DNA of 35,536 nucleotides, from the NCBI GenBank assembly GCA_005889275.1, contig VBFI01000063.1, positions 1-35,536 of the forward strand. The letters run 5' to 3'. The notes under the pieces are model-generated. The model did no database searches. It saw only the letters and a list, made by a program, of their open reading frames with translations, and was not told the origin of the DNA. A program made the position numbers and the translations under genes. Source of the stretch: Chloroflexota bacterium. Lineage in GTDB: Bacteria; Chloroflexota; Limnocylindria; P2-11E. This document shows, piece by piece, positions 1 through 35,536 of this stretch. Each line of letters opens with the position of its first letter. Positions within the stretch are counted from its first letter, which is position 1.

Positions 1-280
1 AGAGGATCTGGAAGCCGTTGCAGCTTCCGAGCACCGCGCCACCTTCGCCGGCGAAGCGGCGAAGCTCCTTCGTCGCGGGAGAGAGCTTCGCGATCGCTCC
101 CGCGCGGAGGTAGTCGCCGTAGCTGAAGCCGCCGGGGACGATCGCGACGTCGAACCCGCGAAGGTCGGCGTCGCCGTGCCAGAGGATCTCGCTCTCGACG
201 CCCTCGACGAGCGTGAGCGCGTGCGCGAAGTCGCGTTCACTCCAGGTGCCCGGGTAGCGAAGGATCGCGACGCGGGTCAT
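1..280 (-). CDS. purQ: Phosphoribosylformylglycinamidine synthase, glutaminase subunit (partial, 3' end outside window)
   Basis: The first 93 residues are present; the rest lies beyond the left edge. PurQ hydrolyses glutamine and passes ammonia to PurL in the fourth step of de novo purine synthesis, acting in a cytosolic PurL-PurQ-PurS complex. The start ATG at 280 gives MTRVAILRYPGTWSERDF. The sequence then has the class I glutamine amidotransferase blocks PGGFSYGDYLRAGAIA and GSCNGFQIL; the Cys of GSCNGF is the expected nucleophile. purS lies upstream on the same strand but is separated by a gene on the opposite strand. PurL is not in the window and would be expected further left. The identification is secure despite truncation. 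Confidence 0.95.
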   Translation of the reverse strand, partial: MTRVAILRYPGTWSERDFAHALTLVEGVESEILWHGDADLRGFDVAIVPGGFSYGDYLRAGAIAKLSPATKELRRFAGEGGAVLGSCNGFQIL

Positions 281-298
281 GCGTCGTAGCCTCGAGCG

Positions 299-904
299 GT
301 GAGGATCCTCGCGCTCGCGCTCGTGATCGTCGCGGCGACATCGTGCGCGTTCGTCGATCGGCTGCGACCCGGGCCGACCATCGCGCCGCTCATCTCCGCC
401 GCGTTCCTGAGCGTCCACCTGGTGGCCGGGGACGCGGGCGATGCGCAGGAGCGGCAGCGCCTGCCCGGGCTGCGCGACGCGCTCGCCGGCGCGCTCCCCG
501 GGTCGTGGTCCGTGGCGACCGCGGGCCGCGGCATGCTCAACATGCGGACCGACGGCGACATCGACGTGACGCTCGAGGGCACGAACGGCACGTCGGCGCT
601 CACGCAGCACACGCGCGGCGGGAAGGTGACGTCGCGGACGATCGCGGTCCACACCATCGACGGGAGCCGCCGGCTCACGCTCTCCGAGCTCGTCGCCACG
701 ACCCTCCACGAGCTCGGCCACATCTGGTGCTGCTTCGGACCGGGGACGAGCGGCGGCCACTGGACCGACGCACCCGCCGGCTTCTCCGCGGTCGGGCTCA
801 TGTACTCACCGATGCGCTGCGACGTGCCCGCCGGCGGCGATCCGGTCTGCCCGAGCGTCTTCAGCGACCGCGAGCTCGCGCAGATGGGGCTCAACGGGCC
901 ATAG
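299..904 (+). CDS. Secreted or lipoprotein-type zinc metalloprotease, metzincin-like
   Basis: 201 aa from GTG 299. The N-terminus (MRILALALVIVAATSC) looks like a signal peptide ending in a possible but imperfect lipobox with Cys16. The C-terminal half has TLHELGHIWCC, a HExxH zinc-binding and catalytic motif, a further His in GGHW that could be the third ligand, and GLMYSP, which resembles a metzincin Met-turn. The spacing to the third His is longer than in the classical HExxHxxGxxH motif, so the exact family is open. Several Cys residues suggest disulfides in an exported protein. It runs against the purine genes: its start is 18 bp from the purQ start and its stop overlaps the 3' end of purS by 14 bp. 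The substrate is unknown. Confidence 0.75.
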   Translation: MRILALALVIVAATSCAFVDRLRPGPTIAPLISAAFLSVHLVAGDAGDAQERQRLPGLRDALAGALPGSWSVATAGRGMLNMRTDGDIDVTLEGTNGTSALTQHTRGGKVTSRTIAVHTIDGSRRLTLSELVATTLHELGHIWCCFGPGTSGGHWTDAPAGFSAVGLMYSPMRCDVPAGGDPVCPSVFSDRELAQMGLNGP

Positions 905-1154
905 CCGCCGCGGGCTCGAGCGTGACCTCATAGCTCTCGATCACCGGATTCGCCAGCAGCTGGTCGCCCATGCGCTCGGCGGCCTCGCGCGCGGCGCGCT
1001 CGTCCGCGGCATCGAACGTGACGACGATCTCCTTCCCCGTGCGGACCCCAAAGACGTCGTGACCGAGCGAGCGCAGCGCCGCGAACACCGCCTCGCCCTG
1101 TGGGTCGCGCACCTCGGCCTTGGGGCGGACGAGGACGCGGGCGACGAACCTCAC
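891..1154 (-). CDS. purS: Phosphoribosylformylglycinamidine synthase, PurS subunit
   Basis: 87 aa, the usual size for PurS, the small subunit that bridges PurQ and PurL in the FGAM synthase complex. It starts at GTG 1154 (MRFVARVLVRPKAEVRDPQG), and this GTG overlaps the purC stop as GTGA, which favours this start over a longer upstream frame. The family pattern is clear: an N-terminal beta strand, VRDPQGEAV, LGHDVFGVRTGKEI and a C-terminal NPVIESYEV. It is the last gene of the tightly coupled purD-purE-purB-purC-purS run. The 3' end overlaps the end of a convergent metalloprotease gene. Confidence 0.93.
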   Translation of the reverse strand: MRFVARVLVRPKAEVRDPQGEAVFAALRSLGHDVFGVRTGKEIVVTFDAADERAAREAAERMGDQLLANPVIESYEVTLEPAAAMAR

Positions 1155-2038
1155 GCGAGCGCCTTGCCGACGATGCGGCGGTAGCACTCGCGATACCGCT
1201 CGCTCGTGCCGCGCACGACCTCCTCCGGTAGTGCGGGCGCGGGGGGCTCCTTGTTCCACCCGGCGCCAAGGAGGAAGTCGCGCACGTACTGCTTGTCGTA
1301 GGACGGCGGCGCGCTGCCCGGCTTGTAGGTTTCCGCGTCCCAGTATCTGGACGAGTCCGGGGTCAGGACCTCGTCGATGAGCGTGATCTTCCCGTCGTGG
1401 AATCCGAACTCGAACTTGGTGTCCGCCAGGACGAGCCCCTTCTCCGCCGCCTCGTCGTGCGCGAACCGGTAGAGCGCGAGCGTGAGGCGCTCGAGGTCAC
1501 GCGCGAGGTCGGTCCCGACGAGATTGGCGAGCTGCGCTCGGGTGATGTTCTGATCGTGACCGCTCTCGGCCTTGGTCGCCGGCGTGAAGATCGGCTCGGG
1601 AAGCTGCTCGGATTCGAGAAGGGCGGCGGGGAGCTTCTCGCCGGCGACGGTCCCGAGGGCCTTGTACTCGGTCCAGGCGGAGCCGGAGATGTAGCCGCGC
1701 GCGACGCACTCGATGTCGATGCGCTCGCAGTGCGCGACGAGCACGGCCCGGCCGTTCAGCGTTTTGCTCTCGCGGAAGGCCCGCGGGAAGCGGCGTAGGT
1801 CGGTGGTGATGAGGTGGTTCGGCACGATCTTCTCGGTCCTGCGGAACCAGAAGTTCGACAGCTGCGTGAGGACCCGGCCCTTGTCCGGGATCGGCGTGGG
1901 CAGCACGACGTCGAACGCCGAAAGGCGATCGCTCGCGACGATGACGAGCTTGTCGCCGCCGGCCTCGTACACGTCGCGCACCTTGCCGCGGCGGAAAAGC
2001 GGCGCGCCCTGCACGCGCGACTCGAGGAGGACGCTCAT
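1151..2038 (-). CDS. purC: SAICAR synthetase (phosphoribosylaminoimidazole-succinocarboxamide synthase)
   Basis: 295 aa. It condenses CAIR with aspartate using ATP to make SAICAR. Start ATG 2038 overlaps the purB stop (ATGA). Visible family blocks are FRRGKVRDVYEAG near the N-terminus, SDRLSAFDVVLPTPIPDKG, the IECVARGYISGSAWTEY substrate-binding segment, and LADTKFEFGFHDG with LIDEVLTPDSSRYW. The length and C-terminal extension match the roughly 300-aa form rather than the roughly 240-aa form. It lies between purB and purS with 4-bp overlaps on both sides, which implies translational coupling. Confidence 0.96.
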   Translation of the reverse strand: MSVLLESRVQGAPLFRRGKVRDVYEAGGDKLVIVASDRLSAFDVVLPTPIPDKGRVLTQLSNFWFRRTEKIVPNHLITTDLRRFPRAFRESKTLNGRAVLVAHCERIDIECVARGYISGSAWTEYKALGTVAGEKLPAALLESEQLPEPIFTPATKAESGHDQNITRAQLANLVGTDLARDLERLTLALYRFAHDEAAEKGLVLADTKFEFGFHDGKITLIDEVLTPDSSRYWDAETYKPGSAPPSYDKQYVRDFLLGAGWNKEPPAPALPEEVVRGTSERYRECYRRIVGKALA

Positions 2039-3441
2039 TCGGGGAGGACGCCCTTCAGGCGCTCGCGCCACGTCGAGGCGACGTCCCTGGCGACCTGCGT
2101 CGCGAGGCCGCGGTACTCCTCGGGCCGCTCGAGGATGCGCCGCTCGTCGGGCCCCAAGCGCTTCAGGTACTCCCGCAGGTCGGTGTCGAGCGTCGCGACC
2201 TCGAGGAGCGTGCGCCCGCCGCGCTCCGCCTCGAGCGTGAGCCGGCGCACGGCCTCGTGCGCATCGGGATGGCCGTACTTGGCGAGGAGCACGTAGAGCG
2301 GCTCGGCGGCGATGGTGCCGCGCGACATCGCGAGGTTCGCTTTCAGCCGGTCACGGTCGACCCGCATGCCGTCGAGCGAGGTCGCGAGCCTGCCCGCCGC
2401 GTACGCGGTCGCCGCGAGGATCTCGCCGAGGAAACGCTGCGACGCGGAGTTCGTGAGATCGCGCTGGTGCTCGCTGATCTGATCCATATAGGTGGTGAGC
2501 ATCCGCGGCGCCATCGCCTTCCAGATCGACTTCACGTTCTCGAACGACACCGGGTTGCGCTTGTGCGGCATCGTCGAGGAGCCCACCTGATCGGGCGCGA
2601 ACGACTCGGCGACCTCGCCGATCTCGCTCCGCTGCAGCTGACGCATGTCGTCCGCGAGGTTCGCCATGACGCCGAGCGCGCTGATGCAGGCGTGCGCGAG
2701 GTCGGTCCAGCCTTCGGGCGGGACGATCTGCGTCGACACCGGCGCGGCGTGCAGGCCGAGGCTCCCGAGGAAGCGCCGCTCGAGCGCCCGCGGATCGCCG
2801 GCGAGGAGGGCGAGCGCGTTGAACGCGCCGACGGCACCGGAGAGCTTGCCGGGGAGCCGCCGCGCCGAAAGGCGCAGCTGCTCGAGCCGGTCGCCCAGGC
2901 GCGCGACGTACTCGGCCATCGCGAAGCCGAACGTCACCGGCTCGGCGTGGCGGCCGTGCGTGCGGCCGATCTGCGGCGTCTCCGCCTCGGCTTCGGCGAT
3001 GGAGATGCACTTCGCGATGAGCACCGCGATCGTCGGCACGAGCACCCGCTCGACGCATTCGCGGTAGCGGAGGGCGTTCGCGGTGTCGACGATGTCGTAG
3101 CTGGTCGCGCCGAGGTGGACGAAGCGCCTTGCCTCGTCGGGGACGTGCGCGCGGATGACGTTCACGAGCGCGCGCACGTCGTGCCTGGTGCGGGTCTCCT
3201 CGTCGGCGACCTCCTGCGGGGTGATCCGGTCGGCGGCGCTCGCGATCGCGTTCGCGGCGGTCTTGTCGGCGATGCCGAGGTCCGCGAGGGCGAGCGCGAG
3301 CGCGCCCTCGACCCGAGCCTGGTACTTCGTGGCCGCGGACGCGGAGAGGTATGGATGGAGCGCCTTGTAGAGGGCCTGGTCTCCGCCGTAAAAACGCGAA
3401 TCGAGCGGCGAGACCGTGTCGAAGCGGCTGGTGATGGTCAT
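2035..3441 (-). CDS. purB: Adenylosuccinate lyase
   Basis: 468 aa. It removes fumarate from SAICAR (to AICAR) and from adenylosuccinate (to AMP), so it serves both the main pathway and the AMP branch. The start at ATG 3441 overlaps the purE stop (ATGA) and begins [19 protein letters not shown]. The fumarase/aspartase superfamily signature [15 protein letters not shown] is intact, as is the [14 protein letters not shown] block that carries the active-site His. The frame stays open far upstream of ATG 3441, but that part is antisense-like low-complexity sequence and is not homologous. Confidence 0.96.
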
Positions 3442-3917
3442 CCCGCGAGGACCTTCGCGGCCATGCCCTCGCGCATCGTGCGCACGCGGCCGGCCAGCAG
3501 CTCGTCGCCCGTCGCGAGGATCTCCGCCGCGAGGATGCCCGCGTTCGCGGCGCCGGCGTCGCCGACCGCGACCGTCGCGACCGGCACGCCGCGTGGCATC
3601 TGCACCGTCGAGAGGAGGGCATCGAGCCCGCCCGCGATCGCGTTCGGCGACACGAGCGGCACGCCGATGACCGGAAGGGTCGTGAGCGAGGCGACCGCGC
3701 CGGCGAGATGCGCCGCGCCGCCGGCGCCGCAGATGATCACGCGCACGCCGCGCGTCTCGAGCGTGTCGACCCACTCGCGGAGAGCCTCCGGGGTCCGGTG
3801 CGCCGAGAGCACCCGGATCTCCACCTCGACGCCGAGGGCGCCGAGCGTCTCGGCGGCGAGTCCCATGGTGGCCTGGTCCGAGGCCGAGCCCATGACGATC
3901 GCGACGCGCGGGCTCAT
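3438..3917 (-). CDS. purE: N5-carboxyaminoimidazole ribonucleotide mutase
   Basis: 159 aa, typical for class I PurE, which converts N5-CAIR to CAIR. Start ATG 3917 overlaps the purD stop. It shows [10 protein letters not shown], the [11 protein letters not shown] active-site loop with its conserved His, [12 protein letters not shown] and VIGVPL. PurK, which makes the N5-CAIR substrate in organisms with class I PurE, is not in this window and must be encoded elsewhere. The overlaps with purD and purB indicate a single transcript. Confidence 0.95.
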
Positions 3918-5263
3918 GCGACGGCCACCTCCTGTCGCGCGATGTCCGAACGATAGAACCTGCCTTCGAAGCTCACGCGCTCCGCACCGGCATACGCCCG
4001 ATCGCGTGCCTGCGCGACGTTCTCGCCGCTCGCCACCATGTGCATGACGCGGCCGCCGCTTGCGACCAGGTTGCCCGTCCCATCGCGGCGCGTCGCCCCG
4101 TGGAACGCGAAGACGCCCTCGGGCAGCCGGTCGAGGCCGTCGATGCGCATCCCGGTCTTCGGCGTCCCCGGGTAGTTCTCGGCGCAGAGCACCACGTCCA
4201 CGAACGCGCGGCCGGAGAACCTGAGCGGATTCGCGGCGACGTACTCGGCGAGCTTCCCCTCGCCGAGCGCCACCATGAGCCGCGCGAAGTCGCCTTCGAG
4301 CCGCGGCAGCGTGACCTCCGCCTCCGGATCGCCGAAGCGGGCGTTGTACTCGAGGACACGCCAGCCCTTGGACGTCTTCATGAGGCCCGCGTAGAGGACG
4401 CCGCGGTAGGGGGTGCCGCGCGCGGCGAGCGCCTTCGCGATCGGTGCGATGAGCGCGTCGGCGACGCTCTGCGCGTCCGCGTCCGGCAAGACCGTGGTCG
4501 GCGAGAAGGCCCCCATCCCGCCGGTGTTGGCGCCGGTGTCGCCGTCGCCGACGCGCTTGTGGTCCCGCGCCGGCGGGAGCGCGACGACGGTCTCCCCGTC
4601 GACGAGCGCCTGGAGCGACGCCTCGTCCCCTTCGAGGAGCTCCTCGAAGAGCACTCGGCCGTCCGCGACGGCGGGCGAGCCGAGCGCTTCGCGCGCCTCT
4701 TCGATCGTTCGCGCGACCACGACGCCCTTGCCGAGCGCGAGACCGTCGGCCTTGACCACGAGCGGAGCGCCCCAGCGCTCGAGCGCGTCGCGGGCGGCGC
4801 CCGCGTCGGCGAAGGCCTCCCACCCGGCGGTCGGCACGCCGGCCTCCTTCATGAGCTCCTTCGCGAAGCTCTTCGACCACTCGACCTTGGACGCTTCCCG
4901 CGACGCGCCGACGACCGCGATGCCCGAACGGCGGAGGACGTCGCCCATGCCCTTCGCGACGAGATCGTCGGGTCCGACGATCGCGAGGTCGATGTGCGAG
5001 GCGAGCACGTGCTCCTCGATGCGGGGCACGTCGTCGGGGTTGAAGCCGATGATCCGCGTGAAGAGCGACATGCCGGCGTTTCCCGGGGTGACGTCGATGG
5101 TCGTCACGCTCGAACAGTTCGCAAGGCGCCAGGCGATCGCGTACTCCCGACCGCCGCCCCCGAGCACGAGGCAGTTGAGGCCCGGCGCCCCGGGCGAGCG
5201 CCCGGGGCTGCGCTGCCTCCGCTGCTCCCAGATCTTCTGATGCACGCGCTCGCCGCGGAGCAT
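3914..5263 (-). CDS. purD: Phosphoribosylamine-glycine ligase (GAR synthetase)
   Basis: ATP-grasp ligase joining phosphoribosylamine and glycine. The conserved N-terminus is [19 protein letters not shown]. The ATP-grasp core has [14 protein letters not shown], and a later block reads [23 protein letters not shown] supplies metal-ligand residues. No start codon lies directly before the conserved core. The nearest in-frame candidates are ATG 5263 and GTG 5272, giving about 28-31 extra residues rich in Arg, Gly and Pro. That segment includes a near-perfect GC palindrome at 5188-5207. Either the protein has an unusual N-terminal extension or a start is hidden by a sequence error. guaA lies immediately upstream. 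Confidence 0.93.
5188..5207. repeat. GC-rich inverted repeat in the 5' part of purD
   Basis: Two 9-bp arms, CCCCGGGCG and CGCCCGGGG, are separated by 2 bp. It would fold into a very stable hairpin in the mRNA between the guaA end and the conserved start of purD. No T-run follows, so it is not a standard intrinsic terminator. It may modulate purD translation or only reflect an Arg/Gly/Pro-coding extension. Confidence 0.5.
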
Positions 5264-5297
5264 GTCCCTCACGCGGGGGTGACCGCGCGGTGGACGG

Positions 5298-6899
5298 TCA
5301 CTCCCATTCGATCGTCGCCGGCGGCTTGGACGAGATGTCGTAGACGACGCGGTTCACGCCGGGCACCTCGTTCACGATCCGCGCCGAGACCCGCTCGAGC
5401 AGGTCGTACGGAAGGCGCGCCCAGTCCGCGGTCATGAAATCTTCGGTCGTCACCGCGCGGAGTGCGACGAGCGCGCCGTAGGTTCGGAAATCGCCCTGCA
5501 CGCCGACGCTCCGGACCGGCGTGAGGACCGCGAACGCCTGCGCGACCGTCCGGTACAGGTCCGCGGCACGCAGCTCTTCGATGAAGATCGCATCGGCCCG
5601 ACGCAAGGTATCGAGCTTTTCCTGATCGACCGGTCCGAGCACGCGCACCGCGAGACCGGGTCCGGGGAACGGGTGGCGCCAGAGGATATCTTCGGGGATG
5701 CCCAGCTCGGCGCCCACGCGGCGGACCTCGTCCTTGAAAAGGCGGCGGAGCGGCTCGACGACCTCGAGCGCCATCACCTCGGGCAGGCCGCCGACGTTGT
5801 GGTGGGTCTTGATGCGCGCGCTCGTCTTCGATTCGCGTGAGCGCGACTCGATGATGTCCGGGTAGATCGTCCCCTGGACGAGGAACGGCTTCGCCGGGCC
5901 GTCGCTGGCGAAGCCCTGCATCCGCGCGACCGTCTCGAAGCATCTGATGAACTGTTCGCCGATGATCGCGCGCTTGCGCTCGGGGTCGTCCACCCCCGCG
6001 AGCTCGCGCATGAATCTCTCCGAGGCGTTGAAGTGCGCCAATCGCAGCCGCGGCCCGAAGGTCGCCATGACCTCTGTGGCCTCGTTCGCCCGGAGCAAGC
6101 CGGTGTCGACGAACACGCACAGCAATCGGTCGCCAATCGCGCGAGACACGAGCGCTGCCGCGACCGCCGAGTCGACCCCACCCGAGAGGGCACAGATCGC
6201 CGGCCGATCGCCCACGGTCTGCCGGATCTCCGCGATCGCCTCCTCGACGAAGGCCGCTGGCGTCCAGTCGCCGGTGGCTCCGCAAACCCGGTAGAGGAAG
6301 TTGCGGATGATCTCGGCGCCCCGAGGCGTGTGCGCCACCTCTGGATGGAACTGCACGGCGAATCGGGTGCTTCCGTCACTCATTGCCGCGACTGGAACCG
6401 TCGAGGTGCGAGCGATCGTCGTGAACCCCGGCGGCGGCGTGCGCACGGTGTCGCCGTGACTCACCCAGGCGCGCTCGCTCGCTCCGAGTCCCTCGAAGAT
6501 CCCCGAGTGTTGGGCGATGTCGACGGTCGCGGGGCCGTACTCGCGTTTGCCTTCGGCGACGACATCGCCGCCGAGGACGTGCGCCATGAGCTGCATTCCG
6601 TAACAGATTCCGAGAACCGGGATTCCGCCCGCCAAGATCGACGGGTTGATGTCCGGCGCGTCAGGCTCGTACACGCTCGCCGGTCCGCCGGAAAGGATGA
6701 CCCCGATAACGCCCTTCGCGCGTAGCTCCTCGAGTGTGACGTCGTGCGGAAAGATCTCGCAGTACACGCGTGACTCACGCACGCGCCGCGCGATGAGCTG
6801 CGTGTACTGCGATCCGAAGTCCAGGATCGCGATCGTCGCGCGCCGAGACGGACCGGTTCCCGCCCCGGACTCGGGGCGAACGAGCTGCGACCGTGTCAT
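5298..6899 (-). CDS. guaA: GMP synthase (glutamine-hydrolysing)
   Basis: 533 aa, with two domains. The N-terminal class I glutaminase (about residues 20-215) has the nucleophile in [16 protein letters not shown] and the His/Glu pair in [10 protein letters not shown]. The ATP pyrophosphatase and dimerisation domains follow, with the P-loop [15 protein letters not shown] and the C-terminal signature [18 protein letters not shown]. It aminates XMP to GMP in the cytosol. Start ATG 6899 leaves about 20 residues before the conserved [11 protein letters not shown]. It sits 3 bp after guaB, so XMP production and consumption are co-transcribed, and it precedes purD. Confidence 0.97.
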
Positions 6900-6902
6900 G
6901 AG

Positions 6903-8015
6903 CTAGGCCCGGACTCGGTAGTTGGGCGCGTCGGCGGTGATGCGGACGTCGTGCGGATGAGATTCGCGGAGGCCGGCGCCGGAGATGCGGACGAACCGCG
7001 CGTTGGCACGAAGGTCGTCGATCGTGCCCGCGCCGGCGTAGCCCATGCCCGCCCGCAGTCCGCCGACGAGCTGGTGGACGAGCGGCACGAGCGCACCCTG
7101 CACCGGGACGCGCCCTTCGATGCCTTCCGGCACGAGCTTGGAGAACTCGCCGACGTCCTGCTGGCCGTAGCGGTCGCGCGAAGGGGCGGCGCCCGCGGCG
7201 CGCGCGCGCATCGCGGCGAGCGAGCCCATTCCGCGGAACGACTTGAACCGGCCTTCGTTCGTCTCGATTAGCTCGCCGGGCGCCTCGTCCACACCCGCGA
7301 GGATCCCGCCGAGCATGACCGTGGAGGCTCCCGCGCCGATCGCCTTCGCGATGTCGCCGGAGTGCTGGATGCCTCCGTCCGCGCACACCGGGATGCCATG
7401 GCGGTCGGCGACCTCGGCGCAGTCGAAGACCGCGGTGATCTGTGGCATGCCCGCGCCCGCGACGATTCGCGTCGTGCAGATCGCGCCCGGACCCATGCCG
7501 ACCTTCACGCAGTCGGCCCCCGCCGCGATGAGCTCCTCGGTGCCCTCGGCGGTCGCGACGTTGCCGGCGATGACCTGCACGCGGTGCCGCGCCTTCACCT
7601 TCTCGACCATGCGGATGACGGCGGCGGAATGCCCGTGCGCCGTGTCGACGACGAGCACGTCGACTCCGGCGCCGACGAGCGCGGCCGCGCGTTCATCCGC
7701 GTCGCCGGCGACACCCACCGCGGCTCCGACGAGGACGTCGGCATCCTTGGCGCGACGGACCTGGTCCGCCTGTTCGAGGACGGTGAGGTTCCGGTGAATG
7801 ACGCCGAGGCCGCCCAGGCGACCGAGCGCGATCGCGAGGGTCGCGTCGGTGACCGTGTCCATCGCGGCGGAGAGGATCGGGATGTCCAGGCGGATCTCGT
7901 TCGTGAGACGGGTCTCGGTGGAGACCTGCGTGGGGAGGATGTCGCTGCGGGCAGGGATGAGGAGGACGTCGTCGAAGGTGAGCCCTTCTTTGGCGAACTT
8001 GTCCTCCCGGGTCAA
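6903..8015 (-). CDS. guaB: Inosine-5'-monophosphate dehydrogenase lacking the CBS (Bateman) domain
   Basis: 370 aa against roughly 480-500 for standard IMPDH. It oxidises IMP to XMP with NAD, the committed step to GMP. The barrel is intact: [16 protein letters not shown] at the N-terminus, SAAMDTVTD, the catalytic loop GPGAICTTR with Cys180, [10 protein letters not shown], and the flap region with RYGQQD. After [19 protein letters not shown] (to residue 90) the chain goes straight to [11 protein letters not shown], exactly where two CBS motifs are normally inserted. The start is TTG 8015, supported by an upstream GAGGGCGG and the lack of another in-frame start. GMPR is a less likely alternative because of the IMPDH-type flap and the guaA neighbour. 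Confidence 0.93.
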
Positions 8016-8111
8016 TCCGCCGCCCTCACGCGGGCAAGTGTATCGACTCGATGAGCGCGGCGGCTCGCTTGGTGGCTCTGGCCGCGCCGCCGCGCGCGAC
8101 CGGCGCCTCCG

Positions 8112-8267
8112 CTACCGGCCGGCGCCGACGACCTGCACGTTCCGGTGCGTCATCGTGGCGGTCCCGCTCAGTGTTCCGTTGGCGAGCATGTGCTCGAAGG
8201 CGAAGAGGCTGCCCCACACGAGGATGTTCAGTGAGATGAGCACCGCGATCAGTGGACGGACAAACAT
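8112..8267 (-). CDS. Small single-span membrane protein, unknown function
   Basis: 51 aa from ATG 8267, preceded by a good ribosome binding site (AGGAAGG about 7 bp upstream). The sequence MFVRPLIAVLISLNILVWGSL makes one N-terminal transmembrane helix, followed by a short polar tail (NGTLSGTATMTHRNVQVVGAGR). It lies between purA and guaB on the same strand. I do not recognise the family. A longer frame reaching 8354 exists, but the ribosome binding site favours 8267. The 8016-8111 gap after it shows nothing. Confidence 0.6.
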   Translation of the reverse strand: MFVRPLIAVLISLNILVWGSLFAFEHMLANGTLSGTATMTHRNVQVVGAGR

Positions 8268-8280
8268 TTCGGTTCCTTCC

Positions 8281-8432
8281 TCCGAGTGGCTTCGACCATC
8301 ACGCCGGCCGAACCGCTCAGGCGCGACTCTCGGCTTCGTGGGCCGAGCGGACATCGCCCCCGCGGGGGAGATGGCCGAGCGCGACGCGGTTTCTCCCCCG
8401 TTCGGGTGAGCCGCGGGGCGCTCGCGAGCGCC
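8281..8432 (-). other. Structured purA to 51-aa-gene spacer (candidate RNA element)
   Basis: Read on the minus strand, this 152-bp gap starts with an 18-bp perfect palindrome (8416-8433) overlapping the purA stop. It is followed by arms GGGGGAGA and TCTCCCCC about 20 bases apart, then a small hairpin CTCGGC-N7-GCCGAG, then the ribosome binding site of the 51-aa gene. It could be a processing or attenuation element, or just GC-rich spacer. I could not match it to a known riboswitch. Confidence 0.3.
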
Positions 8433-8433
8433 C
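8416..8433. terminator. Palindrome at the purA 3' end, possible weak terminator
   Basis: GGGCGCTCG-CGAGCGCCC is a perfect 18-bp palindrome that touches the purA stop codon. It lacks a T-tract on either strand, so efficient intrinsic termination is doubtful; it may protect the mRNA 3' end. Confidence 0.3.
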
Positions 8434-9695
8434 TAGAGGATCGTCGCCTCGCGCTCGGGTCCGACGCCGACCATGCCGATCGGCGCACCGACCGTCTCCT
8501 CGATGCGCGTGAGGTAGGCGCGCGCGTTCGGAGGCAGCGCGCGGCGCTCGGCGATCGTGGCGATCGAGCTGTTCCACCCCGGGAGCGTCTCGTAGCAGGG
8601 CCGTGCGCGTTCGAGGTCGTTCGTCGTCGGCATGTCGCTGGTCGGCTTCCCGTCGAGCTCGTACCGGGTGCAGAACGGAATCCGCTCGTACACGTCGAGC
8701 ACGTCGAGCTTGGTCACGGCGATCTCGGTGAAGGCGTTCAGGCGGTGGGCATGCCGCGCGGCGACCGCGTCGAACCAGCCAACGCGCCTGGGGCGCCCGG
8801 TCGTTGCGCCGTACTCGTGCGCGCGCTCGCGCAGGTCGTGCGCCTCCTCGCCGTGGAGCTCGGTTGGGAACGGGCCCTCGCCCACGGCGGTCGAATACGC
8901 CTTCACGACGCCGATGACCCGCGTGATCTTGCGCGGCGGGATGCCCGCGCCGACGGACGCGCCGCCCGCGAGCGGGTTCGAGCTCGTGACGTAGGGATAG
9001 ATGCCCCAGTCGAGATCGCGCATCGCGCCGAGCTGCCCCTCGAGGAGGACGCGTGCGTCCTTCGCGAGCGCCGCCTCCACGAGCGGAAGAGTGTCGGCGA
9101 TCCGATCGCCCAGCGTCGCGGCCGCCGCGAGCACCGCATCCGCGACGGCGCGCGGTTCGAGCGGCGCGTCGCCGAACCGCTCCAGGATCGCGTTCTTCGT
9201 CTCGAGCTCGCGCGCGACGCGCTCTCGGAACCTCGGCTCGTCGCGGACCTCGTAGACCTGAATGCCGTGCCGGCCGACCTTGTCCGAGTACGCCGGGCCC
9301 ACGCCCATGCCGGTCGTGCCCAGCTTGCGCCGGCCGCGCTCGCGCTCGTCGAGACGGTCGAGTGCGACGTGATACGGCATCAAAAGATGCGCGCGGTCGC
9401 TCACTCGCAGATTCGCGGTGGACACGCCCGCCTTCTCCAGCTCGGCGAGCTCGCGGCAGAGGAAGCCGAGATCCACGACGGTGCCCGGGCCGAGGACGCA
9501 CAGCGCCTTCGGATTGAAGATGCCGCTCGGCACGAGATGGAGCTTGAAGGTGCCCTGCCGGTTGACGACGGTATGGCCGGCGTTGTTGCCGCCCTGGAAC
9601 CGGATGACCACGTCCGCCTCCTGCGCGAGGAGGTCAGTGATCTTGCCTTTGCCCTCGTCGCCCCACTGAGCACCGACGATGGCCGTCACCGGCAC
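8433..9695 (-). CDS. purA: Adenylosuccinate synthetase
   Basis: 420 aa. It condenses IMP with aspartate using GTP, the first step from IMP to AMP; purB in the same cluster completes the branch. The N-terminus VTAIVGAQWGDEGKGKI carries the GTP-binding loop and catalytic Asp. Further motifs are GGNNAGHTVV, GTTGMGVGPAYSDKVGR and a C-terminal VGVGPEREATIL. The start is taken as GTG 9695, with GTG 9689 as alternative; the frame remains open further upstream but is not homologous there. No strong Shine-Dalgarno sequence is visible. Confidence 0.95.
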   Translation of the reverse strand: MPVTAIVGAQWGDEGKGKITDLLAQEADVVIRFQGGNNAGHTVVNRQGTFKLHLVPSGIFNPKALCVLGPGTVVDLGFLCRELAELEKAGVSTANLRVSDRAHLLMPYHVALDRLDERERGRRKLGTTGMGVGPAYSDKVGRHGIQVYEVRDEPRFRERVARELETKNAILERFGDAPLEPRAVADAVLAAAATLGDRIADTLPLVEAALAKDARVLLEGQLGAMRDLDWGIYPYVTSSNPLAGGASVGAGIPPRKITRVIGVVKAYSTAVGEGPFPTELHGEEAHDLRERAHEYGATTGRPRRVGWFDAVAARHAHRLNAFTEIAVTKLDVLDVYERIPFCTRYELDGKPTSDMPTTNDLERARPCYETLPGWNSSIATIAERRALPPNARAYLTRIEETVGAPIGMVGVGPEREATIL

Positions 9696-9706
9696 GTGTG
9701 CGAATG

Positions 9707-10291
9707 CTAGCTGGCGCGCTGTCCCGCGACCAGCGCTCCGAGCTTCGCGATCTCGATGACCGTGAGCGTCCGCGAGGGATCGCGGGTCCACCACACGTTC
9801 GGATCCCAATCCGGATCCTCGGCGGGATGGTTGCGAAAGGAGAGACCGCCGCGCCGTTCGAACTCGCGCTCGAAGAGCAGCGAGGCGCGCCGTTGGTGGT
9901 ACGGGCTCGTGACGAGGATCGCCGTCCGCAGCTTGCGCGCGCTCATGAGATCGGCGACCTTCACGGCGTTCTCCTCGGTCGTCGCCGACTCGCCTTCGAC
10001 GATGATCGCGTCGCCCGGAACACCGGCCGCGACGGCCGCGCGCTTCATGAGCTCGGCCGAGGCGACCGATTGGGGATCCTGCGAGGCTCCCGAGAAGATG
10101 AGCACGGGCGCGTAGCCCTGCTTCCAGAGCCGGACCGCCGTCTGGGTGCGCGCGCCGGTATCGCCGGAGATCGCCACGATTGCGTCGGCCTTCGCGAGCG
10201 GATCGTCCACGTCGAGGTAGTGGCCGATGCCCGCGAGCACGGCGAGGACGCTGGCCACGCCCAGGAGGAAGCCGAGCAGGAACCGCCTCAT
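9707..10291 (-). CDS. YdcF-like DUF218 domain protein, membrane anchored
   Basis: 194 aa. MRRFLLGFLLGVASVLAVLAG forms one N-terminal membrane helix or uncleaved signal. The DUF218 core follows: KADAIVAISGDTGARTQTAVRLWKQGYAPVLIFSGA, then VEGESATTEENAVKVADLM, then ILVTSPYHQRRASLLFE. This pattern is that of YdcF/SanA/ElyC-type proteins, some of which act in envelope physiology; the biochemical reaction is unsettled for most. It is 11 bp before purA on the same strand, but nothing else ties it to purine synthesis. Confidence 0.85.
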   Translation of the reverse strand: MRRFLLGFLLGVASVLAVLAGIGHYLDVDDPLAKADAIVAISGDTGARTQTAVRLWKQGYAPVLIFSGASQDPQSVASAELMKRAAVAAGVPGDAIIVEGESATTEENAVKVADLMSARKLRTAILVTSPYHQRRASLLFEREFERRGGLSFRNHPAEDPDWDPNVWWTRDPSRTLTVIEIAKLGALVAGQRAS

Positions 10292-10325
10292 GCGCTACGA
10301 GCGTGCCGGATGGACGCCGGTTGGT

Positions 10326-10637
10326 CTAGCTCGGAGCGGTCGTGTGAGCCTCGGCCCGGTGCGTTTCGAAGCATTCGGAGCAGTAGACCGGCCGATCGCT
10401 CCGCGGTTGGAAGGGCACCTGACCCGGCTGGCCGCAGCTGCTGCACACGATGTCGTGCATGGTCTGCGCCCGTATGGCGGCGCGCTCGGCCTTGGCGCGA
10501 CGGCGGCAATCCAGACAGCGCTGTGGCTCGTGCAGCAGGCCCTTTTGCGCGTAGAACTCCTGCTCACCGGCGGTCCACACGAATGTGTTGGCGCACTCCC
10601 GGCAGGCCAGCGTCTTGTCCACGAGTTCAGTCGCCAT
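10326..10637 (-). CDS. Double zinc-ribbon protein
   Basis: 103 aa with four CxxC pairs. The first module (residues about 10-45) has CRECANTFVWTAGEQEFYA and CLDCRRR, resembling the probable zinc-binding domain PF13451. The second has CSSCGQPGQVPF and YCSECF. It is soluble and small. Such proteins are widespread but uncharacterised, and could bind nucleic acid or a protein partner. It lies 34 bp upstream of the YdcF-like gene and 24 bp downstream of the epimerase gene, so it is probably in the same transcript. Confidence 0.8.
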   Translation of the reverse strand: MATELVDKTLACRECANTFVWTAGEQEFYAQKGLLHEPQRCLDCRRRAKAERAAIRAQTMHDIVCSSCGQPGQVPFQPRSDRPVYCSECFETHRAEAHTTAPS

Positions 10638-10661
10638 CCGCGCGCTCCCCGGCCGGAAATC

Positions 10662-11579
10662 CTATGCCTGGCGGTCAAGCGCCCCCTCGGCGACCGCCAT
10701 CTCGCGGAGTCCCGTCGCGAGATCCGTGCGCGGGCGCCAGAGCTTGTCGCGGGCGGCCTTCGCCGGATCGACGCAGACCCTACGCACCTCGACCGCGCGC
10801 GCCGGCGCGTGTCTGATGCCCGGCGGCGGGCCCAACACCAGGCTGAGCGCGGCGACCAGCTCCTTCACGCTCGTCGCGACGCCGGTGCCGATGTTGTAGA
10901 TGCCCTCGTGGTCGCTTCGGAGCGCGGTCATCACGGCCTCGGCCACGTCGCCGACGTAGACGTAGTCGCGCTCGTATTCGCCGTCGCCATAGATCGTGAT
11001 CGGCTCAGCTCTCTTCCAGCAGCCCACGAAGATCGCGATGACCCCACCCTCGAGGTCGCGCCGCTGCCGCGGCCCGTAGATGTTCGCGAGGCGGAGCGTG
11101 ATCGAGCGGAGCGTGGAGCGCGCCACGAGGCGCTCGGCCTGCGCCTTGAAGCGGCCGTAGTTCGACGGCGGGTCGACGGGCACGGTCTCGTCCGCGCACA
11201 CAGGCGTCTCGCCGTAGATCGCGCCGCCCGTGGAGATGTTCACGAAGTCGGTCGCGCCCATTTCCTTCGCGAGCTCGAGGACGTTATCCGTCCCCTCGAG
11301 GATGACGCGCCGATAGAGGTCTTCTTTCTCCATCGACACGACGACCTTCGTCTTCGCCGCGCAGTGGATGACGGCGTTCACCTTCTCGCTGGCAAGCGCG
11401 CGCTCAAGGCCAGGCATGTCCGCGATGTCGGCGACGCGCAGCTCGGCCGCTTCGTTCACGTTCACGCGGTCGCCGGTCGAGAGGTCATCGATGACGAGCA
11501 CGCGGTCGCCACGCGCCACGAGCGCATCGACGATGTGGCTGCCGAGGAATCCCGCCCCGCCGGTCACGAGCACTCGCAA
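10662..11579 (-). CDS. NAD-dependent sugar epimerase/dehydratase (UDP-glucose 4-epimerase-like, extended SDR)
   Basis: 305 aa from TTG 11579. The start is chosen because the family usually opens as MRVLVTGGAGFLGSH and a GAAAGGAG-type ribosome binding site lies at 11590-11597; GTG 11600 would add seven residues and place the start on that site. It has the Rossmann TGGAGFLGSH, an Asp-Asp pair after the second strand typical of NAD preference, an active-site Ser/Thr in ISTGGAIYGE, and the catalytic pair Y141-xxx-K145 in NYGRFK. NIYGPRQRRD and YERDYVYVGDVA match the GalE family. Substrate specificity cannot be read from sequence. It is the first gene of the minus-strand cluster. Confidence 0.85.
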   Translation of the reverse strand: MRVLVTGGAGFLGSHIVDALVARGDRVLVIDDLSTGDRVNVNEAAELRVADIADMPGLERALASEKVNAVIHCAAKTKVVVSMEKEDLYRRVILEGTDNVLELAKEMGATDFVNISTGGAIYGETPVCADETVPVDPPSNYGRFKAQAERLVARSTLRSITLRLANIYGPRQRRDLEGGVIAIFVGCWKRAEPITIYGDGEYERDYVYVGDVAEAVMTALRSDHEGIYNIGTGVATSVKELVAALSLVLGPPPGIRHAPARAVEVRRVCVDPAKAARDKLWRPRTDLATGLREMAVAEGALDRQA

Positions 11580-11751
11580 CGAGTGGCCGCTCCTTTCCAC
11601 AGCCGTGCTGATTTGGTGGAGGAGATAGTGGACAAGGCCGTAGCGTCCCGCGCTTGCGGGACGGTAGCGTCTTGCTCGCGGGGCTTCCGCCGCGTGAATC
11701 GTGGGCGGAGGGCTCAGTGATCGTTAGAACACCCGTTCTAGACTATTCGGC
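11580..11751. promoter_or_regulatory. Divergent intergenic region between the epimerase gene and dnaB
   Basis: 172 bp between two divergent genes, carrying the epimerase ribosome binding site (11590-11597) and a LexA box before dnaB (11727-11738). It also has a hairpin with 8-bp arms CGTCCCGC and GCGGGACG at 11644-11663, flanked by a direct repeat GTAGCGTC. The hairpin has no T-tract and its role is unknown. Confidence 0.5.
11727..11738. promoter_or_regulatory. LexA (SOS) box before the first dnaB gene
   Basis: GAAC-ACCC-GTTC matches the Gram-positive-type LexA consensus GAAC-N4-GTTC. The arms extend to a 16-bp inverted repeat, TAGAAC-ACCC-GTTCTA (11725-11740). A possible -10 hexamer, TAGACT (11739-11744), abuts it, so bound LexA would block RNA polymerase. 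The dnaB GTG at 11752 would then lie at or next to the transcription start. Confidence 0.7.
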
Positions 11752-13074
11752 GTGATCGACGTCCGCACGGACCGCCAGGTCCCCTTCGACGAAGCCGCCG
11801 AGCAACAGGTGCTTGGGAGCCTGCTCTCGGACCGCGACGCGATCTTCAAGGTCGTCGACCTCCTGCGTGTCGATGACTTCTTCATCCCTCGGCACCAGCG
11901 GGTCTACGCCGCGGCCCAGGCGCTTCTCGAGCGGCGCGAGCGCATCGACTCGCTCACGATCCAGGTCGAGCTGGGGCGGCGTGAGGAGCTCGACCGAGCC
12001 GGCGGGGTCGCCTATCTCCGGACGCTCATCGAGGCCGTCCCCACGGCCGTCGAGGTCGAGCGCCACGCGCACGCCGTGCGCGACCGCGCGATCCTGCGGC
12101 GTCTCCTCGGTGCGGCGACGGCGATCGCCGCCGACGCGTACGACGAGCCCACGGACATCCCGCTCACGCTCGACCGCGCGGAGCAGCGGCTCTTCGCGCT
12201 GCGCGATGAGTCCGCGAACGCGCAGCTTCGGCACATCACCGCGTCGCTGCAGTCGAACTACGAGCACCTCACGGAGCGCATGGAGCGGCCGTTCGAGCTC
12301 TCGGGGATCCCGTCCGGCTTCAAGGAGATCGACTACTACACCGAAGGGTTCACGACCGGCGACCTCATCGTCGTCGCGGCACGGCCATCGGTGGGCAAGA
12401 CGAGCCTCGCCCTCGGCATGACCTTCAACATCGCGCGCCGCGGTCATCCGGTCCTGCTCTTCTCCCTCGAGATGGACGCGAAGCAGATCGTTTCGCGCTT
12501 CCTCGCGCTGAACTCGCGGATGGACCTGCTCGCGCTCCGCACGGGGAACATCATCGACACCGACGCGGCCGCCGCGCTGCATGGGCTGCCGATCCTGATC
12601 GACGACACGCCGGGCATCTCGATCATGGAGCTGCGCACGAAAGCCCGGCGGGCGAGCACGCACGAGAAGATCGAGGTCATCGTCGTCGACTACGTCCAGC
12701 TCATCCGCACCGGGGAGGACGACGAGAACCGCGTCCAGGAGATCGCCACGATCACGCGGAACCTGAAGTCGCTCGCGCGCGAGCTCGGTGTCGTCGTCAT
12801 CGGGCTCTCGCAGCTCTCGCGGGCGGCGGGCGACTCGGGCGGCGAGCCAAAGCTCTCCACCCTTCGCGAAGGTGGCTCGCTCGAGCAGGACGCCGACATC
12901 GTCCTCATGCTCTGGCGGGATCGCGAGGAGACGCCGGCGGGCGCGCCGCGCCTCATCAACGGCGCCATCGCGAAGAACCGCAACGGCCCGACAGGGATCT
13001 TCCAGCTGCTCTTCGAGAGCGAGCAGGCCAAGTTCTTCTCGAAGGCCTCCGACGACGGCGGCCCGCCGGCATGA
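11752..13074 (+). CDS. dnaB: Replicative DNA helicase, DnaB family (first of two)
   Basis: 440 aa from GTG 11752. The N-terminal DnaB domain (about residues 12-115) begins PFDEAAEQQVLGSLLSD; a linker helix and the RecA-like hexameric helicase domain (about 180-435) follow. Walker A is ARPSVGKTS (Lys216). Walker B is VIVVDYVQLI. VVIGLSQLSRA and the KNRNGPTG loop with the presumed arginine finger are intact. It should unwind DNA 5' to 3' at the fork. The gene follows a LexA box and overlaps a second dnaB-type gene by 4 bp (ATGA), which is unusual. Which of the two is the housekeeping helicase cannot be told from sequence alone. Confidence 0.93.
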   Translation: MIDVRTDRQVPFDEAAEQQVLGSLLSDRDAIFKVVDLLRVDDFFIPRHQRVYAAAQALLERRERIDSLTIQVELGRREELDRAGGVAYLRTLIEAVPTAVEVERHAHAVRDRAILRRLLGAATAIAADAYDEPTDIPLTLDRAEQRLFALRDESANAQLRHITASLQSNYEHLTERMERPFELSGIPSGFKEIDYYTEGFTTGDLIVVAARPSVGKTSLALGMTFNIARRGHPVLLFSLEMDAKQIVSRFLALNSRMDLLALRTGNIIDTDAAAALHGLPILIDDTPGISIMELRTKARRASTHEKIEVIVVDYVQLIRTGEDDENRVQEIATITRNLKSLARELGVVVIGLSQLSRAAGDSGGEPKLSTLREGGSLEQDADIVLMLWRDREETPAGAPRLINGAIAKNRNGPTGIFQLLFESEQAKFFSKASDDGGPPA

Positions 13075-14399
13075 CCCTCGCCGTCGACCGCGGGATCAGA
13101 CCGCCACCGGAGAAGCCCGAAGCCGAGGCCTCGCTCCTCGGCGCGATGCTCATGGACGGGGCGATCTACAACGAGGTCGCGCGCGGGCGATTAGGGCCTG
13201 CGGACCTCTCGCGAGAGCAGCACCGCATCGTCCTCGCGGCCATCGCCCGCGTCGCGGAGCGGAGCGACCCGATCGCGTTCGCGAGCGTGCAGGCGGAGCT
13301 CGCCGCCCACGGCGAGCTCGACTCGATCGGTGGCGCCCAGTTCCTCGTCGGGCTCATGCAGAACGTACCGACCGTGGCGCACGCGTCGAGCTACGCCGCG
13401 ATCGTCGAAAGGACCGCGCTCCTCCGCCGCCTCATCGGCGTCGCGAACGAGATCGCCCGGCTCGCATTGACGCGCGAAGAGGCCGCAGCCGCGGTCTCGG
13501 ACGCGCAAGAGCTGCTCTTCGCCGTGAGCGAGTCGACGCTCCACCGCGACATCGTGCCGCTCGAGACGGCGCTCCGCCGGTACGCGGAGCAGATCGACGA
13601 GCGCGGCGACCTTCGCGTCGGGATCAAGTCGGGGCTCGATTCGCTCGACGCGAAGACCGGGGGCCTGCAGCCGTCCGACCTCATCCTCATCGCGGGTCGT
13701 CCGGGTCTCGGAAAGACGAGCCTCGCCCTGAACATCGTCGAGCACGCGGCGATCGTGGAGCGCAAGACGTGCGCGCTCTTCTCGATGGAGATGAGCGAGA
13801 TGCAGGTCGTGCAGCGCCTGGTCTCGATGCTCGCCGAGATCGACGGGAATCGGATGCGCCGAGGTCGCCTGTCGACGCAGGAGTTCGTCGCCATCTCCGC
13901 CGCGTCGAGCCAGCTCCAGCAGGCTCCGATCTTCGTGGAGGAGTCGAGCCGGCTGACCGTGACGGACATCCTCGCGAAGTCACGCCGCCTGCAGGCCGAG
14001 CGAGGCCTCGACCTTGTGGTCATCGACTACCTGCAGCTCATCGAAGGCGCCGAGGATGAGGAGAGCCGCGTGCTCGAGGTCGCGCGCATCAGCCGCGCCT
14101 TGAAAGCGATCGCGCGCGAGCTCGAAGTACCGGTCATCGCGATCTCGCAGCTCTCGCGACAGATCGAGCAGCGCGGGACAGAGCCGATGCTCTCCGACCT
14201 CCGCGAGTCGGGAGCGCTCGAGGCCGACGCCGACCTCGTCATGTTCCTGTGGCAGAAGGACCGCAAGGACCGTGAGGAGAGCGTCGTGCGGCTGAAGCTC
14301 GCCAAGCACCGCAACGGCCCCACCGGTGACTTCGATCTCCACTTCCAGTCCGACCTCACGCGGTTCCGCGATCTCGGCGAAACGCACGAGGGCGTCTAG
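13071..14399 (+). CDS. Replicative DNA helicase, DnaB family (second, divergent paralogue)
   Basis: 442 aa from ATG 13071, which overlaps the stop of the first dnaB gene. It has the same domain order: N-terminal domain starting PPEKPEAEASLLGAMLMDG, linker, and helicase domain with Walker A GRPGLGKTS (Lys215), Walker B LVVIDYLQLI, VIAISQLSRQ and KHRNGPTGDF. All catalytic motifs are present, so it is not a decayed copy. The two proteins differ along their whole length, so the duplication is old. A mixed hexamer, or a damage-specific helicase, are possible explanations that I infer from the coupling only. Confidence 0.92.
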   Translation: MTLAVDRGIRPPPEKPEAEASLLGAMLMDGAIYNEVARGRLGPADLSREQHRIVLAAIARVAERSDPIAFASVQAELAAHGELDSIGGAQFLVGLMQNVPTVAHASSYAAIVERTALLRRLIGVANEIARLALTREEAAAAVSDAQELLFAVSESTLHRDIVPLETALRRYAEQIDERGDLRVGIKSGLDSLDAKTGGLQPSDLILIAGRPGLGKTSLALNIVEHAAIVERKTCALFSMEMSEMQVVQRLVSMLAEIDGNRMRRGRLSTQEFVAISAASSQLQQAPIFVEESSRLTVTDILAKSRRLQAERGLDLVVIDYLQLIEGAEDEESRVLEVARISRALKAIARELEVPVIAISQLSRQIEQRGTEPMLSDLRESGALEADADLVMFLWQKDRKDREESVVRLKLAKHRNGPTGDFDLHFQSDLTRFRDLGETHEGV

Positions 14400-14426
14400 A
14401 CCGAGCATCAAGCCGCGCGGCTGTGT

Positions 14427-14981
14427 TCACGTCGGCGTCGACTCAAGACCTGCCGGCTCCAAGCGGACGTTCTTCAGATGTGCTTCGCGAATAAGCTCCG
14501 CCGCGCGGGCGGTGACCAGGATGGTGTTTTCGTTCCCCGGATGGAACAGGTCCGAGCCGTCCCACTCGCGCGGATCGAGATAGTGGCCCAGCGGATCGTG
14601 GCCGACTGGGCTGCCCTTGCCAGTCCGCACCGGACCCGCGCGACCCGCCACGCCGAGGACCCACCAGGCCGTCTCTGACGGCATACCCTCGCAGACCGTC
14701 TCATATGCGCGCCAGCCGCTGATCGCGCCTTGTTCAAGTAGCTTCTTGAACCGATCGCCGATGAGATAGAGGCTCGACCAAGGCGTCCCGATAAGGTCTC
14801 CCGCCCGGCCGCTCTGATCCACTAGCACACGGATCGGGAGCACTCCGTCATATTTCGCGTCGAGAAGCCGCTCGTGATCGGCGCGCACCGGGAGCGTGAG
14901 CCGCGCACGAAGCCACTCGTAACTCCGGAGGCGCAGCGTCTGGAGGTCGCTCACGGCCAGCGCGGTCGGATGCGTATCCAA
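14427..14981 (-). CDS. Hypothetical protein
   Basis: About 184 aa from TTG 14981; the start is uncertain because no clear ribosome binding site is visible, and a GTG about 10 codons later is possible. The protein looks soluble and globular, with no signal or membrane segment. Segments such as LYLIGDRFKKLLEQGAISGW and DLFHPGNENTILVTARAAEL faintly recall the DUF1629/Imm11-like group found near polymorphic toxins, but no toxin gene is adjacent and I do not claim membership. It converges on the second dnaB gene. A 12-bp palindrome (14411-14422) lies between the two stops. Confidence 0.6.
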   Translation of the reverse strand: MDTHPTALAVSDLQTLRLRSYEWLRARLTLPVRADHERLLDAKYDGVLPIRVLVDQSGRAGDLIGTPWSSLYLIGDRFKKLLEQGAISGWRAYETVCEGMPSETAWWVLGVAGRAGPVRTGKGSPVGHDPLGHYLDPREWDGSDLFHPGNENTILVTARAAELIREAHLKNVRLEPAGLESTPT

Positions 14982-15071
14982 GGCCGTTCAGTCTCGCGAG
15001 CTAGACCAGATCAGCGTGCCGGTCGTGAGCACCAAGCGGACCGCGGGCCGGCCAAAGACCGGGACCACCGC

Positions 15072-15518
15072 CTACGCCGGCTCGATCGCGACCGTCACGT
15101 TCGCGCGCACGTCCGGGAGGAGCCGCACCTCGACCGTGTGGACCCCGAGGGTCCGCAGCGGCTCGTGGAGCGTCACCTTCGTCTTGTCGATCGGCGCCTT
15201 CACCTCACGGGTGAGCGCTTCCGCGATCTCCTTCGTCGTCACGCTGCCGAAGGTCTTGCCCTGCTCCCCGGCCTTGAGCCTGAAGACGAGGGTGACGCTC
15301 GCGAGACTCTTCGCGAGCTCCTCGGCATCGCCGTGGGCGCGGTCCTTCTTGGTCCGCTCCGCCTGCCTTTCCTGCGCGAGGTGCTTCAGCTCGCCCCCGG
15401 TCGCCTCGATGGCGAGGCCCTTGGGGAGAAGGAAGTTCCGCGCGTACCCGTCGGCGACGTCCTTCACGTCACCGGGGCGGCCGAGACCGCGGACTTCGGT
15501 CTTGAGGATGACGCGCAA
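15072..15518 (-). CDS. rplI: 50S ribosomal protein L9
   Basis: 148 aa, the usual size. The N-terminal rRNA-binding domain is diagnostic: MRVILKTEVRGLGRPGDVKDVADGYARNFLLPKGLA. A charged connecting helix and the C-terminal domain (GSVTTKEIAEAL, then a TLGVHTVEVRLLPDV-type end) follow. It starts at TTG 15518, as the first residue aligns with the normal L9 N-terminus. rplI often neighbours dnaB in bacteria; here it is close to the dnaB pair but on the opposite strand, following mscS, DUF1232 and a 59-aa gene. The 14982-15071 gap shows nothing. Confidence 0.95.
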   Translation of the reverse strand: MRVILKTEVRGLGRPGDVKDVADGYARNFLLPKGLAIEATGGELKHLAQERQAERTKKDRAHGDAEELAKSLASVTLVFRLKAGEQGKTFGSVTTKEIAEALTREVKAPIDKTKVTLHEPLRTLGVHTVEVRLLPDVRANVTVAIEPA

Positions 15519-15533
15519 CGCTTGCGGGAGCGG

Positions 15534-15713
15534 CTAGGAGGGAGAGGACGCCTCGTCGAGTGATGTCTCCTGCTCGCTCCGCCGCAGCTCCATCTCCCAT
15601 GCGAGGACGGATGCGGCGACGGCGAGCACGCCCATCACCGTGAGCGCGCCGACGATCGCGAGCAGCGCCTCGATCGCTCCGAAGAAGCCCCGCCCCGAGT
15701 CACGGTCGCTCAT
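15534..15713 (-). CDS. Small single-span membrane protein
   Basis: 59 aa from ATG 15713, which overlaps the stop of the DUF1232 gene (ATGA). A GGGGGAG-like ribosome binding site lies just upstream. The order is a short polar N-terminus, one hydrophobic helix (ALLAIVGALTVMGVLAVAASVLAW) and an acidic C-terminal tail ending SLDEASSPS. The family is unknown. Coupling to DUF1232 and mscS suggests an envelope role. The stop is 15 bp before rplI. Confidence 0.65.
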   Translation of the reverse strand: MSDRDSGRGFFGAIEALLAIVGALTVMGVLAVAASVLAWEMELRRSEQETSLDEASSPS

Positions 15714-16132
15714 GCGCTCCCCCTTCTGCGGCCCCTTTGGAGGGCCTTTTCCAGAGTAGCGCGGACGCCGCCCAGACGGTCTCCGAGGATGCGCTCGGCG
15801 GTGGCGATGTCGCGGCCGAGCTGGTCTTTGTCCTGCGCGATCCTCCCGAGATGCTCGTCGACGACATCCTGCGGCGCGCTTCGGATGAAGAGATCGAGGC
15901 CGAGGAGCACAACCGCGATGTCGTCGAGCTGCCCCAGCACCGGAACGAAGTCCGGGATGAGATCGATCGGGAGCACGAGGTAGCCGACGATCCCGGCGAG
16001 GATGAGCTTCTGAGCGACGGGGACACGCCGATCGCGGAGGAGCGCCCAGATAAGGCGGATGTACATCGGCAGCCGGCGGACGAGATCGACCACTTCGGCG
16101 ACGTCCTTTGGCGCACGGAGTCGCTTAGCCAT
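15710..16132 (-). CDS. DUF1232 membrane protein
   Basis: 140 aa. It has the DUF1232 signature LPIDLIPDFVPVLGQLDDIAVVLLGLD preceded by a hydrophobic stretch (LILAGIVGYLV), giving about two membrane segments, and a charged C-terminal tail that may be helical. DUF1232 has no settled biochemical role. The gene overlaps the 3' end of the mscS gene by 8 bp and the following 59-aa gene by 4 bp, so the three form one translationally coupled membrane-protein unit. Confidence 0.88.
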   Translation of the reverse strand: MAKRLRAPKDVAEVVDLVRRLPMYIRLIWALLRDRRVPVAQKLILAGIVGYLVLPIDLIPDFVPVLGQLDDIAVVLLGLDLFIRSAPQDVVDEHLGRIAQDKDQLGRDIATAERILGDRLGGVRATLEKALQRGRRRGSA

Positions 16133-16892
16133 GCACCTCCCCTTGCGGGAAGCGTGCCCGAAGGGCTCCGAGCGCCCGGGCCAGGGCCGAGTCGCTGTCG
16201 GCGGACCAGAAGGTCACGAGGTACTGCGCCTTGCCGTCGCCGTCGATGCTCCGCAGCTCGACCTGCGGCGCCGGCTCGGGCGAGATGCCGTCGACCTTCG
16301 CGAGCGCGGTGCGCACGTCGTCCGCGCTCAACGCTCCCTTGTCCTCGGGTAGCGCGAGCCAGGCCGCGAGGCGGCGCGTCGGAAAGCGCGTGAGGTTCAC
16401 GACCGGCGATGTCATGAAGGTCCCATTCGGAACGATGACCTCTCGGCCGTCGGCCGTACGCAGCTGGGTCGTGCGGAACGAGATCTCCTCGACCGTTCCC
16501 TGGAATCCGGTCACGTCGATCGTGTCGCCGATCCGGAACGGACGCTCGACGAGGACCCAGACGCCGGCGAAGAAGTTCTTGAGGATGTCCTGCAGCGAGA
16601 GGCCGACAACCAGACCGACGATGCTGAACGAGCCAAGGATCCAGCCGAACGCGTCGCGCGTGTAGATCGCGATGATCGCGAGCGCACCGATGATGATCAC
16701 GGCGAGCTGCGAGAGGTTGCCGAGCAGCACGGTGACGTTGCCGTGCGCGCGATGCCGCGCCAGGGCGCGCATGGTCACCGAACGAACCGCGCGCGCGACG
16801 AGGAGCGTCAGGGCCCCGACGAGCAGAGCCCAGAACGTCCGCGCCCCGTAGTCGAGGAGGGTTGGCCCGACGACCGCCGGGTCGAGCGGCAC
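16125..16892 (-). CDS. mscS: Small-conductance mechanosensitive channel, MscS family
   Basis: 255 aa from GTG 16892. Hydrophobic segments come at about residues 13-35, 50-80 and 85-105. The pore-lining TM3/beta-domain junction follows: SFSIVGLVVGLSLQDILKNFFAGVWVLVERPFRIGDTIDV, then GTVEEISFRTTQLRTADGREVIVPNGTF, which is diagnostic for MscS. It would release solutes on hypo-osmotic shock. Its start is 33 bp from the LexA box that serves the divergent lexA gene. A TATCCT hexamer (16899-16904, minus strand) 6 bp before the GTG would again imply a very short leader. Regulation by LexA is possible but not shown. Confidence 0.9.
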   Translation of the reverse strand: MPLDPAVVGPTLLDYGARTFWALLVGALTLLVARAVRSVTMRALARHRAHGNVTVLLGNLSQLAVIIIGALAIIAIYTRDAFGWILGSFSIVGLVVGLSLQDILKNFFAGVWVLVERPFRIGDTIDVTGFQGTVEEISFRTTQLRTADGREVIVPNGTFMTSPVVNLTRFPTRRLAAWLALPEDKGALSADDVRTALAKVDGISPEPAPQVELRSIDGDGKAQYLVTFWSADSDSALARALGALRARFPQGEVHG

Positions 16893-16915
16893 GCGGCGAG
16901 GATAGGGGCCCGGAC

Positions 16916-16945
16916 TTGACAACTGAACATCCGTTCGGTTAGGGT
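16916..16945 (+). promoter_or_regulatory. lexA promoter
   Basis: A perfect -35 TTGACA (16916-16921) and a -10-like TAGGGT (16940-16945) are 18 bp apart, with a LexA box filling the spacer. The expected transcription start is at about 16952-16956, essentially on the GTG start codon, so the mRNA would be leaderless or nearly so. Confidence 0.7.
16925..16936. promoter_or_regulatory. LexA (SOS) box in the lexA promoter
   Basis: GAAC-ATCC-GTTC fits the GAAC-N4-GTTC consensus and lies between -35 and -10, the classical place for autorepression. The same motif occurs before the first dnaB gene at 11727-11738. Confidence 0.8.
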
Positions 16946-16955
16946 GCGGGGCAGC

Positions 16956-17567
16956 GTGACCAAGCAAGACCAGCAACGGGCGGAGCGAATCCTGGCGTTC
17001 ATCCGCGAAACGGTCGCCGAGCGGGGCTATCCGCCGAGCGTCCGCGAGATCGCGGAGGCGGTCGGGCTCGCTTCGACGTCTGCCGTCCATCACCACCTCA
17101 CAAAGCTCGAGAAGGAGGGCCGTCTCCAGAAGGAGGCGACCCGCTCGCGTGCGCTCAGCCTGCCTGGCTCGCTTGGGATCCGGACGGTCCAGGCGCCGAT
17201 CGTCGGCGAGATCGCCGCGGGCCAACCCATCCACGCGTACGAGGACCGTTCCGAGACGATGACCTTGCCGGGCGAGCTCGCCGCGGGCCGTGGTCGCGAG
17301 ACGTTCGTTCTTCGCGTTCGCGGCAAGTCGATGATCGAAGACCACATCGACGACGGCGACTTCGTGGTCGTGCAGGAGCAGAACACCGCGCGCGACGGCG
17401 ACATCGTGGTCGCGCTCCTCGAAGACAACGTCGCGACGCTGAAGCGTTTCTACAAGGAGCGCGATCGCGTGCGGCTTCAGCCGGCCAACGGTTCGATGGC
17501 CCCCATCTACGCGCGCGACGTGCAGATCCAAGGGAAGGTGATTGGCGTCATTCGACGCCTCGCCTAG
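16956..17567 (+). CDS. lexA: SOS response repressor LexA
   Basis: 203 aa from GTG 16956. An upstream GTG at 16944 lies inside the -10 element, so it is rejected. The N-terminal winged helix (about 1-68) includes GYPPSVREIAEAVGLASTSAVHHHLTKLE. The C-terminal S24 protease domain has the self-cleavage bond Ala88-Gly89 in EIAAGQP, catalytic Ser125 in RGKSMIEDHI and Lys163 in ATLKRFY. All residues needed for RecA-stimulated autocleavage are present. It heads an operon with two AlkZ-like genes and dinB; the stop is 12 bp before the next start. The LexA box at 16925 indicates autoregulation. Confidence 0.97.
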   Translation: MTKQDQQRAERILAFIRETVAERGYPPSVREIAEAVGLASTSAVHHHLTKLEKEGRLQKEATRSRALSLPGSLGIRTVQAPIVGEIAAGQPIHAYEDRSETMTLPGELAAGRGRETFVLRVRGKSMIEDHIDDGDFVVVQEQNTARDGDIVVALLEDNVATLKRFYKERDRVRLQPANGSMAPIYARDVQIQGKVIGVIRRLA

Positions 17568-17579
17568 CCTCGGCGCACG

Positions 17580-18698
17580 ATGCCCGCTCGCGTTCGGGAG
17601 CTCACGCTTCGGGAGCTGAACCGGGCGCTCCTCGCGCGCCAGATGCTGCTCGCGCGTCAGAGGATCGGCGTCGTCGACGCGGTCGAGCGGCTCGCGTGCC
17701 TGCAGGGACAGTGGCCACCTTCGCCGTATGTCGCGCTCTGGACGCGGCTCTTCGGATTCAGCCGCGAGCGCCTTTCGGCGGAGATCGATCGCGGCGCGAT
17801 CGTCAAGGCGACGCTCATGCGCGCGACCCTCCACCTCGTCTCCGCGCGCGAGTACCCGGCGTACAGCCTCGCGACGCTGGAGGGCCGGTTCGGAGCCTGG
17901 CGTCCGCCCGGCGGCCCCGCGTACCGTGACCTCGAGCTCGTCCACGCGAGCGTCCTGCGGTTCGCCGCAAAGACACCCCGCACCCGCGAGGAGATCCGCG
18001 AGCACATCGCCGAGCACCTGCCCACGTCGGCACGCCGAGACGGGCGGCTCCGCAACTGGTTTCTCTGGGCGGCGGTCGCGACGAGCGGCCTCGTCTGGGA
18101 GCCATCGGGCGCGCGCTTCGAGCATCGGCAGCTCGCGCGGCATATCGCGGCGCCGGCGAGGCTCCGCAAAGCGCCAAAGGCCGACGCCGCGTACGACCTG
18201 GTCGTCCGGCGCCATCTCGGTGCGTTCGGCCCCGCGACGGTCGCGGACATCGCGACCTGGGCGAGCGTCCGCGTGCCGAACATCCGCGCCGCGCTGGCGC
18301 GCATCAAAGATCTGCGCCGCTTCACGGACGAGCGGGGACGCGAGCTCTACGACCTCGCGAAGGCGCCGCGGCCGCCGGGCGACTCGCCGGCGCCGGGTCG
18401 CTTCCTCGCGCGGTTCGACGCGGCGATCCTCGGGCACGCGGCACCCGAACGCACGCGCATCCTTCCCGAGCGCTACCGCAAGCAGGTCATCTTCTCCGCG
18501 GAGGTATGGCCCACCTTTCTCGTCGACGGATTCGTGGCCGGGCGTTGGAGCATCAACGCGAGGCCGAAGGAGGCGGTCGTCGAGCTCAAGCCGTTCCGCA
18601 AGCTGACCCGCGCAGAGCGTGCGGCGCTCGAGCCCGAGGCCGAGGCGCTCGCGCGGTTCTACTACCCGGAGGCGCCGACCCACGGAGTCCGCGCGTGA
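17580..18698 (+). CDS. AlkZ-like winged-helix DNA glycosylase candidate (HTH_42 family), copy 1
   Basis: 372 aa from ATG 17580. It belongs to the winged-helix family PF06224 (HTH_42), which contains the interstrand-crosslink glycosylases AlkZ (Streptomyces) and YcaQ/AlkX (E. coli). The N-terminal RELNRALLARQMLLAR is followed by ERLACLQGQWPPSPYVALW. Q42-G43-Q44 matches the AlkZ catalytic Q-x-Q rather than the Q-x-D of YcaQ. RATLHLVSAREY and the C-terminal TFLVDGFVAGRW are family blocks. No signal or membrane segment is present. It lies 12 bp after lexA and overlaps the second copy by 4 bp. Glycosylase activity is inferred; a non-enzymatic DNA-binding role is the main alternative. Confidence 0.85.
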   Translation: MPARVRELTLRELNRALLARQMLLARQRIGVVDAVERLACLQGQWPPSPYVALWTRLFGFSRERLSAEIDRGAIVKATLMRATLHLVSAREYPAYSLATLEGRFGAWRPPGGPAYRDLELVHASVLRFAAKTPRTREEIREHIAEHLPTSARRDGRLRNWFLWAAVATSGLVWEPSGARFEHRQLARHIAAPARLRKAPKADAAYDLVVRRHLGAFGPATVADIATWASVRVPNIRAALARIKDLRRFTDERGRELYDLAKAPRPPGDSPAPGRFLARFDAAILGHAAPERTRILPERYRKQVIFSAEVWPTFLVDGFVAGRWSINARPKEAVVELKPFRKLTRAERAALEPEAEALARFYYPEAPTHGVRA

Positions 18699-19822
18699 CG
18701 CGTTCGGTCGACGCGCCGGTCCTCAGCCTCCGCGAGCTCAACCGCGCGACCCTCGCGCGCCAGATGCTCCTCGAGCGGGCAACGCTCGACGTCGTCACCG
18801 CCGTCGGGCGGCTCGCCGCGCTGCAGGCGCAGTGGGCGCCCTCTCCGTACGTCGCGCTCTGGTCGCGTCTTCACGGCTTCAAGCGCGAGCGGCTCTGGTC
18901 GGCGATCGAGCGACACGCCGTCGTCCGCGCGCGGCTCATGCGCGGGACGCTGCATCTGGTGAGCGCCCGCGATTTCTACGCGTATGCAGTCGCGACCCAG
19001 GATCTGCAGCGCGGCGCGTGGAACCGGCTCCAGGTGGCGAACGGGGTCGAGCCGGAGCGGGTCGCGAGCCTCGCGGTGGCGTTCGCCCGTACGCCTCGCG
19101 CGAAGGAAGACGTGATCGCGCATCTGCGCGAGCGGCTCGGCAAAGTCTTCAATGAGCAGTACGCCTGGCTGGTGTGGCGGTTCGTCAGCGCGCACGCGGA
19201 TCTGGTGTCCGCCCCGCCCGGAGGGCGCTGGGACTACGGCGGCACCGACGCGCCGTACGTCGCGGCGAAGCACTGGATCGCCGGCGGCGCGAGGCCGACG
19301 GAGGACGCCGCGATCGACCATCTGGTGCGGCGCGCCCTCGCCGCGTTCGGGCCGGCCACGCTCGCCGACATCGCGCAGTTCGCCGGCCAGGTGCCGCCGC
19401 GCATCCGGCCCGCGCTCGAGCGGCTCGCGCCGGGCCTGCGCCGCTTCGTGGACCCGCACGGGCGGACACTCTTCGATCTTCCGCGCGCGCCTCGGCCGCC
19501 GGCCGAGACGAGGGCGCCGGTCCGCTTCCTGCCGCGCTACGACGAGGCCCTCATCGCCTACGAGCACCGCGAGCGGGTCATCGCCTCCGGACACCGCTCG
19601 GCGGTCTATGCGAAGAACGCGATCATCGAGGCGACCTTTCTCGTTGACGGCTTCGTCGCCGGCATATGGGCGCTTTCGTCGTCGCCGGTTCAGGCGATCG
19701 TGCGCGTCATGCCGTTCGCGCGGCTCGCGCCCGTCGACCGGCGCGCCGTCTTGGACGAGGCCGAGGACCTCGCGAGGTTCCTCGCGCCGGCCGCCAAGAC
19801 GCACGGGGCGAAGGTCGCATGA
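18695..19822 (+). CDS. AlkZ-like winged-helix DNA glycosylase candidate (HTH_42 family), copy 2
   Basis: 375 aa from GTG 18695, overlapping the stop of copy 1 (GTGA) and overlapping dinB by ATGA at its own end. It is the same family as copy 1, with shared blocks RELNRATLARQMLLER, AALQAQWAPSPYVALWSRLHGF, MRGTLHLVSARDF and ATFLVDGFVAGIWAL. Q44-A45-Q46 is again the AlkZ-type Q-x-Q. The paralogues differ in the middle third, which in the family shapes the DNA and lesion contacts, so distinct substrates are plausible. It probably acts on alkylated or crosslinked bases; this is inferred from family and from the SOS operon. Confidence 0.85.
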   Translation: MTRSVDAPVLSLRELNRATLARQMLLERATLDVVTAVGRLAALQAQWAPSPYVALWSRLHGFKRERLWSAIERHAVVRARLMRGTLHLVSARDFYAYAVATQDLQRGAWNRLQVANGVEPERVASLAVAFARTPRAKEDVIAHLRERLGKVFNEQYAWLVWRFVSAHADLVSAPPGGRWDYGGTDAPYVAAKHWIAGGARPTEDAAIDHLVRRALAAFGPATLADIAQFAGQVPPRIRPALERLAPGLRRFVDPHGRTLFDLPRAPRPPAETRAPVRFLPRYDEALIAYEHRERVIASGHRSAVYAKNAIIEATFLVDGFVAGIWALSSSPVQAIVRVMPFARLAPVDRRAVLDEAEDLARFLAPAAKTHGAKVA

Positions 19823-21027
19823 CTCCGCCCCGAACGATCCTCCACTGCGACCTCGACGCCTTCTACGCCTCGGTCGAGCAGCGCGACCACCCCGAATACC
19901 GGGGGAAGCCGGTCATCGTGGGGGGCTCGCCGGGCGAGCGTGGCGTGGTGATGGCCGCGTCGTACGAGGCGCGAACCTTCGGCGTGCGCTCGGCGATGCC
20001 GCTCCGCACCGCGGCGCTGCTCTGCCCCGACGGCATCTACGTCCCCGGCGACCTCGACCGCTACGCGGACGCGTCCGATCAGGTCATGGCCCTTTTCGCG
20101 GAGCGCACGCCGCTCGTGGAACCGATCTCGCTCGACGAGGCCTTTCTCGATGTCACCGCAAGCGAGCAGCTCTTCGGCGGCGGCGAGGCCATCGCCCGGG
20201 AGCTAAAGCGCGACGTCCGCGAGCGCTGCGGCCTCGTGATCTCGATCGGCGTCGCGTCGAACAAGCTCTGCGCGAAGATCGGCTCGGACCTGCGCAAGCC
20301 CGACGGCCTGGTCATCGTTCCGGCCGGCGGCGAGGCGGCGTTCCTGGCCCCGCTGCCGCTCGAGCGGCTCTGGGGCGTCGGTCCCAAGACCCGTGAAGTC
20401 CTCGGCGGCTGGGGCCTTCGGACCATCGGCGACCTCGCACGATTCGATCGCGCCGCCCTCGAGACACGGCTTGGCGAGCATGGGACGGACGTGTGGGATC
20501 GGGCCCATGGCATCGATGAAGGCGAGGTCATCGGGAACGGCCCCCCTCCCAAATCGGTGGGCCACTCGCACACCTTCGGCGAGAACACGCTCGATCTCGC
20601 GAAGATCGAGTCCACGCTCCTGCGTCTGGCGGAAGGGGTCGGCAGGCGGCTGCGTGGTCACGAGCTCGTGGGGCGGACCGTGACCCTGACCCTGCGTGTG
20701 GCGCCATTCGAGACACGGACGCGGCAACGGACGCTTGCCGAGTCGACCAGTGACGACGCACTCATCTACCGCATCGCGCGGCAGCTTCTGCGCGACTGCC
20801 TCGCTGTGGACCGCGAAGGCGGACGCACCAGTCCGGTTCGCCTCGTCGGCGTCTCCGTCTCAGGACTCTCCGCCGGAGAGCAGCTCGGATTGTTCGAGAG
20901 CACCCGTCACAACAGACTGAACGCGGCGTTAGACGCAGTTCGCTCTCGCTTCGGCGACGAAGCGCTGGATCGCGCGAGCGCGCGAGAGACCAAGGAGCGT
21001 CGTCGATTCAGCGGACACAAGTCGTGA
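19819..21027 (+). CDS. dinB: DNA polymerase IV (Y-family translesion polymerase)
   Basis: 402 aa from ATG 19819, coupled to the AlkZ-like copy 2 by ATGA. Y-family palm and finger motifs are present: ILHCDLDAFYASVEQ with metal ligand Asp11, SYEARTFGVRSAMP, and SLDEAFLDVT with Asp106/Glu107. Helix-hairpin-helix-like and little-finger domains follow (LWGVGPKTREVLGGWGLRTIG and SVGHSHTFGENT). A beta-clamp binding motif, QLGLF, lies at residues 355-359, followed by a basic 43-residue tail. It would bypass abasic sites or unhooked crosslink remnants left by the upstream glycosylase candidates. Confidence 0.96.
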   Translation: MTPPRTILHCDLDAFYASVEQRDHPEYRGKPVIVGGSPGERGVVMAASYEARTFGVRSAMPLRTAALLCPDGIYVPGDLDRYADASDQVMALFAERTPLVEPISLDEAFLDVTASEQLFGGGEAIARELKRDVRERCGLVISIGVASNKLCAKIGSDLRKPDGLVIVPAGGEAAFLAPLPLERLWGVGPKTREVLGGWGLRTIGDLARFDRAALETRLGEHGTDVWDRAHGIDEGEVIGNGPPPKSVGHSHTFGENTLDLAKIESTLLRLAEGVGRRLRGHELVGRTVTLTLRVAPFETRTRQRTLAESTSDDALIYRIARQLLRDCLAVDREGGRTSPVRLVGVSVSGLSAGEQLGLFESTRHNRLNAALDAVRSRFGDEALDRASARETKERRRFSGHKS

Positions 21028-21041
21028 TGATCGTCATGCGC

Positions 21042-21107
21042 GTGGACGACGATGTGGAAACGTGCGTAGTACGTGTGGAGAACTCTGTGGAGAACTTGGT
21101 GGACAGA
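21042..21107 (+). repeat. Array of five GTGGA direct repeats resembling DnaA boxes
   Basis: GTGGA begins at 21042, 21054, 21075, 21087 and 21099, giving spacings of 12, 21, 12 and 12 bp. Three copies read TGTGGA followed by AAC, GAA and GAA, each one or two changes from the DnaA-box complement TGTGGATAA. It lies between dinB and the next gene. It could bind DnaA or another factor; coding constraint is unlikely here. Confidence 0.45.
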
Positions 21108-21136
21108 CCGTCTTGTCCGCGACGGGCGATGTGCAG

Positions 21137-21451
21137 ATGATGCGCCGGTCCAACAGCGCGAAGGGGAAGGAAGGGGTGCCCGAGGAACGCATCGCCCAAA
21201 CGGCGATCGACTTCATCTCGTTCTGTTTCTCGCGGCGCGCGGTCGAGTGGCCACTTCTGTACGACGAAATGTGCTACGTCGCTTCGAACAGGTTGTATCG
21301 CGGACTCGGATATCAAGAGCTTCGTGAGGCAGGCCTCGATCTGGGACTCGGCGGTCTTGTGCGCACCAGTCGGATCGCGAACGAGGTCACGCAGGACATG
21401 CGGCTCGGAGGCACGGGGCAGCTACGCGGAGGGCTTCTCGCGGCGAGCTAG
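21137..21451 (+). CDS. Conserved-looking hypothetical protein
   Basis: 104 aa from ATG 21137 (ATG 21140 and a GTG at 21062 are alternatives; the latter would run through the GTGGA array). It is basic at the N-terminus (MMRRSNSAKGKEG), then has a compact helical region (EERIAQTAIDFISFCFSRRAVEWPLLYDEM) and a Gly/Leu-rich end (LRTS-type loop, LGGTGQLRGG). No known domain is recognised. A strong intrinsic terminator begins 24 bp after the stop, which supports a real transcribed gene. It may still be co-transcribed with dinB, 109 bp upstream. Confidence 0.65.
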   Translation: MMRRSNSAKGKEGVPEERIAQTAIDFISFCFSRRAVEWPLLYDEMCYVASNRLYRGLGYQELREAGLDLGLGGLVRTSRIANEVTQDMRLGGTGQLRGGLLAAS

Positions 21452-21474
21452 CGCAACGTAGGCCACACCGGCGG

Positions 21475-21515
21475 GGCGGCGAGTGAAAGGAAGCGCACTC
21501 GCCGCCTCTTTTTCT
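21475..21515 (+). terminator. Intrinsic terminator
   Basis: A perfect 11-bp stem, GGCGGCGAGTG (21475-21485) with CACTCGCCGCC (21496-21506), has a 10-base loop and is followed by TCTTTTTCTTC. It ends the lexA/dinB-side transcription unit before tRNA-Asp. Confidence 0.9.
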
Positions 21516-21590
21516 TCGAGGGCGCGGCGCTCTGGCACAATGGACCGCGAAACGAGGGGAAGCGCACCAAAAAGCGCATCTTTTCGTGAT

Positions 21591-21667
21591 GGTCCCGTGG
21601 TGCAGCGGCCTAGCATACGTCCCTGTCAAGGACGAGATCGCCGGTTCGAATCCGGTCGGGACCGCCA
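21591..21667 (+). tRNA. tRNA-Asp (anticodon GTC), CCA encoded
   Basis: The acceptor stem GGTCCCG (21591-21597) pairs with CGGGACC (21657-21663), followed by discriminator G and an encoded CCA. The anticodon arm CGTCC-CTGTCAA-GGACG carries GTC. The T-arm has CCGG-TTCGAAT-CCGG. The D-stem closes through one G-U pair. Confidence 0.97.
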
Positions 21668-21835
21668 GACTGAACAAGCTTCACCGCTGAGCCGGGACTC
21701 TCGGGTTCCTCTGTACGACGCCGATCGTTTGTTGCCTTCATCGTCACCGCGGCGCTCGGGCTTCCCATCGCGACCGTGATCGGCATCGTTCATCGCGTGC
21801 GCGACGCGTTGAGCCACGAGAGTCCCTGGCAAAGA

Positions 21836-21869
21836 GAGAGGGCGGAGCTTTTCGTCGCTCCGCCCTCTT
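21836..21869 (-). terminator. Intrinsic terminator of the collagen-like gene
   Basis: A 12-bp perfect stem, AGAGGGCGGAGC (21837-21848) with GCTCCGCCCTCT (21857-21868), has an 8-base loop. On the minus strand it is followed by a CTCTTT pyrimidine run, 55 bp past the collagen-like stop. The stem could also work on the other strand. The rest of 21668-21922 shows nothing. Confidence 0.75.
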
Positions 21870-21922
21870 CACCGCTCCCGAACGTTCGCGCAGATTGCTA
21901 TCGGATCGTTCGGGCCCGGTCG

Positions 21923-23254
21923 CTACTGGGAACAGATCGCATAAGCCGTGACGGTGACATTTCCGGTACCTGTCTGAATGACGATCCCTTGCGCCTCCCA
22001 ACCATTCGGATTCGCGCCGTTCGTGCGCGGCGTCGACCTCGAGAAGGAGACCGCCCCCTTGGCGCCCGACCCGCCCGATCCCTGCGTGATGTCCGCTCCC
22101 CCGCCAAGCAGCTTGGCTCCGGCTGCGCAGCTCGCAGTCGATGACGGAGTGGTCGTGCCGACCGCTGGGTTACCCCCCGTGTTCGTCGCTGTTCCGACGA
22201 CGACGACTGTGTTGCCGACGACTCCGCTCGCGCCGGTCGCACCTGATGCACCGGTTGGACCGGTTGGCCCGGTCGCGCCGATCGGCCCGCTCGGCCCAAC
22301 GGCGCCAGTGGGTCCAGTCGCGCCGGTCGCACCATTCGAACCCGCCGCGCCGGTCGCGCCGGTCGCGCCGTCCGCGCCGGTGTTTCCGGCCGCGCCGGTC
22401 GCACCCGTTGCGCCGGTTTGGCCCTGAGGTCCTGTTGGCCCGATCGGCCCCTGTGCTCCCGTGTCGCCCGTCGCGCCGGTAGGCCCGGTCGCGCCCGTGT
22501 CACCCTTGGGACCCTGGGACCCGGTCGAGCCTTGCGCGCCGGTGTCACCGGTCGCACCTGTTGCACCAGTGTCGCCCTTCGCTCCGGTATCGCCCTGCGG
22601 TCCTTGCGGACCAGTTGGTCCTTGCGCGCCGGTGTCACCGGTCGCGCCTGTCGCACCCGTCGCACCGGTGTCGCCCTTCGCGCCGGTGTCGCCCTTCGAA
22701 CCCTGCGCTCCGGTCGGACCGATCGGCCCCTGCGCGCCAGTCGCGCCCATCGCGCCGGTCGCGCCGGTATCTCCCTTCGCTCCCTGTGGACCCGTTGCGC
22801 CGGTATCGCCCTTCGGTCCCTGAACTCCCGTCGCGCCCGTCGCTCCGATGTCTCCCTTCGGACCCTGCGCGCCGGTCGGACCGATCGGCCCCTGCGCACC
22901 AGTCGCGCCCGTCGCCCCGGTCGCGCCGGTGTCTCCCTTAGCTCCCTGTGGACCGGTCGCGCCGGTATCCCCTTTCGGTCCCTGCGCTCCCGTCGCGCCG
23001 GTCGCGCCCTTCGCGCCGGTCGCACCAGTCGGTCCCGTGGGACCGGTCTGATTCCAGTTCAGCGCTTTCTCGGTGCCACTGCAGGCCTGACCGAGTGCGG
23101 TGTCGATGACCCGCAGCGCACCGCTCGTCGAGTAGCAACCGTGGATGACGCCCCCGGCGTCGGGAATGCTCGCGTACGCGATACCACCAAGGACTAACAG
23201 TCCTCCGACGATGAGCAGCAACGAACGACGGCCGAGGCGGCGAAGCGCCTTCAT
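21923..23254 (-). CDS. Secreted collagen-like (Gly-X-Y repeat) protein
   Basis: 443 aa from ATG 23254 with an AGGGGG ribosome binding site. The N-terminal signal or anchor is [21 protein letters not shown] small Cys-containing head follows ([17 protein letters not shown]). Next come about 92 uninterrupted Gly-X-Y triplets (residues 71-346), then a 97-residue C-terminal globular domain with [14 protein letters not shown] and a final AICSQ. Y positions are mostly Thr, Lys, Gln or Ala. [12 protein letters not shown] units should stabilise the triple helix by Lys-Asp pairs without hydroxyproline. The head domain is typical of extracellular bacterial collagen-like proteins. It is probably exported and trimeric, in matrix or surface adhesion. 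No LPXTG anchor is seen. Confidence 0.88.
22217..23044 (-). repeat. Gly-X-Y coding repeat with an internal 162-bp duplication
   Basis: About 828 bp of 9-bp-based repeat encode the collagen domain. Inside it, the blocks around 22698-22823 and 22860-22985 are near-identical at a 162-bp (54-residue) period, so the array grew by segmental duplication. The antisense frames of this stretch read as Pro-Val repeats and are not genes. Confidence 0.85.
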
Positions 23255-23480
23255 CGCGAACCCCCTGGATTACGGAGAACCTGCACGGAGGGGTCTCCCC
23301 TATCCGGCCCCGGAGCAGGCCACGACCAAGTCATCCCTTCCTGGCCAGTCGGGGGAACGTAGGGCCTTTCACCTCGCCACGCGCGTTTCTCAATATTTTT
23401 GTCATATCCCTGTAACGGGCAGTCGGCATCACGGCTGCAAGAGGGAAACGACAGACAACCTGGCGGGTGGGTGGAAGAAA
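23255..23480. promoter_or_regulatory. Divergent intergenic region
   Basis: 226 bp between the divergent collagen-like and secreted-protein genes. It contains a small hairpin AGGGG-TCT-CCCCT near 23287-23299 and an AT-rich patch (TCAATATTTTTGTCATAT, about 23390-23407) that is unusual in this GC-rich DNA and probably marks promoters. No riboswitch was recognised. Confidence 0.4.
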
Positions 23481-24011
23481 ATGCAGGCGACCAGAGGACG
23501 TTCCCTATTGCGATCGCGCGTATCCGGCTGGAGGCTGTGGGCTTTCGTTCTCGCTTATCTCTTGGTGTTCACTCCCTCAGCCAGGGCGGACACCGCAGTC
23601 AACACGACCGCGGCATTCACGTTCAGCGGAACCAATACGTGCGTGATTCCGGCGGAGGACTTTGCCGGGACCGGCGGTCTGCACGTCATCGTGAGCTCGA
23701 GCCTTTCGACGGACGGCATGGTCCATTCGCATCTGAAGGCGAACTTTCAGGGCATGCAGGCCACGGCCCTCATCAGCGGGAAGAAATACCAAGTCCCTGC
23801 CTCGGAGACCGACTCGTATGAGTTCGACACCCCGGACTTCGCCCCGTTTCACACGACCTTCGAGTTCATGGTGCAGTTCATCCGCGTCGGCGAGGGCGGC
23901 ACGTACATCTTCGGTGACGATTTCTTTGAACACTTCCTGGCTCACGCAACCATCAACGCGAATGGTGTCGTGACGGTCGACGACCTTACCGACGACACGC
24001 GCTGCCAATAG
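23481..24011 (+). CDS. Secreted hypothetical protein
   Basis: 176 aa from ATG 23481. The signal peptide is clear: a basic start, then LWAFVLAYLLVFTPSARADT with a likely cleavage after ARA. The mature part is beta-rich and has only two Cys (TNTCVIP and the C-terminal DDTRCQ), which could form one disulfide linking the ends. Segments like GGLHVIVSSSLSTDGMVHSHLKANFQ and a Phe-rich HTTFEFMVQFIRVGEGGTYIF suggest a secreted beta sandwich. I do not recognise the family. It is transcribed away from the collagen-like gene, and both products are exported. Confidence 0.75.
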   Translation: MQATRGRSLLRSRVSGWRLWAFVLAYLLVFTPSARADTAVNTTAAFTFSGTNTCVIPAEDFAGTGGLHVIVSSSLSTDGMVHSHLKANFQGMQATALISGKKYQVPASETDSYEFDTPDFAPFHTTFEFMVQFIRVGEGGTYIFGDDFFEHFLAHATINANGVVTVDDLTDDTRCQ

Positions 24012-24102
24012 TCACCCGTCTCATCGCATAGCCGCGCTGGCTCGCCGGTGGAAAGTCCTTCAGGCCGAGCCTCGCGCCCGCGCGCGACCTTCCCGCAGAC
24101 CT

Positions 24103-24117
24103 CCCCCATTCAGGGGG
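24103..24117. promoter_or_regulatory. CCCCC-N5-GGGGG inverted repeat upstream of the Flp pilin gene
   Basis: CCCCC-ATTCA-GGGGG lies 69 bp before the pilin ATG, in the 24012-24185 gap. Its size and position suit an operator for a dimeric regulator, such as a NarL/LuxR-type protein, but no factor is identified. Confidence 0.35.
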
Positions 24118-24185
24118 TACCGTCGCCAGTTCAGCGTGCGTTCATACCCTGAAGGTCTGGCTATCTCTCAGCCGAGGTGACACGC

Positions 24186-24338
24186 ATGAAGGGCTTTTGG
24201 AGCGACGAGCGGGGTCAGGGCCTCGTCGAATACGCGCTCATCATCGCGGTGATCGCGATCGCGGTCATCGTCGCGATGATTTTCCTCCGCGACCAGCTCT
24301 CGAACATCTTCAGCAACATCGGCAACAACCTCACGTAG
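24186..24338 (+). CDS. Flp-family type IVb pilin subunit
   Basis: 50 aa from ATG 24186, with a GAGGTGA ribosome binding site. The protein is a short basic/acidic leader, MKGFWSDERG, then QGLVEYALIIAVIAIAVIVAMIFL and a hydrophilic tail (RDQLSNIFSNIGNNLT). The Gly-Gln cleavage site and the Glu at +5 (GQGLVEYALI) are the hallmarks of class III prepilins processed by a TadV/CpaA-type peptidase and assembled by the Tad machine. No tad/cpa genes lie in the window, so it is an orphan pilin locus here. Confidence 0.9.
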   Translation: MKGFWSDERGQGLVEYALIIAVIAIAVIVAMIFLRDQLSNIFSNIGNNLT

Positions 24339-24419
24339 ACCGGGCGCGGGCGTGTCGTCGACGCGCCCGCGCCTCGCCCTCGTGTACCTCTGACGGCGCT
24401 CCCCCATAGACTGCGCGCC

Positions 24420-24788
24420 GTGAGTCCGCGCCTCGCCCTCATCATCGGCGCGCTCGGCGCCTTCCTCGTCGGTCTCGCGCTCACCGTCACGCCGAGTGCG
24501 ATGCTCGCCTCGTTCGGCCTGAATACTCCGAACGAAGCGATCGTGCTGGCGCGCGACCAGGGGGTCACCCTCATCGGGCTCGGCCTCATCAACTGGATGG
24601 CCCGGAACGCGACCGGTACGCCACTTCGGGCGCTGCTCGCGGGCAACCTTGCGGTGCAGGCGCTCGAGATCCTCGTGAACCTGATCGAGCTGGCGCAAGG
24701 ACTCATCCAGCCTCAGGCGGCCGGAGGTCTGCTCATCCATATCGTGCTCGGCGCGGTGTTCGTCTTCGCGATGACCCGCGCGCGCTAG
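24420..24788 (+). CDS. Small multi-span membrane protein
   Basis: 122 aa from GTG 24420. Three or four hydrophobic segments can be seen: ALIIGALGAFLVGLALTV, GVTLIGLGLINWMA, LLAGNLAVQALEILVNLI and GGLLIHIVLGAVFVFAM. Length and layout resemble small integral membrane proteins such as DUF4345-like ones, but this is a weak similarity. It follows the pilin gene by 82 bp on the same strand. The 24789-24939 gap after it shows nothing distinctive. Confidence 0.7.
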   Translation: MSPRLALIIGALGAFLVGLALTVTPSAMLASFGLNTPNEAIVLARDQGVTLIGLGLINWMARNATGTPLRALLAGNLAVQALEILVNLIELAQGLIQPQAAGGLLIHIVLGAVFVFAMTRAR

Positions 24789-24939
24789 CGATCACTCGCT
24801 CGCCCGCTGACACATTGCCGATGATGGCTCGCTTGCTCGCCGGGAGGATTCTGTAACGCGCCGGTAACACACGCGATCGATACGCAAACCACCTCGTCGC
24901 GGCTGGCCGCACCGTGCACCGAGCACATCTAATCGGGTC

Positions 24940-26430
24940 GTGCCCCGTGGACGCCTTTGCCTGTCGTTCGTCCTGCTCGCCATGCTCGTGAGCGCATGCG
25001 CGTCCGCGCCACGAGCACGCGAGGCGAGTGCCGACGTCGACATGCCGGGCGAGCGCGAGATCCGTCCCGTCGTCCAGGTCGATCCGCTTCGCTGCACCGA
25101 TCGCGCGACGATCCCGCCCGTCGAGCACGTCATCAACGCGAAATGGTCCGCTGACTCGAGCGCGCTCGCCGTCGCGCGCGTCGTGACCGTCCCCTCGCAC
25201 GTGACGATCACCGGATACGAAGAGGAATCCCGCATCAGCGTGCTGAACATCCGTACCGGAGCGGTCCGCGAGCTCGGTCAGGGCAGCCGGCCGGAGTGGT
25301 CGGCCTCGGGCGCATACCTGTCGTACTGGCGCGACGACGGCTATCTCTACGTCAACCTCAACGGCACGATCGCCGCGAAGATCGAGACGTCAGATCCCGA
25401 GGTCCGCTGGAAAGGCGACGATCTGTACTACTGGTACGCCGACGAGATCCGCGTGTGGCACGCCGGCGAGCTCCGCACCGTATCCCGCGTCGACCCGGAG
25501 TTCATGATCCATTACCCGCACGACGACGCGTACTTCAGCGCGGACGCCGCGCTCTTCACGCTCACGCGGTACTCGCTCGACGGGACCGCCGAACGCTGGG
25601 TCGGCGAGACGGACACCGGACAGGTCGAGCCGCTCGGCGAGGCGGGCGTGACCTTCAGCGAATGGGGGCCGCGGGGCGAAACACTGCTCACGCGTTCCAA
25701 CACCGAGCTTGTCCTTCGTGGGACCGAAGGGTCGCGGTCGGTGACGCCGCTCTCCGGCTTCGCGGGACGCGTCCACGGGTGGACCGCCGACGGCCAGCTC
25801 CTGATCGGCGCGGTATCGCCGACGATACCCGGGGGCAACGCCTTCGACACGCTCACGGTCCTCGACCAGCTCGGTGAGAAGACCGGCGTGGCGATCCTTC
25901 CGAACCTTTTCGGGACCCGTTCGTTCAGCCCGGACGGGTCCTACTTCACGGGCGTCTCGCGAACGGGCCTCTACACGACCGCGCTCGACCTGTACCGGTG
26001 CGGCGTCGCCGCCCCGTACGCGGCGGTCCCCCGTGCGGATCCGGCGGCGCGGTCGCGGCAGGCGCGGATCGACCAGGACGGCCGCCGCTTCGTCCGTCCC
26101 GTCGCCGGCGAGATCACGCAGTTCCTCCAGGGCGCGCACACGGGCGTCGACATCGCGGCGCCGTTCGGCTCGATCATCGTCGCGGCCGACGACGGCGTCG
26201 TCGACGCCGCGGGCTGGGTGCAGGTGGGCGGTCGTCGCGTCTGCGTGCAGCACGCCGGGGGCGTCGAGAGCTGCTACTACCACACCTCCGCGGCGCTCGT
26301 CGTCATCGGCGAGCACGTCGCGCGAGGCCAGCCCATCGCCCTCATCGGCATGACCGGCGCGACGACCGGGCCGCACGTGCACTGGGAAGTGAAGCAGGAC
26401 GAAAGGATCATCGATCCGCTCGCGCACTAG
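24940..26430 (+). CDS. Lipoprotein with beta-propeller and M23 peptidase domains
   Basis: 496 aa from GTG 24940. The signal peptide has a lipobox, LVSAC, with Cys20. Residues about 50-375 form TolB/WD40-like propeller blades, with repeated motifs such as NAKWSADSSALAV, RPEWSASGAYLSYW and FSPDGSYF. Residues 381-496 are an M23 (LytM-type) domain: HTGVDIAAPFG gives His400 and Asp404, and GPHVHWEV gives His479 and His481, so all zinc and catalytic residues are present. It is probably anchored outside the membrane and cuts peptidoglycan cross-bridges, with the propeller giving binding or localisation. The order propeller-then-M23 is uncommon. Confidence 0.87.
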   Translation: MPRGRLCLSFVLLAMLVSACASAPRAREASADVDMPGEREIRPVVQVDPLRCTDRATIPPVEHVINAKWSADSSALAVARVVTVPSHVTITGYEEESRISVLNIRTGAVRELGQGSRPEWSASGAYLSYWRDDGYLYVNLNGTIAAKIETSDPEVRWKGDDLYYWYADEIRVWHAGELRTVSRVDPEFMIHYPHDDAYFSADAALFTLTRYSLDGTAERWVGETDTGQVEPLGEAGVTFSEWGPRGETLLTRSNTELVLRGTEGSRSVTPLSGFAGRVHGWTADGQLLIGAVSPTIPGGNAFDTLTVLDQLGEKTGVAILPNLFGTRSFSPDGSYFTGVSRTGLYTTALDLYRCGVAAPYAAVPRADPAARSRQARIDQDGRRFVRPVAGEITQFLQGAHTGVDIAAPFGSIIVAADDGVVDAAGWVQVGGRRVCVQHAGGVESCYYHTSAALVVIGEHVARGQPIALIGMTGATTGPHVHWEVKQDERIIDPLAH

Positions 26431-26439
26431 CGTGTAGCG

Positions 26440-26976
26440 ATGGTTCGGCTGCTCACCGCGATCGTCGGCCTGCTCGCGCTTACGCTGATCGTCCTCGTGG
26501 CCGGCGGCGCCTTCGGTCCGACCGCACCGACGCGGACGCCGGCGCCGATCGCGGTCGCGCCGGCGCGCGCAACGCCGGAGGCGGCGCGGACGTCACAGAT
26601 CATCACCCTCACGCTGACCGAGCAGCAGCTCACCGCGGCCGCGCAGTCGTACACGCCCCTCACGATCTCGGGGATCACCGTCACCGATCCGACCGTCCGC
26701 CTCGACGCCGGCCACGCGACCCTCGTCGCGACCGGCCACGCGCTCTTCCTGAGCGGACCGATCGTCGTGGTCGCGACGCCCGTTGTCACAGACGGCTCGG
26801 CCGGCACGCGGGTCGACTCGGCGACGTTCGCCGGTCTCGGCCTTCCCGACTCGACGAAGCAGGACATCGCCGACACGTTCACGCGAACGCTGCGCGCGAA
26901 CATTCCCGCGGGCGTTCGGGTCACGGCGATCAGCGTCCGTATCGGGACGATCGTCGTGGAGGCCGTCCCCGCCTGA
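26440..26976 (+). CDS. Secreted or membrane-anchored protein, possibly LmeA/DUF2993-like
   Basis: 178 aa from ATG 26440, 9 bp after the M23 gene. One N-terminal membrane segment (LLTAIVGLLALTLIVLVAGGAF) is followed by a Pro/Ala-rich linker and a beta-rich domain: LTLTEQQLTAAAQSYTPLTI, GHATLVATGHALFLSG and a C-terminal VRVTAISVRIGTIVVEA. The pattern of long hydrophobic-alternating strands recalls DUF2993 (LmeA-like) lipid-binding proteins, but I hold this loosely. Co-transcription with the M23 lipoprotein suggests an envelope role. Confidence 0.7.
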   Translation: MVRLLTAIVGLLALTLIVLVAGGAFGPTAPTRTPAPIAVAPARATPEAARTSQIITLTLTEQQLTAAAQSYTPLTISGITVTDPTVRLDAGHATLVATGHALFLSGPIVVVATPVVTDGSAGTRVDSATFAGLGLPDSTKQDIADTFTRTLRANIPAGVRVTAISVRIGTIVVEAVPA

Positions 26977-27022
26977 CCTCCTCGAAAACTGCGATGATTC
27001 GCCGATCAGCGGGGAGGTCGGC

Positions 27023-27175
27023 ATGGACTGGATCGAGCAGCTCTTCGGCATCTCGCCGGACGCGGGCTTGGGCACGCTCGAGGCGCTCATCGCGGGCGCG
27101 CTCGTCGCGGTCGTCCTCGGGATCACGCTCGCCATCCGCGCGCAGCGCTCGCGCGCCGCGCAGAAGCGCAGCTAG
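27023..27175 (+). CDS. Small single-span membrane protein
   Basis: 50 aa from ATG 27023 with a strong GGGGAGG ribosome binding site. An amphipathic start (MDWIEQLFGISPDAGLGT) is followed by one helix (LEALIAGALVAVVLGITLAI) and a basic tail (RAQRSRAAQKRS), so the tail is probably cytosolic. The family is unknown. Its TAG overlaps the TAG of the convergent gene inside a shared CTAG. Confidence 0.65.
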   Translation: MDWIEQLFGISPDAGLGTLEALIAGALVAVVLGITLAIRAQRSRAAQKRS

Positions 27176-27743
27176 CTCGAGTCCTTCCCGGCGTCGCGGA
27201 CGAGCAGGATCCCGAGCCAGAGCCAGAAGATCGGTCCGCCCACCGCGCCCGCGATGAGCGCGGCGGCCGTAGGGATGGTCGCGACGCCCGCAAGCGAGGC
27301 GCCGAATCCGGCAGCGAGGTCGAGGAAGGCGACGAACCCGAGCAGCGCGAGCAGCCTCGCGTACCGGCCGCTCCACATGAGCAGCCCGGCGACCAGGAAC
27401 CAGACCGCGGTGAGTCCGAACGTGAGGATGCCGACGGGGTTGGTCGCCGCGGGCTCACGGAAGGCGTAGTTGAGCGCCGTGACCCCCATGAGATCGGGGA
27501 GATGCGCCTGGTCGCCACGAGCGCCAGGAACGCGACGAGCGCGTACAGGCCGTTGAAGAGGACGAGTCCGGTCGTCGTGGTCGCGAGGGACGCAAGGAAG
27601 GAGTTCGCGTCGAGAGCTCCAGCGAGCGGCGTTTGCTGGGCCGGTGGCACGAGGAGGAAGTACTCGGCGACCGCCGCCCACGACGCGACCGCGAGAAGGA
27701 TCCCGGCGATCCCGCCAGCTCGCACGAACGATCGGTCGCTCAT
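27172..27743 (-). pseudogene. Membrane protein gene with an apparent frameshift
   Basis: The coding sequence continues across two frames. From ATG 27743 the first part reads MSDRSFVRAGGIAGILLAVA and on to VAFLALVATRRI. The second part, from about 27500 in another frame, reads LPDLMGVTALNYAFREP and then two or three more membrane helices (GILTFGLTAVWFLVAGLLM, LIAGAVGGPIFWLWLGILLV), ending at 27172. Together they give about 190 aa and five or six helices. One extra C near 27495-27500 (CTCCCCG region) would restore a single frame. No classic slippery heptamer is seen, so a sequencing error or a recent mutation is more likely than programmed frameshifting. Confidence 0.7.
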
Positions 27744-27773
27744 GGCGGTCCGTCCCTTCCCTACGATGCGCGC

Positions 27774-29168
27774 GTGATCGAAGAGATTACCCAGTTCACG
27801 ATCGAGGAGGCCGCCGAGCTCATGCGCTCGCGACGCGTGTCGCCGGTCACGTTGACCGAAGCCGCGCTCGCGCGAATCACCACGCTCGAGCCGATCCTCA
27901 ACGCCTTCATCACGGTCACGGCGGACGCGGCGCGGTCCGAGGCGCGGCGGGCGGAGACGGCAATCGCGCACGGCGAGTACCGCGGACCGCTCCACGGAAT
28001 ACCGGTCGCGGTGAAGGACCTCTTCGCCACCGCCGGGGTGCGCACCACGGCCGGCTCGCGGATCCTGCGCGATTGGGTGCCCGCGGAGGACGCGACCGTC
28101 GTGCGCCGCCTTCGCGACGCGGGCGCCGTCCTCCTCGGGAAGCTCGGGATGCACGAGTTCGCGTATGGCATCAGCTCGGTGAACCCGCACTTCGGGGACG
28201 TCCACAACCCGTGGGACAGATCGAAGATCCCGGGCGGGTCATCGGGCGGCTCGGCCGTCGCCGTCGTCGTGCGCGAGGCCTACGCAACGCTCGGCAGCGA
28301 CACCGGGGGCAGCGTCCGCATCCCCGCCTCGCTCTGCGGGTGCGTCGGTCTCAAGCCCAGTTACGGCCGGGCGAGCCTGGTCGGCGCGGTCCCGCTCTCG
28401 TGGTCTTTGGATCACCCAGGTCCGCTCGCGCGCAGTGCGCGGGACGTCGCGATCGTCCTCTCCGCGACGGCCGGACACGATCCGCGCGATCCCGCCTCGG
28501 CCGATCGGCCGGTCCCCGACCTCCTCACCGGGATCGATACCGGCCCGCGGGGCCTGCGGATCGGGGTTCCAAAGGAGTGGGTCTGGGACGAGTGCGATCG
28601 CGAGATCGCGGCCCTGGTGCGGCTGGCGATCGAGGCCCTCGCCGCGGGCGGCGCGGAGGTGCGCGAGGTGAGCTGGCCGCACGCCGCGGATTACGCGCGG
28701 GCGGCGGCGCAGGTGCTCGCGGTCGAGGCGCGCGCCTATCACGACGCGACCTTCCCGGGACGTTCCGCCGAGTACGGGCCACTCATCCGCGCGCGTCTCG
28801 AATCCTCGGGCGACGTGAGCGCCGACATGTACGCGCGGGCGATGCGCCTGCTGATCGAGGCGCGCGCCGGCGGGGCCGACGCCGCTCTCGAAGGGATCGA
28901 CGTGCTCGCGATGCCGACGGTGCCTTCGCGTGCGTGGACAATCGAGGAAGCGAAGGTGGTCGGCAAGCCGAGCGAGTGGACGCGCATCACCCGGATCTTC
29001 GATCTCACCGGCCAGCCGGCGATCTCCGTCCCGTGCGGGCGAACCACCGACGGGATCCCGGTGGGCCTTCAGTTCGCCGCGCGGCTGTGGGATGAGCGGT
29101 CGGCGCTACGCGCCGCGAGAGGCTACGAGCTGGTCCGCGGCCCGTTCCCGCTTCCACCGGAGCGCTAG
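27774..29168 (+). CDS. Amidase, amidase-signature family
   Basis: 464 aa from GTG 27774 (an upstream ATG at 27766 is out of frame). The Ser-cisSer-Lys triad is intact: Lys81 in PVAVKDLF, Ser156 in PGGSSGGSA and nucleophile Ser180 in GSDTGGSVRIPAS, with the usual 75- and 24-residue spacings. GLKPSYGRAS and a C-terminal TGQPAISVPCG complete the family pattern. It hydrolyses an amide; the substrate is unknown. It resembles GatA, but no gatB or gatC is adjacent and several GatA-specific segments are absent, so a general amidase is the safer call. The start is 30 bp from the divergent membrane-protein gene. Confidence 0.9.
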   Translation: MIEEITQFTIEEAAELMRSRRVSPVTLTEAALARITTLEPILNAFITVTADAARSEARRAETAIAHGEYRGPLHGIPVAVKDLFATAGVRTTAGSRILRDWVPAEDATVVRRLRDAGAVLLGKLGMHEFAYGISSVNPHFGDVHNPWDRSKIPGGSSGGSAVAVVVREAYATLGSDTGGSVRIPASLCGCVGLKPSYGRASLVGAVPLSWSLDHPGPLARSARDVAIVLSATAGHDPRDPASADRPVPDLLTGIDTGPRGLRIGVPKEWVWDECDREIAALVRLAIEALAAGGAEVREVSWPHAADYARAAAQVLAVEARAYHDATFPGRSAEYGPLIRARLESSGDVSADMYARAMRLLIEARAGGADAALEGIDVLAMPTVPSRAWTIEEAKVVGKPSEWTRITRIFDLTGQPAISVPCGRTTDGIPVGLQFAARLWDERSALRAARGYELVRGPFPLPPER

Positions 29169-29294
29169 CGCGAGGCCGACGGCGGGCGCGACGGCCTGCG
29201 CGACGGGGTCGCCGGCGTCAAACGAGCCACGGACGAAGATGACGATAAGGACAACGAGCGCGGCGATCACCCCGAGGCAGCCGCAGCCGGTCAC
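29106..29294 (-). CDS. Possible small membrane protein overlapping the amidase 3' end
   Basis: 62 aa from GTG 29294. MTGCGCLGVIAALVVLIVIFVRG is a convincing hydrophobic helix preceded by two Cys, and AQAVAPAVGLALAL may be a second. It overlaps the amidase gene by 63 bp in antisense, and the overlapping part has no independent support. It may end functionally near the amidase stop, or be an artefact of GC-rich sequence. Confidence 0.4.
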   Translation of the reverse strand: MTGCGCLGVIAALVVLIVIFVRGSFDAGDPVAQAVAPAVGLALALRWKRERAADQLVASRGA

Positions 29295-29341
29295 GCTCCC
29301 GACGTTAGCGCCTTCGATACGATCGCGCGGGAGGTACGCCG

Positions 29342-29905
29342 GTGACGAGGGACGAAGCCTGGACGCTCCTATGCGAGCACACGAAGTCGGAGAGCCTGCG
29401 CAAGCACGGGCTCGCCGTCGAGGCCGCGATGCGCCACTTCGCGCGAAAGAGCGGCGAAGACGAGGAGACGTGGGCGATCGCCGGGCTCCTTCACGATTTC
29501 GACTACGAGCGAGATCCCGAGGGGCATCCGCAGAACGGCAAGCCCATCCTCGAGCAGGCCGGGGTCCCCGGTCCGATCGTGCACGCGATCCAAAGCCACG
29601 GCGACCACACCGGCGTTCCGCGCGTCACCCCGATGGAGAAGACCCTCTACGCGGTCGACGAGCTCTGTGGTTTCGTGACCGCGGTCGCCTTGGTGAAGCC
29701 ATCGAAGGCGGTGCGCGACGTCGACGCGACGTCGGTCCGCAAGAAAATGAAGGACAAGGCCTTCGCGCGCGCGGTGAGCCGGGAGATGATGCTGAAGGGC
29801 GCCGCGGACATGGGCGTCCCGTTCGAGGACCTGGTCGCCGAAGTCGTCCAGGCGATGGACGGCGCCGCGGAGCGCCTCGGCCTCCAGGGGACGATCACCG
29901 CCTGA
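29342..29905 (+). CDS. HD-domain phosphohydrolase-like protein
   Basis: 187 aa from GTG 29342, with a GGGAGG ribosome binding site. HD-superfamily ligands are visible: His22 in RKHGLAVE, the His51-Asp52 pair in GLLHDFDYE, SHGDHTG and the later Asp in YAVDELCG. The length fits the predicted HD hydrolases (COG2316-type) rather than larger HD-GYP or RelA enzymes. It probably hydrolyses a phosphate ester or nucleotide with bound metal; the substrate is unknown. A LuxR-type gene runs antisense across its 3' half. Confidence 0.85.
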   Translation: MTRDEAWTLLCEHTKSESLRKHGLAVEAAMRHFARKSGEDEETWAIAGLLHDFDYERDPEGHPQNGKPILEQAGVPGPIVHAIQSHGDHTGVPRVTPMEKTLYAVDELCGFVTAVALVKPSKAVRDVDATSVRKKMKDKAFARAVSREMMLKGAADMGVPFEDLVAEVVQAMDGAAERLGLQGTITA

Positions 29906-30174
29906 TCGCGTGCGACGTGCACGGCGGCGGCGGCGCGCGTCGTCACGCCGAGCTTCGCGCGAGCGCGTCGTATGTGCGTCTCCACGCTGGCGGGGGTGAT
30001 CCCGAGCGCGAGAGCGATCTCCTTCGTGGTGCGGCCCGCGGCGACAGCACGCACGACCTCACGCTGTCGAGCGGTGAGGGCATCGTCCTCCGTGCGGGAC
30101 GCGAGGAGGCTCCTCGCGAAGACAAAACCGAGGACGACACCGGCACCGAGCGAAGCCATGTCCCGACCGCTCAC
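29647..30174 (-). CDS. LuxR-type HTH protein with N-terminal membrane helix; C-terminal part doubtful
   Basis: The first 85 or so residues are convincing. A membrane helix, MASLGAGVVLGFVFARSLLA, is followed by a complete LuxR/GerE HTH: LTARQREVVRAVAAGRTTKEIALALGI and PASVETHIRRARAKLGVTTRAAAAVHV. After about 29900 the frame continues 250 bp antisense to the HD-domain gene with low-complexity sequence, so the true C-terminus is probably just after the HTH. A one-base shift near 29900 reaches a stop at once. Starts are GTG 30174 or ATG 30159. It is 31 bp after the zinc-ribbon gene. A membrane-tethered DNA-binding protein with no receiver domain is odd. Confidence 0.65.
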   Translation of the reverse strand: MSGRDMASLGAGVVLGFVFARSLLASRTEDDALTARQREVVRAVAAGRTTKEIALALGITPASVETHIRRARAKLGVTTRAAAAVHVARDQAVIVPWRPRRSAAPSIAWTTSATRSSNGTPMSAAPFSIISRLTARAKALSFIFLRTDVASTSRTAFDGFTKATAVTKPQSSSTA

Positions 30175-30205
30175 ACGAGATGAACGGTCCGAACTTGCGG
30201 AGCGC

Positions 30206-30463
30206 TTAGCTCGCGCGCTTCAGGGTGCGGCGATCGGCTGGGCGGACGACCTCGTGCTCGGAATGCTCGAGGAAGAGCTGTCCGCCACATCGTGGGCAAA
30301 GCGGCTGGCCGCCGTCGCTCCAAACCGGCTGCTCGCGACCGCGGACGTTCCCGTACGCGGTGCGCAGCTGCTCGACCGAAGGCCGGCGCGCGCTCGTGGG
30401 AACGAGCACCTCGCCGAGGCCATGACCGCACAAATAGCAATAAAGCTCAGCTCGAAGGGCCAT
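30206..30463 (-). CDS. Zinc-ribbon protein
   Basis: 85 aa from ATG 30463 with GGAGG ten bases upstream. MALRAELYCYLCGHGLGEVLV supplies the first CxxC, and QPLCPRCGGQLFLEHSE the second, 44 residues later, giving a single zinc ribbon with a long insert (PSVEQLRTAYGNVRG). It is soluble and basic at the end. The function is unknown. It is directly upstream of the LuxR-type gene and downstream of a hairpin-rich leader. Confidence 0.7.
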   Translation of the reverse strand: MALRAELYCYLCGHGLGEVLVPTSARRPSVEQLRTAYGNVRGREQPVWSDGGQPLCPRCGGQLFLEHSEHEVVRPADRRTLKRAS

Positions 30464-30539
30464 TAACGCGAAACCTCCACCCCAAAAACGTGCGCCATCG
30501 ATCCTTTGTTCCAATACCACGCACGGGGTCTGCGGGTTT

Positions 30540-30556
30540 TCGTATCCCTAGATACG
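30540..30556. promoter_or_regulatory. Inverted repeat CGTATC-N4-GATACG in the leader of the zinc-ribbon/LuxR genes
   Basis: The arms CGTATC and GATACG (30541-30556) surround four bases and are nested in outer complementary pairs (GGGT/ACCC and GGTC/GACC). As DNA it could be an operator for the HTH protein encoded downstream; as RNA it could be a leader hairpin 80 bp before the zinc-ribbon start. The gap 30464-30620 holds no gene. Confidence 0.4.
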
Positions 30557-30620
30557 CACCCTGACCGGCAGTGGTTGCGTCTTGGGGGCCTCGCGGGGCA
30601 GGTTCTTAGGCGCTCTTTAG

Positions 30621-30914
30621 TTAGCTCGCCTCGGCCTTCAGCGCCACCAGAGATCCGGAGTCGTGCAGGTAGGTGATCTGGCGGATGACTCCGCGGGGGA
30701 TGATGTGGAAGTCGTTGTGCCGATAGTCGCGACCCTCGTTGGTGATGTCGTAGTCGCCGACGACCACAACGTACTCGGGCGTGTCCTTCCAGAGGAGGCC
30801 GCACGTGAGCTTGCGCAGTCGGTAGGGTTCGAAGTCCTCCGGGAGTGCCGTTCGTGAGTACGCGGTGATGTCCTCCCACTCCACGGCAACGAGTGGGGTG
30901 CTGATGTCGTCCAC
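30621..30914 (-). CDS. Hypothetical protein
   Basis: 97 aa from GTG 30914, chosen because GGAGAGGG lies 7 bp upstream at 30922-30929; the frame is open further up but less convincing. It is soluble, acidic and aromatic-rich, with VEWEDITAYSRTALPEDFEPYRLRK, then LTCGLLWKDTPEYVVVVGDYD and a C-terminal HIIPRGVIRQITYLHDSG. It looks like a small alpha/beta domain and I do not recognise the family. The region upstream (30915-31126) shows no gene, and its GC content is lower than its surroundings. Confidence 0.65.
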   Translation of the reverse strand: MDDISTPLVAVEWEDITAYSRTALPEDFEPYRLRKLTCGLLWKDTPEYVVVVGDYDITNEGRDYRHNDFHIIPRGVIRQITYLHDSGSLVALKAEAS

Positions 30915-31126
30915 GAACCTTCCCTCTCCGACCACGCTGGTCGTCCGCTCATCGGTACAACGCGGTCTCGAACCGAAACCTTGCCGTACAGCGGCCGACG
31001 ATAAGTCGACACCTTTTCGTGTCAATGGGAAACGAGCGTGGATCGTGATCGGAATCGGATCGACATCGTCCAACGAGGGTCGCGGGATGCTTCCTCGCTT
31101 GCTGTCCGAGCCGTCGATGAAGGTCG

Positions 31127-31465
31127 TTATGTCGCCTGCCTGCCTCTCGCGATGAGCTCGGCGACTTTCTGTCCGCCCTTCTTGCCGATCTCCTCGAAAT
31201 GCTCGTGGCCGTATTTCTCGGAGACCGTGTCGCCGCCGATCTTTCCGATGCGACCGTAGAAGCGCGGCCCGTAAAGCTCTTTCACCTTCTGCCCGCCCTG
31301 CTTGCCGATCTGCTCGTAGAAGTCCGAGCCGTGACGTTGCGCGGTCGTCTTACCGCCCTTCTTTCCGATCTGCTCGTAGAACTCCGGTCCATGACGTTGC
31401 GCGGTCGTCGCGCCTCCACGGCGGCCCGCCTCGGCCACAGTCATCGCGCCTTTGTTCCGCGACAT
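31127..31465 (-). CDS. KGG-repeat stress protein (GsiB/YciG-like)
   Basis: 112 aa from ATG 31465 with an AAAGGGG ribosome binding site. Five units begin GRRGG, GKKGG, GKQGG, GKIGG and GKKGG at residues 14, 34, 54, 74 and 94, an exact 20-residue period, each followed by a helix-like segment such as AQRHGPEFYEQI. This is the stress-induced KGG repeat (PF10685) of B. subtilis GsiB and E. coli YciG. It is hydrophilic and probably cytosolic, made under starvation or desiccation by analogy. The exact activity of the family is not known. Confidence 0.93.
   Translation of the reverse strand: MSRNKGAMTVAEAGRRGGATTAQRHGPEFYEQIGKKGGKTTAQRHGSDFYEQIGKQGGQKVKELYGPRFYGRIGKIGGDTVSEKYGHEHFEEIGKKGGQKVAELIARGRQAT
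31166..31426 (-). repeat. 60-bp coding tandem repeat of the KGG protein
   Basis: Four full 60-bp units plus a partial one encode the 20-residue KGG repeats. Adjacent units are still similar at DNA level, for instance the two GACGTTGCGCGGTCGT-bearing copies near 31332 and 31392, which implies recent expansion or homogenisation. Confidence 0.8.
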
Positions 31466-31602
31466 CGCTCTACCCCTTTATCGCGCGCCCAGTCGGCCGC
31501 AAGCCTCGCGGGCTAGGTGGCGCTGGGTGGCTGCAAGTCCCATGCCATCGCTCGTCCGGCCGGTCACTGCGCGGGCGTCCAGGCGGACGGTCGGAGGACG
31601 TT

Positions 31603-32199
31603 TTAGCTGCCGACGCGCATGGAAAGCGTGCAGAGGTCGGGGCAGCCGAGCGCGTGTCGCGTCGCGTTCGAAAGGTCGAGCGCGCGCCCGGCGATGTAGG
31701 GCCCGCGGTCGATGACCGGGACGCTCACGCTTCGTCCGCCATACGTGAGCGTGAGCACCGTCCCGCAGGGAAGCGTGCGATGCGCGACGCCCAGGATCTC
31801 CGGCGTGTAGGTCTGACCGCACGCGGTCCGGTTCCCGTAGAAGCCGGGCCCGTACCACGACGCGAGCACGATGCCGGCGACCGGTGGAGGCTCGAGCGAG
31901 GGCAGCACGATCGGAGGTGGCGGCGCGAAAGTCCTCGCCGGCGGCGAAGGTGCGACCGGTGCCGCCGCCGGTTCGGGCGCGGGCTCGGGTGCGTTTTCGC
32001 GTCCCGCGACTATTTCCGGTATCACACCGTCGCGAACGCGGCTCGCGCCGCGCGCGATCCCCTGCACGCCCGCCGGTTCGTACACGGATGCGACCGACAC
32101 CGGCGCGGCGCGGCGCGCCGCCGAGCCGCCGACGAACGGCACGGCCAGCACAAAGGCAAACGCAAACACGCCCGCACGCGCGAGTGGCTCCCCGACCAT
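31603..32199 (-). CDS. RlpA-like double-psi beta-barrel protein, exported
   Basis: 198 aa from ATG 32199; longer starts up to 32274 add only arginine-rich sequence. A signal-like segment (RAGVFAFAFVLAVPFVGG) is followed by a Pro/Ala-rich linker (about residues 65-105) and a C-terminal DPBB domain: LASWYGPGFYGNRTACGQTY, GVAHRTLPCGTVLTL, PVIDRGPYIAGRALDLS. The His of AHRTLP and the Asp residues of IDRGP and ALDLS are present, but the acidic residues after the Gly in the usual GExFD are Gln and Thr here. Two Cys (TACG and LPCG) probably pair, as in actinobacterial forms. It is a wall-binding or lytic protein; activity is uncertain. Confidence 0.85.
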   Translation of the reverse strand: MVGEPLARAGVFAFAFVLAVPFVGGSAARRAAPVSVASVYEPAGVQGIARGASRVRDGVIPEIVAGRENAPEPAPEPAAAPVAPSPPARTFAPPPPIVLPSLEPPPVAGIVLASWYGPGFYGNRTACGQTYTPEILGVAHRTLPCGTVLTLTYGGRSVSVPVIDRGPYIAGRALDLSNATRHALGCPDLCTLSMRVGS

Positions 32200-32351
32200 C
32201 GCGCGCGACTCAGCACGACCGATTCCAGCATGTGTCGAATCTGTGAACACGGCGAACGCGCGCCGACAGCGCATGCGCGGGCGACGCTTGGTGGCTCGGT
32301 CAAATTTCTCGCGATACGAAGTCGTTACGCACCGTTAGACCCGTTACAAGG

Positions 32352-32927
32352 TCACGCGGGAACGGCGATGACGACGAAGCGCGGATCTTCGCGGTTCGGG
32401 CCGGTCGATGTCTGCAGGGTCAATCGTTCGCTCGCGGTCGGCTGCACCCAGCTCGTGTCCTCGGGAGGAACCCGCGGGTGGATCTCGGTGACCAGATAGC
32501 GGAGCGCGGCGCCGCTCGGCGTGCTGATGAAGACCTCGTCGCCGACGCGCGCGTTCCAAAGCGTCAAGAACATGCCACGCCGCGCGTGCGCGTAAAGATA
32601 GGTATTGCTGCCATCGCCCGGGATCGCGGTCCCCGGCAGATGGAACGCGAAGTTCTCGGGAGTCCGCTGGACCACGATGTCGCGCTCGACGTCGCCCTCC
32701 GCGATCGGAAGGTCGATCGAAAGGCGCGGGACCTGGATGCGATATCCCGGCGCGATCGGACCGCTCGTCGCCACCGGCGTCGCGGACGCGTCCGTCGACG
32801 GCGGGCTCGGGGTCGTTGGGGCGCCCGCATCGGTGACGAGGGCCCGTGGTCGCTCGCCGGCGGCGAAGATGACGACACCGAGCGCGATGAGCATCGCGCC
32901 GACGATCGGAAGAGAGAGGCGCCGCAT
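32352..32927 (-). CDS. Sortase-fold protein with the catalytic Cys replaced by Ser
   Basis: 191 aa from ATG 32927. One N-terminal membrane anchor (LPIVGAMLIALGVVIFAAG) and a Ser/Thr/Pro linker precede a sortase beta barrel (about residues 60-191). IQVPRLSIDLPIAEGD is the usual opening, and His114 in NTYLYAHARRG is the active-site His. At the TLxTC position the sequence reads LTLQTSTG, with Ser174 encoded by TCG. Arg179/Arg183 follow. The protein has no Cys at all, so normal transpeptidase chemistry is not possible. It may be a non-catalytic, Ser-based or structural variant. It is divergent from the M24 peptidase gene 26 bp away. The gap 32200-32351 shows nothing recognised. Confidence 0.85.
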   Translation of the reverse strand: MRRLSLPIVGAMLIALGVVIFAAGERPRALVTDAGAPTTPSPPSTDASATPVATSGPIAPGYRIQVPRLSIDLPIAEGDVERDIVVQRTPENFAFHLPGTAIPGDGSNTYLYAHARRGMFLTLWNARVGDEVFISTPSGAALRYLVTEIHPRVPPEDTSWVQPTASERLTLQTSTGPNREDPRFVVIAVPA

Positions 32928-32953
32928 CGGTCTATCCTCGGAGTGCAGGACGG

Positions 32954-34060
32954 ATGCCGACCGAACGACCGAGCTTCGGCGATCGTCGCTCGCGCGCGGC
33001 CGCGAAGCTGCGCGAGCATGACCTTGCCGCATTGCTGCTGACGCCCGGTGCGGACCTCCGCTATCTCTCCGGCTATCAGATCTTCGCGAGCGAGCGGCTC
33101 ACGTGTCTGGTCATCGACCGCGAGGGCACCGCCACGCTCGTCTGCCCCGAGTTCGAGGCGCCGCGCGCGTCCGCGGCCGCGCCGGATCTCTCACGCGCGA
33201 CGTGGAGCGAGACGGAGGATCCCTACGCCCGCGTCGCCTCGCTCATCCGGGGCGCCGGCGGGCTTGCCGTCGCAGACCAGATGTGGGCGGCATTCATGCT
33301 GCGCTTGGAGGGCGCGCTTCCGGAACGAACATTCCGTCTTGCCTCGGAGGTCACGCGCGAGCTCCGTATGCGCAAGGACGCCGGCGAGCGCGATGCGTTG
33401 CGGCGCGCGTCCGAATCCGCGGACCGCGCGTACGCGCGGATCCTCGAGCGCCCGTTCGCGGGTCGCACCGAGCGAGAGATCGGTGCCGACCTCGCGAACC
33501 TGCTTCGCGACGAGGGGCACGATGAAGTCGACTTCACCATCGTCGCCTCCGGGCCGAACGGGGCGTCGCCACATCACGAGACCGGCGAGCGCCGGATCGC
33601 CGACGGCGACACGGTCGTCCTCGACTTCGGCGGCGGGCTCGGCGGGTACCGATCGGACATCACGCGAACGGTCCACGTCGGCCGAGCGATCGATCCCGAG
33701 GAGCGGCGGGTGCACGACATCGTGCGGCGCGCGCAAGAGGCCGGCTACGACTCGGCGCGGGCCGGCGCGCCGGCAGAGGCCGTTGACGCCGCCTCGCGCG
33801 CGGTCATCGACGAAGCGGGCTACGGAGCGTTCTTCATCCACCGGACCGGGCACGGCATCGGACTCGACGGACACGAGCACCCCTACCTCGTGCGCGGGAA
33901 CCGCGAGCCCCTCGAGCCGGGGATGGCCTTCTCGATCGAACCGGGGATCTATCTCGCTGGTCGCTTCGGCGTTCGGATCGAGGACATCGCGATCATCGAC
34001 GACGACGGAGCGGTGCTTCCTCTCAACCGCGCGGACCACGCGTTCGCCACCGTCGGCTAG
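32954..34060 (+). CDS. M24 family aminopeptidase (Xaa-Pro peptidase type)
   Basis: 368 aa from ATG 32954. The N-terminal creatinase-like domain (about 10-130, with LLTPGADLRYLSGY) is followed by the pita-bread domain. Metal ligands are the Asp in VVLDFGGG, the Asp in RSDITRTVHVG, the His in HRTGHGIGLDGHEHP, the Glu in SIEPGIY and the Glu in RIEDIA. The family cleaves N-terminal residues, often before proline. There is no signal peptide, so it is cytosolic. It is followed by two membrane-protein genes 3 bp away and overlapping, probably one transcript. Confidence 0.92.
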   Translation: MPTERPSFGDRRSRAAAKLREHDLAALLLTPGADLRYLSGYQIFASERLTCLVIDREGTATLVCPEFEAPRASAAAPDLSRATWSETEDPYARVASLIRGAGGLAVADQMWAAFMLRLEGALPERTFRLASEVTRELRMRKDAGERDALRRASESADRAYARILERPFAGRTEREIGADLANLLRDEGHDEVDFTIVASGPNGASPHHETGERRIADGDTVVLDFGGGLGGYRSDITRTVHVGRAIDPEERRVHDIVRRAQEAGYDSARAGAPAEAVDAASRAVIDEAGYGAFFIHRTGHGIGLDGHEHPYLVRGNREPLEPGMAFSIEPGIYLAGRFGVRIEDIAIIDDDGAVLPLNRADHAFATVG

Positions 34061-34063
34061 CGC

Positions 34064-34420
34064 GTGCGCTTCGCCCTCGCGGTCGTGGTCGGCGGGATCG
34101 TGCAGATCGTTCCGTACGCGCGCGCGGACACCCCCGCCCTGCTCGCGATCGCGTACGTCATCTTCGCCGCGTTCGGCGCGGGATTCTTCGCTGGAAGGCG
34201 GGAGTGGCTGGCGGGCGCGCTCTCGGTGCTCGTAGGCGCGGCGCTCTATGGGGTCACCAATCAACTCGGCTATCGCACCGGCGGCGGCACGACGCTCGGC
34301 GACTTCCTCACCGCCGAGACGAGCCTCCTCCTCGGCGTCGTTCCCTACGCGTTCCTCGGCGGGCTCGCCGGGTTCGGGGGCGGGGCGCTACGGACGCGCG
34401 TCGTACGGCGGCGACGGTGA
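34064..34420 (+). CDS. Small membrane protein
   Basis: 118 aa from GTG 34064, 3 bp after the M24 gene. Hydrophobic segments are LAVVVGGIVQIVPYA, ALLAIAYVIFAAFGAGFFAG, WLAGALSVLVGAALYGV and LLLGVVPYAFLGGLAGFGGG, suggesting four helices, with a basic C-terminus (RTRVVRRRR). The family is unknown. It overlaps the next gene by GTGA. Confidence 0.7.
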   Translation: MRFALAVVVGGIVQIVPYARADTPALLAIAYVIFAAFGAGFFAGRREWLAGALSVLVGAALYGVTNQLGYRTGGGTTLGDFLTAETSLLLGVVPYAFLGGLAGFGGGALRTRVVRRRR

Positions 34421-34791
34421 GCTGGCCGCGGCTCTTCGCGTCGGTCGCCGCTGGCGCCGTCGGGCTCGCCTTCTGGTGGGCGCTCACCGAGCCGCTGCCG
34501 GTGCCGCCCGCGATCCTCCTCGGGGTCGCCGGCGTCATCCTCTTCTGCGCCGGCCTCGTCGCGGGGAAGGGCGGCGCGGTCGCCGCGCCCGTGGCGCTCC
34601 TCTTCTCGCTGTTCCTCGGCAGCATTCTCGCGACGCAGCTGCATCAGGCGTTTCGACCGCAATCGCCCCCGATCGATGAGTTCAACGCGCTCATCTCGCT
34701 GCACTTCCCGGAGGTGCTCGCGCCGCTCCTCGTCGCGGCGGTCGTCGGCGCGGGGGCGGGCTGGCTCGGCGAGCGTCTCCTCCCGACGTAG
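34417..34791 (+). CDS. Small membrane protein
   Basis: 124 aa from GTG 34417, coupled by a 4-bp overlap to the preceding membrane-protein gene. Segments are FASVAAGAVGLAFWWAL, AILLGVAGVILFCAGLVAG, VAAPVALLFSLFLGSILA and LAPLLVAAVVGAGAGWLG. A periplasmic or loop region is QAFRPQSPPIDEFNALISLHF. It converges on nuoN with 6 bp between stops. The family is unknown; the pair could form a hetero-oligomer. Confidence 0.7.
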   Translation: MSWPRLFASVAAGAVGLAFWWALTEPLPVPPAILLGVAGVILFCAGLVAGKGGAVAAPVALLFSLFLGSILATQLHQAFRPQSPPIDEFNALISLHFPEVLAPLLVAAVVGAGAGWLGERLLPT

Positions 34792-34797
34792 CCGGGT

Positions 34798-35536
34798 TTA
34801 TCGCACGAGCGGGAGGGCGGCCGCCTTCGCCCACTCGTACAGCGAGTTCGGCACGATCCCGAGGACGAGGACCGCGAGCGAGGCGATCCCGAGGCTCGCC
34901 GAAAGGCCGCGCGCGCCGACCACCGGCGGCAGCGCGCCTTCGGGCTCGTACATGTACATGTGCACGACGACGCGAAGGTAGTAGAAGGCGGCGAGCACAG
35001 CGTTGAGCGCGATGACGACGGCGAGCCACGCGAGGCCCGCGTCCAGGACCGGTTGGATCACCACGAACTTCGCGACGAAGCCGATCGTCGGTGGGATGCC
35101 GGTGAGCGAGATGAGGAACACCGCGAACGCGAGCGCGCCGAGAGGCGCGCGGCGCGCGAATCCGTTTAGCTCGTCGAGGGTCGCGCCACGCGTGCCTTCG
35201 AGGTCCAGGTAGAGAAGACACGCGAACGCGCCGAGGTTCATGAGCCCGTAGGCGAAGAGGTAGAAGAGGACCGCGGCGCCGGCGCTCGGGCCGGCCTTCG
35301 CGGCCGCGACCGCCGCGAGGATGTATCCGGTGTGCGCGATGCTCGAGTACGCGAGCATCCGCTTCGTGTTCGTCTGCACGAGGGCGACGATGTTCCCTCC
35401 GGTCATCGTCACCGCGGCGAGGACGGCGAGCACGGCCGCCCAGTCGGCGCCCAGCGGGCCGAGCGCGCCGACGAGGACCCGCAGGATCGCCGCGAACGCC
35501 GCCGCCTTCGGGCCGACCGACATGAACGCGGTCGCC
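34798..35536 (-). CDS. nuoN: NADH-quinone oxidoreductase subunit N (partial, 5' end outside window)
   Basis: The last 245 or so residues are present; the gene continues past the right edge. The Nqo14/NuoN antiporter-like signature starts with ATAFMSVGPKAAAFAA, followed by MTGGNIVALVQTNTKRMLAYSSIAHTGYIL (the Lys and His residues of the proton channel), then YGLMNLGAFACLLYL and SLTGIPPTIGFVAKF. At least five or six membrane helices follow. It is a proton-pumping subunit of respiratory complex I and is usually the last gene of the nuo operon, which fits its end here facing the convergent membrane-protein gene. Confidence 0.95.
   Translation of the reverse strand, partial: ATAFMSVGPKAAAFAAILRVLVGALGPLGADWAAVLAVLAAVTMTGGNIVALVQTNTKRMLAYSSIAHTGYILAAVAAAKAGPSAGAAVLFYLFAYGLMNLGAFACLLYLDLEGTRGATLDELNGFARRAPLGALAFAVFLISLTGIPPTIGFVAKFVVIQPVLDAGLAWLAVVIALNAVLAAFYYLRVVVHMYMYEPEGALPPVVGARGLSASLGIASLAVLVLGIVPNSLYEWAKAAALPLVR

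Follow-up and report, generated by a model that had tools for sequence, protein, structure and literature searches.

The window analysed here, a stretch of 35,536 nucleotides, encodes a sortase homologue in which serine stands at the position of the catalytic cysteine. This protein is likely to be a serine-nucleophile sortase, predicted to cleave LPxT-type signals and probably to transfer the cleaved protein to the cell surface. The computed basis for this reading comprises the fold, the residue at the site, conservation of Ser and His, purifying selection, signal proteins, gene pairs and one Ser/Cys exchange. Somewhat less surely, we favor the view that the whole Chloroflexota class anchors surface proteins with serine sortases. 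In a family described as dependent on Cys throughout, the nucleophile would then have changed long ago and stayed changed, with Ser and Cys interchanging in nature and less constraint on the Arg.

The window gene, its predicted fold and its neighbors

The Ser-sortase frame is read from the minus strand, from an ATG at 32927 to a stop at 32352-32354, and encodes 191 amino acids. A 226-residue version is possible from an earlier ATG at 33032, but it would overlap the divergent M24 gene. The following features were assigned:

32352..32927, minus strand: Ser-sortase coding sequence, 191 aa, with an N-terminal membrane anchor, a linker and the sortase domain (about residues 53-191)
32862..32918, minus strand: predicted N-terminal membrane anchor, hydrophobic residues 4-22 (mean hydropathy 2.54)
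32586..32588, minus strand: codon CAC of His114, the catalytic His
32406..32408, minus strand: codon TCG of Ser174, where TLxTC has the catalytic Cys (here TLQTS), from profile alignment and codon readout
32379..32381, minus strand: codon CGC of Arg183, aligned with the catalytic Arg; many relatives have Lys or Glu here
34798..35523, minus strand: NuoN-like gene
32954..34060, plus strand: M24 peptidase-type gene, a divergent neighbor kept within the family
31603..32274, minus strand: RlpA-like protein (DPBB_1), a downstream neighbor kept within the family

The sortase fold proposed in the earlier note was borne out. The Pfam model PF04203 matched residues 64-190 with 61.7 bits (cut-off 26.6), placing the protein in the superfamily of sortases. 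An AlphaFold model built from 62 aligned sequences had a mean pLDDT of 86, with blocks of 92-98 over residues 61-191. The predicted fold is a sortase beta-barrel and superimposed on SrtA of Streptococcus pyogenes with Z 17.9 and 1.7 Å over 124 aligned residues. A Pro/Ser/Thr linker separates the N-terminal hydrophobic segment from this domain. The class-specific cut-offs of NCBIfam were not reached, the best class model giving 24.8 bits against a cut-off of 160, and TIGR01076 scored 28.5 bits, below its cut-off of 39.35.

As had also been claimed, the 191-residue protein contains no cysteine and the codon at the TLxTC site is TCG. Alignment of the profile to solved sortases places Ser174 on the catalytic Cys, and His114 and Arg183 occupy their canonical places. 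Of the residues that define the cysteine transpeptidase sortases A-F, His and Arg are thus present and the Cys of TLxTC is absent. Judged on its sequence, the protein is outside the cysteine-transpeptidase classes by the Cys criterion. Its fold, descent and genomic context make it a sortase homologue, one that probably works like a sortase.

The frame at 34798..35523 was named from its sequence and is presumably NuoN-like. The M24 peptidase-type gene probably has no part in the sortase mechanism. Further downstream, a small KGG/LEA_5-type protein (31127-31465, minus strand) is 91-99% identical in relatives, where it also stands beside the sortase, and is far more conserved than the neighboring genes. 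At locus L017 (G011:C221) the sortase frame continues without a stop into a KGG-repeat protein, with apparent remains of an RlpA-like gene between the two parts. An HD-domain gene (29342-29905, plus strand) overlaps a LuxR-type HTH frame (29647-30174, minus strand), and both are found in the same places in relatives.

Distribution, selection and descent of the serine site

Relatives were found in 52/61 near genomes by a search with P0002, and a profile built from them (A1) matched 148/177 genomes of the class. The census, drawn from those of the listed matches that were read, covers 138 distinct sortases of the class and another 59 found elsewhere in the phylum Chloroflexota. Rows gapped at both the Ser and His sites and near-copies (at least 139/141 model columns alike) were dropped before counting; G057 and G349, for instance, each have two more matches outside the census. 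Among these listed matches the nucleophile site in the class is Ser in 135/138, Cys in 3/138 and never another residue, while outside the class it is Cys in 59/59. The catalytic His is invariant both inside (138/138) and outside the class (59 rows). The earlier note would have been refuted by homologues with random residues at the Ser position and a lost His; the site was found to hold Ser or Cys only, and the His is kept throughout. In all 135 Ser forms listed, Gln172 and Thr173 precede the serine; the Cys forms mostly have Ile/Val and Thr/Ser at columns 172-173. Ten additional class sortases, assessed by motif reading only, are all of the Ser type. So are the three sortases read from family f5, whose genomes are about 1.1 Mb. 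A search of a plasmid collection gave four distant matches.

The three Cys cases in the class are a tandem paralogue with LQTCLGP in L037 and L038 and an enzyme with LETCTSY in L266 (the same gene in L308). The LQTCLGP paralogue lies on the plus strand at about 439-1008 in L037 and 249-1031 in L038, some kilobases before a pair of substrate and Ser-sortase genes. Another locus, L267 (G501:C94), carries an open frame of 526 residues with two tandem Ser-sortase domains, both reading LQTSEGP.

The Arg position is less constant. The earlier note had held that nearby Arg residues remain, and this stands for the window protein (R183, in the canonical place) and fails across the class, where the residue is mostly Lys or Glu. 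Among the matches listed the class has Lys 78, Arg 39, Glu 15, Gly 5 and one gap (n = 138), and the other classes have Arg in 55/59 with gaps in four. An NRN motif near this position, whose Arg might act as a substitute, is common to the f4 enzymes with Glu. In one study, the Arg to Ala form of a Cys sortase was inactive (PMC13257024), and the relaxed Arg in the class counts against a serine sortase. In another, the Arg was argued from substrate complexes mainly to bind substrate (PMC9520033).

Computation shows that the window gene is under purifying selection, with dN values of 0.11-0.20 against dS values of 0.64-1.14 in the genus. Among the matches listed, TCN codons encode the serine in 115 of the 135 Ser forms and AGC does so in the other 20. 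These two codon sets are not joined by any single base change. At least six switches between them are needed on the tree, and the residue is Ser both before and after every switch.

A single Ser clade was not rejected. On a quick tree with few columns and many open forks (3/197 rows dropped for gaps), the Ser rows require three changes; holding them together scored better, the constrained tree being 26.8 log units above the free one (p-AU 0.72). In 18/31 Ser loci with enough sequence, a NuoN-like homologue precedes the Ser-sortase on its own strand. Its presence in families f1, f3 and f4 points to vertical descent of the Ser-sortase; on these grounds, and since a single clade was not rejected, horizontal scatter was set aside. 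Serine probably replaced cysteine in a single event, close to or at the root of this Chloroflexota class. It would have been maintained by selection since, with Cys in a few lineages.

Sorting signals and gene pairs

No candidate substrate was detected in the window among its 207 ORFs of at least 100 codons by a simple sorting-signal rule. The earlier remark that no LPXTG substrate is seen is therefore correct for the window and wrong if taken as a sign that substrates are absent from the genome. The genome of the window sortase encodes three secreted-type proteins that end in LPSTST or LPSTSS followed by a hydrophobic stretch and a basic tail, the LPxT-hydrophobic-basic C-terminal signal of sortase-dependent anchoring. 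The tails read ...LPSTSTDDTTPIAFVGLMLMAIGGGLLRWKPATRTN, ...LPSTSSSDQSAPLIAFGAALIAVGAFLARRPSIFTR and ...LPSTSTSETAPLMSGALIAALGGLLILRMARPGR. In two of the three frames a signal-like hydrophobic segment is also present at the N-terminus; the remaining frame is cut off by the end of its contig.

Other sortases in this genome had been suggested as a matter to check. PF04203 gave a single match in the assembly (235 contigs, 90.8% complete), and a second, Cys-type sortase was discarded as a candidate on this basis, although at this completeness one might have been missed in this single genome. The exosortase model PF09721 (EpsH-type) gave no match in the same genome, which likewise removed an exosortase as the processing enzyme. 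Among the 61 genomes searched, the sole exosortase was found in L277 (G037:C94; PF09721, 79.3 bits).

Profile scores were of limited use in recognizing the signals. TIGR01167 scored the three proteins at 22.1, 20.0 and 17.0 bits (cut-off 15.9); the score alone is weak, since 9/14 control genomes also had matches above this cut-off. At a loose limit, PF00746 matched in 13/14 control genomes and TIGR01167 in all 14. Both models alone are poor detectors, and the signals were therefore judged by reading the tails themselves and from the surrounding genes. A further profile (A2), built from 18 sorting-signal tails, matched 17 genomes at E ≤1e-9, all of family f1 and with its own training proteins included. 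This confinement of the strong matches counts against the serine reading, the profile having been trained in f1.

In family f1, PF04203 matched at 26 places in 23/28 genomes, all 26 on loci read as Ser. Signals were present in 17/23 f1 genomes with a sortase vs 0/5 without (Fisher p 0.0047), an association confounded by kinship because in genus g8 signals are missing both from three sortase-bearing genomes and from the two that have no sortase. At L206 (G040:C23), two plus-strand frames (2192-3427 and 3978-5231) have similar ends, VPGSRYP and IPATRYAD, each followed by a hydrophobic stretch and RRRR; these ends are possibly another C-terminal signal, in family f4.

Gene pairs were found at some of the loci. 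In the QTSTSY sub-clade, 8/8 Ser-sortases have a signal-protein gene directly upstream on the same strand, whose product carries an LP[SNR]T-type signal, a hydrophobic stretch and a basic tail. A Pfam scan of seven of the eight partners matched the Ig-like Big_1 domain in 7/7, all below cut-off. The same arrangement occurs in one more Ser case (L321) and in the Cys case L308. The eight nearest tree rows to L266, the sortase of L308, are Ser-sortases of this sub-clade. L308 (G436:C21; 4189-5621, plus strand) combines a Cys form (LETCTSY) with an upstream partner of the same type, in a sub-clade whose other members are Ser enzymes, and is a natural Ser/Cys exchange in a co-operonic pair. In another lineage, at L041 (G014:C34; 6747-7877, minus strand), the gene directly upstream of the Ser-sortase codes for an ice-binding-like protein (PF11999, 220.9 bits) whose C-terminus carries an LPSTST signal, which suggests a surface-anchored ice-binding protein.

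By an adjacency rule, signals were carried by 14/878 adjacent same-strand ORFs vs 3/3,227 other ORFs, both sets including spurious ORFs. Where the stretch was 2,500 bases or longer, a signal neighbor was recorded for 9/97 class rows and 5/58 outside rows. Most Ser-sortases, that of the window included, are accordingly without an adjacent partner by this rule, which counts against the serine reading. So does the Cys paralogue in the genomes of L037 and L038, as it could process their signals.

The serine reading, its alternatives and known systems

In the proposed mechanism, the sortase would be anchored in the membrane and use serine as its nucleophile. His114 would deprotonate Ser174, which would attack the Thr carbonyl of an LPxT-type signal (LPSTST and the like) to give an oxyester acyl-enzyme instead of the usual thioester. 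The acceptor of the protein would most likely be a cell-envelope amine. Ser174 is assigned as the putative nucleophile because the site is Ser or Cys only, the His is invariant, signals occur in a genome with no match to another sortase or to an exosortase, and Ser and Cys interchange within a gene pair.

The earlier note had left three options: a serine-type variant, a pseudoenzyme that binds sorting signals, or a lineage-specific structural use. The evidence favors the serine-type variant, given the sorting-signal proteins in the genome and beside some Ser-sortases and the replacement of Ser by Cys in one co-operonic pair. The main rival, which we regard as unlikely, is a non-cleaving pseudoenzyme, a chaperone or scaffold to which sorting signals would bind, its Ser being kept for shape or hydrogen bonding. 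The relaxed Arg across the class agrees with it, as does the requirement for Cys in the sortases studied in the cited papers; there, change of the nucleophile to Ala inactivates sortases, and no statement was found that Ser alone suffices. SipA also offers a parallel, as a signal-peptidase fold that serves surface-protein assembly without its Ser-Lys pair (PMC4049620). Such a scaffold is at odds with a site that is Ser or Cys in 138/138 listed class sortases and never Ala, Gly or Thr, and with the invariant His. It also leaves a genome with signals and neither another PF04203 match nor an exosortase, and a co-operonic pair in which Cys stands in for Ser.

A sub-variant of the preferred reading is a serine hydrolase, in which Ser174 would cleave the signal and water would release the protein with no transfer to the envelope. 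The site data fit hydrolysis and transfer alike. In a study of subtilisin, replacing the nucleophilic Ser by Cys favored peptide ligation through a hydrolysis-resistant thioester (PMC9126251), from which it may be argued that an oxyester favors hydrolysis. The full tripartite form of the signals, basic tail included, and the service of Ser and Cys forms to the same type of gene pair speak for transfer, although both are compatible with hydrolysis too, and simple release is considered improbable. A sequencing error, a frameshift or a decaying pseudogene might be suspected in a single draft assembly of 235 contigs; the chance of this is negligible, as it is ruled out by Ser in 135/138 distinct class sortases among the matches listed, by the open frame and by the low dN/dS.

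If the serine-sortase reading is true, the sortase fold can function with a nucleophile other than Cys and, in many cases, in the absence of the Arg. Oxyester and thioester transpeptidation could be compared in otherwise matched natural enzymes, and the roles of Cys and Arg tested in matched natural pairs. Sortase inhibitors and ligation tools act on the catalytic Cys; serine sortases would be possible ligases untouched by thiol-reactive agents.

No description of a Ser sortase was found in searches of open-access literature, as judged mostly from titles and the beginnings of abstracts. A His-Cys-Arg triad is described for sortases irrespective of class in one paper (PMC13257024), and an older one notes a single Chloroflexus protein that is homologous to sortases, without evidence of function (PMC1586193).

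Among known systems, the window protein resembles sortases of classes A-F (PF04203; MEROPS C60) in its fold (Z 15-18 to SrtA, SrtC and SrtE structures), His, TLxT context, Arg, N-terminal anchor and the LPxT-type C-terminal signals in its genome. It differs in having Ser for the family-defining Cys and in scoring below every NCBIfam class cut-off. SipA of Streptococcus pyogenes (PMC4049620) similarly keeps an enzyme fold in surface-protein (pilus) assembly without the usual catalytic residues; both of these are gone in SipA, whereas the Ser-sortases keep an invariant His and a site that is Ser or Cys only. The rhombosortase with GlyGly-CTERM (PMC3237569) likewise pairs an enzyme of the serine type with a sorting signal at the C-terminus, but it is a rhomboid intramembrane protease of a fold unrelated to sortase. 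The nearest Cys sortases, from other Chloroflexota (L139-L146), share the YAH motif and a corresponding site (LQTC, LLTC, LMTC or MQTC), with Arg in most and an adjacent signal gene in some, and differ from the Ser-sortases in having Cys at the site in 8/8.
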